In this document: positions 1 through 64,000 of the stretch, one piece after another | Layout of the letters: every line of letters starts with the position of its first letter | Numbering within the stretch: the stretch's first letter is position 1 | Source: Rhodopseudomonas boonkerdii | GTDB taxonomy: Bacteria > Pseudomonadota > Alphaproteobacteria > Rhizobiales > Xanthobacteraceae | DNA: 64,000 bases | Direction: 5' to 3' | Assembly: GCF_021184025.1 (NCBI RefSeq) | Contig: NZ_CP036537.1 | Coordinates: 434,001 to 498,000 of the forward strand | Notes under the pieces: model-generated | What the model was told of the DNA's origin: nothing | Seen by the model: only the letters and a program-made list of their open reading frames with translations | Databases searched by the model: none | Translations under genes and position numbers: made by a program

Positions 1-115
1 CGCTGACTTCGCGGTTGCGCGAGCAGCTTCTTGCCGTCTTGCGCAATCCTTCCGGATGTCTGGCCTTTGTTTTTTCGGCGCCGCGCCTTCCGTGAACCCA
101 TGAAAGATATCCAAG

Positions 116-2266
116 ATGTTTAATCCTCATTCCGTCGAGATCGATTGGGGCGGCCGTCCGCTCAAGCTGGAAACCGGCAAGATCGCCCGCCAGGCTGATG
201 GCGCGGTCATGGCCACCTATGGCGAGACCGTCGTGCTCGCCACCGTCGTGGCCGCGAAGGCGCCGCGCGATGGCGTCGACTTCCTGCCGCTCACTGTCGA
301 CTATCAGGAGAAGGCCTACGCAGCCGGTCGCATTCCCGGCGGTTACTTCAAGCGCGAAGGCCGTCCGACCGAGAAGGAAACGCTGGTTTCCCGCCTGATC
401 GACCGCCCGATCCGCCCGTTGTTCGCCGAAGGCTGGCGCAACGAGACCCAGGTGATCGTCACCGTGCTCTCGCACGACATGGAGAACGATCCCGACGTGT
501 TGTCGATGGTCGCTGCTTCCGCTGCCTTGACCCTGTCGGGCGCTCCGTTCAAAGGCCCGATCGGCGCCGCCCGCGTCGCCTTCCAGAACGACGAATACAT
601 CCTCAATCCGACCCTCGACGAGATGGCCGACACCCAGCTTGAGCTGGTCGTCGCCGGCACCGCCGATGCCGTGTTGATGGTGGAATCGGAAGCCAAGGAG
701 CTTTCGGAAGAAATCATGCTCGGCGCCGTGATGTTCGGTCACCGCCACTTCCAGCCGGTGATCAAGGCGATCATCGAGCTCGCCGAAAAAGCCGCCAAGG
801 AGCCGCGCGAAGTCGCCGTCGTCGATGACAGCGCGCTCGAAAAGGAAATGCTCGGTCTCGTCGAGCAGGAGCTGCGCAAGGCTTATGCCATCCCGGTGAA
901 GCAGGACCGTTACGCTGCGGTCGGCGCCGTGAAGGAAAAGGTGATGGCACACTACTTCCCGGAAGGGAAGGAGCCCGCTTACGACAAGCTGCGCGTCGCC
1001 GGCGTGTTCAAGGAACTCGAATCCAAGATCGTGCGCTGGAACATCCTCGATACCGGCAAGCGCATCGACGGCCGCGATTCCAAGACCGTCCGCAGCATTC
1101 TCGCCGAAGTCGGCGTGCTGCCGCGTGCGCATGGTTCGGCGCTGTTCACCCGCGGTGAAACCCAGGCGATGGTCGTCACCACGCTCGGCACCGGCGAAGA
1201 CGAACAGTATATCGACTCGCTGTCGGGAACGTACAAAGAGACGTTCCTGCTGCACTACAACTTCCCTCCCTATTCGGTCGGTGAGACCGGCCGCCTCGGC
1301 GGCACCAAGCGCCGCGAAATCGGCCACGGCAAACTCGCCTGGCGCGCGATCCATCCGGTGCTGCCGGGTCATCACGAATTCCCCTACACCATCCGCGTGG
1401 TGTCGGAGATCACCGAGTCGAATGGTTCGTCCTCGATGGCCTCGGTCTGCGGCGCTTCGCTGGCGCTGATGGATGCCGGCGTGCCCTTGAAGCGCCCGAC
1501 GGCGGGTATCGCCATGGGCCTGATCCTGGAAGGTTCGCGCTACGCGGTCCTGTCGGACATCCTGGGTGACGAAGATCACCTCGGCGACATGGACTTCAAG
1601 GTGGCCGGCACCGAAGCGGGCATCACTTCGCTGCAGATGGACATCAAGATTGCGGGGATCACCGAGGAGATCATGAAGGTCGCCCTCGCACAGGCGAAGG
1701 ATGGTCGTATCCACATCCTCGGCGAAATGGCGAAGGCGCTCACCAATGCCCGCGCCGAACTCGGCGAATACGCCCCGCGCATCGAAACCTTCAAGATCGC
1801 CACCGACAAGATCCGTGAAGTGATCGGCACCGGTGGCAAGGTGATCCGTGAGATCGTCGAAAAGACTGGTGCCAAGGTCAACATTGAAGATGACGGCACC
1901 GTGAAGGTGGCATCGTCGGACGGCGAAGCCATGAAGGCGGCGATCAAGTGGATCAAGTCGATCGCTTCCGATCCGGAAGTCGGCCAGATCTATGAAGGCA
2001 CCGTCGTCAAGGTGATGGAGTTCGGTGCATTCGTGAACTTCTTCGGCGCCAAGGACGGTCTGGTTCACATCAGCCAGCTCGCCGCCGGCCGCGTGCAGAA
2101 GACCGGCGATGTCGTCAAGGAAGGCGATAAGGTCAAGGTCAAGCTGCTCGGCTTCGACGATCGCGGCAAGACGCGTCTGTCGATGAAGGTCGTCGACCAG
2201 GAGACCGGCGAAGACCTCGAAGCCAAGCAGAAGGCCGAAGGCGAAGCTGCTCCGGCTGCTGAGTAA
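116..2266 (+). CDS. pnp: Polyribonucleotide nucleotidyltransferase (PNPase)
   Basis: This 716-residue protein has the full PNPase layout: two RNase PH-like domains (about 10-140 and 310-460), a KH domain near 555-610 with the [10 protein letters not shown] loop, and an S1 RNA-binding domain near 620-690 (GAFVNF, LVHISQL). The Asp-rich catalytic segment [12 protein letters not shown] is present. The family degrades mRNA 3' to 5' by phosphorolysis in the cytoplasmic degradosome. The length is normal for the family. A strong intrinsic terminator lies 24 bases downstream. The upstream 115 bases hold no gene; rpsO is the usual neighbour but lies outside the window. Confidence 0.98.
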
Positions 2267-2290
2267 GCTCGTCAGAGCGAGATGAGAAAA

Positions 2291-2318
2291 GGGCGGCCGA
2301 GAGGCCGCCCTTTTTGTT
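2291..2318 (+). terminator. Intrinsic terminator of pnp
   Basis: A GGGCGGCC/GGCCGCCC stem with a GAGA loop is followed directly by TTTTTG, 24 bases after the pnp stop codon. It is a textbook rho-independent terminator. Confidence 0.93.
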
Positions 2319-2347
2319 TGATGAATGTAGTTCGCGAAGCCGATGGT

Positions 2348-2392
2348 CTCCCTCCCCGCTGCGCGTGGCTACGCCACGCTTGGGGGAGGGAG
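2348..2392. repeat. Stem-loop repeat, family G (CTCCC/GGGAG type)
   Basis: Outer arms CTCCCTCCCC and GGGGAGGGAG enclose a second perfect 7-bp stem, GCGTGGC/GCCACGC. It sits between the convergent pnp and alkaline phosphatase genes. Related CTCCC/GGGAG hairpins occur at 9511, 15475 and 40318. Confidence 0.6.
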
Positions 2393-2399
2393 AATCGCG

Positions 2400-4157
2400 C
2401 TACTTCACGCTTCCCAATCCCAGCGCGTCCACCATCACGCGAAACACTTCCGTATTGTCCATCTGGCCCTTCACGCGATCGCTGCCGGGGCCCGTCGCGG
2501 TCAGAATCACGTCCTCGCCGGAATGCACGCTGGCATTCATCATCGCCGGCAGATTGCCGAGACGCAGCATCGCACCCGGCGCATTCTTGTACTTCTCATT
2601 CGCCGTGAAGGTATTCGGCGCCTCGCTCTTCTGCGTCGGCTCGAATGGGCCATCCAGCTTTGGCCGCAGCGTTTCATAATGATCGGGCAGGCTTGCTGAC
2701 ATGATCGCCAGTCGCCGGCTCACATCCACGCGTTCCGGATAGCCTTCGGCATCCGGCGCCGGATAGTTCGGGAAGCCGGCCTTGTCATAGACGCCGATGC
2801 GCTCGCGCAGCGGCAGGTTCGACTCCGTGCTCATGTCGTCATTCACGGTGCCGATCAGGCTGTTCGGATGGCTGTGGTCGGACACGACCAGAATGAGCGT
2901 ATCGTCGCTGCGCTTGGTCGCCCATTCCTTGGCGAGCTTCACTGCGTTGTCGAGCATGATCACGTCATAAATGGCGCGATCGAAATCCAGCATATGCGCA
3001 TATTTGTCGATCATGCCGGACTCCACCATCAGGACGAAGCCATTGTCGTTGCGCGACAGCACGTCGAGCGCGGCTTGCACCTGTTCCGTCAAATCCGGCT
3101 GCTCCGGATATCTCTTCACACCGCCGCCCTTGAGGAACTTGCGGTCGAGCACGCCGTCCATATTGCCGGGCGTGAACAGGCCAAGCAGCTTCGTCGTCTC
3201 CGCCTTGTCGGCTGCTGCCTTCAGTTCGCCCGCGGTCTTCACGAGAGGATAGCCGGCATCCCTGAATTTCGCGATATAGTCCACATCGTCGCGGCGCTTC
3301 GAGGTCTCCGCGGCCTGCGGCAAGAAGTTCGCTGCGCCGCCGCCGAGGATGACGTCTGGCTTCGCCGCGAACATTTGTGCGACGATCTCGTCATAAGCGG
3401 CGCGTCGCCGCGTATGCGCGACCATGGACGCCGGCGTGGCGTCCTGGATCTCGGTGTTGGTCACGATGCCGACGGCGAGACCGAGCTTGCGTTTCACGAG
3501 CGAGGTGATGGTCTCGACCTTCGGATCGTCGAAGACATCGCGCGTACGGTCGGCATAGACGCCAAGCGCATTGGTCGCCGACTTGTGGCCGGTCGTATAG
3601 GCACTCGCCGAATTTGCGGAGTCGGTGATGATCGAATCCGTGCCGGCGGTACCGACCAGCGCCATATGCGGCATGTCGTCGATGGCAAGCTTGCCGTTGC
3701 TCTTGCCTTCCTTGATTCCCTTGGAAAGGATGCGTGCTGCGACGCGATGCGACAGTGACATGCCGTCGCCGACGAACAGGATGACATTCTTCGCCTTGCG
3801 CGCGCCCGTGTCATAGACGTTCCATGTCACCGATTTGATGAGACCGCCGGCTATCACGTCGATCTTGTAGGCGCCGGGCTTGTCGAGAGTGACATCGCGC
3901 AACAGTAGTGCCGACTGGTCCTTGTTGTCCTCGCGCTCGATATAGTCGGCGCTCTTGCCGAAGGCCGCGCTCTGCTCGGCACCGTTGATCGTCACCTTGA
4001 TATCGGAGGCAGCGATCTTCTCGGGCAGCTCCATTTTGAAATCGAACTTGGAACCAGCGAGGATTTCGGCGCGATCGAGCGGATAAATGGTCTGCGCGAT
4101 GGCCGAGGTGGTCATGAAAAAGGCCGCACATGCGGCCAGCGAAACGGTCTTGATCAT
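2400..4157 (-). CDS. Secreted alkaline phosphatase (PhoA superfamily)
   Basis: The start at 4157 is chosen because it follows a strong AGGGAGGA ribosome binding site and opens a clean 22-residue signal peptide ending in AIAQ, giving 585 residues. An N-terminal beta-rich domain (to about 120) precedes the alkaline phosphatase catalytic domain. That domain has the metal site FVGDGM, the nucleophile segment TDSANSASAY followed by TTGHKSATN, and the late metal ligands SDHSH. The family hydrolyses phosphomonoesters in the periplasm using zinc and magnesium. No Pho box was identified. The gene is convergent with pnp and downstream of argG, from which a 13-bp hairpin separates it. Confidence 0.93.
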   Translation of the reverse strand: MIKTVSLAACAAFFMTTSAIAQTIYPLDRAEILAGSKFDFKMELPEKIAASDIKVTINGAEQSAAFGKSADYIEREDNKDQSALLLRDVTLDKPGAYKIDVIAGGLIKSVTWNVYDTGARKAKNVILFVGDGMSLSHRVAARILSKGIKEGKSNGKLAIDDMPHMALVGTAGTDSIITDSANSASAYTTGHKSATNALGVYADRTRDVFDDPKVETITSLVKRKLGLAVGIVTNTEIQDATPASMVAHTRRRAAYDEIVAQMFAAKPDVILGGGAANFLPQAAETSKRRDDVDYIAKFRDAGYPLVKTAGELKAAADKAETTKLLGLFTPGNMDGVLDRKFLKGGGVKRYPEQPDLTEQVQAALDVLSRNDNGFVLMVESGMIDKYAHMLDFDRAIYDVIMLDNAVKLAKEWATKRSDDTLILVVSDHSHPNSLIGTVNDDMSTESNLPLRERIGVYDKAGFPNYPAPDAEGYPERVDVSRRLAIMSASLPDHYETLRPKLDGPFEPTQKSEAPNTFTANEKYKNAPGAMLRLGNLPAMMNASVHSGEDVILTATGPGSDRVKGQMDNTEVFRVMVDALGLGSVK

Positions 4158-4193
4158 GGAAATCCTCCCTTGTCGGCAGTCTCCATCAATAAG

Positions 4194-4227
4194 ACGGCCG
4201 GATGTCGGGTCAATGACATCCGGCCGT
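4194..4227 (-). terminator. 13-bp hairpin between argG and the phosphatase gene
   Basis: The arms ACGGCCGGATGTC and GACATCCGGCCGT are perfectly complementary with an 8-base loop. In the minus direction the hairpin follows argG by about 100 bases and is trailed by CTTATT rather than a clean T run. It could therefore terminate argG or act as a leader structure 37 bases before the phosphatase start codon. Confidence 0.5.
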
Positions 4228-4327
4228 TCAATGGCAGGGCGGATTAACACAGCGCAATCTGCCGCGGAGTCTTCATCATGAACTCGGCCGGCGGATTACG
4301 GCTTTGCCTCATCCGCTGAGGCTCGGC

Positions 4328-5689
<1,362 letters not shown>

Positions 5690-5692
5690 TCA

Positions 5693-5722
5693 GCGATAGC
5701 GCGCCGGAGCAAAGGGCGTCAA
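5693..5722 (-). promoter_or_regulatory. Candidate argG promoter
   Basis: On the minus strand TTGACG (5717-5722) and TATCGC (5693-5698) are separated by 18 bases, about 35 bases before the argG start codon. The -35 box is good and the -10 box is weak. Confidence 0.4.
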
Positions 5723-5729
5723 CGCGGCT

Positions 5730-6530
5730 TCAATCGTGCTGGTGTTCGGTAATCCGGTTCACGAAGCTCGGTTTCGGCTCCCGCCCGATCATGCGCAGTC
5801 GCCAGCGATAGCCGGGCCAGGCGATTTTGGTCAGCCAGCGATCGACGTCATCGTCTGTCATCCGGGTCCGAGGCCAGCGGTAAATCCAGCCGTGAACGAG
5901 CCAGATGACCAGGAAGGAGGCGAGGCCGGCGATGGTCACGTCGGTAAAGAAATGGCCGCCGAAGGCCATCCGCCAGCCGGAGGTGGCAAGGCCGAACACC
6001 GTTGCCGCCGCATAGGCCGCGGGCCGCAGGCTGGGTGGCGCGAGCGCGGCGGGGGCATAGGTCCAGAACGCCGTGGCGCCTTCGCCGGAGAAGAACGAGC
6101 AGTTGCGCACGCATTGCCCGGTCGGGTCCCACCAGGCCTTAAACTGCCAGGGACCGCCGAATTCGGTGACGGCTACTGGCCGCGGTCGGCCCCAGAAGGT
6201 TTTGAAGGTGAAATTGGTGAGGAAGCCTGCCGACATCACCATGGTGATGATCAGAAAGGCCATGGTGCGACCCTTCACCAGCAACGGTCGGTTTGGCCAG
6301 ATCAGCTTGACGATCAGCGCCAGGATCGAGGGGGCCACGAAAGCCCAGGCGATCCACATCGCCGCATTGCGGGCGAATTGCGCGTAAGGCAGTCCCGAAT
6401 AGGTGAAATCGCGGGTTTCCGGATGGAAGAACAGCGCCGCAAGCTTGAGATCGAGTTCGGGCCAGACGCCGAAAATCACGAGAATTGCCGCAAGCAGCAC
6501 GAGCGCAATGAGGAGGCCAGTCCGGTTCAT
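5730..6530 (-). CDS. PAP2-family membrane phosphatase
   Basis: The 266-residue membrane protein carries the three PAP2 signature blocks in order: KTFWGRPRP, then FFSGEGA (where many members have PSGH), then GWRMAFGGHFFTDV with the catalytic His and Asp. About five or six hydrophobic segments are visible. The family removes phosphate from lipid substrates such as undecaprenyl pyrophosphate, phosphatidic acid or lipid A at the membrane. The long insert holding two Cys residues between blocks one and two resembles the LpxE-like branch. The exact substrate cannot be read from the sequence. Confidence 0.85.
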   Translation of the reverse strand: MNRTGLLIALVLLAAILVIFGVWPELDLKLAALFFHPETRDFTYSGLPYAQFARNAAMWIAWAFVAPSILALIVKLIWPNRPLLVKGRTMAFLIITMVMSAGFLTNFTFKTFWGRPRPVAVTEFGGPWQFKAWWDPTGQCVRNCSFFSGEGATAFWTYAPAALAPPSLRPAAYAAATVFGLATSGWRMAFGGHFFTDVTIAGLASFLVIWLVHGWIYRWPRTRMTDDDVDRWLTKIAWPGYRWRLRMIGREPKPSFVNRITEHQHD

Positions 6531-6575
6531 GGCGGGCGGTTTATCCGAGGCGCAGGGGGAAGGAAAGTTAAAGCG

Positions 6576-7049
6576 CTATAACTTTCCAGCGGCATCCGGC
6601 TGCGGCAGGCGCCGCGACTGCTTCCATGCCCCGGCATTGCGGCCTGCGATCACCCAGTAGATCAGCCCGGCAATGATGCCGGCTCCGGTCACGACTTCGA
6701 GGTGCCGGCGCACGATGCCGTCGAATGTCATGGTGGTGGTGTCATAGGGGATCAGGCCGAGATAGCAGGCGAGGCCCACCACGCCGCCGCCGAGCGCATA
6801 AGCCAGCACGCTGCGGATGTCGAAGCTCTCGGTGATCACGACGACGATCAAAGCGGGGATGAGCGCGAAGCCCGAGAAGAAGATGAAGCCGAAACCGATC
6901 AGAATGTTGATGGCATCGGGATTCACGATCCCGGTGTCCATTGCGCTCAGCTCGGGAAAGAGGATCGCGAAGGTCACGATCGTGCCACCAGCGAGGCATG
7001 CGGCGCAGAACGCAAAGAGAATGACGATGATGCGGCCGATCAGGGACAT
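6576..7049 (-). CDS. Small four-helix membrane protein of unknown function
   Basis: The 157-residue product has four predicted membrane segments (about 7-33, 46-72, 79-101 and 120-137) and a basic C-terminal tail. No catalytic motif is recognised. It is codirectional with the PAP2 phosphatase 46 bases downstream, so the two could be cotranscribed. A palindromic repeat lies upstream. Confidence 0.75.
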   Translation of the reverse strand: MSLIGRIIVILFAFCAACLAGGTIVTFAILFPELSAMDTGIVNPDAINILIGFGFIFFSGFALIPALIVVVITESFDIRSVLAYALGGGVVGLACYLGLIPYDTTTMTFDGIVRRHLEVVTGAGIIAGLIYWVIAGRNAGAWKQSRRLPQPDAAGKL

Positions 7050-7092
7050 GATGGCTCAGCCTTTCGTCCGCTCGTGCCCAACGCGCCGCCCT

Positions 7093-7188
7093 TCTCCTGA
7101 GGAGCGGCCGAAGGCCGCGTCTCGAAGGAGGTACCACGCTGCGCATGGTCCGAGACGGACGCCTGCGGCGTGTTCCTCACCATGAGGG
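7093..7188. repeat. Palindromic intergenic repeat, family A (copy 1)
   Basis: Two inverted half-units of about 40 bases are built from CTGAGGAG, a short GC hairpin, CGTCTCGAAGGA, and then the mirror GGTCCGAGACG ... CTCACCATGAGGG. Six further copies lie at 8480, 11488, 25285, 27650, 36603 and 39243. It occupies the gap between the small membrane protein gene and rlmN. Confidence 0.85.
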
Positions 7189-7209
7189 TGGAGTAGGAAG
7201 TGCCGCGCA

Positions 7210-8439
7210 TCAATCCGTCATCGCCATCGCGCGCAGGGCCTGGCGCTCGCGGGCCGAAAGCTTCTCCGTTTCCGACTTCAGCTGCCCGCAGGCTGCGAGA
7301 ATGTCGCGGCCGCGCGGCGTGCGCACCGGCGAAGAATAGCCGGCATTGAAGATGTATTCGGAGAATTTCTCGATCTGCGCCCAGTCCGAGCACTCGTAGC
7401 GCGTGCCCGGCCACGGATTGAACGGGATCAGGTTGATCTTGGCGTGGATGCCCTTGAGCATCTTCACCAGCAGCTTGGCGTCGTCGAGCGAGTCGTTGAC
7501 GCCCTTCAGCATCACATATTCGAAGGTGATGCGGCGCGCGTTGGAGGCGCCGGGATAATCGCGGCACGCCTGCAGCAGTTCTTTCAACGGATATTTCTTG
7601 TTGAGTGGCACCAGCTCGTTGCGCAGCTCGTCGCGCACCGCATGCAGCGAGATCGCCAGCATCACGCCGATCTCATCGCCCGTGCGTGCGATGTTCGGCA
7701 CCACGCCCGAGGTCGACAGCGTGATGCGCCGGCGCGAAATGCCGATGCCTTCATTGTCCGAGACGATCAGCAACGCGTCGCGCACGGCCTCGAAATTGTA
7801 GAGCGGTTCGCCCATGCCCATCATCACGATATTGGTGATGCGGCGGTTGGTACCGGGCTGGTCGCGGTCGGCCCAGTCGTTCAGCCGGTCGCGTGCCACC
7901 ATGATCTGGCCGACGATCTCGCCCGGCGTCAGGTTGCGTACCAGACGCTGGGTTCCCGTATGGCAGAACGAGCAGTTCAGCGTGCAGCCGACCTGCGAGG
8001 AGACGCAGAGCGTGCCGCGGTCGGTCTCGGGGATATAGACGCACTCGACCTCATGGGCGCGCTCGCCATGGGTGCCGGAGGGCAGCTTCAGCAGCCATTT
8101 GCGGGTGCCGTCATTGGAAATCTGCTCGACGGCCACTTCCGGCCGGTCGACCGTGAAATGCTGTTCCAGTTCCGTGCGCATGTCTTTGGAAATACTGGAC
8201 ATTTCCGCAAAGCTCTGAGCTCCGCGATAATACAGCCAGTGCCAGATCTGCTGGCTGCGCATCTTCTGCTGGGCCGGCTTCACGCCGATGGAACCAAGCT
8301 TCTCGGCGATCTGGGCCCGGGACAGGCCGATCAGCGACGGCTTTGCCAGCGGCACGTAGGTTTCCGTCGCCACTTTCTCCAAGGGGAGCGAGCGGGCAGT
8401 CTCAACGGCAGCGGCAGCCTCGGCAGAAGCGGGGGTCAT
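7210..8439 (-). CDS. rlmN: 23S rRNA (adenine-2503-C2)-methyltransferase, dual-specificity RlmN
   Basis: The 409-residue protein is a radical SAM enzyme with the CTLNCSFC cluster motif (CxxxCxxC) and the downstream MGMGEPL segment. The ISLHA and KGVND blocks of RlmN are also present. The family methylates A2503 of 23S rRNA, and A37 of some tRNAs, through a methylated Cys near the C-terminus. Length and motif order are typical. It is flanked on both sides by family A repeats, so it is probably transcribed alone. Confidence 0.96.
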
Positions 8440-8479
8440 GGTGTTCGATCTACGACTAGAAGCGGTGATTTAGACTGTG

Positions 8480-8585
8480 TCCCTCATCCTGAGGAGCGAC
8501 CGCAGGTCGCGTCTCGAAGGATGGCCACACACGCAATCTCATGGTTCGAGACGGCGCCAAAGGCGCCTCCTCGCCACGAGGGATT
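8480..8585. repeat. Palindromic intergenic repeat, family A (copy 2)
   Basis: CCCTCATCCTGAGGAG and a GC hairpin lead to CGTCTCGAAGGATG. The inverted half CATGGTTCGAGACG ... CGAGGG follows. It lies upstream of rlmN. Confidence 0.85.
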
Positions 8586-8649
8586 GAGATAGGCTTTTCA
8601 CGCCCAAATGGAAAGGCGCCAAATGCGGCAATATTAACGGAGGTATCGG

Positions 8650-8725
8650 CCCATAGGCGCGTGAGCCGAAGGCGTCATCCGCCGCGGAGTTTCAGCATTG
8701 ACCTCCGTCCTACGGCGGCCTCACC
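8650..8725. repeat. Degenerate copy of repeat family D
   Basis: The segment contains GTGAGCCGAAGGCG followed by ATCCGCCGC and a later CCGTCCTACGGCGG. It matches the better preserved family D element at 44411-44496. Confidence 0.5.
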
Positions 8726-9316
8726 TTACCTCCGGCACTCCTGCGCGACCTTGTCGAGCGCTTGGGCGAGGCCCTTCAGCGAGAACACGTCCGTGGTTTC
8801 CGTGCCCTTGGCCGAAAGGCCCTTCACGGTCACGTCGCCGGCCTTGCGCAGCGCCTCGACCAGACGTTCTTCTTCCGCAGCGTTCTTGATCCAGAGCCCG
8901 TCGCCCTGGGTGTACATCGCAAACTTCGCGCCGCCGACATCGAGCGTCGACTCATAGCCGGGCTTCAATTGATAGCCGATCATGACCGAGACTTCGTTGG
9001 TCACCTTCTCGGCGGGGCGCGTCGAGATGAACGCATAAGCGGGGTCACGAGGGCGGTTGGCCGGATTGGTTCTGGACGATGACGGCTTGGCGAGCGCGAA
9101 GCAGACCTTCTTGCCGCCGGGGGCTGCGGTGTAGGCGCCCCATGAACCGAACTGGCCGAGCAGTGTCGGTTCGGCGCTTCCTGCAGCGGCCGGTGCCGGC
9201 GTCTGCTTGGCCGGTGCAGCCTTGCCCTTGGCAGCCGTCTGCGCCTGCGCAAGATCGGTAACGCCGATCATCGCCATGCTCAAGGATACAACTGTCAGGA
9301 TTCGCCGCACGGACAT
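8726..9316 (-). CDS. Invasion-associated locus B (IalB) family periplasmic protein
   Basis: The start at 9316 gives a signal peptide (about 25 residues ending AQAQ) and follows an AGAGGA site, making 196 residues. After an Ala/Pro/Lys-rich linker, the domain contains FGSWGAY, KVCFALAKP, AFISTRP, and the basic-hydrophobic pattern of IalB proteins. The family was named in Bartonella, but most alphaproteobacteria carry several homologues of unknown biochemical role. It is flanked by repeats and appears monocistronic. Confidence 0.85.
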   Translation of the reverse strand: MSVRRILTVVSLSMAMIGVTDLAQAQTAAKGKAAPAKQTPAPAAAGSAEPTLLGQFGSWGAYTAAPGGKKVCFALAKPSSSRTNPANRPRDPAYAFISTRPAEKVTNEVSVMIGYQLKPGYESTLDVGGAKFAMYTQGDGLWIKNAAEEERLVEALRKAGDVTVKGLSAKGTETTDVFSLKGLAQALDKVAQECRR

Positions 9317-9510
9317 CAGGTGTCGATCCTCTATCTTTGTGACTGGAAGATGGCCTGGAATCACACGCGCCAACTGACTTGCAGATAAACACATCGATCT
9401 TGTTTGAAAAGGCGGAGGCATCGCGTCGAAAGATAGCAGGGCGCGGTGGACTACGCGTGGGGCGTGAATTGAAACGCTAAGGTTCATAGTTCACCGCGAC
9501 CCTCGAACGC

Positions 9511-9526
9511 CTCCCCCGGTGGGGAG
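9511..9526. repeat. Stem-loop repeat, family G
   Basis: A short CTCCCC/GGGGAG hairpin just past the 3' end of the SDR gene. Confidence 0.45.
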
Positions 9527-9541
9527 AGATGTAGCGAGTCC

Positions 9542-10381
9542 TCAGTTTTTCATACGCGCGGCGCGCTGCGCCGCCCATTGCGCATCGGTCCAGTGCAACA
9601 GGTCCTCGGCCCCCGATGAGCGCAAATGCGCGCCGCCATCCTGCACCACCATCTCGCCATTGATGTAACCGGCCTGATCGGAAATCAGGAAGCTGGCGAG
9701 GTTGGCGAGTTCGCTGTGTTCGCCGACGCGACCGAGCGGATTGCGTGCCGCAGGCCCGGAGTTACGACCTTCGGGCTGCAGCTGTCCGATCGCGCCCGGG
9801 GTGGGAAAGGGACCTGGTGCAATCGCCACGAGACGAACGTCCTTCGGTCCCCATTCGACGGCGAGCGATTTGGTCATCGCCAGCAGGCCGGACTTTGCCA
9901 TGGCCGATGGCATGGTGAAAGCGCGGCCGGTGATGGTCGATGTGGAGAGAATGCTGAGCACCACACCTCGATGATGGGACACGATCCAGCGTCGTCCTGC
10001 TTCGAGCGTGCAGTACATCGCGCCGTGCAGCGTCGGTGCGAGGATCGCGTCGGCAGCGCGCGCGGAGAGATGCTCGCTCTGCGCGATGAAAGTCGCGGCT
10101 GCATTGTTGACGAGGATATCGAGTGGGCCGTCCTGCCAGATCGCAGTCATCATGTCTGCGACGGCATCGGCGTTACGGATGTCGCAGGTGAAAATATCGA
10201 CCTTCGCTCCGCACTCGGTACGGAGTTGCGCGGCGGCTTCGTCCAGCACGGCGCTGCGCCGTCCGCAAATGACGAGTTCTCCGCCGAGCTCGGCAAAGCG
10301 GCGGCTCATGGCCGCTCCAAGCCCGGAACCTCCCCCTGTCACGAGAATGCGCTTGCCGGCGAGGAGTGTTTTTTCAAACAT
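9542..10381 (-). CDS. SDR oxidoreductase resembling 2,4-dienoyl-CoA reductase
   Basis: The start at 10381 follows AGAGGA and gives 279 residues. The Rossmann loop TGGGSGLG and NNAAATF are intact. The region PSAMAKSG, the APGPFPTPGA segment and the C-terminal DGGAHLRSSG track resemble mitochondrial and bacterial 2,4-dienoyl-CoA reductases, which reduce polyunsaturated enoyl-CoA with NADPH. The usual YxxxK Tyr is Ser here, as in that family. The alternative catalytic Tyr about 11 residues earlier also appears to be Ser (STSTITG). It is divergent from the quinone reductase gene at 10505. The activity assignment is inference. Confidence 0.85.
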   Translation of the reverse strand: MFEKTLLAGKRILVTGGGSGLGAAMSRRFAELGGELVICGRRSAVLDEAAAQLRTECGAKVDIFTCDIRNADAVADMMTAIWQDGPLDILVNNAAATFIAQSEHLSARAADAILAPTLHGAMYCTLEAGRRWIVSHHRGVVLSILSTSTITGRAFTMPSAMAKSGLLAMTKSLAVEWGPKDVRLVAIAPGPFPTPGAIGQLQPEGRNSGPAARNPLGRVGEHSELANLASFLISDQAGYINGEMVVQDGGAHLRSSGAEDLLHWTDAQWAAQRAARMKN

Positions 10382-10504
10382 TGTTCGTTTCCTCTTTTTG
10401 TTCGCGCGATGGAATGCGTTTGTGGCGTCGAAACACATTGCTCCCCGGAGCTAAATCCTTCATGAATTCCTCAACTGTCTCAAGCCGAAGGCCAGGTTGA
10501 TCAG

Positions 10505-11479
10505 ATGAAAGCCATTCTCTGCTCGCAATACTGCGAACCCGACGATCTCGTTTTTGCCGACGTGGAGGATCCCGTTGCCGGTGAGGGGCAGGTGGTCATC
10601 GCCATCAAATCGGCGGCGCTGAATTTCTTCGACATCCTGATGATTCAGGGCAAGTATCAGATCAAGCCTCCCTTCCCGTTCTCGCCGGCGGCGGAAGTCG
10701 CAGGCGTGATCGAGAGCGTCGGTGCTGGTGTCACCTCGCTGAAGCCGGGTGATCGCGTCGTTGCTTCGATCGGTCACAACGGGGCCCGGCAGAAAGTCGC
10801 CGTGGCGGCTTCCTCTGTGATCAAGATTCCCGACAACCTCGATTTCGACCGCGCTGCCGGCGTCATCGTGATCTACGGCACTGCGCTGCATGCTCTGGAA
10901 GATCGCGCTTCGCCGAAGCCGGGTGAAACGCTGGCTGTGCTCGGCGCCGCCGGCGGCACCGGCCTCGCCGCTTGCGAGCTGGGCAAGCTGCTCGGCTTGA
11001 AAGTCATCGCCTGCGCATCGTCGGACGAGAAGCTCGAATTCGCCAAGAAGCATGGTGCCGAGATCGGCTTCAACTACGCGAAGGAAGATCTCAAGGAAGG
11101 CTTGAAGAAGCTCACCGGCGGCAAGGGTGTCGACATCATCTTCGATCCGGTCGGCGGGAAATACGCGGAAGCGGCTCTGCGTGCCATCGCCTGGGAAGGC
11201 CGCTTCATGGTGATCGGTTTTGCAGCCGGTGATATTCCGAAGATGCCGCTCAATCTTGCGCTGCTGAAGGGCTGCGACATCCGCGGCGTGTTCTGGGGTG
11301 CCTGGGTGCGGCAGAACCACGACAAATACCGCGCGAGCATCGAGAAGCTGCTGAAGTGGGCGGCCGAGGGCAAGATCTCGGCCCACGTGGATCGTACTTT
11401 CCCGCTGGAGAAGACCGCGGAAGCGATGAAGGTGCTCGCAGGCCGTCAAGCCATGGGCAAGGTGATTTTGCACCCGTAA
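10505..11479 (+). CDS. Zinc-independent NADPH:quinone oxidoreductase family (MDR superfamily)
   Basis: This 324-residue protein has a GroES-like N-terminal domain, the NADP-binding loop GAAGGTGLAA near residue 148 and the DIIFDPVGG segment. It lacks the Cys/His zinc ligands of alcohol dehydrogenases, which places it in the quinone oxidoreductase branch of the medium-chain superfamily. Members reduce quinones or enoyl-CoA-like substrates with NADPH. It is divergently transcribed from the dienoyl-CoA-reductase-like gene across 123 bases, so the pair may share regulation and act on related acyl substrates. Confidence 0.9.
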   Translation: MKAILCSQYCEPDDLVFADVEDPVAGEGQVVIAIKSAALNFFDILMIQGKYQIKPPFPFSPAAEVAGVIESVGAGVTSLKPGDRVVASIGHNGARQKVAVAASSVIKIPDNLDFDRAAGVIVIYGTALHALEDRASPKPGETLAVLGAAGGTGLAACELGKLLGLKVIACASSDEKLEFAKKHGAEIGFNYAKEDLKEGLKKLTGGKGVDIIFDPVGGKYAEAALRAIAWEGRFMVIGFAAGDIPKMPLNLALLKGCDIRGVFWGAWVRQNHDKYRASIEKLLKWAAEGKISAHVDRTFPLEKTAEAMKVLAGRQAMGKVILHP

Positions 11480-11487
11480 CTCGACGA

Positions 11488-11599
11488 CCTCATTCCGAGC
11501 AGCCGTGCGATGCGCGGAGTCTCGAAGGATGGCAGCGAAGCTCCAGAGCCCACCTATCTCATGGTTCGAGACGGCGCTCCGCGCCTCCTCACCATGAGG
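11488..11599. repeat. Palindromic intergenic repeat, family A (copy 3)
   Basis: A degenerate left half (CCTCATTCCGAGCAG ... GTCTCGAAGGATGG) is followed by a well preserved right half, CATGGTTCGAGACGG ... CTCACCATGAGG. It lies between two convergent genes. Confidence 0.8.
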
Positions 11600-11616
11600 A
11601 GCGGAGGGGAAGCGGC

Positions 11617-12003
11617 TTATGTAGCTTCCACCTCGTCGTCTTCCAGGCCGCGCGCCATTGCACGTCGTGCGGCCTCGCGATGATCCTCATTGATATGCGT
11701 TGCCACCATGCGAAGCGCTGTCGCGAGGATCGCCGCATCGTCGCCGAAGCCGAGGATCGGCAACATATCCGGCACGAAATCAAACGGCAGGATGAAATAA
11801 GCGAGCGCGCCCAGCAGCGCCGCCTGCACATGGCGTGGCGTCTGACGGTCGAAGGCACAGTAATAGGCGGCGAGCAGATCCTCCATGAAGGGCAGCTTCA
11901 CGGCGAGCCGCTTCAGCTTGCGCCAGAATTGCTTGCGAACGCTTTCGCGATCCTGCGCCAGCCGGTCGGCCGGTTCGAAGCCCACGCTGTGTTCGGTAGC
12001 CAT
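11617..12003 (-). CDS. YkvA/DUF1232 family protein
   Basis: The start at 12003 follows GAGGAA and yields 128 residues. The DUF1232 core is visible: YCAFDRQTPRHV, LLGALAYFILPFDFVPDMLP, then LGFGDDAAIL and a basic-acidic tail. Proteins of this family are small membrane-associated proteins without an assigned function. The region around FILPFDFVPD forms one or two hydrophobic hairpin segments. Confidence 0.85.
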   Translation of the reverse strand: MATEHSVGFEPADRLAQDRESVRKQFWRKLKRLAVKLPFMEDLLAAYYCAFDRQTPRHVQAALLGALAYFILPFDFVPDMLPILGFGDDAAILATALRMVATHINEDHREAARRAMARGLEDDEVEAT

Positions 12004-12082
12004 CGGGAAAGTTCCTCGGTGCCAAGATCGGGCATAGTCCAGATGGTGTCGGAGACGACGCTTCGCAACGAAGGGGCTGCGT

Positions 12083-12385
12083 TCAGGCGCCGAGTTGTTT
12101 GGCGACTGCATTCATCGCCTTTGCCAGATCGACGTCCTTCTGCGTCACTCCGTCGGCGTCATGGGTGGAGAGCACGACCTCCACGGTCTTGTAGACGTTG
12201 CGCCATTCCGGGTGGTGGTCGTGTTTTTCGGCGACCAGCGCCACCCGCGCCATGAAGCCGAAGGCCTCGTTGAAATCCTTGAAGGTAAATGTGCGCGCAA
12301 GGGCGTCCCGGCCGCTGACGCCGCTCCAGCCGGGCAACCCGTCCAGCGCTGCCTTGCGCCCCTCCGCTGATAGCCGTTGCACCAT
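12083..12385 (-). CDS. Pterin-4-alpha-carbinolamine dehydratase
   Basis: The 100-residue protein begins after a strong AGGAGG site. It contains the family signature EKHDHHPEW followed by NVYKTVEV and STHDADGVT. The enzyme dehydrates 4a-hydroxytetrahydropterin and so recycles the pterin cofactor of aromatic amino acid hydroxylases. No hydroxylase gene lies nearby, so the pathway link here is open. A much longer open frame extends upstream but lacks coding character. Confidence 0.93.
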
Positions 12386-12565
12386 GGCAACCTCCTGCTT
12401 CACCTGAACTTTATCCCAACGCACCATGACACGATCGGGATCCATGCCACAATTAAGGCGGCAATATCGATCAATTGGATAACCACGCGCCGGTTTTGTT
12501 CGAGGCGGAACGGACGGGCGCTCTGGAACTTTGCTAGACTTTGGCTCCAACCCGCTTTGGTGACA

Positions 12566-14011
12566 ATGGACTTGAAGCGCCTGTTCTCGAGATCGATGAC
12601 GGATGGACCCGAGGTCATCGGACCGGCCGGGCCACCGTCGCCACGTTCGGTCCGGCGCAAAATGACGTTGATCACGCTGGCAGGCACGCTGGCGATCGTC
12701 GCGGCGGTGGCCGGCGCCTACTATTTCGCGATGAAACCGGTACCGCTGCGTATCGCCGTCGGCCCGCCGAACAGCGAAGACCTGAAGGTCGTGCAGGCAT
12801 TGGTTCAGGCCTTCTCGCGCGATCATCGCTCGGTGCGCTTGCGCCCGCAGATCACCGATGGCGCCACGACAAGCGCGCAGGCCCTGGCCGATGGCAAGGT
12901 TGATCTCGCCGTTATCCGTGGCGATCTTCCGGTTCCGAAGAATGCGCGTGCGGTGGCCGTGCTGCGCAAGAATGTCGTCGTCATGTGGGTGCCCCCGCCG
13001 ACCAGGACCACTGCACGCGGCAAGAAGGCCGCGGCGAAGATCACCAAGATTCCCGATCTGGCCGGCAAGCGGATTGGCGTGATCGGCAAGACCCAGGCCA
13101 ACGTGAATCTGCTCAATATCATCCTGCGCCAATATGGCGTCGATCCTGCCAAGGTAGCGGTGACGCAGTTCTCCGTGGCGGATGTCGGCGACGCCATCAA
13201 GGATCAGAAGGTCGATGCATTCATTGCTGCAGGCCCCGTGAACAGCAAGATCACCGGCGATGCGATCCAGTCCTCGGCGCGCGACGGCGGTACGCCAGCC
13301 TTTCTCGCAATCGATTCCGCGGACGCCATCGCGCAGAACTACCCGGTCTATGAATCGTCGGAAATCCCGGCCGGCACCTTCGGCGGTGCGCCGGCGCGGC
13401 CGGATGATGATGTGAAGACGATCAGCTTCTCGCACTACATCGTGGCGCGGCAGGGTTTGTCCGACGTCACGGTTGCAGCGCTGACACGGCAACTGTTTGC
13501 GATCCGCCAGCAGATCATCAATGACTTCCCGCTCGCGGCAAAGATCGAGACGCCCGATACCGACAAGGATGCCGTGATTCCCGTGCATCCTGGCGCCGCG
13601 GCCTATGTCGATGGTGAAGAAAAGACCTTCCTCGATCGCTATAGCGATTACATCTGGTGGAGCCTGATGGGTCTCTCCGCCATGGGTTCGATCGGCGCAT
13701 GGTTCGCGAGCTATCTGCGCAAGGACGAGCGCAACGTGAACGTTTCGCAGCGGGATCGCCTGCTGGATATGATCGCGCTCGCGCGCAAGAGCGATTCATT
13801 GGAAGAACTCGACAGCATGCAGGCTGAAGCCGACGGCATCCTGCGTGACACGCTCACATGCTACGAACACGGCGCGATTCAGGAAGGCACGCTGACGGCC
13901 TTCAACATCGCACTTGAACAATTTCACAACGCCGTCGCCGATCGCAAGGCGCTCATCAGCATGGTGGCGCCGGAGCCGGCGCGGCAGTTGTCGCGGCCGC
14001 TGGCGGTTTAA
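12566..14011 (+). CDS. TAXI-family TRAP transporter solute-binding protein, membrane-anchored
   Basis: The start at 12566 gives 481 residues. An N-terminal membrane segment (about 35-55) is followed by a TAXI-type binding domain: [36 protein letters not shown] and the later DAFIAAGP. A second membrane segment near 375-400 ([12 protein letters not shown]) precedes a cytoplasmic helical tail. TAXI proteins deliver solutes such as dicarboxylates to DctM-type permeases. No permease gene is present here, so this is an orphan component or a sensor-like variant. It overlaps the next gene tail to tail by 4 bases. Confidence 0.85.
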
Positions 14012-15453
14012 CGTTTCAGGTAGCGCCATCCCACCACGACGCCGCTGACCGAGACGATGGCGCCGAGGATCGAGAGCAGGATCACCACGATGTCCCAGGC
14101 CGGGCGATATTTCAGCAGCAGCTGGAAATCGAAACTGTGCAGGGCATTGAACAGCCAGCGATAGCCGCGACGACTCGCATCCATCTGACCGAGGATGTCG
14201 CCGGTGACCGGGCTGATGTGAATCCAGGTTTGCGCATCGTCGCTGAAGATCGCGCGCAGCACCGGCAATTCCCGCTCGCGGTGGTGTGCGTACCAGTAGG
14301 AATCGTAATCTTTCAGCTCGATTTTCGCAGTGATTTGCGCTGACGGGAGCAGTCTTGCTGCGGCATTCCAGAGGCGGTCTTGCGGCAACACGGTGGCAGC
14401 GCCGGTGGACGCGTCGTGCACACTTTGCGCGCCACTACGAGATTTCGTGATCATCAGCGGGCTACCATCGAGCCAGACGAAGCGCGCCTCGACCGCTCCG
14501 GGTTGCGCGATAGGCAACTTTGCTGCGATCGTTGCTGCATCATGGCCGCCGTAACGCTGCAGCATGTCGCGCGCGGTGTTGCGGTCGGCGAAGTATTGGC
14601 CGGGATTAACCGACAGCCAGCCGGAGAACATCCAGGTCAGGATGAATGCGCCGCCGATCAGGCCGGCGATGTGATGCCAAGCCATCCAGCCGCGATAGGG
14701 CGTTATATTTCCATCCGCATAGCGTCGCTTCAGGCGCACGCGCAAAATGCCGATCCAGATTCCGGTGATGCCGACGACGAGGCAGATGCCGGATGACCAC
14801 AGGATCACCTGCCGCCACAGTGCGCCGTCCTTGCGGAGCACGGTCGGATAGATCCAGTGCGGGATCGAGCCGAGCCAGTTCCAGATGCGTTCCGTGCGGT
14901 TGGTGTCGAGCGCGATCTCGCCGGAGCGGGAGGAGACGTAGAGTTTGGTGCCGGCATCGTCGCCGAGATCGATGAGATAGAACGGCCGCAAAGGATCGTA
15001 GCGCGCGACGACGCTCCACTGATCACGGTGGATGATCTCCTCGAGGCGTGGGGATTTGCTTGCGGGATGATGAGAAGCAATCGCGAGCGCTTGCCGTTCG
15101 GAGATATCGGCGATCGCGCGTCCGTCGATAGCGGAGATCGTCTGTCGCTTGCCGTCCCAATCGCTCAGCCGATAGACCGGCTCGCTATCGAGCATCATCA
15201 GGCGCAGCTCGCGCGGATAGCGCGTGCTGCCGGCGGCTTTCATCGCATCGTCGGGAGAAAGCCTTGCTGTCTCCCACGCGATCTCCGGCAGCGCCGCCAG
15301 CCTCTCCTGGTCGGAGAGGCCAGGGAACGCGACATACATCATCACCACGCCTGAGATGAACCACATGGCGAAGAACAGGCAGGTGACGATGCCGATCCAG
15401 CGGTGGGCGAGATACAGCCACTGCCGGAGTTTTCGTTTGAGCCGGAATGCCAT
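14008..15453 (-). CDS. PepSY-associated transmembrane protein
   Basis: The start at 15453 gives 481 residues. Four membrane segments are visible (about 18-42, 190-215, 245-265 and 450-475). The first begins with HRWIGIVTCLFFAMWFISG, typical of PepSY_TM iron-uptake reductase-like proteins. Homologues are encoded beside TonB-dependent receptors and are thought to reduce metal complexes or assist periplasmic maturation. The gene follows the receptor by 65 bases on the same strand, so the upstream cobalamin riboswitch probably controls both. Confidence 0.87.
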   Translation of the reverse strand: MAFRLKRKLRQWLYLAHRWIGIVTCLFFAMWFISGVVMMYVAFPGLSDQERLAALPEIAWETARLSPDDAMKAAGSTRYPRELRLMMLDSEPVYRLSDWDGKRQTISAIDGRAIADISERQALAIASHHPASKSPRLEEIIHRDQWSVVARYDPLRPFYLIDLGDDAGTKLYVSSRSGEIALDTNRTERIWNWLGSIPHWIYPTVLRKDGALWRQVILWSSGICLVVGITGIWIGILRVRLKRRYADGNITPYRGWMAWHHIAGLIGGAFILTWMFSGWLSVNPGQYFADRNTARDMLQRYGGHDAATIAAKLPIAQPGAVEARFVWLDGSPLMITKSRSGAQSVHDASTGAATVLPQDRLWNAAARLLPSAQITAKIELKDYDSYWYAHHRERELPVLRAIFSDDAQTWIHISPVTGDILGQMDASRRGYRWLFNALHSFDFQLLLKYRPAWDIVVILLSILGAIVSVSGVVVGWRYLKR

Positions 15454-15474
15454 CGAAAGCAGGATCTCTTTTCT

Positions 15475-15504
15475 TTCCCTCCCCCGTAAAAACGGGGGAG
15501 GGAA
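15475..15504. repeat. 13-bp perfect stem-loop between receptor and PepSY genes (family G)
   Basis: The arms TTCCCTCCCCCGT and ACGGGGGAGGGAA are perfect with a four-base loop. There is no T run on the minus strand, so it is more likely an mRNA-stabilising or processing structure than a terminator. Confidence 0.7.
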
Positions 15505-15518
15505 AACGCCGGCCGGGA

Positions 15519-17819
15519 TTAGAACTTCACATTGACCGCAAACTGCGCTGTGCGCGGCATGCCGAGCGTCCACACATTCGCATTTCCGGAGGTCGCATAG
15601 ACCGTATCGAACAGGTTGTAGACGCGCAGCGATACCGTGGTGTTGGGGTCGGGCTTCCACTGCACGCCGGCATTGACGACATTGTAGGACGGCATCTCCG
15701 CCGCGGTCGTATTGGCATTGTCGCCATAGCGCTTGCCGACGATCTGGATGCCGGCATTGGCCGACCAGTTCGGCGCGAAGGCCCATGTCGCCCAGATGTT
15801 CGAAACCGTCTGTGGCACGTTGAACGGGACGTTCCCGGCGAAATTGACCGATCCGGTGCCGATCGTCGCCGGCTGCACGAAGTCGTCATACTTCGCGCGC
15901 AGGAAAGTGGTGTTGGCATCGATGCGCCAGCCGTGATCGAGCGCGAGACCGACCGATGCCTCGATGCCGCGTGACGATTGCTGACCCACCTGGGTGACGA
16001 TCAGCGGATTGATCGGATCACGCGCGAGCAGATTGTTCTTGACGATCTCGTAGCCCGCGAGTGTCCATTCGCCGCGTCCGCCCCAGAACGATTGCTTCAC
16101 GCCGACTTCGATCTGCCTGCCGGTCGCCAGCGTGAAATCCTTGTTGGCGCTCGACAGCGAGACCAGGCCACCCACCGGATCGACTGCAGTGGAATACTGA
16201 CCGTAGAAGGCGAGGTTCTTGATCGGTTCGTAGACTGCGCCGGCGCGCCAGGTGGTGTTGGAGAAGGACTTTTCGAAACTGTTGCCAGGCGTGATGTAAT
16301 CGGTACGCGTAATCGTCGGCTCATCCTGGCGGATGCCGGTGACCAGCGAGAGTTGATCCGTCACGGACAGCCGGTTCTCGGCGAAGATCGCGAATTGATT
16401 GGCGACGGAGCCGTAAGTAGAAACTGTCGGAATCGTGCTGAAATAAGAGCCCGGGAAGAAGTTGTAGGGATCGACCGACGATCTCGCGCCGTTGGAAAGG
16501 CCACCGAACGAGTTGATCCGATAGGGCGCGAAGTTCACGCGGCTGACATCGAAACCGGCAAGAAACTCGTTCTTCATGCCGAAGATATGGCCCTTGACGG
16601 TCACATCCATACGGTCGCCGAGCTGCTGCTCGTTATGGAAGATTTCGAGATAGCTGCTGCGATCGATCAGGCCGGTCGCCGGATTGTAGCGAAAGTTCTC
16701 GGCATTCATCCAGTGACGCTTCATATCGAAGTAATACAGCGTGTTGCGGATGGCGATGGCGTCGGTGACCTGCCATTCGGTCTTCACCTGGCTGAAACTG
16801 TCCTGATAGCGAATGCTGCTGTCGCCGACATTGTAGTTCTTGAAACGCATAGCATCGACGATGCCGCCATTGACCAATGGCGTACCATAATAACGCGTCG
16901 GGCTGCGATCGCCGTAATCCGTCGATAGCGTCCAGGTAATGTCCTCGTTCTGCTTGATCTGAATCGCGGCATGCAGCGCCACATTTGAGTTGTTGTCGCG
17001 ATCGACCCAGCCGTCGGACATGTTGCCGGTGGCGGTGATGCGATATGCGACATCCTTGTTCACGGGGCCACCGCTATCCACGGCAATACGGCGGGTCATG
17101 TTGCTGTCGAGCGACATTTCAGCCTGGTTGAACGGCACCCAGGTCGGCAGCTTCGACACTACATTGATCGCGCCGCCGACGGCACCCGCGCCATACATCA
17201 CCGATGCCGGACCGCGCAGCACCTCGATGCGCTCGGCGGACCAGGTATCGAACGGGAAGGTGACGGTGCCGGCGCCGATGGCGAGTTGAGTGCCGTCATA
17301 CAGGGTCATCACCGACGAACCGCCGGTGAAGCCGCGGGTGCTGAAGGACACGCCGCCATTGCCGGGCGATGGCGCGGCGGTGAAACCGACGGCGTTCTGC
17401 GTCACGGCATCGAGGAAATTCTGTTGTCCACGTTCGGCGATGGTTTCGGCCGAGATCACGTCTACGCTGGCGGGCGTTTGCAGACGCGTGAGGCCGAGGC
17501 GGCTGCCGGCCGTGCTGGCGCCGGTGAGATTGAGCGTCGGCGCGGCGAAGGCCGGGCCGGCCGGTGTGGCGACCGGTGGCGCGGCGGTCGCAGCGACATT
17601 GCGTTGCGGACGTGCGCGGGCGGCGCGGGTCGGGTTGCCGCTCGCGGCGCGGCGCGCGCCTTGCGGCTGGGCGGCCGGCTGCACGACGATGGGATCGAGC
17701 AGATGGTTCGACTGTGCGGGCTGCATCGCACCTTCGACAGGCAGAAGCAGGCACGACAGGGCGGCAGAGGCCAGAAAAGGTTTGCGTCGCCTGGATACGG
17801 AAGAGACGGCGGTGGTCAT
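15519..17819 (-). CDS. TonB-dependent receptor, siderophore-receptor type, under cobalamin riboswitch control
   Basis: The ATG at 17819 gives 766 residues; the codon before it is TTG. A signal peptide (to about 33) is followed by DPIVVQPA, which resembles a TonB box. Then comes the plug domain (TPASVDVISAETI, SFSTRGF, ERIEVLRGPASVMYG, GGAINVVSK) and a long beta-barrel ending in NVKF with a C-terminal Phe. The barrel belongs by motif to the ferric-siderophore receptor group. The 5' leader, however, carries a cobalamin riboswitch, which points to B12 or another corrinoid as a physiological signal and perhaps as substrate. Confidence 0.92.
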   Translation of the reverse strand: MTTAVSSVSRRRKPFLASAALSCLLLPVEGAMQPAQSNHLLDPIVVQPAAQPQGARRAASGNPTRAARARPQRNVAATAAPPVATPAGPAFAAPTLNLTGASTAGSRLGLTRLQTPASVDVISAETIAERGQQNFLDAVTQNAVGFTAAPSPGNGGVSFSTRGFTGGSSVMTLYDGTQLAIGAGTVTFPFDTWSAERIEVLRGPASVMYGAGAVGGAINVVSKLPTWVPFNQAEMSLDSNMTRRIAVDSGGPVNKDVAYRITATGNMSDGWVDRDNNSNVALHAAIQIKQNEDITWTLSTDYGDRSPTRYYGTPLVNGGIVDAMRFKNYNVGDSSIRYQDSFSQVKTEWQVTDAIAIRNTLYYFDMKRHWMNAENFRYNPATGLIDRSSYLEIFHNEQQLGDRMDVTVKGHIFGMKNEFLAGFDVSRVNFAPYRINSFGGLSNGARSSVDPYNFFPGSYFSTIPTVSTYGSVANQFAIFAENRLSVTDQLSLVTGIRQDEPTITRTDYITPGNSFEKSFSNTTWRAGAVYEPIKNLAFYGQYSTAVDPVGGLVSLSSANKDFTLATGRQIEVGVKQSFWGGRGEWTLAGYEIVKNNLLARDPINPLIVTQVGQQSSRGIEASVGLALDHGWRIDANTTFLRAKYDDFVQPATIGTGSVNFAGNVPFNVPQTVSNIWATWAFAPNWSANAGIQIVGKRYGDNANTTAAEMPSYNVVNAGVQWKPDPNTTVSLRVYNLFDTVYATSGNANVWTLGMPRTAQFAVNVKF

Positions 17820-17937
17820 CAAAGGGACTCGCGATAACGTGGCACGTCACCGCAAACCAAGCCGTTCTGCATTCTTCACGAACGCAACCCGACTTCCACC
17901 AGGACACCCCGCCCAATGTGCTCGCGTGTGACCACGA

Positions 17938-18115
17938 CTGACGGCAGGTCTCCTGGCTCGCGGGTCGGTGCCTGTCACCGCCTTCCCAGGCCGGGGGCCC
18001 AGTGGCGTATGGCGAAGGCTCGCCGCTTACAGTTGCGGGGGCAGCCGCGGAATCGGTTCGCGCAACAGACGCTGCGCGGGCCTCACCGCATTCCCTTTTG
18101 GTCCGGTAGGAACCG
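17938..18115 (-). ncRNA. Cobalamin (adenosylcobalamin) riboswitch
   Basis: The minus strand shows the conserved class landmarks in order: GGTTCCTACCGG with GGGAATGCGGTGAGG near the 5' end, GAACCGATTCCGCGGCTGCC, the CCCGCAACTGTAAGCGG core, GCCACTGG (B12 box) and the closing GGGAAGGCGG ... GCCAGGAGACCTGCC. It lies about 120 bases upstream of the TonB-dependent receptor. Cobalamin binding to this element normally lowers expression of the downstream transport genes. The interval 17820-18260 holds nothing else that I can support except the two flanking leaders. Confidence 0.95.
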
Positions 18116-18260
18116 TCGGCGTCACGTTTCGGGGAAATGACAGGACGAGTCAATGTCGCGGTTCTGCCACAGTGCGGGCGCTGCGGCAGACTGTCACAGC
18201 CTCGTCGCGAGAGACGCTTACAGCCTAGGCATCTTCATCGCCGATCCCCGGGAGAGCAGA

Positions 18261-19811
18261 ATGGCTATCCGCGTCACTCGCCGCCGCTTTATGACCACCG
18301 CCGCCGCTGGTGCAGGCATGTTGGCGATGCCTTATCTCAGCCGCGCGGCGGACCGGCCTGTGGTGAGCCATGGCGTGCAGTCCGGCGATATCGGTTTCGA
18401 CAGCGGCATGATCTGGTCGCGTGCGGATCGTCCGGCCCAGATGATGGTGGAAGTCGCCACCACCGAGAGCTTCAAGGAAGCCCGCGCGCTGCCGCCGGTG
18501 AACGTGCTGCCGGAAAGCGATTTCACCGCAAAACTGCTGCTGGAAAACCTGCCTTCGGGGCAGGACATCTTCTATCGCGTGCGGTTTCGCGATCTGTCGC
18601 ATTACGAGATCGTCGGCGAGCCGGTGGTTGGCCGCTTTCGTACGGCGCCGGCCGATCGGCGCGATGTCACTTTCGTCTGGGGCGGCGATGTGGCGGGGCA
18701 AGGCTATGGCATCAATGCCGATGACGGCGGCATGGTCACCTTCGCCACGATGCGCAAGCACAATCCGGATTTCCTGATCCATTCCGGCGACACCATCTAT
18801 GCCGACGGCCCGATCGTGGCGGAGACCAAGTTACCAGACGGATCGGTGTGGAAGAACACCACGCTGGTGCCGGAAAAGGCGAAAGTCGCGGAGACGCTCG
18901 ACGAATTCCGCGCCGCGCATAAATACAATCTGCTCGATGACAATGTTCGCGCCTTCAATGCGCAGGTTCCCATCTTCGGCCAGTGGGACGATCACGAGGT
19001 CACCAACAACTGGTCGCTCTCCAAGCAGTTGCCGGCGGCCTACAAGGAGCGCGACATCACGCTGCTGGCCGCGCGTGGCGCCCGCGCCTTCCACGAGATG
19101 TATCCGGTGCGGCCGAACATTGCCGAGCCCGGCCGGGTCTATCGCGTGCTCAATTACGGTCCGCATCTCGACGTGTTCATGCTGGACGAGCGCAGCTATC
19201 GCGGCCCGAACGGGCCGAACCTGCAGGAGGCCTATGGTCCCGAAGCCCAGTTCATCGGGCCGGAGCAGCTGGCCTGGCTGAAGCGCGCGCTGCTGGAATC
19301 GCGGGCGACCTGGAAGGTGATCGCCTCGGACATGCCGATCGGCATCATCGTCGAGGACGATGCGGTCAATCACAAGGGTTCTGAAGCCATTGCCCAGGGC
19401 GACGGCCCGCCGCGCGGCCGCGAGCTGGAAATCGCGGATCTGCTCCGCTTCATCAAGACCGCGGGCATTCGCAACACCGTCTGGTTCACCGCCGACGTGC
19501 ATTACACGGCAGCGCACTACTACAATCCGGACAAGGCGCAGTTCCAGGACTTCGAGCCGTTCTGGGAATTCGTCTCGGGCCCGTTCCATGCCGGCACCTT
19601 CGGGCCGGGGGCGATGGATAATACCTTCGGACCGGAGGTCCGCTATGTGAAGGCACCGGGACCGGACAGGCAGAACCTGCCGCCGTCGGCCGGTATGCAG
19701 TTCTTCGGTCACGTGAAGATCGAGGGCGCGACCGGCCGGATGACCGTGACTTTGCGAGATAGGGCCGATGTGGCCCTTTGGAGCACGGTTCTGGACCCGA
19801 AACTGGGGTGA
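18261..19811 (+). CDS. phoD: PhoD-family alkaline phosphatase, Tat-exported
   Basis: The start at 18261 follows GGGAGA and opens a Tat signal peptide (TRRRFMTTAAAGAGMLAMP), giving 516 residues. The N-terminal domain has HGVQSGDI and WSRAD. The metallophosphoesterase domain has VWGGDVAGQG, HSGDTIYADG, GQWDDHEVTNNW and FTADVHYTAAHYY. PhoD enzymes use calcium and iron to cleave phosphomonoesters and diesters outside the cytoplasm. The gene is divergent from the riboswitch-controlled receptor. It is the second secreted phosphatase in the window. Confidence 0.94.
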   Translation: MAIRVTRRRFMTTAAAGAGMLAMPYLSRAADRPVVSHGVQSGDIGFDSGMIWSRADRPAQMMVEVATTESFKEARALPPVNVLPESDFTAKLLLENLPSGQDIFYRVRFRDLSHYEIVGEPVVGRFRTAPADRRDVTFVWGGDVAGQGYGINADDGGMVTFATMRKHNPDFLIHSGDTIYADGPIVAETKLPDGSVWKNTTLVPEKAKVAETLDEFRAAHKYNLLDDNVRAFNAQVPIFGQWDDHEVTNNWSLSKQLPAAYKERDITLLAARGARAFHEMYPVRPNIAEPGRVYRVLNYGPHLDVFMLDERSYRGPNGPNLQEAYGPEAQFIGPEQLAWLKRALLESRATWKVIASDMPIGIIVEDDAVNHKGSEAIAQGDGPPRGRELEIADLLRFIKTAGIRNTVWFTADVHYTAAHYYNPDKAQFQDFEPFWEFVSGPFHAGTFGPGAMDNTFGPEVRYVKAPGPDRQNLPPSAGMQFFGHVKIEGATGRMTVTLRDRADVALWSTVLDPKLG

Positions 19812-19816
19812 AACCG

Positions 19817-19940
19817 TGTCCCGGACGCGGTGCAGCGCTCTTGCGCTGTCCGCAGAGCCGGGGCCGTACCAAACGCCGGAGTTCCTGGCGGTCCCGGCTC
19901 TGCGAAGCGGCACTTCGCGCGGCACCGCGTCCGGGACAGG
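19817..19940. repeat. Intergenic repeat, family B (copy 1)
   Basis: Terminal inverted sequences GTGTCCCGGACGCG and CGCGTCCGGGACA bracket an internal pair, GAGCCGGGGCCGTA and GGTCCCGGCTCTGCG. A second copy is at 37889-38014. It starts 5 bases after the phoD stop. Confidence 0.85.
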
Positions 19941-19986
19941 GGTTTTACGAGGGTGCAGACACACCGAAATCGGGGGCAGATTCACA

Positions 19987-20014
19987 TTGTTTTTGGACGA
20001 TTCCTGACTATATT
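19987..20014 (+). promoter_or_regulatory. Candidate typA promoter
   Basis: TTGTTT and TATATT are separated by 16 bases, about 190 bases before typA. The rest of the 389-base gap between phoD and typA holds the family B repeat and a GC hairpin. Confidence 0.4.
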
Positions 20015-20034
20015 GCGCCGCAACGCGCCCGAGT

Positions 20035-20067
20035 ACCCGGCTTTTTCTTCAAGGCCGGGTTTGCTTT
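20035..20067 (+). terminator. Hairpin with T-rich tail in the typA leader
   Basis: The stem ACCCGGC/GCCGGGT has a 12-base loop and is followed by TTGCTTTT. It lies downstream of the candidate typA promoter, so it could attenuate typA or terminate readthrough from phoD. Confidence 0.4.
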
Positions 20068-20200
20068 TGCAGGGATTGGCCCAGCGCGTTCTCAGACAAG
20101 ACGGGATTGATCGCGCATGGAGCGCAGCATCGGTCCTTGGAAAACAGACGTCTTGTAGAAGCCGCGCCTAGCACCTGTTCGTCGAACCAGAAGAAGACAT

Positions 20201-22024
20201 ATGAAACTGCGCAACATCGCCATCATCGCACACGTCGACCACGGCAAGACCACCCTCGTCGACAAGCTCCTGCAGCAGTCGGGCACCTTCCGCGACAACC
20301 AGCGCGTCCAGGAACGCGCGATGGATTCGAACGATCTCGAAAAAGAACGCGGCATCACCATTCTCGCCAAGTGTACCTCGGTGCTGTGGGAAGACACCCA
20401 GATCAACATCGTTGACACCCCCGGCCACGCCGACTTCGGCGGTGAGGTCGAGCGCATCCTGTCGATGGTCGATGGCGTGATCGTTCTCGTCGACGCCGCC
20501 GAAGGTCCGATGCCGCAGACCAAGTTCGTGGTCGGCAAGGCGCTCAAGCTCGGCCTTCGCCCGATCGTCGCCATCAACAAGGTGGACCGCCAGGACGCCC
20601 GCATCGACGAAGTCGTCAACGAGGTGTTCGACCTGTTCGCCGCGCTGGACGCCACCGACGAGCAACTCGACTTCCCGATCCTCTACGGGTCAGGCCGTAA
20701 TGGCTGGATGGCCAACAGCCCGGATGCGTCGCACGATGTCGGCATGAAGCCGCTGTTCGAGCTGGTGCTCAAGCATGTGCCGCCGCCGACCGTCGAGGAA
20801 GGTCCGTTCCGCCTGCTCGGCACCATTCTCGAAGCCAACAACTTCCTGGGCCGCATCATCACCGGCCGCATTACCTCGGGCTCGGTGAAGCCGAACCAGA
20901 CGGTGAAGGTTCTGTCGCGCGACGGCAAGACCGTCGAGACCGGCCGCATCTCCAAGATCCTTGCCTTCCGCGGCCTCGAGCGCCAGCCGGTGGACTTCGC
21001 CGAAGCCGGCGACATCGTCGCCATCGCGGGCCTGACCAAGGGCACCGTGGCCGACACCTTCTGCGATCCCACGGTGGATACGCCGCTGCAGGCGCAGCCG
21101 ATCGATCCGCCGACGGTGTCGATGTCCTTCATCGTCAACAACTCGCCGCTCGCCGGCACCGAAGGCGACAAGGTGACGAGCCGCCTGATCCGCGACCGTC
21201 TGCTGCGCGAAGCCGAAGGCAATGTCGCGCTGCGCGTGGTCGAATCCGCCGACAAGGATGCGATGGAAGTCTCGGGCCGCGGCGAATTGCAGCTCGCGAT
21301 CCTGATCGAGAACATGCGCCGCGAAGGTTTCGAGCTGTCGGTGTCGCGTCCGCGCGTGGTGTTCGAGAAGAACGAAGCGGGCCAGACGCTGGAGCCGGTG
21401 GAAGAAGTGGTCATCGACGTCGATGACGAATTCTCCGGCGTGGTCGTGCAGAAGATGAGCGAGCGCAAGGCCGAGATGATGGAAATGCGTCCGTCGGGCG
21501 GCAATCGTCTGCGTCTTGTGTTCCACGCCCCGACCCGCGGCCTGATCGGCTATCAGGGCGAGCTGATGACCGACACCAAGGGCACGGCGATCATGAACCG
21601 CCTGTTCCACGCCTACCTGCCCTACAAGGGCGAGATCGCCGGCCGCCGCAACGGCGTGCTGATCTCGAACGATCAGGGCGAAGCGGTGGCCTACGCCATG
21701 TTCAAGCTGGAAGACCGCGGCCCGATGATGATCGAGCCGGGCTGGAAGGTCTATCGCGGCATGATCATCGGCGAGCACACCCGCGAGAACGATCTCGAAC
21801 TCAACGTTCTCAAGGGCAAGCAGCTCACCAACATCCGCACCACGTCGAAGGACGAAGCGGTGCGCCTGACCCCGCCGATCCGCATGACGCTGGAAAAGGC
21901 GCTGGCCTATATCGAGGACGACGAACTGGTGGAAATCACCCCGAAGTCGATCCGCCTGCGCAAGAAGCATCTCGATCCCAACGATCGCAAGCGTGCGGAA
22001 AAGGCGAAGGAAGCGGTGGCGTAA
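20201..22024 (+). CDS. typA: Ribosome-associated translational GTPase TypA/BipA
   Basis: This 607-residue GTPase has all G motifs: G1 AHVDHGKTTL, G2 with RGITI, G3 DTPGHADFGGE and G4 NKVDR. They are followed by the elongation-factor domain II, an EF-G-like domain (GELQLAIL) and the BipA-specific C-terminal domain (RGLIGYQGE, LTNIRTTSKDE). BipA binds the ribosome and aids 50S assembly and stress adaptation. Length and order are typical. It is followed by an intrinsic terminator and appears monocistronic. Confidence 0.97.
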   Translation: MKLRNIAIIAHVDHGKTTLVDKLLQQSGTFRDNQRVQERAMDSNDLEKERGITILAKCTSVLWEDTQINIVDTPGHADFGGEVERILSMVDGVIVLVDAAEGPMPQTKFVVGKALKLGLRPIVAINKVDRQDARIDEVVNEVFDLFAALDATDEQLDFPILYGSGRNGWMANSPDASHDVGMKPLFELVLKHVPPPTVEEGPFRLLGTILEANNFLGRIITGRITSGSVKPNQTVKVLSRDGKTVETGRISKILAFRGLERQPVDFAEAGDIVAIAGLTKGTVADTFCDPTVDTPLQAQPIDPPTVSMSFIVNNSPLAGTEGDKVTSRLIRDRLLREAEGNVALRVVESADKDAMEVSGRGELQLAILIENMRREGFELSVSRPRVVFEKNEAGQTLEPVEEVVIDVDDEFSGVVVQKMSERKAEMMEMRPSGGNRLRLVFHAPTRGLIGYQGELMTDTKGTAIMNRLFHAYLPYKGEIAGRRNGVLISNDQGEAVAYAMFKLEDRGPMMIEPGWKVYRGMIIGEHTRENDLELNVLKGKQLTNIRTTSKDEAVRLTPPIRMTLEKALAYIEDDELVEITPKSIRLRKKHLDPNDRKRAEKAKEAVA

Positions 22025-22056
22025 AGCCAGGCTTCATTTACAGGAGTGTTGCGAAG

Positions 22057-22081
22057 TGCCCGGCGACAGCCGGGCATTTTG
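22057..22081 (+). terminator. Intrinsic terminator of typA
   Basis: TGCCCGGC and GCCGGGCA form an 8-bp stem with a GACA loop followed by TTTTG, 32 bases past the typA stop. Confidence 0.9.
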
Positions 22082-22110
22082 TTTTGGTGGGATGGTTCCT
22101 TCACACTCTT

Positions 22111-22206
22111 GTCATCACCCGCGCAGGCGGGTGATCCAGTAAACGCCGGCCGTGCGTGCGATCTCCGTCAGCGTTTACTGGGTTGCCCGGTCGAGCCGGG
22201 CAACGA
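22111..22206. repeat. Intergenic repeat, family C (copy 1)
   Basis: GTCATCACCCGCGCAGGCGGGTGATCCAGTA is mirrored by TACTGGGTTGCCCGGTCGAGCCGGGCAACGAC around a central spacer. The second copy is at 34235-34329. Confidence 0.85.
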
Positions 22207-22288
22207 CAGATCGTGATTGGGTTGGCTTGAATAATTCGCTTAACCGACTATTCCCGTTATCGCGGACCTCGAGCACAGAAGCTTTGCG

Positions 22289-23542
22289 ATGAGCACAGAA
22301 CTCCCCTCCGAAGTCGACGTCGCCATTATCGGCGCCGGCGCCGCCGGTCTCGGCGCGGCGCGCGCGCTGGAGGGGGCCGGCCTCTCGGTCATCGTGCTGG
22401 AAGCCCGCGACCGCATTGGTGGCCGCGCCCATACGATCATGGCGGCGCCGGGCATTCCGTTCGATCTCGGCTGCGAATGGCTGCATTCGGCGGACAGGAA
22501 CGATTTCGTCGGCATTGCAAAGCAGCTCGGCTTCAAGGTCGACACCAAACGCCCGCCGTGGCGCGAACAGACCTATGATGCGACCTTCTCGAAGGCGCAG
22601 CGCGCGGAATTCTTCGCCGCGATGGACGCCTTCTATGATCGCGCGGAAGCAGCCGCAGAGAATGAGGAGGACGCGCCGGCGGCGACATGCCTCGAGCCGG
22701 GCAATCCGTGGAATCCCATGATCGATGCGGTGTCCACCTACATCAACGGGTTCGAACTCAAGGACGTGTCGCTGCACGACATGGATGCCTATGAGGACAC
22801 CGAGGTGAACTGGCGGCTGCCCGACGGCTATGGCGCGCTGATCGCAGCCTATGGCGCGCGATGTCCGGTGGCGCTGAACACGGAAGTGACTGTCATCGAT
22901 CACTCCGGATCGCGCGTGAAGATCGAGACCTCGCGCGGCACGCTGACCGCTGCGAACGTGGTTATCTGCGTGCCGACCAATCTTCTCGCCAACGAGAACA
23001 TTCGCTTTCATCCGCCGTTGCCTGAGAAGGTCGAGGCCGCCGCCGGCCTGCCGCTCGGCGCCGACAACAAGGTGATGCTGGCGCTCGCCGATGCCGAAAA
23101 GTGGCCCGAAGATGTCGGCCTGCGTGGCGCCTATATGCGCGTCGGCATCGGCAGTTTTCACCTGCGCCCCTCCGGCCGCCCCTGCATCGCCGGCTTCTAT
23201 GGCGGCAGCTTCGCGCGCGAACTTGAACAGGCAGGCGAAGGCGCGCTCGCGGCACAGAGCATCGACGAGATCGTCAAGCTGCTGGGCTCGGACATCCGCA
23301 ACAAACTCACACCGCTGGCGGAATCCCGCTGGTGCCACGATCGCTTTGCGCAGGGGGCCTATTCGGCAGCGAAGCCCGGCCATGCCGAGGCGCGTGCCGT
23401 GCTTGCTGCGCCCGTGGATGGTCGGCTGTTCTTCGCCGGCGAAGCGACGTCGCCGAATTTCTTCTCCACGGCACACGGTGCGCGCGAGAGCGGTGAACGC
23501 GCGGCGAAGGAAGTGATGGCGAAGAATCACAGGATGGGGTGA
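22289..23542 (+). CDS. FAD-dependent amine oxidase family protein
   Basis: The 417-residue protein starts with the FAD-binding dinucleotide fold IIGAGAAGLGAAR and the second motif EARDRIGGRAHT, ending with the FFAGEATS segment typical of flavin amine oxidases. The family oxidises primary or polyamines or acts as a desaturase. The N-terminus has no signal peptide, so it is cytoplasmic. No clear ribosome binding site was seen. The substrate is unknown, and neighbours give no pathway hint. Confidence 0.88.
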   Translation: MSTELPSEVDVAIIGAGAAGLGAARALEGAGLSVIVLEARDRIGGRAHTIMAAPGIPFDLGCEWLHSADRNDFVGIAKQLGFKVDTKRPPWREQTYDATFSKAQRAEFFAAMDAFYDRAEAAAENEEDAPAATCLEPGNPWNPMIDAVSTYINGFELKDVSLHDMDAYEDTEVNWRLPDGYGALIAAYGARCPVALNTEVTVIDHSGSRVKIETSRGTLTAANVVICVPTNLLANENIRFHPPLPEKVEAAAGLPLGADNKVMLALADAEKWPEDVGLRGAYMRVGIGSFHLRPSGRPCIAGFYGGSFARELEQAGEGALAAQSIDEIVKLLGSDIRNKLTPLAESRWCHDRFAQGAYSAAKPGHAEARAVLAAPVDGRLFFAGEATSPNFFSTAHGARESGERAAKEVMAKNHRMG

Positions 23543-23578
23543 GCGCCGGAGCCCATCCTGCCGCTGCGCGCTTCGTTG

Positions 23579-23989
23579 CTACTCAATCACCCGCTCGCGC
23601 AGCGACGCATCCGGTACCAAGCACGCATCGCTTCGCCCGAAGATGCGATAGCGATTCCGTGCGACGAGATCGTAGACGGGATTGCGCAGCGCTGCCGGCA
23701 CGGCAAATAGCGCGCGCACCCAGCGCCATCCCGGCAGTTGCGACAGCACCGTCAGGGCGGCATTCGATTTGAAATGGGCCACGCCGCCATGGATCACGGC
23801 GTTGGTGTCGGGATCGTTCGGATCGATGCCGAAATGTTTTGCGAGCCGGCTGCCGTAGTCCGACTGGATCGGCGTAAAGCGAAAGCGCTTCGCCACATCG
23901 CGCTTCGCCACGAAGCGTACCCAGCGCGAGCAGAAGACGCAGACGCCGTCATAGAGGATGATGTCGTCATCGGGCCAGGGCGCGGTCAT
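23579..23989 (-). CDS. DCC-family thiol-disulfide oxidoreductase-like protein (DUF393)
   Basis: The 136-residue protein opens with LYDGVCVFCSRWV, the DxxCxxC pattern that defines DCC proteins, and ends with RYRIFGR. The family has a thioredoxin-like fold and is presumed to act in redox chemistry, although no substrate is established. Its start overlaps the stop of the upstream DUF2269 gene by 4 bases, so the two are translationally coupled. Confidence 0.9.
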   Translation of the reverse strand: MTAPWPDDDIILYDGVCVFCSRWVRFVAKRDVAKRFRFTPIQSDYGSRLAKHFGIDPNDPDTNAVIHGGVAHFKSNAALTVLSQLPGWRWVRALFAVPAALRNPVYDLVARNRYRIFGRSDACLVPDASLRERVIE

Positions 23990-24450
23990 GGCTTGGCGAT
24001 CATCAGCCAGAGCGTGATCAGCATCGCGCCAAAGACCAGCGTGCCGAGTACGAGCGAGCGGCGGAACAGGATGTGATAGCGCAGCGGCAGGGGTGCGCGA
24101 TCAGCCATAGCCGTCCGGGTGAGCGTGCGAATTTCGATTTGCATGAACAGCACCGGCAGCCAGAGCAGGCTGGCCAGCGCGTAAAGGATCAGTGACGCGA
24201 TCATCCAGGGCTCTGTGGCAGAGGTTGATGACATCTCCATCAGCAGTCCGCCCGTGAAAGGCTGCAGCACCATGGCGCCGCCCGTCAGCAGAGCGGTGGC
24301 GGCGAGTGACGTGTTGGCGGTCGCCGCAACGAATGCGCCGTCGCCGGAACGATGGGCCTGCAGCATCATGAAGGCCACGCCGCCGCCTGTACCGAGAATG
24401 ACGACGGCGCCAAGCACGTGGAGGAATTTGAGAAAGAGATAGACGGTCAT
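23986..24450 (-). CDS. DUF2269-family integral membrane protein
   Basis: The 154-residue protein has four membrane helices (about 4-28, 46-68, 80-103 and 129-151) and starts FLKFLHVLGAVVILGTGGG, characteristic of the DUF2269 family. The His residue in helix 1 is conserved. Its function is unknown. Coupling to the DCC protein gene downstream suggests a joint redox-related membrane role, which is an inference. Confidence 0.85.
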   Translation of the reverse strand: MTVYLFLKFLHVLGAVVILGTGGGVAFMMLQAHRSGDGAFVAATANTSLAATALLTGGAMVLQPFTGGLLMEMSSTSATEPWMIASLILYALASLLWLPVLFMQIEIRTLTRTAMADRAPLPLRYHILFRRSLVLGTLVFGAMLITLWLMIAKP

Positions 24451-24632
24451 CGTGAGCCCAGGTAGCGGGTATCCGGCTCTGCCTACCCACGTCGCCCATC
24501 GCCAGCAAGTATCGTCCGCGAATCAGGTGCGAGGCAAATCCCGACAACACATGCGTGTGGGGGAATCCCGCGACGCGTGTTTGAAGGTGCGGCGGTGGAA
24601 AACTGGATCGGCCACTGACCCATCCCGTCACG

Positions 24633-24659
24633 ATCTGTCTTTTTCCGGGACAGATTTTC
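24633..24659 (+). terminator. Hairpin followed by TTTC upstream of a GNAT gene
   Basis: ATCTGTC and GACAGAT pair around a 9-base loop and are followed by TTTC. Nothing is transcribed toward it from the left, so it may be a leader structure or chance. Confidence 0.25.
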
Positions 24660-24703
24660 ACGGAACTGATGCAAAAATTCCACATCTTAACTGATAATTA
24701 ACG

Positions 24704-25255
24704 ATGCTCTTGAAGACGGCGCGGTGCGCTGCTTTGATCATGCCCATGAGCACAACCCTGATCGAAGTCCGGCCGGCCAAGACCGCAGATGCGGTCGAGG
24801 TGGCGTCCACCCACGATGAAGCCTGGCGCGCGGCCTATCAGGGACTGATTCCGGGGCCGGAACTCGACAAGCTCATCAACCGCCGCGGTCCGCAGTGGTG
24901 GGATTCGGCGATCCGCAAGGGCAGCCGCGTCAGCGTTCTCTGTTTTGGCGACAAGGTCGCCGGCTATGCCAATTACGGCCGCAACCGCGCCCGCAGCCTG
25001 CAATTCGAAGGCGAAATCTACGAACTTTACCTGCGGCCGGAATTCCAGGGCCTCGGCTTCGGCCGCCGCCTGTTCGCCTCGGCCAAACGCGACCTGATGC
25101 AGAGCGGGCTGAAGAGCCTCGTCATCTGGGCGTTGTCGGACAATGCTGGCGCCACGGAATTCTATCGTGCGCTGGGCGGCCGCATGGTGGCCCGCTCGTC
25201 CGAGCGGTTCGGCGCCAAGTCGCTCGACAAGGTGGCCTTCGCCTGGAACGCGTGA
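24704..25255 (+). CDS. GNAT-family N-acetyltransferase
   Basis: The 183-residue protein has the acetyl-CoA-binding core of GNAT enzymes: LYLRPEFQGLGFGRRLF (motif A, Q-x-x-G-x-G pattern) and VIWALSDNAGATEFYRALGG (motif B). The acceptor substrate is unknown. Three in-frame starts are possible (24704, 24740, 24746) and none has a clear ribosome binding site. A GATAAT box lies about 10 bases before the first ATG, which would fit a leaderless transcript. Confidence 0.87.
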   Translation: MLLKTARCAALIMPMSTTLIEVRPAKTADAVEVASTHDEAWRAAYQGLIPGPELDKLINRRGPQWWDSAIRKGSRVSVLCFGDKVAGYANYGRNRARSLQFEGEIYELYLRPEFQGLGFGRRLFASAKRDLMQSGLKSLVIWALSDNAGATEFYRALGGRMVARSSERFGAKSLDKVAFAWNA

Positions 25256-25284
25256 GGTTTCCCGCTGCCCCGCATATTCTCTTT

Positions 25285-25420
25285 CCCTCATGGTGAGGAG
25301 GCGCGCAGCGCCGTCTCGAACCATGAGGTGGCCGGGCTCCTGAGCCCGTCACCATCCCTTGCGAATGGCTATGGCATTCGCGGGGAGAAGCGGCCTTGCG
25401 GTCGCTCCTTAGGATGAGGG
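25285..25420. repeat. Palindromic intergenic repeat, family A (copy 4, with insertion)
   Basis: CCCTCATGGTGAGGAGG and CGTCTCGAACCATGAG form the left half. The right half (GCGGCCTTGCGGTCGCTCCTTAGGATGAGGG) is preceded by an unrelated stretch, which makes this copy longer than the others. Confidence 0.8.
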
Positions 25421-25468
25421 CGGAGTTGGGGCGACGGCTATAGGTATTTCGGCTAAGCCATTCACCAG

Positions 25469-25490
25469 CCGCGCGATTTTCGCGCGGTTT
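25469..25490 (+). terminator. Hairpin with short T tail
   Basis: CCGCGCGA and TCGCGCGG pair around a three-base loop, followed by TTT. It lies between the GNAT gene and ppa and could end the GNAT transcript. Confidence 0.45.
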
Positions 25491-25494
25491 GGCG

Positions 25495-25523
25495 TTGAAA
25501 CCTTCAGCCCGCTCGGCTAGGTC
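25495..25523 (+). promoter_or_regulatory. Candidate ppa promoter
   Basis: TTGAAA and TAGGTC are separated by 17 bases, 35 bases before the ppa start codon. Confidence 0.4.
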
Positions 25524-25558
25524 TGGCGCAATTCGTCACACCAGAACCGGAGCTTTCG

Positions 25559-26101
25559 ATGCGTCTTGACGCAATCCCCCTCGGCGCCAAGGCGCCGCAT
25601 GAAGTGAACGTCGTCATCGAGGTTGCGGTTGGCGGTGAGCCGATCAAATACGAGATGGACAAGGCGTCCGGCGCGCTGTTCGTCGATCGCTTCCTCTACA
25701 CGCCGATGCGTTATCCCGGCAATTACGGCTTCATCCCGCACACGCTCTCCGGCGACGGCGATCCCTGCGACGTGCTGATCGCCAACACCCGCGCCATCGT
25801 GCCGGGCGCCGTCATGGCGGTGCGCCCGGTCGGCGTGCTGTTGATGGAAGATGAGGGCGGCCAGGATGAGAAGATCATCGCTGTGCCGACCTCGAAGCTC
25901 ACCCAGCGCTACGACAAGGTGAAGAACTACAGCGACCTGCCGCAGATCACGCTGGACCAGATCCAGCACTTCTTCGAGCACTACAAGGACCTTGAGCCTG
26001 GCAAGTGGGTGAAGGTGGTGCGCTGGGCGGATGCCGCCGAAGCGCATAAGCTCATCCAGGAAGGCATCGACCGCGCCAAGGCCGAGAAGGCCAAGTCCTA
26101 A
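25559..26101 (+). CDS. ppa: Inorganic pyrophosphatase (family I)
   Basis: The 180-residue protein has the family I signature [10 protein letters not shown] with three metal-binding Asp residues, and the conserved [12 protein letters not shown] and VIEVAVG segments. It hydrolyses pyrophosphate released by biosynthesis in the cytoplasm. A CGGAGC ribosome binding site sits 5 bases before the ATG. The length is typical of the bacterial hexameric enzyme. It is followed after 42 bases by a peptidase gene on the same strand. Confidence 0.97.
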
Positions 26102-26143
26102 AGGAGATGGGCTAAACAGCGTGCGGTCCCGGGGGAGCTTCCG

Positions 26144-27619
26144 ATGCGCCGCATGCTGATCTGGTTTCGCAACATCATCCTCGCCGCGGTTGCCATTGTC
26201 GTGGTGCTCGCGGCGGTGGTTTTCGTGAATACGTTCCGGCAGGGCTCGCGACAGATCGCCGTAGCGCCCGTGCCGAAGGTCGCGGTGGACGAACAGGCCG
26301 CGGCCAAGCGCCTGGCCGAGGCGATCCGCTTCCAGACGATTTCCAACGCTTTCAATCCAGATCAGGCGGCGGGTCCGCTGCGCGCCATGCAGGCGCATCT
26401 CGCGGCGAGCTTCCCGGCCTTTCATGCCGCGACCACGCGTGAGGTCGTCGGCGGCTACAGTCTGCTCTACACGTGGCAGGGCAGCGATCCCGCCGCCGGG
26501 CCGATCGCGCTGCTGGCGCATCAGGACGTGGTGCCGGTGGCGCCGGGCACCGAGAAGGACTGGCAGTATCCGCCCTTCGACGGCGTCGTCGCCGATGGTT
26601 TCATCTGGGGGCGCGGCTCCTGGGACGACAAGGGCAATCTCTACGCGATCCTTGAAGCCGCCGAGGCGATGGCGAAGGCCGGTTTCCGCCCGAAGCGGAC
26701 GATCTATTTTGCGTTCGGCCATGACGAGGAAGTGTCAGGCACCCGCGGTGCCACGGCGATCGCAGCACTGCTGAAATCGCGCGGCGTGAAGCTCGACTTC
26801 GTGCTCGACGAAGGCCTGCTGATCACCGAAGGGATCTTAAAGGGACTCGACAGGCCGATGGCGCTGATCGGGGTGGCCGAAAAGGGCTATGCGACCCTGG
26901 TGCTGAATGCGCGCGCGACGCCCGGCCATTCCTCCATGCCGCCGCGCGAGACGGCCATCGGCATGATGAGCGCCGCGCTCACCCATCTGGAAAATGCGCG
27001 GCTGCCGATGCAGATCCGCAGCACGGTGGGAGAGATGTTCGCCACCATCGCGCCGGAGATGAGCGGTTTCAATCGCGTGGTGCTGTCGAATCTGTGGCTG
27101 TTCAAGCCGCTGCTGCTGCGCGAATTTGAGAAGAGCGGGCCGACGGAAGCGACGGTGCGCACGACGACGGCGCTGACCATCTTCAATGCCGGCGACAAGG
27201 ACAATGTGTTGCCGGGCAACGCCGAGGCGGTGGTGAACTTCCGGCTCTTGCCGGGCGATACGCAGGCCAGCGTGACCGAGCACGTGCGCAAGGTGGTCGG
27301 CAATGAAAAGATCGAGATCAAGCCGTATCCGGGCAACACCGATCCGCCGCCGGTGACGGGTACCGCGAGCGCTTCCTATCGCGCGTTGAACACCACGATC
27401 CGCGAGGTGTTTCCGGATGCGCTGGTGGCGCCTGGGCTGATGGTGGCGGCGACGGATTCGCGGCACTATGCGGATGTGACCGACAACATTTTCCGTTTTT
27501 CACCGGTGCGCGCGAACGAACAGGATCTCAAGCGCTTCCACGGTACCAACGAACGGCTCAGCATCGCGAACTATGCGGATATGATCCGGTTTTATCGGCG
27601 GCTGATGGAGAAGCAGTAG
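26144..27619 (+). CDS. M20-family metallopeptidase, membrane-anchored
   Basis: The 491-residue protein starts after GGGGGAG and has an N-terminal anchor (about 8-27). Zinc-ligand and catalytic motifs of M20 peptidases follow: LLAHQDVVPV, GRGSWDDKGNL and FGHDEEVSGTRGA, with a dimerisation domain in the middle (PGHSSMPPRETAIG) and a late zinc His near ATDSRHYADV. It resembles carboxypeptidase PM20D1/CPS1-like proteins, which hydrolyse small peptides or N-acyl amino acids. The active site likely faces the periplasm, as inferred from the anchor. Confidence 0.92.
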   Translation: MRRMLIWFRNIILAAVAIVVVLAAVVFVNTFRQGSRQIAVAPVPKVAVDEQAAAKRLAEAIRFQTISNAFNPDQAAGPLRAMQAHLAASFPAFHAATTREVVGGYSLLYTWQGSDPAAGPIALLAHQDVVPVAPGTEKDWQYPPFDGVVADGFIWGRGSWDDKGNLYAILEAAEAMAKAGFRPKRTIYFAFGHDEEVSGTRGATAIAALLKSRGVKLDFVLDEGLLITEGILKGLDRPMALIGVAEKGYATLVLNARATPGHSSMPPRETAIGMMSAALTHLENARLPMQIRSTVGEMFATIAPEMSGFNRVVLSNLWLFKPLLLREFEKSGPTEATVRTTTALTIFNAGDKDNVLPGNAEAVVNFRLLPGDTQASVTEHVRKVVGNEKIEIKPYPGNTDPPPVTGTASASYRALNTTIREVFPDALVAPGLMVAATDSRHYADVTDNIFRFSPVRANEQDLKRFHGTNERLSIANYADMIRFYRRLMEKQ

Positions 27620-27649
27620 GGCAGTGGCTATCTGTTGCCCCACACTCAG

Positions 27650-27764
27650 CCCCTCATGGTGAGGAGCGCGCTCTTGCGCGCGTCTCGAACCATGAGCTGG
27701 CATCGCTCCGAGCGTGCGGCCATGGTTCGAGACGCGGCCTACGGCCGCTCCTCACCATGAGGGG
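27650..27764. repeat. Palindromic intergenic repeat, family A (copy 5)
   Basis: A near-complete copy: CCCTCATGGTGAGGAG, a GC hairpin, CGTCTCGAACCATGAG, spacer, CCATGGTTCGAGACG, a second hairpin and CTCACCATGAGGGG. It separates the convergent peptidase and folD genes. Confidence 0.9.
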
Positions 27765-27773
27765 CGGAGTGCC

Positions 27774-28658
27774 TTACACCGCCGGAGCCTTCAGTCCGTT
27801 GATCGCGCTGGCTGCACGCAGCGTGTTGACCAGCAGACACGCCACCGTCATCTGGCCGACGCCGCCCGGCACCGGGGTGATGGCGCCGGCGGTCTTCAGC
27901 GCCTCCTGATAGGCGACGTCGCCGACCAGCTTCGATTTGCCATCCGCGGCCGGCAGGCGATTGATGCCGACATCGATCACCGTGGCGCCGGGCTTGATCC
28001 AGTCGCCGCGCACCATTTCCGCTTTGCCGACAGCGGCGAAGACGAGATCGGCCTGTGCCGTCAGCTTCGGCAGATCGCGCGAGCGCGAATGCGCGATGGT
28101 GACGGTGGCGTTCTCGTTCAGCAGCAATTGCACCAGCGGGCGGCCGACGAGATTGGAGCGGCCGATCACGATGGCATTCATGCCTTCCAGCGAGGGATGC
28201 ACGCTCTTCGCCAGGATGATGCAGCCGAGCGGCGTGCAAGGCGACAGCGCGTTCATGCCGCTGGCGAGACGGCCGGCATTGACGGGATGCAGGCCGTCGA
28301 CATCCTTGGCAGGGTCGATGGCGTTGATGACGGCCTGGGTGTCGAGGCCCTTCGGCAGCGGCAGCTGCACGAGGATGCCGTGCACGGTGGGATCGTTGTT
28401 GAGCTTCTGCACCAGCGCGATCAGATCGCCTTGCGCGACATCGGCGGGCAGCACGTGTTCGAAGGAGGCCATGCCGGCTTCCTGGGTCTGCTTATGCTTG
28501 CTGCGCACATAGACCTCGGAGGCGGGATCGTTGCCGACCAGCACCACGGCGAGGCCCGGCGTCAGGCCGTGATCCTGCTTCACGCGCGTCACTTCGGCGG
28601 CCACGCGGGCGCGCAGTTCTGCGGCGATTGCTTTTCCATCGATCACGCTGGCGGTCAT
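27774..28658 (-). CDS. folD: Methylenetetrahydrofolate dehydrogenase/cyclohydrolase
   Basis: The 294-residue protein has the FolD signatures [20 protein letters not shown], the nucleotide site [11 protein letters not shown] and the C-terminal [14 protein letters not shown]. The enzyme interconverts methylene-, methenyl- and formyl-tetrahydrofolate using NADP. Its start codon overlaps the stop of the upstream DUF167 gene (ATGA), which makes it the last gene of the yggT-DUF167-folD unit. Confidence 0.97.
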
Positions 28659-28993
28659 GCAGGGTCTCCGTCGTCAGAAGGGGCGGCTGCGAGGGCGCGC
28701 AGCAGCAGCCCGAGTTTGTGAGGATCGCCGTTCACGGCGATCTGTTTGATGCGGGAGGTGGCGCCCGACAGCAGCCGGACATCCCGCTTCGGCACCTTGA
28801 GTTGCGTCGCCAGCAGTTCTGTCACGGCGCGATTGGCTTCGCCGCCTTCGGCGATAGCGCGGACGCGCAGCTTCAGCACCGCGCGACCGTTGGCCATGGT
28901 CTCAACCCCATCGATGTCGTCGCGGCCGCCGCGCGGGGTCACGCGGACGGCGATGCTGACGCCGTCGGCGCCATATCGCCAGGGATCGGCCAA
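28655..28993 (-). CDS. DUF167 (YggU) family protein
   Basis: The 112-residue protein has the DUF167 core: [10 protein letters not shown], a repeated basic pattern, [32 protein letters not shown]. It is a small cytoplasmic alpha/beta protein of unknown function whose gene commonly follows yggT. The first codon comes 4 bases after the yggT stop, and its end overlaps folD by 4 bases. Confidence 0.93.
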
Positions 28994-28997
28994 CGTA

Positions 28998-29288
28998 TCA
29001 AACGACGTAAGGATAGATGTAGTAGCCGATCACCCGCTGCAGGAAGATGATGATCAGGATCACCACGATTGGCGACAGATCGAGGCCGCCGAGATTCGGC
29101 AGCATCCGGCGGATCGGCGCCAGCACCGGCTCGGTGATGCGGTACAGGAACTCGCCCACTGCGGCGATGAACTGGTTGCGGGTGTTCACCACGTTGAAGG
29201 CGATCAGCCAGGACAGGATCGCCGAGGCGATCAGCAGCCAGACGTAGAGATCGAGGACGATCAGCACGATATCGAGAACGGCGCGCAT
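28998..29288 (-). CDS. YggT family membrane protein
   Basis: The 96-residue protein has two hydrophobic segments (about 4-28 and 64-92) with the YggT repeats LLIASAILSWL and the TEPVLAPIRRMLP signature. Homologues are linked to osmotic stress and to envelope or division functions, without an established biochemical role. It is the first gene of a tight three-gene unit ending in folD. Confidence 0.92.
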   Translation of the reverse strand: MRAVLDIVLIVLDLYVWLLIASAILSWLIAFNVVNTRNQFIAAVGEFLYRITEPVLAPIRRMLPNLGGLDLSPIVVILIIIFLQRVIGYYIYPYVV

Positions 29289-29420
29289 GGCGGAGGGAGC
29301 TCGCGGGTTGGATCGCGGATGGGATAGAGGCTAAATATCGGTTCGGCAGGGTGCAAACAAGGGAAGGGCGGGGCAAAAAGGCCCGGAAAATCGAGACTTT
29401 GCGCTGTTTGCGGGTCGTTC

Positions 29421-29449
29421 TTGACTTGCCGTTAACAGGGATTGTAAAT
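29421..29449 (+). promoter_or_regulatory. Promoter of tRNA-Ala
   Basis: TTGACT is followed after 16-17 bases by TGTAAAT, and the tRNA begins 46 bases after the -10 box. Confidence 0.55.
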
Positions 29450-29495
29450 GGCGCCCATTCCAGACCTGCGCCGCTTCGCGGCACAAGTTCTCGAC

Positions 29496-29567
<72 letters not shown>

Positions 29568-29571
<4 letters not shown>

Positions 29572-29630
29572 CGCTTCGCCAAGAGGCTTCGCGTGGCGCA
29601 GCCATGCGAAGCCTCTTGGCGAAGCGTGGT
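29568..29630. repeat. 25-bp perfect inverted repeat fused to the tRNA-Ala 3' end
   Basis: The arm 29568-29592 is the exact reverse complement of 29606-29630, with a 13-base loop. The left arm contains the ACCA end of the tRNA. There is no T run after it. Variants of the same GCGAAGC/GCTTCGC theme continue to about 29660. Confidence 0.85.
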
Positions 29631-29707
29631 GTCCGGCGAAGCCCGAAGGGCGAAGACGGACGGAAGTTGAAACTCCGAAACGCGGATTTTGTAGGGACGA
29701 ATCCCCC

Positions 29708-30496
29708 CTAAACCTGCCCCACCCGCGTCAGCTGCAGCTTCGCCACTGCTCCCGCGATAAAGCTCCTTGGAAACAGACGGAGCAGGATCGGGACGATCTT
29801 GATTCCGAGGCCCGGAAATACTGTGCCCTTGTTCGCCATCAGGCTCTTATAGGCGAGGGCCGCCACATCCTTCGGCGACACGCCGAGAATCATCGAATCC
29901 AGGCCTGGCTTGAAGCCCGCGCGCGCCTGGAATTCCGATGGCACCGGACCGGGGCACAGCGCGGTCACGCGCACGCCCTTGGGGCCGAGCTCCTGCCGCA
30001 GCGCTTCGGTGAAGGACAGCACATAGGCCTTACTGGCATAGTAGACGGCCATGCCAGGGCCCGGAATCAGGCCGGCGATCGAGCTCACATTGAGGATACC
30101 GCCCTTATGACGGATCACAGCCGGTGCCAGACGCAGGGACAGATCGGTGAGCGTGCGGATATTCAGGTCGATCATGCGCAGCTGCGCGTCGCGGTCCATG
30201 TCGACGGCGAATCCGAACATGCCGAAACCGGCATTGTTGATCAGATACTCCACTTCGACATCGGCGCTTCGCAGCGCGTCTTCGACCGTCGCGCAGGCGC
30301 CGGGCTGCTCGAGATCGCAGGGAATGATGATGGGCGCCGGACCGCCGGCGGCGACGATCTCGTCCGACAGCGCGACGAGGCGATCGGTGCGTCGTGCCAC
30401 CAGCGCCAGACGGTGCTTGTGCGCGGCGAAGACACGGGCCATCTCGGCGCCAATTCCCGCCGAAGCACCGGTAATCAACGTCACGCGCTCGGTCAC
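29708..30496 (-). CDS. SDR-family oxidoreductase
   Basis: The 262-residue protein is a classical SDR with the cofactor loop TGASAGIG, NNAG, catalytic SS and YYASK, and a C-terminal hydrophobic stretch (PGLGIKIVPILLRLFP). The layout resembles DltE/YqjQ-like membrane-associated SDRs. The substrate is unknown. The gene is flanked by tRNA-Ala on one side and a TerB-like gene on the other, and appears monocistronic. Confidence 0.9.
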   Translation of the reverse strand: MTERVTLITGASAGIGAEMARVFAAHKHRLALVARRTDRLVALSDEIVAAGGPAPIIIPCDLEQPGACATVEDALRSADVEVEYLINNAGFGMFGFAVDMDRDAQLRMIDLNIRTLTDLSLRLAPAVIRHKGGILNVSSIAGLIPGPGMAVYYASKAYVLSFTEALRQELGPKGVRVTALCPGPVPSEFQARAGFKPGLDSMILGVSPKDVAALAYKSLMANKGTVFPGLGIKIVPILLRLFPRSFIAGAVAKLQLTRVGQV

Positions 30497-30666
30497 AGAA
30501 ATTCTCTTGCCCGTATGGCCTGAAGACGAATGGTTCTAACTAACGGGTAATAGGGATATCATTGATGTGCAAGCGCGAATGACCACCGGAGTACCAGGGC
30601 CAGGTCGGCGCATGTGTCGCGGTGTCGCAAATCGCGCATCGAAGCATCAGCAATGTGCCGTTCGGG

Positions 30667-31137
30667 TCAGGCTGTCTCGGCCGTATCGCCGGCAACGCGG
30701 CGCTTGAGTTCGACACGGTCACGGGCGGATACACCGAGCAGATCGGCCGCGCGCCACACCACGTTTTCCTCGAACTCGCTGACCTTGCCATCGGCGAAGA
30801 CCAGCTCCCACATCATCTCGACCAGGCGGATGCGACCGGGCTCATCGACCACGCGCATGATGACGCTGGTGAAGTGATAGAGATCGACGGCTTCGCCTTC
30901 GACCAGCGTCGCGGCTTCGATCAGGCGATCTGCGGTACCGGGGTCGAGTTCGAAGCGTGTCTCGATCAGGCTATGCAGCTTGGCCTGTTCGACTTTGGAC
31001 GGCGCCCCATCGATCGAGATCACGTGGATCAGCAGCGCCGTGGCAGCGAGCCGGAAGCCGGTATCGTCGAACTTCTGGTCGGCGTTGGCGTCGGGAGACA
31101 CCACATCGGTGATGAACTGGCGCAGTTTCTCGAGCAT
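30667..31137 (-). CDS. TerB-like (tellurite resistance TerB family) protein
   Basis: The 156-residue acidic helical protein has the TerB pattern: ATALLIHVISIDG ... VEQAKLHSLI in the first half and MMWELVFADGKVSEFEENVVWRAADLLGVS in the second, each with an acidic DG(K/A)xxxxE metal-like motif. The family is named for tellurite resistance, but most chromosomal members have no proven role. No other ter genes are present. Confidence 0.85.
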   Translation of the reverse strand: MLEKLRQFITDVVSPDANADQKFDDTGFRLAATALLIHVISIDGAPSKVEQAKLHSLIETRFELDPGTADRLIEAATLVEGEAVDLYHFTSVIMRVVDEPGRIRLVEMMWELVFADGKVSEFEENVVWRAADLLGVSARDRVELKRRVAGDTAETA

Positions 31138-31270
31138 GGGATTTTATGAACCGGATGGGGCATTCGCCTTGCGGTGAACAAGACTGGTGCGTTGTGGCGC
31201 GGAAAGGGAACGCACACAATACACAGCGGTTCCTGACGGCGTCATTACAGTTAAGCAAGGCTTTGCCGGC

Positions 31271-32680
31271 TCATGGAATCTCGTAGACCAGAACCTTGTC
31301 GGCAATGCCGCGTAAAGCGGCAGCCTTTTCGATAGGCATCGCCCCCGATTTTTGCAGGATCGCTTCGACGCCTTTCGCGGAAACGATCGGCGATGTCACA
31401 TGAATGGATTGTGACGTGGCGAGTCCCTGCACGCGTGCGGCAATATTCACGGTCTGGCCGAAATAATCCTGCCGCTCGTTGAGCATGACCGCGAGGCATG
31501 GCCCTTCATGGATGCCGATCTTGACCACGAGGTCGCGGGTTTCGCGTTCGTCATTGAGGCGCTCCATCGCCTTGCGCATTTCGATCGCGGCAAGCAGCGC
31601 CTGTTCGGGATGCGTGAAAGTAGCCATCACGCTATCGCCGATGGTCTTCACCACGGCGCCGCCCTCGGCCGCGATGATGTCGAGCAGGGCATGGAAGTGA
31701 GCGCGAACGAGATCGAAAGCGGCGAGATCGCCCACGCGCTCATACAGCGCGGTAGAGCCCTTGAGGTCGGTGAACAGGAAGGTCAGTGAGGTGATATTCA
31801 GCCGCTGGTCGATGCTGAGATTGTCGGCCTTGTAGAGATCGCGAAAAGTCTGGTTGCTGAGGATCCGCTTGGCGGTGAGGAACGGCTTGCGCTTGCCAAT
31901 CAGGAGGTGGAGCGCATCGGCGGCCACAAGGATCGAGGGCAGCACGCGGGTGCTGGTCTGATTGTCGTAGGAGATTGTCAGCGGGCCGGGCCGCATGGTG
32001 GTGGTCAGCGTCGGCGCATGTTCGTTCTTGTAGGTGAGCGACAGCTGCCGTGCCTCGTCGGTCGGCTCGCCCTGCACGTCGATGAAATGCGCCGTATGCG
32101 TCACCGGATCGAACAGGATGATGAATTGCGGCGGTAGCATCAAGCTGAGCTCCGCTTTTTGATGCGCAGGCAATTCGCGTGCATCGAGCACCACGTCTTT
32201 CGACAAGGTGGCCAGCGCGTCAGCATTGAATTCGATGCCCGAACTCCAGAAGACCTGGCGGTAGTATTCCCAGATAGGCAGCGAATTCGGATCGTGCGCA
32301 GCGACGCGGCGGATACGCGGCGCGATGGTGAAGGCGACTTCCACCTGCTCGTCCACGGATGCGGCGTAGCCGCGACCGCAGAGGCCGCACTGGTAATCAT
32401 CGCTGCGCAGCGATTTTAGCGTGCCATGAGCATCGAGCACGCCGCCGCAGCCGGGGCACATCACATTCCAGGTGAGATCGAACAGGCCGAGCTTCGAGGC
32501 CTGCAGGAAGCCGGCGATGACCTTCTCCTCGTTAAGGCCAGTGCGAACAGCGAAGTCCAGCGGATTGACGCGGTTGAGTTCATGATCGGCGCCGTCCTGT
32601 GCCAACAGCGCAATGGCCTCGGCGACCGCGGGATCGGTGACCTCCTTGAGACGCGAGAACTGAGAGAGGATGTCGGACAT
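31271..32680 (-). CDS. Class III adenylate/guanylate cyclase with zinc-ribbon N-terminal module
   Basis: The 469-residue protein has an N-terminal domain (1-280) holding a four-Cys zinc-ribbon (CPGC at 75-78 and CGLC at 98-101) within a region that resembles the DUF5939 module. A class III cyclase domain (about 295-469) follows, with FLFTDLKGS and TIGDSVMATF, which carry both metal-binding Asp residues. The family makes cAMP or cGMP. No membrane segment is seen, so the enzyme is cytoplasmic and probably senses a ligand through its N-terminal half. Whether it prefers ATP or GTP cannot be decided by eye. Confidence 0.88.
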   Translation of the reverse strand: MSDILSQFSRLKEVTDPAVAEAIALLAQDGADHELNRVNPLDFAVRTGLNEEKVIAGFLQASKLGLFDLTWNVMCPGCGGVLDAHGTLKSLRSDDYQCGLCGRGYAASVDEQVEVAFTIAPRIRRVAAHDPNSLPIWEYYRQVFWSSGIEFNADALATLSKDVVLDARELPAHQKAELSLMLPPQFIILFDPVTHTAHFIDVQGEPTDEARQLSLTYKNEHAPTLTTTMRPGPLTISYDNQTSTRVLPSILVAADALHLLIGKRKPFLTAKRILSNQTFRDLYKADNLSIDQRLNITSLTFLFTDLKGSTALYERVGDLAAFDLVRAHFHALLDIIAAEGGAVVKTIGDSVMATFTHPEQALLAAIEMRKAMERLNDERETRDLVVKIGIHEGPCLAVMLNERQDYFGQTVNIAARVQGLATSQSIHVTSPIVSAKGVEAILQKSGAMPIEKAAALRGIADKVLVYEIP

Positions 32681-32755
32681 GGAGAGAAGATAGGGTGAGT
32701 TGGTGATAAGGCCAAGACGTCGACGAATTCGCCCCTCACCATAAAGAGACGATGA

Positions 32756-34144
32756 CTAGCGCCTCTCGATCCGGAACATGGGCGAGCGATCCGGTTGCGT
32801 CGTCACCACGCCCACCGGCATCACCGGCTCGCGCTCCGGCAGCGTCACCCGGAAATTGCCGATGATCGTCGCCAGTGCCAGCGTGGCCTCGACGATCGCG
32901 AAATGCGCGCCGATGCAGACGCGGGCGCCGACCCCGAAGGGAAGATAGGCGAACCGATCCGGCTGCGGGGCGCCGGGCATGAAGCGTTGCGGCATGAAAG
33001 CGTTCGGGTCGGACCAGCGCTTCTCGTTCCGGTGCAGCAGCCACGGGGCCATCAGGGCGATGTCGTCTTTGGCGATTGCCATGCCGTTTACTGTATCCGC
33101 TGCACGCGCCGCGCGTGCGATCAAGAAAGCGGGGGGATACAGGCGCATGGTCTCGTCGATCACGGCGCGGGTGAATGTCAGCCGGTCGAGCTCCAGCGCA
33201 CCCGCTGACATGGCGGTGCGCGCTTCGTTTGCCACGCGCTCCTGCGTGGCCGGATCGAGCGTCAACAGATAGAGCGCCCAGAACAGCGCTGTTGCCGTGG
33301 TCTCGTGGCCGGCGAGGATCATGGTCGCGACCTGATCGCCGAGCTGGTCGTCGGAGAATTCGGTGCCGGTTTCCGGATCGCGCGCCGCGAGCATCAGCTC
33401 GAACAGGTCGCGCGGCGGTGCGTTGTCCGCCTTGCCAGCGGCGCGGCGTTCCGCCACCAGCATGGCGACGAAGCGGGTCCAGCGCCGGCGGAAGAAATAA
33501 CGCGGGATGTCCTGCGGCGTCGGCCAGCCTTGCGGCAGCAGCAGATCGAAAAAATGCGGCCTGGCGAGGGTCGCGCCATATTCCATCACGAAGTCGCGCA
33601 GCGTCTTGCCGTGTTTGGCCATGCCGTAAGAGAACATGGTGCGTCCGGCGATCTCCAGCGTCATACGCTGCATGATCTCCCGCAAATCCACCGGGCCGTC
33701 CGTCTTGCCCTGCAGATCGGCGACGGCGTCGTCGATGGCCGACAGCATGTGCGGCACCAGCGTCGTCACCGCACGCGGCGTGAACGCAGGCGCCAGCGTG
33801 CGGCGCTGATGCTTCCAGACGCGGCCCTCGGCGATCAGCAGTCCCTCGCCAAGCATCGGCCGCAGCACGCGGAACGCGGTCGGCGTGCGGGTATAGTTCT
33901 CGTAATTGTCGACCAGTACATGGCGGATGGCATCGGGGTCGTTCAGGATGAAGCTGGCACGCCCGAAAAAGCGGCCCTTGATGATGTCGTCCTCGTAGGC
34001 CTTCTGGCCCCACGTCTCGATCGCGCTACGGCGCATCGCCGCCATTCTTGCGCGGGCGGTCATGTCGTCAGGCGCCCGCGGCGGGGCGGGCGGCACCACG
34101 CGGCGCGGGGGCACGGGAAAGTCGTAGACCTCGGCAATGCTCAC
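32756..34144 (-). CDS. Cytochrome P450
   Basis: The 462-residue protein has the P450 landmarks: I-helix AGHETT (278-283), the ETMR K-helix motif (331-334) and the heme loop FGVGARVCIG with the ligand Cys410. The family hydroxylates organic substrates using electrons from ferredoxin or a reductase. No redox partner gene is adjacent and the substrate is unknown. The N-terminus lacks a membrane anchor, so it is a soluble bacterial P450. Confidence 0.95.
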   Translation of the reverse strand: MSIAEVYDFPVPPRRVVPPAPPRAPDDMTARARMAAMRRSAIETWGQKAYEDDIIKGRFFGRASFILNDPDAIRHVLVDNYENYTRTPTAFRVLRPMLGEGLLIAEGRVWKHQRRTLAPAFTPRAVTTLVPHMLSAIDDAVADLQGKTDGPVDLREIMQRMTLEIAGRTMFSYGMAKHGKTLRDFVMEYGATLARPHFFDLLLPQGWPTPQDIPRYFFRRRWTRFVAMLVAERRAAGKADNAPPRDLFELMLAARDPETGTEFSDDQLGDQVATMILAGHETTATALFWALYLLTLDPATQERVANEARTAMSAGALELDRLTFTRAVIDETMRLYPPAFLIARAARAADTVNGMAIAKDDIALMAPWLLHRNEKRWSDPNAFMPQRFMPGAPQPDRFAYLPFGVGARVCIGAHFAIVEATLALATIIGNFRVTLPEREPVMPVGVVTTQPDRSPMFRIERR

Positions 34145-34234
34145 GACGGGCCTCGCTCAGTCGATAACGATGCGTGAGCATATCACGCGCTGAAACGGGC
34201 GCTATGAGGGCGATATGGGAAGATGCCTCCGCTT

Positions 34235-34329
34235 GTCATCCCCGCGGAAGCGGGGATCCAGTAGACATCGACAGCCCAATTTCCATCTCTCAGTGTCTAC
34301 TGGATCGCCCGGTCAAGCCGGGCGGTGAC
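34235..34329. repeat. Intergenic repeat, family C (copy 2)
   Basis: GTCATCCCCGCGGAAGCGGGGATCCAGTAGA is mirrored by TCTACTGGATCGCCCGGTCAAGCCGGGCGGTGAC, matching the copy at 22111-22206 in layout. Confidence 0.85.
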
Positions 34330-34418
34330 ACGAGAGATTTGTGCTGCAGTGCGGGCATCTCGGTTCGGTCGTGGAAACACTGGACAGGCACCGCAATTCG
34401 CAGGCATCAACGGGTGGC

Positions 34419-36113
34419 ATGACGGATACGCCGAAGTTCACCCCCACATCGACGCCTTTACCCTCTGACGGCATCGCCGCGCCGCTGCGCTATCCGGTAT
34501 TCCGGCGCATCTGGCTGGCCAGCCTGCTGTCAAATCTCGGCCTGATGATCCAGAGCGTCGGCGCCGCTTGGGCGATGACGCAGATGACGGCCTCCGCCGA
34601 TAAGGTGGCGCTGGTGCAGACGGCCCTGATGCTGCCGATCATGATCCTGGCCATGCCGGCCGGTGCGGTGGCCGACATGTATGATCGCCGCATGGTCTCG
34701 CTGGCGTCGCTGGCGCTGTCCCTTGTGGGTGCCAGCGCGCTGACGGCGATGGAGTGGACCGGCCACATCACGCCGAACATCCTGCTGGCTTTCTGTTTCA
34801 TCATCGGCAGCGGCATGGCGTTGTTCGGGCCGGCCTGGCAGTCGTCGGTGGGCGAGCAGGTGCCGCCGCAAGTGCTGCCGCCGGCCGTCGCGCTCAGCGG
34901 TATCAGTTACAATATCGCCCGCAGTTTCGGCCCAGCGATCGGCGGCGTGATCGTGGCGGCCGCCGGCGCGGTCGCGTCCTTTGCGGCGAATGCATTGCTC
35001 TATGTTCCGCTTTTTGTCGTGCTGCTGCTGTGGCGCCGCAAGGTCGAGGTGTCGCGCCTGCCGCGTGAGCGGCTGAACCGGGCGATGGTCTCGGGCATCC
35101 GCTACATCGCCAATTCGCCGTCGATCAGGATTTCGCTGGCGCGCACGCTGATCACCGGCATTTGCGGCGGCTCGATCTCCGCGCTGATGCCGCTGGTGGC
35201 ACGCGACCTGTTGCATGGCGGCGCACAGACCTATGGCATCATGCTCGGCGCCTTCGGCATGGGCGCCGTGATCGGCGCGATGAATATCGGCCCGATCCGC
35301 AAGCATTTTTCCGGCGAGACCGCGATCCGTGGCTGCGCATTGATCATGGGTGTGGCCATCGTTGGCGTCGCGATTTCCACCGAGCCGGTGCTGACCGCAG
35401 CGGCGCTGGTGGTGGGCGGCGCAGTCTGGATGGCGGCTATCGCCCTGCTCAATATCGGTGTGCAGCTGTCGGCACCGCGCTGGGTCGCCGGGCGCTCGCT
35501 CGCCGCCTTTCAGGCGGCGATTGCGGGCGGCGTCGCCATCGGCAGCTGGGGCTGGGGCCGCCTCACCGACATGGTCGGTGTCGAATGGGCGTTGATCGTG
35601 TCGGGCCTTGCGATGCTCGCCTCGCCACTGTTCGGGCTCGTGTGGCGGATGCCGCCGACCGGCGCGCGCGACGAGGATGCGGAGCGTCTTGAGGATCCCG
35701 AGGTGCGGTTGCAGCTCACCGCGCGCAGCGGGCCGCTCGTGGTGGAGATCGAGTATCGCGTCGATCAGGATCAGGCGCGGGCCTTCCATGGCGTGATGCA
35801 GGACGTGCAGCTGTCGCGCCAGCGCAACGGCGCCTATGGCTGGTCGATCGCGCGCGACATTTCCGACCCGGAGCTCTGGACCGAACGCTATCACTGCCCG
35901 ACTTGGCTGGATTTTCTGCGCCAGCGCAACCGTGCCACACAGTCGGAACGCGCATTGTATCAGCGCGCGGCGGGCTTCCATCTCGGCCCCGACCCGATCC
36001 GCGTTCGCCGCATGCTGGAACGGCCATTCGGTTCGGTGCGCTGGAAGGACGAGACGCCGGATCGCGCCGCGACAGAAGTACTGCCCGCATCGACACCGGC
36101 GGGCAGCAGCTGA
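34419..36113 (+). CDS. MFS transporter (EntS-like, MFS_3 family) with C-terminal soluble domain
   Basis: The start at 34419 gives 564 residues. Twelve membrane segments occupy about 25-425, starting with FRRIWLASLLSNLG and including the loop DMYDRRMVSLASL. A soluble C-terminal domain of about 130 residues follows (VEIEYRVDQDQARAF, GAYGWSIARDI, CPTWLDFLRQRNR), as in the enterobactin-exporter-like MFS_3 group. The likely role is proton-driven efflux of a small molecule, with the substrate unknown. A family C repeat lies just upstream. Confidence 0.88.
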   Translation: MTDTPKFTPTSTPLPSDGIAAPLRYPVFRRIWLASLLSNLGLMIQSVGAAWAMTQMTASADKVALVQTALMLPIMILAMPAGAVADMYDRRMVSLASLALSLVGASALTAMEWTGHITPNILLAFCFIIGSGMALFGPAWQSSVGEQVPPQVLPPAVALSGISYNIARSFGPAIGGVIVAAAGAVASFAANALLYVPLFVVLLLWRRKVEVSRLPRERLNRAMVSGIRYIANSPSIRISLARTLITGICGGSISALMPLVARDLLHGGAQTYGIMLGAFGMGAVIGAMNIGPIRKHFSGETAIRGCALIMGVAIVGVAISTEPVLTAAALVVGGAVWMAAIALLNIGVQLSAPRWVAGRSLAAFQAAIAGGVAIGSWGWGRLTDMVGVEWALIVSGLAMLASPLFGLVWRMPPTGARDEDAERLEDPEVRLQLTARSGPLVVEIEYRVDQDQARAFHGVMQDVQLSRQRNGAYGWSIARDISDPELWTERYHCPTWLDFLRQRNRATQSERALYQRAAGFHLGPDPIRVRRMLERPFGSVRWKDETPDRAATEVLPASTPAGSS

Positions 36114-36154
36114 TCCCTTCTTCCCGCTTGCAGGAAGACGTCAAAGATCGAGCG

Positions 36155-36379
36155 TCACTGTCCGTTATCTGCCAGCACTTTCGCGCAAGCCTTTCCGAGC
36201 CGGGCGCGGTTGTCCTTCAGGCAGCCGAGCACGACCATGTCGCCTTCGCTCATCTTGGCGCGGCAGAACCGCGAGACGTCGCGCGCGCAGGCATCCTTGT
36301 TTTGAGGCGAGTGCGCGCCTTGCTGCGCCAGCACCGGCGTCGCGAGCAGCAGCAGCGGAACGATCAAAAAGTGTTTCAT
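36155..36379 (-). CDS. Small secreted Cys-rich protein
   Basis: The 74-residue protein has an 18-residue signal peptide (LLLLATPVLAQ) and four Cys residues spaced CARDVSRFC ... LGCLKDNRARLGKAC, which is the cysteine-rich repeat pattern found in many rhizobial periplasmic proteins. Function is unknown. It is convergent with the MFS gene. Confidence 0.8.
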   Translation of the reverse strand: MKHFLIVPLLLLATPVLAQQGAHSPQNKDACARDVSRFCRAKMSEGDMVVLGCLKDNRARLGKACAKVLADNGQ

Positions 36380-36725
36380 TGCAATGGTTCCCTGATCAAT
36401 CGGTCAGTATTGAAGGGGGCGCAGGCAAGACTGCGGGCATGGCGCAATGATGGCGGGAACCGCGCGCTATGCGGCGCGTCACCGTTGTGGAAGTGATGAA
36501 ACGGAAGTTAGTTCCAGTCTCGGTCCTCATCCTGAGAGTTTGACTGGAAATGCGGTCCGTAGTCTGGCGCTGCTGGTCGCCCAGGCGGAACGCGACACAC
36601 CGCCCCTCATGGTGAGGAGGCGCGCAGCGCCGTCTCGAACCATGAGCTCGCCTGGCTCAGAGTGTGCGGCCATCCTTCGAGACCCGCGCAAGAGCGCGCT
36701 TCTCACCATGAGGGGCTGGAGTTTG
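36380..36725. other. Noncoding gap between Cys-rich protein and proB
   Basis: Apart from the family A copy at 36603-36716 and a broken half-copy at 36523-36545 (TCCTCATCCTGAGAG), no gene or clear promoter is seen. Confidence 0.6.
36603..36716. repeat. Palindromic intergenic repeat, family A (copy 6)
   Basis: CCCCTCATGGTGAGGAGG, CGTCTCGAACCATGAG, spacer, CCATCCTTCGAGAC, a GC hairpin and CTCACCATGAGGGG, in the gap just past the proB stop codon. Confidence 0.88.
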
Positions 36726-37856
36726 TTAGTTCCGTGAACCGCCCATCACCAGATCGTCGCGGTGGATCATCTCGATGCGGCCGGTGATGCCGAGAATGTT
36801 CATCGCATCCGGCGACGAGCGTCCCTTGATTTTTTCCGCATGCTCGGCGTCATAAGCCACAAGCCCGCGGCCGATCTCATGCGCATCGGGATCGCGCACG
36901 ATCACGGCATCGCCGCGCGAAAACGCGCCATCGACGCGGATCACGCCGGCCGGCAGCAGGCTCTTGCCCGCGCGCAGCGCAGCGACGGCGCCGGCATCGA
37001 TGGTGAGCGTGCCCTTCGGCTCCAGCGAGCCGGCGATCCAGCGCTTGCGCGCGGTGACGGGATTCGCCGGCGTCAAAAACCAGGTGCAGCGTCCGCCATC
37101 GGCGATGGCCTGCAGCGGATGATCGATCTTGCCCGAGGCGATGATCATATGCGTGCCGGCAGTGGTCGCGATCTTGCCGGCCTCGATCTTGGTGTACATG
37201 CCGCCGCGCGAGAGTTCAGACTCCGCAGCGCCGGCCATGCTCTCGATATCGGCGGTGATGTGCTCGACGACAGGAATCAGCTTCGCATCGGGATTAGCGC
37301 CGGGCGGTGCGGTGTAGAGGCCGTCGATATCCGATAGCAGCACGAGCAGATCTGCGGAGGTCATCGTCGCGACGCGCGCGGCGAGGCGATCGTTGTCGCC
37401 GTAGCGGATCTCGTTGGTGGCGACGGTGTCGTTCTCGTTGATCACGGGCACCGCGCGCCATTCCAGCAACTTGCCGATGGTCGAGCGCGCGTTGAGATAA
37501 CGGCGGCGTTCTTCGGTGTCCTGCAGCGTGACGAGAATCTGGCCGGCGCCGATGCCGTGATGGCCGAGCACTTCCGACCAGATGCGCGCGAGGGCGATCT
37601 GTCCGACGGCGGCAGCGGCCTGGCTCTCCTCCAGCTTCAGCGGGCCGCGCGGCAGCTTCAGGCGATGACGGCCCAGCGCGATAGAGCCGGAGGAGACCAC
37701 GAGCACGTCGCGGCCATCCGCATGCAGCTTGGCGATGTCGGCCGCGAGCGCCGCCAGCCACCCTGCGCGCACTTCGCCGATCGCATGGTCGATGAGCAGC
37801 GAGGAGCCGACCTTGACGACGATCCGGCGGAAGTTTTTGAGCTCAGGGGACGACAT
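36726..37856 (-). CDS. proB: Glutamate 5-kinase
   Basis: The start at 37856 gives 376 residues. The kinase domain has [34 protein letters not shown] and DIDGLYT. A C-terminal PUA domain follows (about 280-370, [16 protein letters not shown]). It phosphorylates glutamate, the first step of proline synthesis, and is normally feedback-inhibited by proline. Its place directly after obg matches alphaproteobacterial gene order. A family B repeat fills the 186 bases between the two. Confidence 0.97.
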
Positions 37857-37888
37857 GGTGATGCTTTGTTTCGAAACTGAGAAAATTT

Positions 37889-38014
37889 GTGTCCCGGACG
37901 CGATGCGGCGCGTAGTGCCGCTTCGCTGAGCCGGGACCGTTACAAGCTCCGGCGGTTGGTATGGTCCCGGTTCTGCGGAGCAGCGTAAAGGACGCTGCAC
38001 CGCGCCCGGGACAC
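37889..38014. repeat. Intergenic repeat, family B (copy 2)
   Basis: The bracketing sequences GTCCCGGACGCG and CGCGCCCGGGACAC and the internal GAGCCGGGACCGT/GGTCCCGGTTCTGCG pair match the copy at 19817. It lies between obg and proB. Confidence 0.85.
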
Positions 38015-38042
38015 AGTCCCGTAAATCATCAGGGGACGGTTC

Positions 38043-39131
<1,089 letters not shown>

Positions 39132-39242
39132 TCATCGCCGCCGACAAGGAGGCCGAATGGCTGCCTTGCTGCGGTTTCAATCGCGTCCTAAAGGACAATG
39201 GGGAAACGTTAACGATAGTCTCTGCCGCTCCGAAACTCCGGA

Positions 39243-39357
39243 CCCTCATGGTGAGGAGGCGCGTCTTCCGCGCCGTCTCGAACCATGAGCTGGTTAGGCT
39301 CCGGAGTTCGCAGCCATCCTTCGAGACGCGGCCTGTGGCCGCTCCTCAGGATGAGGG
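39243..39357. repeat. Palindromic intergenic repeat, family A (copy 7)
   Basis: CCCTCATGGTGAGGAGG, CGTCTCGAACCATGAG, spacer, CCATCCTTCGAGACG and CTCCTCAGGATGAGGG. It lies between the divergent obg and EamA genes. Confidence 0.9.
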
Positions 39358-39384
39358 ACTGAGAGGGTTCTAATAAAGGCGCAT

Positions 39385-40302
39385 ATGGGCATGTTTGCGA
39401 CCATTTCGACCGCAGCGGACAATCGCGCCGCCCGGATAGCCGGTATCGGCCTGATGCTGGCCGGCATCGGCATGTTCTCCTGCGGCGATGCCATCGGCAA
39501 ATATCTGGTTTCGACCTATTCGGTCGGGCAATTGATGTTCCTGCGTGCCATCGCGGCGCTGACGCTGCTGGCGCCGATGATCTGGCGGCACCGCGGCGAC
39601 TTCCTGTCGCTGGACCGGCCGGGTTTGCAATTTCTGCGCGTGATGCTGTCCACGCTGGAGGTCGCGGCCTTCTTCTGGGCTGCCGCCTATCTGCCGCTGG
39701 CGGACGTCATTACCTACTATCTGGCCTGTCCTATTTTCGTCACCGCGGGTTCGGCGATCTTTCTGCGCGAACCGGTGGGCTGGCGGCGCTGGAGCGCGGT
39801 GTGTGTCGGTTTCATCGGCGTGATCATCGCGTTGAAACCGTCGGCACAGATGGTGACCTGGCCGGCGCTGATCGCGCTCGGCGGCAGCCTCTCCTTTGCA
39901 GCGCTGATGCTGATCACGCGATCGCTGCGGTCGGCGCCGGATGTGGTGCTGGCGACCACGCAATTCATCGGCACCTTTACCTTCGGGGCGGTGCTGACGA
40001 CCTTCGGCTGGGTTACGCCGGGTGCTGCCGACCTCGGCCTGTTCTTTCTGGCCGGCATTGTTTCGATCGCGGCGCTGTTGTGCGTGAACCGCTCGTTGAA
40101 GCTCGCGCCGGCGAGTGTAGTGGTGCCATATCAATATACGATGATCATCTGGGCGGTGATCTTCGGCTATCTGGTATTCGATGAACTGCCGTCGATTGCC
40201 ACGCTGATCGGCGCGGCGATCATCATCGCGGCGGGTCTCTATATTTTCCTGCGCGAGCAGAGGCTCGGCAAGATCGCCGACGAAGTGCCGCCGGCGGTGT
40301 GA
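39385..40302 (+). CDS. EamA/DMT-family transporter
   Basis: The 305-residue membrane protein has about ten helices in two EamA repeats (about 15-145 and 160-290), including GDAIGKYL and RAIAALTLLAP in the first repeat. The family exports metabolites or amino acids. The gene runs against the flanking rplU-rpmA-GNAT and obg-proB genes, interrupting an otherwise codirectional cluster. AAAGG lies before the ATG. The substrate is unknown. Confidence 0.9.
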   Translation: MGMFATISTAADNRAARIAGIGLMLAGIGMFSCGDAIGKYLVSTYSVGQLMFLRAIAALTLLAPMIWRHRGDFLSLDRPGLQFLRVMLSTLEVAAFFWAAAYLPLADVITYYLACPIFVTAGSAIFLREPVGWRRWSAVCVGFIGVIIALKPSAQMVTWPALIALGGSLSFAALMLITRSLRSAPDVVLATTQFIGTFTFGAVLTTFGWVTPGAADLGLFFLAGIVSIAALLCVNRSLKLAPASVVVPYQYTMIIWAVIFGYLVFDELPSIATLIGAAIIIAAGLYIFLREQRLGKIADEVPPAV

Positions 40303-40317
40303 GCGTTGCCTTCTTCA

Positions 40318-40336
40318 CTCTCCCACAAGGGGAGAG
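40318..40336. repeat. Stem-loop repeat, family G
   Basis: CTCTCCC and GGGAGAG form a short hairpin between two convergent genes. Confidence 0.45.
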
Positions 40337-40355
40337 GGAAGAAGGAGAGCGGCCA

Positions 40356-40949
40356 TCACCTCCGCGTCGAGCTCGCCCAGTTCTTCAGCGAGCTCCACAC
40401 GCCCCGCGTCAGCTTGAAGCAATCCACCGGCGTGGACGAACCGATCGCTTCGAAACGATGCAGCTGCACGCCGGTCCACTGGAAGCCGCACTTTTCGAGA
40501 ATGTTGCGCGACGCCGGATTGGCGACGCGGGCACCGGCGATCAATTGATCGATGGTGAACTCCTCGAATGTGTAGTCGATCGTCGCGCGCGCCGCCTCGG
40601 TCGCGTAACCGCGCCCCCAGTGGTCGACACCCAGCCAGTAGCCGAGTTCCGGTGCATCCGGCTCGCGCCAGTCGATGCCGACCATACCGATCGGGCGATA
40701 GTCGAGCTCGATCAGGAACACGGCATCGGTAGCGGTCTCGTCATGCAGCGAGCCGACGAACTGCTCCGCATCGCTCTGCGAATAGGGATGCGGCAGCCGG
40801 CGGGTGTTCTCGGCAATGCGGCGGTCATTGGCGAGTTCGGTCACCGCGATGGCGTCGGCCATCACGGGCTTGCGCAAGGTCAGGCGCTGCGTTTGCAGAA
40901 CAGCGGGTCTGTTCTCAACCAGGCGAGGTGTCGGAATATCCTGCAGCAT
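40356..40949 (-). CDS. GNAT-family N-acetyltransferase (RimJ/RimL-like)
   Basis: The start at 40949 follows GCAGGAG and yields 197 residues. The fold matches the RimJ/RimL ribosomal-protein acetyltransferase group: LQTQRLTLRKPVMADA, PELGYWLGVDHWGRGYATEA and ASRNILEKCGFQ. The target is unknown, but the position between rpmA and obg is conserved in related genomes and suggests a link to the translation cluster (inference). Confidence 0.9.
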   Translation of the reverse strand: MLQDIPTPRLVENRPAVLQTQRLTLRKPVMADAIAVTELANDRRIAENTRRLPHPYSQSDAEQFVGSLHDETATDAVFLIELDYRPIGMVGIDWREPDAPELGYWLGVDHWGRGYATEAARATIDYTFEEFTIDQLIAGARVANPASRNILEKCGFQWTGVQLHRFEAIGSSTPVDCFKLTRGVWSSLKNWASSTRR

Positions 40950-40988
40950 TGTCGGCTCCTGCAGTGCGCCCCGAAGCGACGCACCAAA

Positions 40989-41018
40989 CGAAAAAGGGAG
41001 GCCGGTTTCCCGCCTCCC
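40989..41018 (-). terminator. Intrinsic terminator of rplU-rpmA
   Basis: On the minus strand GGGAGGC and GCCTCCC pair around a 9-base loop and are followed by TTTTTCG, about 70 bases past the rpmA stop. Confidence 0.85.
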
Positions 41019-41088
41019 CTCTGGAGCCCAATTCTGGCACTCCGCCGGTTCAACAGGACCCGGCGGACTCCATGTGAGTGTCCACCGT

Positions 41089-41361
41089 TTATTCGGCCGC
41101 GGCCTGGGTGATCGGAAGTACCGACACGAAGGTGCGACCATTGGCTTTGGCTTTAAACTCCACGCGGCCTTCCACCTTGGCGAACAGGGTATGATCCGTG
41201 CCCATGCCGACATTAAGGCCGGGGTGCCAGGTGGTGCCGCGCTGACGCGCAATGATGTTGCCGGGAATCACGCGTTCGCCGCCGAAAGCCTTGATGCCAA
41301 GGCGCTTGCCAGCTGAATCGCGGCCGTTGCGCGATGAACCGCCTGCTTTTTTATGAGCCAT
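41089..41361 (-). CDS. rpmA: 50S ribosomal protein L27
   Basis: The 90-residue basic protein starts [20 protein letters not shown], the family signature, and continues with [16 protein letters not shown]. It sits near the peptidyl-transferase centre. It follows rplU by 107 bases on the same strand. The start is certain because the N-terminus is conserved. Confidence 0.97.
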
Positions 41362-41468
41362 AGCTCGTCTCCGATCTCGATCGATTCAAAGATCAATTCC
41401 TCGAAGGAATTGTCTCACGGATTTTCAAATTTGCGCAGCGGATAATTCCGCTGCTGCAGCGATTCTAT

Positions 41469-41855
41469 TTACTCGGCCGCTTCGGCCGGAGCGGCCTTCG
41501 GGGCTGCAGCCTTCTTCGGGCGCGGGCCCTTGGTCGGTGCCTTGCCATCGGCGAGGATCTCGCTGATGCGGACGAGGGTCAGCTCGTCACGATAACCACG
41601 CTTGCGCTTCGAGTGCTTGCGGCGGCGCTTCTTGAAAGCGATGACCTTGGGGCCGCGCTTGTGGTCGAGAATTTCAACCGCAACGCTGGCGCCAGCAACG
41701 GTCGGCACGCCGAGCACGGGCGTATCGCCACCGAGCACGAGCACTTCACCAAGCTGCACGATCGTGCCGGCTTCGCCAGCGATCTTGCCAATCTCAAGTA
41801 CATCATCCGGAACAACGCGGTACTGCCGGCCGCCGGTTTTGATGACTGCGAACAT
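41469..41855 (-). CDS. rplU: 50S ribosomal protein L21
   Basis: The 128-residue protein has the L21 domain (1-102) with VIKTGGRQYRV and FKKRRRKHSKRKRGYRDE, followed by a Pro/Ala/Lys-rich tail of about 25 residues found in alphaproteobacterial L21. It binds 23S rRNA. It is the first gene of the rplU-rpmA unit and has a strong promoter at 42011-42038. Confidence 0.97.
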   Translation of the reverse strand: MFAVIKTGGRQYRVVPDDVLEIGKIAGEAGTIVQLGEVLVLGGDTPVLGVPTVAGASVAVEILDHKRGPKVIAFKKRRRKHSKRKRGYRDELTLVRISEILADGKAPTKGPRPKKAAAPKAAPAEAAE

Positions 41856-42010
41856 CGTTCTATTCCTTCGTGTTCGATCCCGTCCTCGAATTGCTCCGGG
41901 ACGGCTTCTTGTTCAGTCGATAAGGGTTTGGTGTTTTTGGGCTTTTCGATCGACATTGCGATCCCGCACAAAAACAATCGGCGCGAGACGGAGCTTGCGC
42001 CGAAGGGTGC
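41856..42010 (-). other. Long untranslated leader of rplU
   Basis: About 150 bases separate the promoter from the rplU ATG. A CCGTCC/GGACGG hairpin (41880-41904) lies 25-49 bases before the start codon. A small open frame starting ATGTCGATCG runs into rplU and has no ribosome binding site, so I treat the segment as a structured leader. Confidence 0.5.
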
Positions 42011-42038
42011 TTTATAGAGGGGGATTGCGGAGAGTCAA
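42011..42038 (-). promoter_or_regulatory. Strong promoter of rplU-rpmA
   Basis: On the minus strand TTGACT (42033-42038) and TATAAA (42011-42016) are separated by 16 bases, close to a consensus sigma-70 promoter. Confidence 0.75.
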
Positions 42039-42085
42039 CAACTCCAAGCCGGAAAACTAGCCAAAAACAGGGTCTTGGCCTGTCC

Positions 42086-42160
42086 CCGTCATTGCGAGGA
42101 GCGCAGCGACGAAGCAATCCAGTCTTCAGCTTGTGGCCCTGGATTGCTTCGCTCTGACGG
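42086..42160. repeat. Intergenic repeat, family E
   Basis: GTCATTGCGAGGAGCGCAG followed by CGAAGCAATCCAG, mirrored after a short spacer by CTGGATTGCTTCG. This is a widespread bacterial palindromic repeat type. It lies just past the dehydratase gene. Confidence 0.8.
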
Positions 42161-42169
42161 CTGATGGGT

Positions 42170-43333
42170 CTACGACGCCAGGCTGCGCATTTCCTTGATC
42201 AGGTCCGACTTGCCCTCAAAACCGATGCCCGGCAGTTCCGGCATCACGATATGGCCGTTCTCGACCTTCACGCCATCCGGGAAGCCGCCATAGGGCTGGA
42301 ACAGGTCTGGGTACGACTCATTGCCACCGAGGCCGAGGCCAGCGGCGATGTTCAGCGACATCTGGTGCCCGCCATGGGGGATGCAGCGGGTCCAGGACCA
42401 GCCGTAATTCTTCAGCATTTCCAACGTCCTGAGATATTCAACCAGGCCGTAGGAAAGGGCGCAGTCGAATTGCAGCCAGTCGCGGTCCTTGCGCATGCCG
42501 CCATAGCGGATGAGGTTGCGGGCGTCCTGCATGGAGAACAGGTTTTCGCCGGTCGCCATCGGCTTCGGATAATGCTCGGCGAGCTTGTCCTGCAGCTCGT
42601 AATCGAGCGGGTCGCCGGCTTCCTCGTACCAGAAAAGATCGTATTCTTTCAAAGCCTTAGCGTAATCGATGGCGGTCGCGAGATCGAACCGGCCATTGGC
42701 ATCGACGGCCAGCTGGGCACCCGAGGGCAGCAGCTTCAATACGTGTTCGATACGCTTGAGGTCTTCGGCCAGCGAGGCGCCGCCGATCTTCATCTTCACG
42801 ACATTGTAGCCGCGGTCCAAATAGCCTTTCATTTCAGTGGCTAAGCCTTCGAGGCCTTTGCCGGGATAATAATAGCCTCCGGCCGCATAGACGAACACTT
42901 TGGGGTTCGCCGTGGTGCCGTAACGCTCTGACAACAAACGGAAAAGCGGCTTGCCCGCGATCTTGGCGACGGCGTCCCAGACCGCCATGTCGATGGTGCC
43001 GATGGCCACCGAGCGCTCGCCGTGGCCGCCGGGCTTTTCATTGGTGAACATGGTCGCCCACACCTTGTGGGGGTCGATGTTTTCACCAGTCGAATCAATG
43101 AGATCGTCCGGCTTGGCATCGACGATGCGGGGCGCGAAACGTTCACGGATCAGGCCGCCCTGGCCGTAGCGGCCGTTGGAATTGAAGCCGTAGCCGATCA
43201 CGGGCTTGCCGTCGCGGATCACATCGGTGACCACGGCGACCAGGCTCAGCGTCATTTTACTGAAGTCGATGAAGGCGTTAGCGATGGGGGAGGCAATCGG
43301 AGCGGTGCGCTCCCGGACTTCGACAATGCGCAT
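42170..43333 (-). CDS. tarD: D(-)-tartrate dehydratase (enolase superfamily)
   Basis: The start at 43333 follows GAGGAA and gives 387 residues. The enolase-superfamily site is complete: KMK at 180-182, metal ligands Asp211, Glu237 and Glu263, and His320. From memory these sit two residues before those of the Bradyrhizobium D-tartrate dehydratase (K182/K184, D213, E239, E265, H322), and long segments look the same. That enzyme converts D-tartrate to oxaloacetate. A LysR regulator gene is divergent 137 bases away. The assignment is strong for a mandelate racemase subgroup enzyme and probable for tartrate. Confidence 0.88.
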   Translation of the reverse strand: MRIVEVRERTAPIASPIANAFIDFSKMTLSLVAVVTDVIRDGKPVIGYGFNSNGRYGQGGLIRERFAPRIVDAKPDDLIDSTGENIDPHKVWATMFTNEKPGGHGERSVAIGTIDMAVWDAVAKIAGKPLFRLLSERYGTTANPKVFVYAAGGYYYPGKGLEGLATEMKGYLDRGYNVVKMKIGGASLAEDLKRIEHVLKLLPSGAQLAVDANGRFDLATAIDYAKALKEYDLFWYEEAGDPLDYELQDKLAEHYPKPMATGENLFSMQDARNLIRYGGMRKDRDWLQFDCALSYGLVEYLRTLEMLKNYGWSWTRCIPHGGHQMSLNIAAGLGLGGNESYPDLFQPYGGFPDGVKVENGHIVMPELPGIGFEGKSDLIKEMRSLAS

Positions 43334-43413
43334 GGAATTTCCTCGATTTCGCGTTTTCGCGTGCGGCGACACAGCGGCCGTCTCGTGGCAGGCCTGAGGC
43401 AATACGCCGGTCT

Positions 43414-43469
43414 CAGCCATCTCTGAAATGGTGATTTTTCATCCAAGACGTTCCAATCTAAGATGGCTG
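43414..43469. promoter_or_regulatory. Nested inverted repeats in the tarD-lysR intergenic region
   Basis: CAGCCATCT (43414-43422) is repeated inverted as AGATGGCTG (43461-43469), ending one base before the LysR start codon. Inside lies TGAAA-N8-TTTCA (43424-43441). Both are plausible LysR operators controlling the two divergent genes. Confidence 0.4.
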
Positions 43470-43470
43470 A

Positions 43471-44364
43471 ATGCGCAGCTTCGACCCTGTCTCCCTCCGC
43501 CTGTTCATCGCCGTCTGCGAGGAGCGCAACATCGCGTCGGCGGCGAAGCGCGAGGCGATCGTCCCGTCCGCGGTGTCGAAGCGCATCAGCCAGATGGAAG
43601 TCGAGGCCGGCGTGCAATTGCTCGAGCGGGGTCGCCGCGGTGTCACGGTGACGGCGGCGGGCGAGGTGCTGTGGCGCTACGCCCGCGAGTCGCTGCAACT
43701 GCTCGACCGCATGCAGGCCGAACTCGGCGCCTTCGCCGATGGCGTGCAAGGACATGTGCGGGTGTTCGCATCGAAATCGGCGCTGGCGCAGGTGTTGCCG
43801 GAGGATGTGAGCGCCTTCGCCAAAAAATATCGCGATGTGCGGGTCAGTCTCGAAGAGCGCGAGATCTGGGAAGTCGTGCGCGGTGTCGAGGAAGGCCGCG
43901 CCGATATCGGCGTGTGCTGGGACGCCGTCGATCTGCGCGGGCTGAAGACACATCCCTATCATCGCGATCGCCTCGCCGTGGTCGTGCATCCCGATCACGC
44001 GCTGGCGTCGCGCGCGCGTGTCTCATTCGAGGAGACCATCGACTTCGAACATGTCGATATCGTCGCCCGCAGCATCATGCAGGCGACGCAGCGGAGTGCG
44101 GCCGCAGCAGCGGGCAAGCAGATGCGCTATCGCATCCAGGTTTCCACGGTGGATGCCGCCTATCGCGTCGTCGCGGCGCAGCTCGCGGTTGCCATCGTGC
44201 CGCAGGAAGAGGCATCCGCGATTCAGCAGACGCTGGGGCTCAAGGTGATTCCCCTCAGCAATGACTGGGCGCAACGGCAATTCGTCGTCGCCGTGCGCAA
44301 CAAAGGGCTTAGTGTGCCGGCACAATTGTTGCTGGAGAGTTTGCAGGCGAGTGCCGGGGCGTGA
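43471..44364 (+). CDS. LysR-family transcriptional regulator
   Basis: The 297-residue protein has the N-terminal winged helix (FIAVCEERNIASAAKREAIVPSAVSKRIS) and a periplasmic-binding-like effector domain (about 90-290). LysR proteins commonly control the divergent neighbour, so a role in D-tartrate-responsive control of the dehydratase is likely (inference). There is no obvious ribosome binding site, and an inverted repeat abuts the start codon, which suggests autoregulation. Confidence 0.92.
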   Translation: MRSFDPVSLRLFIAVCEERNIASAAKREAIVPSAVSKRISQMEVEAGVQLLERGRRGVTVTAAGEVLWRYARESLQLLDRMQAELGAFADGVQGHVRVFASKSALAQVLPEDVSAFAKKYRDVRVSLEEREIWEVVRGVEEGRADIGVCWDAVDLRGLKTHPYHRDRLAVVVHPDHALASRARVSFEETIDFEHVDIVARSIMQATQRSAAAAAGKQMRYRIQVSTVDAAYRVVAAQLAVAIVPQEEASAIQQTLGLKVIPLSNDWAQRQFVVAVRNKGLSVPAQLLLESLQASAGA

Positions 44365-44410
44365 CGGTGGCCCTGCAATGTGTCTAATATGCCTAGACAA
44401 ATAAAATGGC

Positions 44411-44496
44411 GTAGGGCGGATGAGCCGAAGGCGTTATCCGCCGTTCTTCGCCAAACATCATCGGCCGGCGGATGACGCTTCGCTCATCCGCCCTAC
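44411..44496. repeat. Intergenic repeat, family D (copy 1)
   Basis: GTAGGGCGGATGAGCCGAAGG is mirrored by GCTTCGCTCATCCGCCCTAC, with inner ATCCGCCG and CGGCGGAT. A decayed copy lies at 8650-8725. Confidence 0.8.
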
Positions 44497-44512
44497 GTTG
44501 AAGGGATTATGT

Positions 44513-46039
44513 ATGACGCCCTCTTTCGATCCCGGTGCGATGTCTCTCTCCGACTGGCGCGCGATCTATCGCGGCGCCGTGCCGTCGCTCGATGCGCGGC
44601 ATCATCCCCGCATCCAGGCCAGTGCGGATGCGGTCGCGCGGATCGTGGCGCGGGGCGAGCCGGTCTACGGCATCAATACCGGCTTTGGAAAGCTGGCCAG
44701 TGTCGGTATCGCCGCCGAGGATCTGGTCGCGTTGCAGAAGAATATCGTGCTGTCGCACTGCGCCGGTGTCGGCGAGCCCCTGTCGCCGGTGATCACGCGC
44801 CTGATGATGGCGCTGAAGATCGCGTCGCTCGCGCAGGGCTTTTCCGGCGTGCGGCTGGAGACGATCCTGCTCCTCGAAGCGATGCTCGCGCATGATATCG
44901 TTCCCGTTGTGCCGGCGCAGGGCTCGGTGGGCGCCTCCGGCGATCTTGCGCCGCTCGCGCATATGACGTCGGTGATGATCGGCGTCGGCGAGGCGTTTGC
45001 CGGCAACACACGTCTCCCGGCCGTCGATGCGCTCGCCAGCGCCGGCTTGCAACCGATCGAACTCGGTCCCAAGGAAGGCCTTGCACTGCTCAACGGCACG
45101 CAATTCTCGACGGCTTGCGCGCTTGCCGGCCTGTTCGAGGCCGAGCTGCTGTTCAAGAACGCGCTGGTGTCAGGCGCGCTCGCCACCGATGCCGCGCGCG
45201 GCTCCGATACGCCGTTCGACGCGCGCATCCATCAACTCCGCAAGCATGACGGGCAGATCGCCGTCGCATCGGCGCTGCAGACCCTGATGGCCGGCAGCGC
45301 CATCCGCGAGTCGCATCGGCTCGGCGACGTGCGGGTGCAGGACCCCTATTGCCTGCGGTGCCAGCCGCAGGTGATGGGCGCCGCGCTCGACGTGCTCAGG
45401 CAGGCGGCCGCGACGCTGCTCACCGAGGCCAATGGCGTCTCCGACAATCCGCTGATCTTCCCGGACGAGGACCTCGCAATGTCCGGCGGCAATTTCCATG
45501 CGGCGCCGGTGGCTTTCGCCGCCGATATGATCGCGCTCGCAGTCTGCGAGATCGGTTCCATCGCGGAGCGGCGGATCGCCATGCTGGTCGATCCCGCACT
45601 GTCCGGCGTGCCGGCCTTCCTGACGCCGCGGCCGGGGCTCAATTCGGGCTTCATGATCGCGCAGGTGACCGCAGCGGCGCTGGTCTCCGAGAACAAGCAG
45701 CGCGCCCATCCCGCCAGCGTCGATTCGATCCCGACCTCAGCCAATCAGGAAGACCATGTCTCCATGGCCGCGCATGGCGCGCGGCGTCTTGCTCCGATGG
45801 TGAACAATGCGATGGCCGTCATCGCGATCGAACTGCTCGCTGCGGCGCAGGGCTGCGACTTTCATGCGCCGCTGACCTCCAGCGAAGCGCTCGAAGCCGT
45901 GCGAAAATGCGTTCGCGACCATATTGCGCATCTCGATGACGATCGCTACTTCCATGCGGATATCGAAAAGGCACTCGTTCTGGTGCGGTCCGGCGCCGCG
46001 GTCGAGGCAATACAAGACACGGCGCTTCCAGAACTCTGA
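44513..46039 (+). CDS. hutH: Histidine ammonia-lyase
   Basis: The start at 44513 follows AAGGGA and gives 508 residues. The MIO prosthetic group triad ASG is at 141-143 in [12 protein letters not shown]. The catalytic Tyr segment VYGINTGFG (about 51-59) and [10 protein letters not shown] are also present. The enzyme deaminates histidine to urocanate. No hutU, hutI or hutG genes are adjacent, so the rest of the pathway must be elsewhere or the lyase may act on its own. Other aromatic ammonia-lyases are less likely given the length and motifs. Confidence 0.93.
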
Positions 46040-46353
46040 CCGCAACGTTGCGCGTCTGTGCAGTCATGTCGCCTGTCTGGTTCGCTCGTCACCGTCGGCG
46101 GTATGCCATGCGATGCAATTGCACCGATCTGTCGCGGACGTCGTCGCAACATTGCCAGGAATGATCAACAACGAGCATATCAGAGCTCATTTGATCAACG
46201 CTAGCTGGTTGCAATATTGTCAATGCGTGGCGTCGAGCGCACATTGTCACGCGCTTGGCTGAAAATTCGTTCGTTGGACGACGGTCGCATCTCGCGATTG
46301 AGATCGACAGATAAATGGCCCAGGATACGACTGTTCGATAGGTCGATGGTTGG
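46040..46353. other. Noncoding gap between hutH and the GAF protein gene
   Basis: No gene is supported. A short palindrome, GCAACGTTGC, lies just past hutH, and an AT-rich segment (GGTTGCAATATTGTCAATGC) near 46206 may belong to the promoter of the GAF gene. Confidence 0.4.
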
Positions 46354-46989
46354 GTGACAGCCAATATGGATGTGAAGCTCGAGCTGCCTGGCATCGAACT
46401 CCTGAGACGCAGCAGCGGGCCGTCGCTGCGCGCGCATATCGCACGCGAGCGTAGCGTCCTGATGCAGGTCGCGGCAGGTCGTCCGCTATCGGATGTGTTG
46501 CAGGAGTTGCTGCGGAGCGTCGAAGACGCGTCGCGACTCCGCATGATGGCGTCGGTTCTGGAAGTCAGCGAGGATGGCGGATGTCTGCGGCACTTGGCGG
46601 CCCCCAGTTTGCCGGCGGCTTACAGCGATGCGATCGACGGCGCTCCTGTCGGGGAGGGTGTCGGCTCCTGCGGCACTGCCGCGCATCGCGGCACACCGGT
46701 CTATGTGACGGACATCGCCTCCGATCCGCTCTGGACGGACTATCGTGATCTGGCGCTGGCACACGGTCTGCGCGCCTGCTGGTCCACACCGATCAGGGGA
46801 ATGGACGACATCATTCGCGGCACTTTCGCCGTCTATTACGATGAGCCTCGCTCGCCCCACCCGCACGATCTCGAAGCCATCGCCGGAATCACTCTGACCG
46901 TGGCCCTGGCGATCGAGCGACATCGCACGGATATGCAACTGCGGAGCATGCGCGCCGAGCTCAGCGCATTGATCAAAGCCACATCCTGA
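46354..46989 (+). CDS. GAF-domain protein
   Basis: The 211-residue protein has a short N-terminal helical region (1-45) and a GAF domain with the typical GSCGTAAHRGTPVYVTDI, DYRDLALAHGLRACWSTPI and GTFAVYY segments. GAF domains bind small ligands or cofactors. No output domain follows, so it is a stand-alone sensor or a dimerisation partner. The start is GTG at 46354 or ATG at 46366, and neither has a strong ribosome binding site. No partner kinase or cyclase is adjacent. Confidence 0.88.
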   Translation: MTANMDVKLELPGIELLRRSSGPSLRAHIARERSVLMQVAAGRPLSDVLQELLRSVEDASRLRMMASVLEVSEDGGCLRHLAAPSLPAAYSDAIDGAPVGEGVGSCGTAAHRGTPVYVTDIASDPLWTDYRDLALAHGLRACWSTPIRGMDDIIRGTFAVYYDEPRSPHPHDLEAIAGITLTVALAIERHRTDMQLRSMRAELSALIKATS

Positions 46990-47095
46990 GCGCCGCGGCT
47001 GCGCACGTCATCACCTGAAGCGCGCCGGCGTCGCCGCATGTGCAACCATTCGGTTCCATGCGCGTTGTCGCCCGGTTCACACGTTCAGGAACAAC

Positions 47096-48208
47096 ATGGC
47101 TGAAGACATAACGACGCCGATCGGCATCGGCGTGCACGGCGCGAGACGTCTGCCATCGGTGGATGTCGATACTTTCAATATCGAGATCAAGGATGGGGAC
47201 GGCTTTCTCGGCGATCGTGCCAGCAAGCGTGCGTTCCAGGAAATCATCGATGAGTTGCGCAAGCCGCTGAAGAAAAGCGGCGATGATCCGCTCGGCAAGA
47301 AGCGGGTGAAGGACATTCGGAAGTCCACATTCGACGAGCTTCTGGTCGGCGACGACGTGGCGGCGGCGGCGCTGGTGCACGGCGCCATCGAGGAATTCGC
47401 GCGGGAATTCGCCTACGTGATCCAGCGCTTTTTCAAGAACAAGGCATGGGAAGACACCGAATGCATCGTGGTCGGCGGCGGCTTTCGCCAGAGCAGGGTC
47501 GGCGAACTCGCGATCGCCCGCACCGGCCTAATTCTCAAGGCTGAAGGGCTCAAGGTGGACCTCGTCCCGATTCAGTATCACCCGGACGAGGCCGGCCTGA
47601 TCGGCTGCCTGCATCTCGCGCCGTCCTGGATCTTCGAAGGCTATGACAGCATTCTCGCCGTCGATATCGGCGGCTCCAACATCCGCTGCGGGGTGGTGGA
47701 GACGGGCTGGAAGAAATCGAAGGATCTGTCCAGGGCCTCGGTGTGGCAAGTCGATCTCTGGAAACATACGGATGACGAACCGACCCGCGAGGGCGCGGTG
47801 AAGCGGCTCATCAAGATGCTGCAGGATCTGATCGGCGCGGCGGAAAAGGAGGGCTTCAGGCTGGCACCGTTCATCGGCATTTCCTGTCCCGGCGTCATCA
47901 ATGAGGACGGCACCATCGAGAAGGGCGCACAGAATCTGCCGGGCAACTGGGAGAGCAGCAAGTTCAACCTGCCGGCGCTGCTGGCCGAAGGCATCCCGAC
48001 CATCGGCGATCACGACACCGCGGTGCTGATGCATAATGACGGAGTGGCACAGGGGTTGAGCGAGGTCCCGTTCATGCAGGATTTCGATCACTGGGGCGTG
48101 TTGACCATCGGCACCGGCCTTGGCAATGCCCGCTTCACCAACCGCAAGCGGGAAGCCAGGAAGGAGAAGAACGGGAAAGACCCGAAAGGCCGGACCGCGA
48201 AGGAGTGA
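47096..48208 (+). CDS. ROK-family-like protein with apparently swapped ATPase lobes
   Basis: The 370-residue protein carries ROK/sugar-kinase motifs in unusual order. Residues 90-175 resemble the C-terminal half of ROK proteins (a long helix, IVVGGG at 124-129, then AGLIG at 166-170). Residues 186-345 hold the N-terminal half: VDIGGSNIRCGVV (phosphate loop), GISCPGVINEDG, GDHDTAV with the catalytic-type Asp, and TIGTGLGN. The protein then ends in a Lys-rich tail. The zinc motif CxCGxxGC of ROK kinases is absent. I infer a circular permutation. Substrate and function are unknown. An AGGAA site precedes the ATG. Confidence 0.75.
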   Translation: MAEDITTPIGIGVHGARRLPSVDVDTFNIEIKDGDGFLGDRASKRAFQEIIDELRKPLKKSGDDPLGKKRVKDIRKSTFDELLVGDDVAAAALVHGAIEEFAREFAYVIQRFFKNKAWEDTECIVVGGGFRQSRVGELAIARTGLILKAEGLKVDLVPIQYHPDEAGLIGCLHLAPSWIFEGYDSILAVDIGGSNIRCGVVETGWKKSKDLSRASVWQVDLWKHTDDEPTREGAVKRLIKMLQDLIGAAEKEGFRLAPFIGISCPGVINEDGTIEKGAQNLPGNWESSKFNLPALLAEGIPTIGDHDTAVLMHNDGVAQGLSEVPFMQDFDHWGVLTIGTGLGNARFTNRKREARKEKNGKDPKGRTAKE

Positions 48209-48436
48209 ACAGGGAGGGGCCGGGGGCCGCCTCCGTCGATGAGCCTGCATCGTGGGGGCGTCTGCGGTTGAATCTGCGCGAATCGGTCGGCTGTCTCTGC
48301 GGTCCCGGGCGCACACATGCCGTATCCGGCGTCGGATTCAGGATCGCGCGGCGCCGGATTGGCCGTCCCGGAGGCTGCGTGCGGCTGATTTCGCCAAGTC
48401 CCGGTGGGCTGGCGGCTGAATTTCCGCATCCGGCGC
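48209..48436. other. Noncoding gap before tRNA-Ser
   Basis: No gene is supported in this GC-rich stretch between the ROK-like gene and the tRNA promoter. Confidence 0.5.
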
Positions 48437-48465
48437 TTGTCTGCTCCGCCGTCCTCGCCTAGAAC
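48437..48465 (+). promoter_or_regulatory. Promoter of tRNA-Ser
   Basis: TTGTCT and TAGAAC are separated by 17 bases, 44 bases before the tRNA. Confidence 0.5.
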
Positions 48466-48509
48466 ACCGCCAACCACCCGGCGGGGCGACCGTCGGATTT
48501 CGGCACCAA

Positions 48510-48601
<92 letters not shown>

Positions 48602-48688
48602 CGGCCGTTTGGGCCCCTGAAAATCCAATTTTATCTATAGAATAAGGCATTTCTAAAAAGGCCGGTGGTACACAGGAGTGGACACACC

Positions 48689-50281
48689 GTGAGCCTCAAC
48701 ATGCTTCAACCCATCAAAAAAGACCACACGAAGAACTACTGGTTTCGTCGGCGTGTGCCGGCGAAATACCGCAAGTTCGGCATGCCGTCGGAGATCAAGT
48801 TCTCGCTCGGAACCGCAGATTGGGACGAGGCGGTGCTGCGCTGCCAGGAAGAGAATCTGAAGCTGGAGCGCACCTGGCGCGCCAATCTCGAAGGCGAGCC
48901 GCCCTCGGACCTTTCGCACATGCAGATCAACGCGCTCGCAGGCGAGTTCTACAACGAGATGGTGGCGAGCCATCGCGACGAGCCTGGCCGTCCCATCCTT
49001 TGGGAAGAATCGCTGCGCGCGCTGGAGAAGAAGAAGACGCGGCTGATCAGCATCCAACCGGTCGGCGTGCACCTGCGCTTCGCGTTCGGCGACGAAGCGC
49101 GCGAGTTCCTGGCCCGTCGGCGCCTGAAACTGGTCGGTGACAGATTCGAAACCTTCATCAAGGCGTACGTCAAGGCTAAGGAGCATGCGAGCAGGGTGCT
49201 GCTTCGCCACGCGGAGGGCGATTACACCCCCGATCCGGAGCAGGCGAAATATCCCGCGCTCCAGTTGACCGAGCCGAAGAAGCCCTTCGAGGGCCTGTGG
49301 ACCGAATTCTGCGAGGCGAAGAAGATTTCAGCGTCGACCAAGAAGAAATGGCGTCCGTATTTCTCGGCGTTGATGCTTCGGGTCGGGTCGAGCGACATGA
49401 ACCTCGTCACCGAGCAGCATCTGCTGGATTGGCGGGACGCGCTGCTGGCGACGAAGCTGTCACCCATCACCGTCAAGGACGGTTACATCGCCGCCGCGAA
49501 GGCCTTCTTCGGCTGGTGCAAGCGGATGAAGAAGCTGCGAAGCGACCCGAGCGCGGAAGTCGTCGTCGACGTCAGCGAAAAGCATGAGACCAAGATGCGC
49601 GGTTTCACGGACAAGGAAGCCGCGATCATCCTGTCCGCCGCGTTGGCTCCTATGAGCAAGCTGATGGCGCGGGAGAATGCCGCGGCGCGCCGGTGGGTGC
49701 CGTGGATCTGCGCCTATACCGGAGCCCGCGTCAACGAGATCACGCAGCTTCGGGCCAGCGACGTCCTGAACGTGGACGGCATCGATTGCATCCGCATAAC
49801 GCCCGAGGCCGGAACCGTGAAGACGCTGCGGGAGCGCGTCGTTCCGATCCATCCGCATCTGGTCGAGCAAGGATTTCTCGACTTCGCTCGGATGAAGAAG
49901 GGCAAGGCGCCGCTGTTCTATTCCGTCGCGCGGCAGCGCAACCCGGACCGGAAGAATCCGACCTACACGTCGGTCGGCAACAAATTGGCCGAGTGGGTTC
50001 GTGAACTCGGCATCAAGGACCCACGGGTCGCGCCGAACCATGGTTGGCGCCATCGCTTCAAGACCGCGGGCCGCAAGGCGAGGATGGACTGGCTGATCCT
50101 CGACGCCATCCAGGGGCACGCGCCCCGCACCGAGGGCGAGGAGTATGGCGAAGTGCCGCCGGACGTCATGCAGCCAGAGATCCTGAAGCATCCGAGATAC
50201 GATGTTGCTGCCGGAAAACTCCGCGACCGGCGAGGCGATGCGAACAGGAGCCGTGCCGGGAAAAGGAAGGAGCCGGCGTGA
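48689..50281 (+). CDS. Tyrosine recombinase (phage-type integrase)
   Basis: GTG at 48689 is preferred as start because CAGGAG lies 10 bases upstream; GTG at 48665 and ATG at 48701 are alternatives. The product has about 530 residues. An N-terminal region (WFRRRVPAKYRK) and a SAM-like core-binding domain precede the catalytic domain with YTGARVNEI (Arg), HGWRHRF (His-Arg), GHAP (His) and a likely nucleophile Tyr in EEYGE. It probably integrates and excises the element at tRNA-Ser. Confidence 0.93.
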   Translation: MSLNMLQPIKKDHTKNYWFRRRVPAKYRKFGMPSEIKFSLGTADWDEAVLRCQEENLKLERTWRANLEGEPPSDLSHMQINALAGEFYNEMVASHRDEPGRPILWEESLRALEKKKTRLISIQPVGVHLRFAFGDEAREFLARRRLKLVGDRFETFIKAYVKAKEHASRVLLRHAEGDYTPDPEQAKYPALQLTEPKKPFEGLWTEFCEAKKISASTKKKWRPYFSALMLRVGSSDMNLVTEQHLLDWRDALLATKLSPITVKDGYIAAAKAFFGWCKRMKKLRSDPSAEVVVDVSEKHETKMRGFTDKEAAIILSAALAPMSKLMARENAAARRWVPWICAYTGARVNEITQLRASDVLNVDGIDCIRITPEAGTVKTLRERVVPIHPHLVEQGFLDFARMKKGKAPLFYSVARQRNPDRKNPTYTSVGNKLAEWVRELGIKDPRVAPNHGWRHRFKTAGRKARMDWLILDAIQGHAPRTEGEEYGEVPPDVMQPEILKHPRYDVAAGKLRDRRGDANRSRAGKRKEPA

Positions 50282-50464
50282 CCGCCCACTTTGCGGGTTG
50301 AGAACGGCCGAGGCGATCGTCGGACGACTTATCCGACGGATCCGATCCGCCAAGCCTCGCGTCCTGAGTGGCCCGCCGCCGACCGTCGGGCCGAGTGATA
50401 CCCGCCTGATCACGCCGTCATTGTGTTATGCAGTCAAAGGCCCGATATTGGGGGCGGAGAACGC

Positions 50465-50797
50465 ATGGATAAGGTCGTCACCATAGCAGAGAGGGACGCG
50501 CGCGAAGCAGCGCGGCGACGATCGGCTGCGGACGCGATCATCGCGAAACTGAAGGCATTTGCGATTTCGCGCGGCGGCCGGTTCCTTGTGTTCGGATCGG
50601 CGGCGGTGGATGCCATGTCGTCCGAGAGCGATCTGGATGTCGTCGTCGATTTTCCATCGGATCGCGAAGGCGAAGCCGTCGACTTCGTTGAAGACTTGTC
50701 ACGAATTCACGACCTGCCTGTCGATTATTACTTGAGATCGTTGGCAAGCGAGCGGTTCCTCGCCCGGATAGCGAATGAAGCGGTGACGCTGTCATGA
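50465..50797 (+). CDS. MNT-type nucleotidyltransferase (putative antitoxin)
   Basis: The 110-residue protein has the minimal nucleotidyltransferase signature FGSAAVDAMSSESDLDVVVD (Gly44-Ser45, Asp56, Asp58). A GGAG site precedes the ATG. MNT proteins often pair with HEPN proteins, and in several such pairs the MNT partner modifies the HEPN toxin. Its stop codon overlaps the start of the next gene by 4 bases, so the two form an operon next to the Qat defence genes. Confidence 0.85.
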   Translation: MDKVVTIAERDAREAARRRSAADAIIAKLKAFAISRGGRFLVFGSAAVDAMSSESDLDVVVDFPSDREGEAVDFVEDLSRIHDLPVDYYLRSLASERFLARIANEAVTLS

Positions 50798-51324
50798 GCG
50801 ACCCGCGTTGGACGGATGTCGATGCTGATATCGACCATGCCATTCTGCAGATCGGAAACGCCGTTCGCGCGTTCGACCGCGGAGGCTTCGATTCTCCGGA
50901 CCTCGACGCGGTATGGGAACGGTCCAATGCGTTTCTCCATGGGATGGAGACCGGGTATTCGCTGCTGGAAGCCGCATTGGAGAAGATCCTTTCCATTTTG
51001 AAGGAAAAGAGCCCGGTCGAGGGGCAGCACTCGCACAGGGATCTCGTCGAGCGGGTCTCAAGGCAGATGACCGGCGTTAACGCGAGGCCTGCGATCATCG
51101 ACGCAGATCTCAAGAAGGACTTGCTCGAACTTTTGAGGATGCGCCATAGGGCTCGGAAGGTCATCTACGACGACTTCGACGCGTCGAAGGCGGGGCCTTC
51201 GGTCGAGGCCGCGCGACGGGTCCTGATCGGGCTCCGGGACGCGATCGCTGCGTTCAAGGCTGCGGTGGATCCGGAGCCTGGCGAGGACGACGAAAATTCC
51301 GCGTCGTCACGGCCTCGCATCTGA
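50794..51324 (+). CDS. HEPN/HepT-like helical protein (partner of the MNT protein)
   Basis: The 176-residue all-helical protein (GYSLLEAALEKILSILKE) resembles HepT-like toxins encoded after MNT genes. The expected RNase motif RX4-6H near the C-terminal helix is not intact: the region reads LLRMRHRARKVIYDD, with a Lys where the second catalytic His is expected. It may be inactive, divergent, or use a different site. The assignment rests on gene order plus fold-like pattern. Confidence 0.65.
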   Translation: MSDPRWTDVDADIDHAILQIGNAVRAFDRGGFDSPDLDAVWERSNAFLHGMETGYSLLEAALEKILSILKEKSPVEGQHSHRDLVERVSRQMTGVNARPAIIDADLKKDLLELLRMRHRARKVIYDDFDASKAGPSVEAARRVLIGLRDAIAAFKAAVDPEPGEDDENSASSRPRI

Positions 51325-51720
51325 CGCCAGCCATATCGCGCCGAAGTCGGCTTCCGATATGCACTGGACCTGGTACGGCGATGGCGCGGTACCATTTCGT
51401 CGCACACCGAAAATATCGCGTCGTTTTCCGATTGTGCGACCAGCCCATGAGCGTCGGCAGGGAGCGAGGCATTCACATCCTCTGCCGTTTGGATCCGGAT
51501 AGGCATCGCCACCGCGAGGTCTACAGTTCGAAGCATCAGGCGGTCCGACGTTGTTCATGCGATGCGTACGGCATCATCGGCCCGTTTCTTCGCTGCCGGC
51601 GAACAAGGCGCCGGCCCCGTACCGATCCTCCCAAGCAGAATCCGACTTCGCTCGGCCATTGCAAAGATGGGAGGCAGTCAGCTATCGGTTGTGTGGGGGA
51701 TCGGCGGGGGCGAGCTTTTC
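51325..51720. other. Noncoding gap upstream of the Qat operon
   Basis: This 396-base stretch holds no convincing gene. Short open frames on both strands lack coding character and ribosome binding sites. It should contain the Qat promoter, but no clear consensus boxes are visible. Confidence 0.5.
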
Positions 51721-53589
51721 ATGTGGCATGACAACGAGACGGAGCGCGACTTCCTGAATTTTTCGGGCGTCGCGGACACCGTGGCCGAGATCGTCGTGCA
51801 GGCGCGAGGGCGCCCGGTCTCGATCGGGGTGTCCGGTTCGTGGGGTATCGGCAAGTCGTCGATGATCAAGCTCATCCGGGCGTCCGTCGCCGCGCGCCCC
51901 CTCCCTGCCGGCGAGCGGCAGTTCGTCTTCGTCGAATTCAATGCTTGGCTGTATCAGGGCTACGACGATGCGCGGGCGGCGCTGATGGACGTCATCGCTT
52001 CGAAGCTGGAGGCGGAGGCGGCCGCGCGCGCGACCGCCGTCGACAAGACGAAGGCGTTGCTGAAGCGCGTCAACTGGCTACGGGCCGCCAAACTCGTCGC
52101 CGTGCCTGCGATCTCGCTCGCGCTCGGCCTGCCGCCGACGGGCCTGGTCGGCGACGTGATCGGCCTCGGCCGTCGGGCCTTCGACGAAGGCCTCGGCGGC
52201 AACCTAGCCAAGGATGCCGAAGCCGCGGCGGGCAAGGTCGCGGACGCTGCAGGCGGACTCCTGGATCCGAAGCCCGACGAGTCGCCGCCGAAACAGATCC
52301 AGGCTCTCCGGGATTCGTTCGAGGACATCCTCGAGGAGTTGGGGATCACGCTGGTGGTCCTGATCGACGATCTCGACCGCTGTCTTCCGGAGACCACGAT
52401 CTCGACCCTCGAGGCCATCCGTCTCTTCCTGTTCCTGAAGAACACCGCTTTCGTCATCGCCGCCGACAACGACATGATCAAGCACGCGGTCCGCAAGCAT
52501 TTCGGCGGCATCCAAGACGATCTGTTGGTCACCAACTATTTCGACAAGCTGATCCAGGTACCGATTCGGGTCCCGCCGCTCGGAACGCAGGAAGTGCGCG
52601 CGTACATGATGTTGCTGTTCGTGGAGAACAGCGTCCTGGACGGTGAGATCCAGGAGAAGATCCGCGTCGGCATCTGCAATCAGCTTCGCCGGACGTGGGA
52701 AGGCAAGCGCGTCGACCGGGCGTTCGTCCAGACGCTTCATGATCCGATGCCGGACGAACTGATCGGCAAGTTCGATACCGCGGACCGCCTCGCCCCGTTG
52801 ATGACGACCGCGTCCGGCATCGCCGGCAATCCCCGTTTAATCAAAAGATTCCTGAATGCGCTGTCCATACGGATGTCGATCTCGACCGCTCAAGGCGTCG
52901 GTGTCGACGAAGCTGTGCTTGCCAAGCTCATGCTGTTCGAACGTCTAGGGGACACGAAGGCCTATGCTTCGTTGATCTCCGCGGTCGGTGCCAGCGAGTC
53001 CGGGAAACCCGCGTTCCTCGGCGAGTGGGAGGAAGCCGCAAATGCGGGCAAGGAGCTCGATCTCCCGTCCCCGTGGAACGCTCCGTTCGTGCGGGAGTGG
53101 CTGACGTTGCCGCCGGCCCTCGCGGAGGTCGACCTCAGAGGCGCGTTATACGTCAGCCGCGAGCATGTCGCGCTGGTCACTTCCGAGGATCGCCTGTCGT
53201 CAGAGGCCGCGGAACTGTTGACCGCTCTGCTGCAGAATCCGGAGATGGCGGCGCGCCTCAAACCGCGGCTGCAGACGGTGCAGCGGCTCGAGACGGCCGT
53301 GATCATGGATCGTCTGCTGGAGAAGGCACGGCAGGAGCAGGAATGGGGCGTGCCGCCGATACTGGAGGCCTGCCTGGCCTTGTCGGAGGTGGATCCGCCT
53401 CAGGGCAGTCGTCTCGCGGCCTTTCTCGCCGAGCGGCCGGCCGCGCAGGTCAAACCCAACATCGTACCGAAGATCGCCGATCAGCCCTGGGCTCGAGGTG
53501 TGCTGGAGAAGTGGGACGGTCTTGACGTGTCGAGGCCGGTCAAGACCGCAATCAAGAGAACGTTTGAAAATGGGAACGTCGCAATCTAG
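51721..53589 (+). CDS. qatA: QatA, KAP-family P-loop ATPase
   Basis: The start at 51721 gives 622 residues and matches the family N-terminus (DFLNFSGVADTVAEIV). Walker A is GVSGSWGIGKSS (36-47) and Walker B LVVLIDDLDR (211-220), with a hydrophobic stretch at about 122-144 between them, as in KAP NTPases. Sensor-like AADN follows. In the Qatuor anti-phage system QatA is the ATPase component. It is the first of four overlapping genes. Earlier in-frame starts exist without better ribosome binding sites. Confidence 0.9.
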   Translation: MWHDNETERDFLNFSGVADTVAEIVVQARGRPVSIGVSGSWGIGKSSMIKLIRASVAARPLPAGERQFVFVEFNAWLYQGYDDARAALMDVIASKLEAEAAARATAVDKTKALLKRVNWLRAAKLVAVPAISLALGLPPTGLVGDVIGLGRRAFDEGLGGNLAKDAEAAAGKVADAAGGLLDPKPDESPPKQIQALRDSFEDILEELGITLVVLIDDLDRCLPETTISTLEAIRLFLFLKNTAFVIAADNDMIKHAVRKHFGGIQDDLLVTNYFDKLIQVPIRVPPLGTQEVRAYMMLLFVENSVLDGEIQEKIRVGICNQLRRTWEGKRVDRAFVQTLHDPMPDELIGKFDTADRLAPLMTTASGIAGNPRLIKRFLNALSIRMSISTAQGVGVDEAVLAKLMLFERLGDTKAYASLISAVGASESGKPAFLGEWEEAANAGKELDLPSPWNAPFVREWLTLPPALAEVDLRGALYVSREHVALVTSEDRLSSEAAELLTALLQNPEMAARLKPRLQTVQRLETAVIMDRLLEKARQEQEWGVPPILEACLALSEVDPPQGSRLAAFLAERPAAQVKPNIVPKIADQPWARGVLEKWDGLDVSRPVKTAIKRTFENGNVAI

Positions 53590-54451
53590 CGGTGGGCCGG
53601 GGCCAGGCGTGCCGATGGTTCCGCCCTGGACGCCGCCATCGCCGCCACCCGAGCCGCAAGTGCCCGAACCGGGTACTCCCGACCCGTCGCTGCCGCCGCC
53701 GCCCGATGAGCAGCAGCCGTCGCCGCCGATCCCAACGCCTCCGGCTGTCCCGCTGACGGCGGCGCCGCCCGTGGCGCCCGCAGCACGCTTCCGGGGCACG
53801 CGGCGCAGCCTCGGAGACTACGCCCGCAGCGGCAACCGGGACGATCTGAAAAAGGCGCTCGGACACTACGTCCGCAGCGGTTACTCCGGCTCGGCGACCG
53901 CCTCGGCCAGGCTTGGAGGGACCGCGGCGACGGCGCAGTCGCTCGGTAGTGCGCTGTCGAACATCGCCGCCGGCCAGCCTGCCACGGCTGGAAGTCCGCT
54001 CGATCCGGCGCTTCTTGCTGGCCGCTCCGCGCGGGAGGTCATGGACGCGGTCGTCGAGGCGGTTCGTCCCACCGACGGCACACAGGACGCGGAGGCGGCG
54101 CGCGCGGCCATTCGCGACGCGTTGTCCGAACTGCTCACGCACTACCCCGAAGCGGACCTCTTGAATCTCGATTCCGAACAGAGAGACTTCGTCATAGAGC
54201 GATATGCCGCAATGGACGTCTTCCGACGGTTCGAACTGGATGTCGGCGTCGCGATCAGCGAAAAATCGCCGACCGCGACCGTGGCGCTCGCGCGTCTCAA
54301 GGATGCCAGGGACTACGTGAAGGAGATCGTCGGCGCGGAATTCCGGAAGCTGCGCGACGCAGGGAAACGGCTGACGGTGGACAGGATCAACCGTGTCGTG
54401 AGCGAGGCCGTCAGGGAAACCTGCATCGTTTTCGAGGGCTACGCGGAATGA
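53570..54451 (+). CDS. qatB: QatB
   Basis: The start at 53570 gives 293 residues, with the QatB hallmark N-terminus MGTSQSSGGPGPG. A Pro-rich linker of about 65 residues follows. The conserved body then begins at about 75 (ARFRGTRRSLGDYARSG, ALGHYVRSG), with a helical C-terminal half. QatB has no assigned biochemical activity; it is required in the Qatuor defence system. The gene overlaps qatA by 20 bases and qatC by 4. Confidence 0.88.
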   Translation: MGTSQSSGGPGPGVPMVPPWTPPSPPPEPQVPEPGTPDPSLPPPPDEQQPSPPIPTPPAVPLTAAPPVAPAARFRGTRRSLGDYARSGNRDDLKKALGHYVRSGYSGSATASARLGGTAATAQSLGSALSNIAAGQPATAGSPLDPALLAGRSAREVMDAVVEAVRPTDGTQDAEAARAAIRDALSELLTHYPEADLLNLDSEQRDFVIERYAAMDVFRRFELDVGVAISEKSPTATVALARLKDARDYVKEIVGAEFRKLRDAGKRLTVDRINRVVSEAVRETCIVFEGYAE

Positions 54452-55722
54452 GGCTGGTTTGTGCTCCAGAGGACATCGATCTGCCGGCGACGGCCGACGA
54501 TCTACGGGTCGTGCTGTTCGGTCAGCCCGGCAGCGGCGACCGTGGCAGCGCCGGTGACGCAGCGAAGCATGAGTTCCTGCGCCGGCGGCTGGAGGCGGCA
54601 CCTCGGGCTTGGGATCTGCTTTCGATAGCGCTCTCGGTGGTGACCGCGGATTATGCGGGCCTTCGTGAACGGAGTCCGGACGGATGGACCCGGGAGTTCG
54701 ATCTGCAGATCGCGGTCTCGGATCCCGCGTTCTGGAACGCCCAGGCCGGCCATCTCGCGAAAGCGGTCGGATTCCTGACGACGGACCTATGGCGTTTCGG
54801 TTTTCAGGGGGGCGGCATGCAGCCGGCGCCGCCGAAGCCGGCCGAGCGTCCGGATGCCGATTGCGTCGTTCTGCTTTCGGGCGGTCTCGACAGTCTGGTC
54901 GGGGCGATCGATTTGGCCGCCGCCGGGCGGCGGCCCCTCGCCGTCAGCCAGACGGTTCGCGGGGACGCCGCGAAGCAGGTCGACTTCGCCGCCCATATCG
55001 CCGGCGGCCTCGACCATCTGCAACTGAACCACAACGCCCACGCTCCCGGCGTCGAGGAAGCGTCCCAAAGGGCCAGATCCCTGATCTTCATCGCCTTCGG
55101 CGTCATGGCCGCGACATCGCTCGCCGCCTACCATGAGGGCGGGACGGTCGATCTTTTCCTGTGCGAAAACGGCTTCATCGCGATCAATCCACCGCTCACC
55201 GGAGCGCGGATAGGCAGCCTCAGCACGCGTACCGCCCATCCGCACTATCTCGGCAGCGTGCAGCGAATGCTGGATGCGGCCGGCCTTCGCGTGAAGATCC
55301 GTAATCCGTACGCGACATCGACGAAGGGTGAGATGCTGCGGTCATGCGCGGACCAGACGCTGCTGCGCGTTCAAGCGGCGCGGTCGACGAGCTGCGGACG
55401 GTTCCAACGCTTCAATTACCGGCATTGCGGTCGTTGCGTGCCGTGCCATGTCCGTCGCGCCGCATTCCGCGCTTGGGGCGTACCCGATACGACGAACTAC
55501 GTGTACACAGACCTCGGCCGAGACGACGCCGAGCACGCCGGCTTCGACGACGTCCGGTCCGTCGCCATGGCCATCCGGAACGCCGCCGGAGATGGCCTGA
55601 GCGATTGGCTGGGACCTTCGCTCAGCTCTCCTTTCATAGCCGACAGGGCAGGACTCGAAGCCATGATCTCACGCGGAATGGCCGAGCTGCAGGCGCTGCA
55701 TGGGGCGCTGGGCGTTAAATGA
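54448..55722 (+). CDS. qatC: QatC, QueC-like ATPase
   Basis: The 424-residue protein has a QueC-like PP-loop, LLSGGLDSLVG (142-152), and a four-Cys zinc site (Cys316, and CGRC plus CVPC at 327-333). A variable N-terminal domain (1-135) precedes it. QueC makes 7-cyano-7-deazaguanine; QatC uses the same fold in the Qatuor anti-phage system, possibly modifying a protein partner. Start and stop overlap the neighbours by 4 bases (ATGA), indicating translational coupling. Confidence 0.92.
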   Translation: MRLVCAPEDIDLPATADDLRVVLFGQPGSGDRGSAGDAAKHEFLRRRLEAAPRAWDLLSIALSVVTADYAGLRERSPDGWTREFDLQIAVSDPAFWNAQAGHLAKAVGFLTTDLWRFGFQGGGMQPAPPKPAERPDADCVVLLSGGLDSLVGAIDLAAAGRRPLAVSQTVRGDAAKQVDFAAHIAGGLDHLQLNHNAHAPGVEEASQRARSLIFIAFGVMAATSLAAYHEGGTVDLFLCENGFIAINPPLTGARIGSLSTRTAHPHYLGSVQRMLDAAGLRVKIRNPYATSTKGEMLRSCADQTLLRVQAARSTSCGRFQRFNYRHCGRCVPCHVRRAAFRAWGVPDTTNYVYTDLGRDDAEHAGFDDVRSVAMAIRNAAGDGLSDWLGPSLSSPFIADRAGLEAMISRGMAELQALHGALGVK

Positions 55723-56450
55723 TCGACTTTCATTGCCATCTCGACCTCTATCCCGACCCCGTCGAGATGGTGCGGGAAGCCCGGTCGCGGGAGATGTTCG
55801 TGCTCTCGGTGACGACAACGCCGACCGCGTTCGAGGGGACGTCGGCGCTCGCCTCGGATGCCCCGCGCATCAGAACCGCTCTCGGCCTTCATCCCCAGCT
55901 TGCCCACGAAAGAAAAGGCGAACTTGCGCTGTTCGATGAGCTCGTCTCCACGACCCGCTACGTCGGTGAGGTCGGCCTTGACGGCGGCCCCGAGCTCAAG
56001 CGCTACTGGCGCGATCAGCAATTCGTCTTCGACCGGATACTGAACGCGTGCTCCACCGCGGGCGGACGAATCCTTTCGATACACAGCAGGCGAGCAGCCG
56101 GTCAGGTTCTCGACGCCTTGGAGCGACATCCGGGCGCGGGCGTGCCGGTCCTCCACTGGTTTTCCGGGACCCGTCGCGAACTCAAGAGAGCGGTCGCGAT
56201 GGGATGCTGGTTCAGCGTCGGTCCAGCCATGCTTGCAGGGGAAAAGGGACGCGCGCTTGCGGCGGAGATGCCCCAGGAAAAGGTGCTGACCGAGACGGAT
56301 GGTCCCTTCGCTCAACTCGACGGCAGAGCCGCCTGTCCCTGGGACGCGAAGGGAGCGATCGCCGCGCTGTCCGCCGTCTGGGGGAAGAGCGAGCTCGAGA
56401 TCGAGGCGCGACTTCTCTCCAATCTCAAAGCCTTGGTCTCGTCTGCATAG
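55719..56450 (+). CDS. qatD: QatD, TatD-like DNase
   Basis: The 243-residue protein has the TatD metal sites: HCH (His5, His7), GEVGLDG (Glu84), SIHSRRA (His122), VLHWFSG (His146) and TETDGPF (Asp194). TatD enzymes are metal-dependent DNases. QatD is the last gene of the Qatuor operon. It overlaps qatC by 4 bases and is convergent with a DUF4238 gene 138 bases on. Confidence 0.92.
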   Translation: MIDFHCHLDLYPDPVEMVREARSREMFVLSVTTTPTAFEGTSALASDAPRIRTALGLHPQLAHERKGELALFDELVSTTRYVGEVGLDGGPELKRYWRDQQFVFDRILNACSTAGGRILSIHSRRAAGQVLDALERHPGAGVPVLHWFSGTRRELKRAVAMGCWFSVGPAMLAGEKGRALAAEMPQEKVLTETDGPFAQLDGRAACPWDAKGAIAALSAVWGKSELEIEARLLSNLKALVSSA

Positions 56451-56588
56451 GATCGCCCCGAGAGCCCGCTTCAAAGGACTGGAGGTGGGCGTCGCCGCCA
56501 CGGCGCACGGCCGCGAAAGGCCTCTGGCCGGCTCCGGCGATCGCGCTTCCCCGGGGAGGCCGTGGAAAAGTCCCGACTATCGGATCGG

Positions 56589-57458
56589 CTACGTCCTCGG
56601 CATTGCATTTGAGGTCGTAAGGATCAGACGGCCGATCACGCTCAGAATGAGTTTGCCCGATCGCCCGGCGAATATTGCGCTCTGCGCCGCGATCGTATCG
56701 TTCAGACGACGGACCGTGTGGTCTGGGACGTCGTAGATGGGTGGGCTCTCCCACCGCTCGCCGATATACAGCAGGGCGACGTTCGCGCCGATCGGCAACC
56801 AGACTTCGGTCGCCGGGTCCGGCAAGTTGCCGCGCGAGCGCACCACGGGGCGGCTGCCGATCATGAAGCTGAGTTTCGTTCGGGTGCGTGCGATGACGAG
56901 CGATTTCGAGGCAAGGGCGCGCATGACCCTGGGCGAATGGCGGGACAGTGCGCCGACGCGCGCGTTCTGACGGAACTCCTCGATCGAAGAGGGGCGAAGC
57001 GTGTTCTCCCGCTGTTCAGCCGGGACTTCCCTGAACCTTCGTTCGTATTCGTCGAGCGCCAGTCGGATCTGCCGCTCCGAGTCGCTGGTCGGCATTATCT
57101 GTTCGTGGAATTCCGGCACGCGTCGCATCTGTTCGTAGGCGAAGTGGTCGATGACCTCCCTGGTCGTCGACGGGATGCGCGGTGTTCGGTCACCAAGAGC
57201 CGCGTTCACAAGTTCAGCAAATATCGGCTCGGCGACGCCTTCAAGCGCGGCGTAACGAAGCTCGAGCGCGACGTCCTTGGTCCCGTCCGAGAGGATCTTC
57301 GAGTAAAGATGCGTTTTGACGTGTAGATTGCCTGGCCTGGTGGACTGAACGCCCTTCTCCGGCGTTCGCTTGTTGTAGAAGTGCAGAAGGCCCGCCTCAT
57401 CGACGAAGCGCTTTTGCAGCATTTCGGGAACGAAGTGGTGTCGTTTTGGAACGTTCAT
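56589..57458 (-). CDS. DUF4238 family protein
   Basis: The 289-residue protein starts MNVPKRHHFVPEMLQKRF, the typical DUF4238 N-terminus, and contains the RPVVRSR ... WLPIGANVALLY segment in the second half. DUF4238 proteins are often cargo of mobile elements and are related in pattern to defence-associated proteins, but no function is established. It is the last gene of a six-gene codirectional block (59786 to 56589). Confidence 0.8.
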   Translation of the reverse strand: MNVPKRHHFVPEMLQKRFVDEAGLLHFYNKRTPEKGVQSTRPGNLHVKTHLYSKILSDGTKDVALELRYAALEGVAEPIFAELVNAALGDRTPRIPSTTREVIDHFAYEQMRRVPEFHEQIMPTSDSERQIRLALDEYERRFREVPAEQRENTLRPSSIEEFRQNARVGALSRHSPRVMRALASKSLVIARTRTKLSFMIGSRPVVRSRGNLPDPATEVWLPIGANVALLYIGERWESPPIYDVPDHTVRRLNDTIAAQSAIFAGRSGKLILSVIGRLILTTSNAMPRT

Positions 57459-57488
57459 CCAGGATCGCGACTGCAGATGGCCGACCGG

Positions 57489-57692
57489 CTACTTCTTTGT
57501 CCCGTACGGACTCCGGTTGGTCGGCTTCAGCGAAATACCCTCGACCTGGGCTTTCGCACGTATCGCCGCTTCTGTGCGCTTGTGCTTCAGTCCCATGACC
57601 CTGGTGGGAGTGTTGCCAGCAGCTTCCTGCTTGAGCTGCTTCACTTCCGCAGGTGTCCAGGGCTTTCCAGTATTGCTCGTCGACTTAGCCAT
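57489..57692 (-). CDS. Small conserved basic protein of unknown function
   Basis: The 67-residue protein reads as an SANT/Myb-like or HTH-like fold: KPWTPAEVKQLKQEAAGNTP, then RTEAAIRAKAQVEG and a basic tail. Homologues of this size are common in rhizobia. It lies 30 bases before the DUF4238 gene on the same strand. The longer open frame upstream is not supported. Confidence 0.75.
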   Translation of the reverse strand: MAKSTSNTGKPWTPAEVKQLKQEAAGNTPTRVMGLKHKRTEAAIRAKAQVEGISLKPTNRSPYGTKK

Positions 57693-57862
57693 CACCGATT
57701 CTCCGGGTTGCATTCGGCGACGATCCCAACCCAGGCTGCAGGAGTCCACAGCGAAACCTCGGCGCGGGCGACTTTTCCCCCGCTCGGCCATCGTCGAAGC
57801 GATGCGCATTGCCGGCAAGTTCGTGATGTATGTCCGTCGGTAGGATCGGAAATTCTCGACTG

Positions 57863-58051
57863 CTACTCGATGCCTTCGCCGGAATGCTCCGGCGGAGCAA
57901 GAGCCCCGAGCACCTCGTCGGGCAGTTCTTCGATCGCCACCGCGAACACCACGTCCGGCGAACCGCAAAGCGGACAGGCATAGCCGCGGTCGTCGTATCC
58001 GCACTCGCCGGAGCGTGTGCAGGCGGCACATCTGAAGCGCGCCATGGTCAC
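57863..58051 (-). CDS. Small zinc-ribbon protein
   Basis: The 62-residue protein contains four zinc-ligand Cys residues in CAACTRSGEC and CPLCG, followed by an acidic tail. The GTG start at 58051 overlaps the stop of the upstream gene by 4 bases (GTGA); an ATG two codons on is an alternative. It is probably translationally coupled and may be a nucleic-acid or protein adaptor (inference). Confidence 0.7.
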   Translation of the reverse strand: MTMARFRCAACTRSGECGYDDRGYACPLCGSPDVVFAVAIEELPDEVLGALAPPEHSGEGIE

Positions 58052-58587
58052 TCCACTTGGCTACAGGGAAAATCCGCTTCGACGAAGCGGTCGGAGGTGC
58101 GGTCGTAGAACCGGAAGACGGCGTGCCAGTGCCCGTCGATGAACCTTCGCTCGACGTGGGGATGTTCGATTCCTTGCTCGACCTCTGCCGGGTGCCGTCC
58201 GTCCCCGTGCGCATCGCAGCGGGTCGCGAGCCATTCGCCGGCGCGGAGCACGCCGGGTTCGCCGCAGACCTCGCAGGTCGTCGCGCTGCGCGCCTCCGCC
58301 AGATCGACGGCCTCTTCTACTCGCGCGGCCGCTTCGGGCGACATCGATCCCTCCCAGCGGATGCGCAGGGAGCCGTACTTCTCGCTGATCTCCGTCACCC
58401 GAAGCGAGCCGCCGTGCGTGCGGACGGACGCGCGGATGCGTGCGCACGCGCGCTCCAGCAGGTCACGCCAGCCGTCGTCGACGGCGGGCAAGCCCGGCGC
58501 CGCCGCCGAAGGGCCGAAGGGGCGAAAGATGTCGTCGTAGGATTCGACGAGCGCCTGACGCCAATCCGGATGCGGGCGGATCTCCAT
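58048..58587 (-). CDS. Hypothetical protein with a Cys pair motif
   Basis: The 179-residue protein has an N-terminal helical domain (GWRDLLERACARI), a middle segment SLRVTEISEKYGSLRIRW and a CEVCGEPGVLR ... TRCDAHGDG zinc-binding-like motif. GGGAGA lies before the ATG. Similar proteins occur on mobile elements and plasmids. Function is unknown. Confidence 0.75.
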   Translation of the reverse strand: MEIRPHPDWRQALVESYDDIFRPFGPSAAAPGLPAVDDGWRDLLERACARIRASVRTHGGSLRVTEISEKYGSLRIRWEGSMSPEAAARVEEAVDLAEARSATTCEVCGEPGVLRAGEWLATRCDAHGDGRHPAEVEQGIEHPHVERRFIDGHWHAVFRFYDRTSDRFVEADFPCSQVE

Positions 58588-58701
58588 CTCAGGTCTCCCG
58601 GAACGCGAGCGCGCTGCCTCCGACGCGTCGTCTGGCCGGTTGAAGATGTCGATCGAATGCGTCGGGGCAACGCCTCGCGGCGACCACCCGTGTCGAGGCG
58701 C

Positions 58702-59052
58702 TCACGGCGACGCCTCGATGCACGCCGCGATGGCCGCCCGGGTCTGGCGGTCGCAACCGCGGACGATGTTCTGCCAGGTGACGTGCGGCTCCGACAGCTT
58801 GTCCGCGAGATGTCCGAAATCGACCATCGCGCAGATCGCGAGGAGAAGGCTGTGTTCGCCTTGCGAGGCGACGCCGGCGTAGGTCCGCACCGCCGTGGCG
58901 AAGCAGCCCCGCGCCTCGTCGTTCCGCTGAACAACGGCGTGTCGAAGCTCGTTGAACGAAAGCGAACGCTCGAGGAGGTCGGCCCATTCACCGCCGAGTC
59001 CGGCGAATACGCGGCAGGCGGGACCGTTCTTGAAGGTCGCGTAGTCCATCAT
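58702..59052 (-). CDS. Hypothetical protein
   Basis: The 116-residue protein starts after AAAGGAA. It includes LSFNELRHAVVQRNDEARG and KLSEPHVTWQNIVRGCDRQT, with three or four helices predicted. No known family is recognised. It sits in the codirectional block, between the zinc-motif protein and a 221-residue protein. Confidence 0.7.
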   Translation of the reverse strand: MMDYATFKNGPACRVFAGLGGEWADLLERSLSFNELRHAVVQRNDEARGCFATAVRTYAGVASQGEHSLLLAICAMVDFGHLADKLSEPHVTWQNIVRGCDRQTRAAIAACIEASP

Positions 59053-59120
59053 CTGGTATTCCTTTCTCGGTCGGTTGCCGTCCAGGGAGCCCGGCACTCG
59101 GGGACGAGGATCGTGACGGA

Positions 59121-59786
59121 TCACGGCTCGTCCAATTCCGCCGGGGTGCCGACCGCGCTGTCTTTGAGCAACTTGGCGTAGTAGAAGATGGACAAGGTAC
59201 TGAAGGAGTGCCCGCCGACCGTACGCAGCTCGATGAAGTCCCATTCGTCGGCGATCCCCGGTGGCACAGGAAGCTTGGCGTTCGAGTAGATGTGCTTGCG
59301 GTGCTCGGACATATATTCGATCACACCGTACAGAACCTCGCCGCGGTCCCCCCACAGGATGCTGACGCCGATGTCGGCATCCTCGTCGATAATGGGCGCG
59401 CGCATGTTCTGCCATGTCTGCTTGATCACTTCCGCCACGCCATGGACGAACAGATCGGACGGCAGGCGTCTCGGCTCCGTCGACACGATCGTTGGCCTGG
59501 CGACGGCGACCTGGTGCTGCATGTCGCGGAGCCTGCCTAGCACGCGGACAATCGCGTCGGCTTTCGTCTGCCGGCTGGCCAGGGCCATCAGGACCATGGC
59601 GCCATCGATCGCCAGCGCGTCGGCCTTTCCGTCGGACACGCAAGGCAGCAAGCCTTCCTCAATAAGCGCTTTGCACGCGGTGTCGACGATCCGCGGGTCT
59701 TGGACGGTCGCCTGGCCGATGTGCTCGATGACCCGCGGGGTCCTGAAAAGGTTGCGTCTGGCATGCTTGAGCTCGTTGAAGGCCAT
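59121..59786 (-). CDS. Hypothetical protein
   Basis: The 221-residue protein begins MAFNELKHARRNLF and continues with helical repeats and an RPTIVSTEPRRLP segment, ending in an acidic tail. No family is recognised. An AGGAC site precedes the ATG. It is probably the first gene of the six-gene block; a short inverted repeat (AGTGA/TCACT at 59843-59859) lies upstream, between it and the divergent gene at 59893. Confidence 0.7.
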   Translation of the reverse strand: MAFNELKHARRNLFRTPRVIEHIGQATVQDPRIVDTACKALIEEGLLPCVSDGKADALAIDGAMVLMALASRQTKADAIVRVLGRLRDMQHQVAVARPTIVSTEPRRLPSDLFVHGVAEVIKQTWQNMRAPIIDEDADIGVSILWGDRGEVLYGVIEYMSEHRKHIYSNAKLPVPPGIADEWDFIELRTVGGHSFSTLSIFYYAKLLKDSAVGTPAELDEP

Positions 59787-59842
59787 CGTCGGTCCTGTCA
59801 GCTAGGCCGCGACGACGGTTGACGCCAGCGGCCGTTCTCTCT

Positions 59843-59859
59843 AGTGAAAAAATCTCACT
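59843..59859. promoter_or_regulatory. Candidate operator between divergent element genes
   Basis: AGTGA and TCACT are separated by a 7-base A/T-rich spacer, in the 106-base gap between two divergent genes. Confidence 0.3.
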
Positions 59860-59892
59860 GGAAGCGGTGCAGGTCAACGGGGAGAGGTCGCC

Positions 59893-60507
59893 ATGGTTAA
59901 TTCGCGCCGGTTGGCTGCGATCGTCGCTGATGCGCTGGGAGTGCCTCTGACCAGCACCGTCCAGCATGCCCGCAACCTCCGCGAGGCGCCCGACGGTCCG
60001 TTGATCGCGCAGGGCGGCCGTGGCCGCCATGTACCCGAAATGACCCATGACGACGCCGCCGCGCTCGTCTGTGCCGTGATGGCATCTGAAGCGGTCGGCG
60101 CGAGCGCGGAAACGGTCAAGTCGCTTCGAAAGCTAAGGGCCCAATACCACGGCCACCATTCGGGCGGTCGTGGTGGAAGAGCGGCCGAACCGGGCATGCC
60201 GGCTTTTCGTCTGGATATAGGACCGGACGACGACGTGATCCGAGGTCTGGCGGCCGTTCTGCGTTTTTTCGGTCGTGAGGACGCCTTTCTCGACGAGCTC
60301 AACCGTATGCGCATCGAGCGTCAGGCCGTCTGGGTGACGTTCGAGGTCGAATACCCGCAGCATTTCGCGTCGATATCGATCGGCGTCCGGAACCTCGCTT
60401 CGCAAAGCTGGACATTCGGAAAAAGGGCGTTCGCTCGCACCGAACAGATCCGCCGCTGCCGGCAGGACGCCTTACGGGCGATCGCTCGCTGCTTGACACC
60501 GTCCTGA
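59893..60507 (+). CDS. Hypothetical protein with HTH-like N-terminus
   Basis: The 204-residue protein starts after GGAGAGG. Its N-terminal 60 residues (SRRLAAIVADALGVPLTSTVQHARNL) look like a helix-turn-helix or element-borne regulatory domain. The rest contains HGHHSGGRGGRA and an FRLDIGPDDDV block. It is divergent from the unknown block and may regulate it (inference). No family name is recognised. Confidence 0.65.
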   Translation: MVNSRRLAAIVADALGVPLTSTVQHARNLREAPDGPLIAQGGRGRHVPEMTHDDAAALVCAVMASEAVGASAETVKSLRKLRAQYHGHHSGGRGGRAAEPGMPAFRLDIGPDDDVIRGLAAVLRFFGREDAFLDELNRMRIERQAVWVTFEVEYPQHFASISIGVRNLASQSWTFGKRAFARTEQIRRCRQDALRAIARCLTPS

Positions 60508-60786
60508 TACCGAGCGCGCTGCCTCCCGGGCCACGTTGACATCGTCTAGCTGAGCACGGGTCGATTGAACGCGAAGTTGGCGACGGCGTCCGGGTGCTAT
60601 GCCGAACCGTGAAGGTGCCGGAAGGTCTGCAGCTTGTCGCGCCGACAGGAGCGCCCGCGGCCGCCCCGCCGCTTGGCCGACAACGGTGCCGGCAGGCTCG
60701 CACCGGATCCGGCCGGTTGGCCAGCGGACCGCGTCGGTCCGTTCGAACTGTGTCCGCTCAGGCGCCGCCGACCGCTGGCGGGATTT

Positions 60787-61869
60787 TCAATCCTCTACGA
60801 CGATCTCGGCCGGATCGAGTCCGGTCCAGCGCATGATGCCGGCCGAGACGAGCTGTATGAACGGTTCTGGCCGTTCCCGCATGCGCATGAGCCGGAGCCG
60901 CAACCACGTGTCCCCGAAGTTCCTGAGTTCGTCGCCGCACGCGTCCTCGATCTCGGCCTGGGTGAAGTCGCGCCCGAGCGCTGCGATCGTATGCGCGATG
61001 CGCCACCACAGCACATCCCCTTGTCGGCGTTTCTCGGCCGCCGGGGTGCCAAGAGTCACGCGATGCTTGGGGAGGGGTTCGCCCTTGAACCAGAACCAGC
61101 CGCCGTTCGCCCATTCGATTCTCGACCCGAACAACCCTAACTTCAAATCCCTCTGGGCATGGTCCCTGGTACCAGGCCGGAGGTTTTTCGGCAGCCTCTT
61201 GTGAATGTCGAAGGCCCGCAGCCGATTGCCGTTTTTGCGCAGTATGGTCGCGACCGCTTCCGCGAGCTTCTCATTCGACGCGCCGGTCCAATCGGCGGCA
61301 GTGAGTACTCCCGGCTGCAGGGGTGGCTTCGGATCGACAAGCACGAAAAGTTTCTGACCCGCCTCCCGTATCTGAAAGTTCCTGGCGGTCGCCACCCGCT
61401 TGGCGCTGGGCTTGGCAGCCTTCGCCGGACGTTCAGGCCGAGGAATGTCGCTGAACGCCCCGTAGTTGCTCGCGTCGCGACGTTGACCTGTCTGTGCCGT
61501 AGCCGGCACCGCAGTTGCCTTGGTCTGGGGTGGCTGGGTTCGTGCGGCGGGCCGCGCCATTGGCGTGCGAGCGTTTGGAGGAGGCGGCATAGGATGGATA
61601 CCGTCCCCCGATCCACGGGAAAGCAACTGCGCCATCAGCCAGAGACGGCCGGCGAACTCCTCGGCGATGGCGGCGAGTGCGGCCGGTCTCGAACTGAGCA
61701 TGGCTTCCCGCGAAGCCCGCCAATCGTCGAGCAGCGGCCCCACGTCGTTCGAACCACCCTTTGCCCGGTCGCGGACGGCGCGCTGGCCGACGCTATGGAG
61801 GGAACCGGACACAATGAACAACTCGTCGGCCGCCTGATAGACCCTTGCTCTCAGATTGTTCTTCGTCAT
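60787..61869 (-). CDS. KfrA-like DNA-binding protein
   Basis: The 360-residue protein has an N-terminal domain that fits KfrA_N: RVYQAADELFIVSGSLHSV, RDRAKGGSNDVGPLLDDWRASREAML. A Pro/Ala-rich linker (about 95-165) and a C-terminal domain (about 200-345, with NGGWFWFKG) follow. KfrA proteins bind plasmid DNA and aid replication or partition control. The gene faces a 640-base noncoding stretch with iteron-like repeats and palindromes, consistent with an origin or partition function on the element (inference). Confidence 0.75.
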   Translation of the reverse strand: MTKNNLRARVYQAADELFIVSGSLHSVGQRAVRDRAKGGSNDVGPLLDDWRASREAMLSSRPAALAAIAEEFAGRLWLMAQLLSRGSGDGIHPMPPPPNARTPMARPAARTQPPQTKATAVPATAQTGQRRDASNYGAFSDIPRPERPAKAAKPSAKRVATARNFQIREAGQKLFVLVDPKPPLQPGVLTAADWTGASNEKLAEAVATILRKNGNRLRAFDIHKRLPKNLRPGTRDHAQRDLKLGLFGSRIEWANGGWFWFKGEPLPKHRVTLGTPAAEKRRQGDVLWWRIAHTIAALGRDFTQAEIEDACGDELRNFGDTWLRLRLMRMRERPEPFIQLVSAGIMRWTGLDPAEIVVED

Positions 61870-61937
61870 GATCCGGTCCTGGATGTCGCCGGTACGAAGC
61901 TAGTGGACGCTGGCTTTCCAACCCGTCAACAAACTAG

Positions 61938-61954
61938 CGTAACGCTCCGTTACG
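61938..61954. promoter_or_regulatory. CGTAACG inverted repeat upstream of the KfrA-like gene
   Basis: CGTAACG and CGTTACG flank a three-base spacer. The same CGTAACG motif recurs in the iteron array at 62315 and 62334. It may be an autoregulatory operator. Confidence 0.5.
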
Positions 61955-62229
61955 ACCTCCCGAAATCTCCCGAAATGTTCGAAGGAGGGCTCGGAAACCC
62001 TACAAAACAAGGCCTCCGCGACAAACGCAAACCTGTAATCAAAGCAGATTCACGGGCGCCTTTCCGGAGGGTGCGAGTCCTTGTGGAGGCCCGTCGTTAT
62101 TGGGTTTCCGATCAATGGGTTAGCCGGGACCCGGTTCGAAGCTATGGCGTGAACGTTCCACGAACTTTAGCGGAATTTAAGGGAAACAGACCCACGCAGG
62201 CGGACCGTAGGTCCCGGAAATCTCCCGTA

Positions 62230-62244
62230 GTGACGCAGCGTCAC
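62230..62244. promoter_or_regulatory. GTGACGC-A-GCGTCAC perfect palindrome
   Basis: A 15-bp perfect palindrome in the noncoding region upstream of the iteron array. The half-site CGTCAC is shared with the iterons. Confidence 0.5.
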
Positions 62245-62307
62245 GATTTTCGCCGGACGGCCGTCGCAAGTATAGATTCAGTAGAGGCAAAGCAGACGCA
62301 ACCCGGC

Positions 62308-62384
62308 CGAAAATCGTAACGTATCGTCACGATCGTAACGCGCGATCACGATCGTGGCGGCGCGTCACGATCGTGATCGGCGGT
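62308..62384. repeat. Iteron-like tandem array, 19-bp period
   Basis: TCACGATCGT occurs at 62327, 62346 and 62365, exactly 19 bases apart, and TCAC again at 62384. A related unit (ATCGTAACG) precedes it at 62313, giving about four units. The core GATCGT is itself nearly palindromic. Such arrays mark replication or repressor-binding sites of plasmids and integrative elements. Confidence 0.7.
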
Positions 62385-62513
62385 CACTCGGCGTCCGGCG
62401 CGGTTGCTTCGGCGCGGATCGCCGGCCGGTCCGTGCGCCGTGCCTCCGGGTCGGGGCACGGTCCGCCCGGCGCGGGCGCGTCCGACAGGGCATCCCATCG
62501 GCACCGACCCGGG

Positions 62514-62954
62514 TCAGGCGCCTTGGCTCCGACGCCCGGCGTCGAGGACATCGAGCACCGGACAGCCGGGCGCTTCGCCGTCGGAACATCGGGCGACCGT
62601 CTCCGCCAGGATGGCTTCGAGCTTGACTAGATCGGAGAGCTTGTTGCGGATCTTCGCCAGATGGGCGCCGGCGATCTTGTGCACGTCGACACAGGGCGCG
62701 CGTTCCGGCGCCCCCAACGCGAGCAGCGCGCGAATTTCTTCGAGCGTGAACCCCAGATCGCGCGAGCGCCGGATGAAGGCCAGCGTCCGTTCCTCGGCTC
62801 GACCGTACAACCGTCGGCCGCCCGCCGTCCGCGGCGGCGGAGGCAGCATCCCGATGCGCTCATAGTAGCGGATGGTCTCGATTTTCACGCCGCCTTGTCT
62901 CGAGAGCGCGCCGATCGATATCCTTCCGGCTCGCGAAATCGTGTTTTTGCCCAT
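62514..62954 (-). CDS. merR: MerR, mercury-responsive regulator
   Basis: The start at 62954 gives 146 residues. The N-terminal MerR helix-turn-helix (IETIRYYERIGML) is followed by the dimerisation helix and three Cys residues (88, 123, 131) in CVDVHKIAG and ARCSDGEAPGCPVLDV. These match the Hg(II) site of mercury MerR proteins. It is divergent from the merT-merP genes across a CCTGTAG/CTACAGG dyad (62970-62986), its probable operator. Confidence 0.9.
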   Translation of the reverse strand: MGKNTISRAGRISIGALSRQGGVKIETIRYYERIGMLPPPPRTAGGRRLYGRAEERTLAFIRRSRDLGFTLEEIRALLALGAPERAPCVDVHKIAGAHLAKIRNKLSDLVKLEAILAETVARCSDGEAPGCPVLDVLDAGRRSQGA

Positions 62955-62964
62955 CGAATGGTCC

Positions 62965-62995
62965 TTGCTCCTGTAGCCGCTACAGGATGCATCCT
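62965..62995 (+). promoter_or_regulatory. Mer operator/promoter
   Basis: TTGCTC (-35), a 19-base spacer holding the dyad CCTGTAG-CCG-CTACAGG, and CATCCT (-10, weak). The 19-base spacing is the hallmark of MerR-activated promoters. Confidence 0.6.
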
Positions 62996-63380
62996 GACCG
63001 TCATGAAAGTCCAACAGACGCATCGAATAGACGGCGAGCGGCTACGGCAGGGGGCGTGGCGGTCGGCGGGCTGTGGGGGGCGGTCGCGGCTTCCTCTTGT
63101 TCCATCCCTAGCCCTCGTCGGTCTCAGCGTCAGCGGCGTGAGGATAGGGAACCTCACCCGGCTCGCCGCCTATCGGCCCTGGATCGTCGCGGCGACGCTG
63201 GCGGTCCTGAGTTACGGCTATCGGCTGTCCTGCCTGGGGCGTTCGTCATGCGCAGCCGCCGGATCCTGTGCCCGCCCGCTGTCGGATCGCTTCGTCAGGA
63301 CGGGTCTCGTCGTGGCGACCCTCCTGGTCGCCGCCGAGCTCGGCTTCGACCTCATCGCACCGCTCTTCCTCCATCGTTAA
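62987..63380 (+). pseudogene. merT: merT-like mercuric transport membrane protein, frameshifted
   Basis: The C-terminal part in one frame reads ALVGLSVSGVRIGNLTRL, AYRPWIVAATLAVLSYGYR and three further Cys residues, a recognisable MerT. The N-terminal first membrane helix (GGLWGAVAASSC) lies in another frame, with the frame break near 63104-63108 (one extra base). The vicinal CysCys of the first helix is reduced to a single Cys. This may be a real mutation or a sequence error. Confidence 0.7.
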
Positions 63381-63389
63381 AGGTCCCCA

Positions 63390-63662
63390 ATGAGCAAACT
63401 TCTTCTTCGCGCGGTTCTCACAGGAGGCATCCTGGCCTCGTCGGCTGCAATGGCCGCGGACCGCGCGGTGGACAACATGTATTGCGCCGCATGTCCGTCG
63501 ATCGTCAAAGGCAGCCGCGAAGCCATACCGGGCGTCGCCCGGGTCGTGGCGTCCTTCAAGGAAAAGACGGCGACGGTCGTCTACCGCGACACAGTGGCCG
63601 TCGTGAACGGACTGATGTCGGCGACCGCCAAGGCGGGTCATCCGTCAGCGCCCCGGGGCTGA
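63390..63662 (+). CDS. merP: MerP-like periplasmic mercury-binding protein
   Basis: The 90-residue protein has a signal peptide (to about 22, AMAA) and a heavy-metal-associated domain with the Cys pair NMYCAACP (Cys32, Cys35) and the C-terminal GHPS. MerP binds Hg(II) in the periplasm and passes it to MerT. It lies 10 bases after the merT frame and is followed after 3 bases by a Cys-rich gene. Confidence 0.9.
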   Translation: MSKLLLRAVLTGGILASSAAMAADRAVDNMYCAACPSIVKGSREAIPGVARVVASFKEKTATVVYRDTVAVVNGLMSATAKAGHPSAPRG

Positions 63663-63665
63663 CGG

Positions 63666-63896
63666 ATGCTTTTCGAATCGATCATCACTTGTCCCCAGTG
63701 CGCCGTCGCCAAGACGGAGACGATGCCGACCGATGCCTGTCAATTCTTCTACGAATGCACCGGCTGCGGCATCATGCTGAAGCCGAAGCCTGGCGATTGT
63801 TGCGTGTTTTGCTCCTACGGCTCGGTTCCCTGTCCGCCGATACAGGCCGAGGGCGGAGGCGACCGGTGCGCCGGGCCGTGCTGCAGCCAATCGTAA
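63666..63896 (+). CDS. GDCCVxC-domain Cys-rich protein
   Basis: The 76-residue protein has CPQC, CTGC and the defining GDCCVFCSYG segment (Cys45, 46, 49) plus a late CCSQ. Members of this small family are frequently found beside mercury genes; some use selenocysteine at the first Cys. It may act in mercury or metalloid binding (inference). It is cytoplasmic, with no signal peptide. Confidence 0.85.
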   Translation: MLFESIITCPQCAVAKTETMPTDACQFFYECTGCGIMLKPKPGDCCVFCSYGSVPCPPIQAEGGGDRCAGPCCSQS

Positions 63897-64000
63897 ATGG
63901 AAGCCGCCGGCTTGCAGAAAAAGCCAACCGACGTGTCGGTGGCCGCCGGCGTCCGTCGCCGCAGTGCGATCCACGGGCGTGGTCGCGGATCGCCTCCGAT
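63897..64000 (+). CDS. Possible start of the next mer-region gene (partial)
   Basis: An ATG at 63897 overlaps the TAAATG stop of the previous gene and the frame stays open to the window end (about 34 codons, MEAAGLQKKPTDVSVAAG). No MerA or other known N-terminus is recognised, so it may be a false frame. Confidence 0.25.
   Translation, partial: MEAAGLQKKPTDVSVAAGVRRRSAIHGRGRGSPP

Follow-up and report, generated by a model that had tools for sequence, protein, structure and literature searches.

The locus considered here raises the question of whether an open reading frame in the window (the whole stretch of 64,000 nucleotides of Rhodopseudomonas boonkerdii DNA that was analysed) encodes a ROK-type kinase whose chain has been circularly permuted and, if so, what the resulting protein may do. 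The first-pass annotation had reported conserved ROK-like segments with the GGG-containing part first, and these were all found in that order, namely VVGGG at residues 125-129, AGLIG at 166-170, DIGGSN at 190-195, ISCPGV at 262-267, GDHDTAV at 304-310 and TIGTGLGN at 337-344; the protein does end soon after the last of them, with 26 residues remaining. The arrangement is defined by the following features.

47096..48208, plus strand: open reading frame of the permuted ROK-type protein, 370 amino acids, stop included
47156..47635, plus strand: residues 21-180, equivalent of the C-terminal ROK half, from NCBIfam, hhalign and structure, each covering part of it
47591..47605, plus strand: AGLIG, residues 166-170, in ROK proteins normally near the C-terminus, from sequence and hhalign alignment
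47639..48145, plus strand: residues 182-350, equivalent of the N-terminal ROK half, from Pfam, hhalign and structure

The canonical order thus does not apply to the window protein, as its N-terminal region does not carry the ROK nucleotide-binding motif. GGG precedes D(I/L/M/V)GG(T/S)N in 343 of the 360 listed homologues, which are the best matches and hence a sample biased towards the permuted family; the reverse order was seen in none of them, and 17 were left unassigned by the patterns used. Since the GGG-first order recurs across these homologues, it is due neither to chance nor to an assembly error. Relatives of the protein with up to 90% identity were found in named genomes.

When the halves were searched separately, ROK C-terminal and then ROK N-terminal matches were obtained, in the order predicted by the first-pass annotation, with hhalign profiles and, for the window sequence itself, with NCBIfam models. 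Residues 103-175 matched positions 215-286 of 288 in the NanK model and residues 187-349 the N-terminal part of the polyphosphate glucokinase model; PF00480, the Pfam ROK profile, aligned residues 187-350 to its positions 2-142 of 294 with 24.2 bits at a cut-off of 22.9. Differential behaviour of native and re-cut profiles was followed by hhalign comparison of 69 aligned family members with 39 canonical ROK proteins, the latter being those that passed a motif and length filter among 64 loci inspected. In native order two matches were returned, residues 73-179 to ROK 203-302 (E 1.2e-5) and residues 188-345 to ROK 6-139 (E 2.9e-5), whereas re-cutting at 182 gave a single match of 285-287 columns (probability 96.6, E 5.2e-10) and doubling of the family profile a single match running from 188 through the junction (E 3.5e-9). 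The score of 76 after re-cutting at 182 compares with 11 to 25 for 20 column-shuffled controls; moreover, among 17 cut points scanned the score peaked at cuts 150 to 182, and ROK 6-302 was covered only at 182. Profile-profile comparison is the decisive test for the permutation, while tests with single sequences or narrow sets are weak: the Pfam score of the single sequence was not raised by re-cutting (24.1 bits as compared to 24.2 in native order), and an HMM of 18 canonical ROK proteins was hardly informative, scoring the native sequence at 12.3 bits, its re-cut form at 12.7 and its doubled form at 20.0.

In the structure models, residues 182-350 superpose on the N-terminal halves of ROK proteins, and a separate model of residues 1-181 gave a weaker superposition on the C-terminal halves; ROK sugar kinases were the best structural matches. 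Structure aligners keep the chain order and hence report single halves, so that the missing full-length ROK structural match carries no weight as evidence. Support is weaker for the N-half than for the C-half: the N-half alone had no Pfam match, a modest Z and no Foldseek match at E 0.001. Matches of the family profile to PDB sequences fell mainly in the C-half, with the earliest start at profile position 161. Taken together, profile comparison and model show that the ROK-derived chain is circularly permuted.

This part of the first-pass reading therefore stands; the reading of two exchanged lobes has to be corrected in that the cut lies inside the large lobe and not at the boundary between the lobes. 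In Fusobacterium NanK, domain 1 combines residues 1-118 with those from 272 onwards and domain 2 covers residues 126-268, according to the available part of PMC5458393. The first residues of the window chain lie directly ahead of the ExGH-equivalent segment and its last ones follow GTGLGNA, which would place the new termini in the beta-hairpin after the GTG strand, within the large lobe; the old termini have been joined in the stretch from AGLIG to DIGG. The small lobe, which ROK proteins build from separate stretches, would thereby have become continuous and the large lobe discontinuous. GTGLGN is present in 359/360 listed homologues, with a short tail behind it whose median length is 12 residues (outer deciles 6 and 32); LPxV starts 18 to 34 residues from the N-terminus (outer deciles, listed homologues). 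This common breakpoint is consistent with a single origin.

The marks of the ROK family, in the portion of PMC5458393 available, are DxGxT, the catalytic Asp, the sugar-binding motif ExGH and the zinc motif CxCGxxGCx(E/D). Their counterparts in the window protein, with conservation scored over the 69-row family alignment, are these.

47135..47155, plus strand: HGARRLP, residues 14-20, aligned by hhalign with the ROK ExGH region, E and H not kept
47201..47224, plus strand: GFLGDRAS, residues 36-43, proposed site of ROK GC(L/I)E, zinc cysteines absent, by eye from the hhalign alignment
47474..47482, plus strand: GGG, residues 127-129, invariant in the 69-row alignment
47663..47680, plus strand: DIGGSN, residues 190-195, phosphate-1 loop, from the 69-row alignment
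48032..48043, plus strand: HNDG, residues 313-316, with D315 as putative catalytic Asp equivalent; H, N and D in 69/69, aligned to ROK NDA
48110..48130, plus strand: GTGLGNA, residues 339-345, phosphate-2 loop, C-terminal in the window protein, from the 69-row alignment
48146..48205, plus strand: Lys/Arg-rich tail, residues 351-370, low model confidence, length varying among members

Invariant in 69/69 rows are G39 D40, W118, GGG 127-129, D190, GG 192-193, R197, W222, R231, PG 265-266, N280, W285, F290, HND 313-315, Q319, S322, W333, GTG 339-341 and NA 344-345. The DxGxT nucleotide motif is thus kept through D190, G192 and G193, position 194 being T in 46, S in 21 and K in 2 members, and GGG is presumably the motif on the adenosine side. 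GDHDTAV had been taken for the NDAN equivalent, wrongly: it is variable in the 69-sequence alignment, whereas the HND just after it is invariant, which identifies HNDG as the equivalent and makes D315 the predicted counterpart of the strictly conserved ROK catalytic Asp. The loss of the cysteine zinc motif was borne out (C.CG in 0/360 listed homologues) but told only part of the story, since ExGH is lost as well: the aligned segment reads xHGA, and E.GH occurs anywhere in the protein in 2/360 listed homologues. With loops, Asp and GGG invariant and with ExGH and the zinc pattern gone, the nucleotide side has been kept, as has the catalytic Asp, and the hexose side has been lost.

Full-length members were found in 16/299 phylum genomes and 12/289 class genomes, samples which share three genomes, the source genome among them. 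Any match was obtained in 22/299 phylum genomes, six of which matched only within residues 155-351, five of these being canonical-order proteins. Genome contigs gave 220 related loci, with Tardiphaga, Bradyrhizobium and Afipia among the best 80 of 220, and 206 plasmid records came from Rhizobium, Sinorhizobium, Shinella, Phyllobacterium, Ensifer, Methylobacterium and, in one record, Roseateles; pSymB of Sinorhizobium meliloti and pRL10 of Rhizobium johnstonii carry members. Further members occur in Pseudoxanthomonas, Luteimonas, Lysobacter, Stenotrophomonas, Ferrovibrio and Variovorax, and we take the classes of the named genera to be Alpha-, Beta- and Gammaproteobacteria. In an 80-row tree with midpoint root, the Variovorax protein was grouped with the clade of the Pseudoxanthomonas/Luteimonas/Lysobacter/Stenotrophomonas set, apart from the other rows, with support 100. 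The phage sequences searched contained no match to the permuted family. The annotation of members varies between ROK protein, glucokinase, predicted sugar kinase and hypothetical. The source genome has one copy of the gene. A PF00480 search of that genome (0/1 with a match) leaves the absence of canonical ROK proteins unproven, because the same search missed the permuted protein too. Short extra fragments of the gene were seen at L105 (G200:C151:167219-167341) and L115 (G555:C38:1953-2204) in genomes that also have full copies, and are perhaps decayed duplicates.

Upstream of the gene lies a promoter-like block resembling the published Rhizobium etli EcfG motif GGAAC-N16-CGTT (PMC3892343, as far as its text was available).

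47041..47068, plus strand: promoter-like block TGCAACCATTCGGTTCCATGCGCGTTGT, GCAAC-N16-CGTT overlapping AACC-N4-GGTT, one mismatch to the EcfG consensus

No other site in the genome matches the searched pattern with up to 3 mismatches, which sets the longer block apart from the plain general motif. Two sets of upstream regions were compared: a close set (n=82) of L001-L080 without L006, plus the window, L146 and L147, in which L146 is probably the same locus as L004, and a distant set (n=25) from L148-L176, which includes L148 and L166 from the window's own family; L006, L154, L155, L169 and L171 were dropped, either for a failed start-motif match or for too short a stretch. Exact GGAAC-N16/17-CGTT was present in 13/25 distant loci, as compared to a mean of 0.16 in same-locus control windows (11/23 after removal of L148 and L166), and in 0/82 close ones. 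The relaxed form GNAAC-N16/17-CGTT was found in 59/82 of the close set (control 0.44), and the overlapping GNAACCA..GGTTCC block in 69/82 close upstream regions (control 0) and 0/25 distant ones. The AACC-N4-GGTT block within the EcfG-like promoter is a possible candidate operator. From the promoter motifs and the neighbouring genes, it is probable that in many Alphaproteobacteria EcfG-type promoters drive expression of the family during general stress.

As to these neighbours, most close-set loci have the gene in divergent orientation next to an rplU-obgE-type cluster, a rough assignment by eye, and a GNAT-like ORF, rplU and obgE, recognized by eye from sequence, are frequent; automatic ORF choice can take shadow ORFs in GC-rich DNA, and this survey is rough context. 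In the window several genes lie in between; they include those for an aromatic amino acid lyase and a GAF protein, and one that by eye encodes a LysR-like regulator. Of 14 hand-picked plasmid regions 11 were annotated, and the divergent neighbour was otsB in 5/11 (Rhizobium, Shinella) and an M42 peptidase of the NAGGN system in 1/11 (S. meliloti). DUF892 genes lie at most 2 kb away in three loci (L148, L154, L166). No shared pathway operon was found across the regions examined. At L168, an S. meliloti gene pair encoding VOC and DUF4287 proteins (7549-8252) adjoins the permuted locus and, by gene order, appears to correspond to SMb20475-SMb20474, the expression of which rises on RpoE10 overexpression according to the available part of PMC6180224.

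Directly downstream of the permuted gene in the window, a tRNA-Ser (cga) at 48510-48599 and a tyrosine-integrase gene at 48665-50281 (Phage_integrase, DUF6538) mark the edge of an integrated island. Inside it are adjacent nucleotidyltransferase-domain and HepT-like genes (50423-51324), which we take to be probably a toxin-antitoxin pair, and a gene for a KAP-family P-loop NTPase of 675 aa (51562-53589), presumably a possible defence gene.

With regard to function, we consider it likely that the protein is a permuted ROK-derived, ATP-dependent kinase with a rebuilt substrate pocket, induced by stress and serving an osmolyte or carbon-reserve role. ATP-dependent phosphotransfer is suggested because the phosphate loops and the Asp are invariant, and a rebuilt pocket because the hexose-holding ExGH and zinc elements are gone; the substrate would then probably be a small polyol or a sugar other than the standard hexoses. 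The protein would most likely close over ATP and transfer the gamma phosphate with D315 as the base. Judging from promoter motifs and neighbours, it may be made under general stress and serve osmolyte or carbon-reserve metabolism.

Were the protein instead a non-phosphorylating permuted ROK scaffold, which binds ATP or a metabolite and acts as a sensor or in assembly, the loss of the sugar-holding ExGH and of the zinc site as well as the lack of a shared pathway operon in the examined regions would fit, and ROK repressors are non-catalytic relatives; we hold this to be rather unlikely, as D315, GGG and the two phosphate loops are kept without change in 69/69 members and Pfam found no DNA-binding domain. 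Still less probable is a polyphosphate-dependent (or polyphosphate/ATP) sugar kinase: NF045942 (polyphosphate--glucose phosphotransferase) is the best C-half profile and the commonest NCBIfam match (53/69 members) and 1woq is among the profile and structural matches, but the window protein scores 26.1 bits against an NF045942 cut-off of 250, other ROK kinase profiles are matched by almost as many members (49/69 and 42/69) and GGG, with its presumed adenosine-side role, is invariant. That an ordinary ROK fragment acquired an unrelated N-terminal part by fusion or misassembly, as the detection of the C-half only by Pfam might suggest, can be discarded, since profile comparison and, less strongly, structure match the N-half to the ROK C-terminal part, the same arrangement occurs in many independent genomes and plasmids, and the hhalign re-cut match and the cut-point scan with shuffled controls contradict it.

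For the permuted ATP-dependent kinase, we tentatively extend the proposal to a single ancient permutation that may have given rise to a separate kinase family in Alpha-, Beta- and Gammaproteobacteria, phosphorylating a non-hexose stress-related substrate under general-stress control. If true, a new enzyme activity is hidden behind the label 'ROK family protein'. Model rhizobia offer a testable, possibly stress-linked enzyme. A large conserved family built on a permuted kinase fold demonstrates that a ROK chain can be opened after GTGxG, and it allows asking what the ExGH and zinc elements do. A search built on a fixed order of segments can overlook permuted families, as the PF00480 search of the source genome did. 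Few natural proteins are known in which a whole kinase fold is circularly permuted. Among the papers listed from one library of open-access literature, including the available parts of PMC3616915, PMC6180224, PMC7268258, PMC12696579, PMC3892343, PMC5458393, PMC1079889 and PMC12667903, no description of a permuted ROK family was found. The architecture had been called unusual and possibly undescribed; the latter agrees with this, but it is a widespread family and not a one-off, an apparently undescribed branch of the ROK sugar kinases that occurs in soil and plant-associated bacteria.

Among known systems, circularly permuted GTPases (cpRAS) offer another case of a nucleotide-binding fold that is permuted in nature and patchily distributed, but their fold is unrelated to ROK (PMC2430557, in its available part). 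MreB, DnaK and hexokinase, which represent other ASKHA folds, lack the ROK motifs, and alignment to them probably pairs the exchanged lobes. The polyphosphate/ATP glucomannokinase 1woq and NF045942 provide the nearest NCBIfam profile for the window C-half, which corresponds to the N-terminal residues 11-162 of 1woq. Zinc-less ROK proteins are already known: Fusobacterium NanK lacks the cysteine zinc motif, like the window family, but unlike it has kept ExGH and the N-terminal nucleotide-binding region (PMC5458393, part available). With the ROK sugar kinases (PF00480; NanK, ROK glucokinase, GNE-type kinase domain) the family shares the fold and DxGG(T/S), PG, ND, GTGxG, GGG and AGL(I/L)G, and it differs from them in the permuted order, xHGA in place of ExGH, the lack of the zinc motif and a PF00480 alignment confined to 2-142 of 294; as it departs in ExGH, zinc motif and order, it is best named a permuted ROK-derived clade and not a standard ROK kinase.
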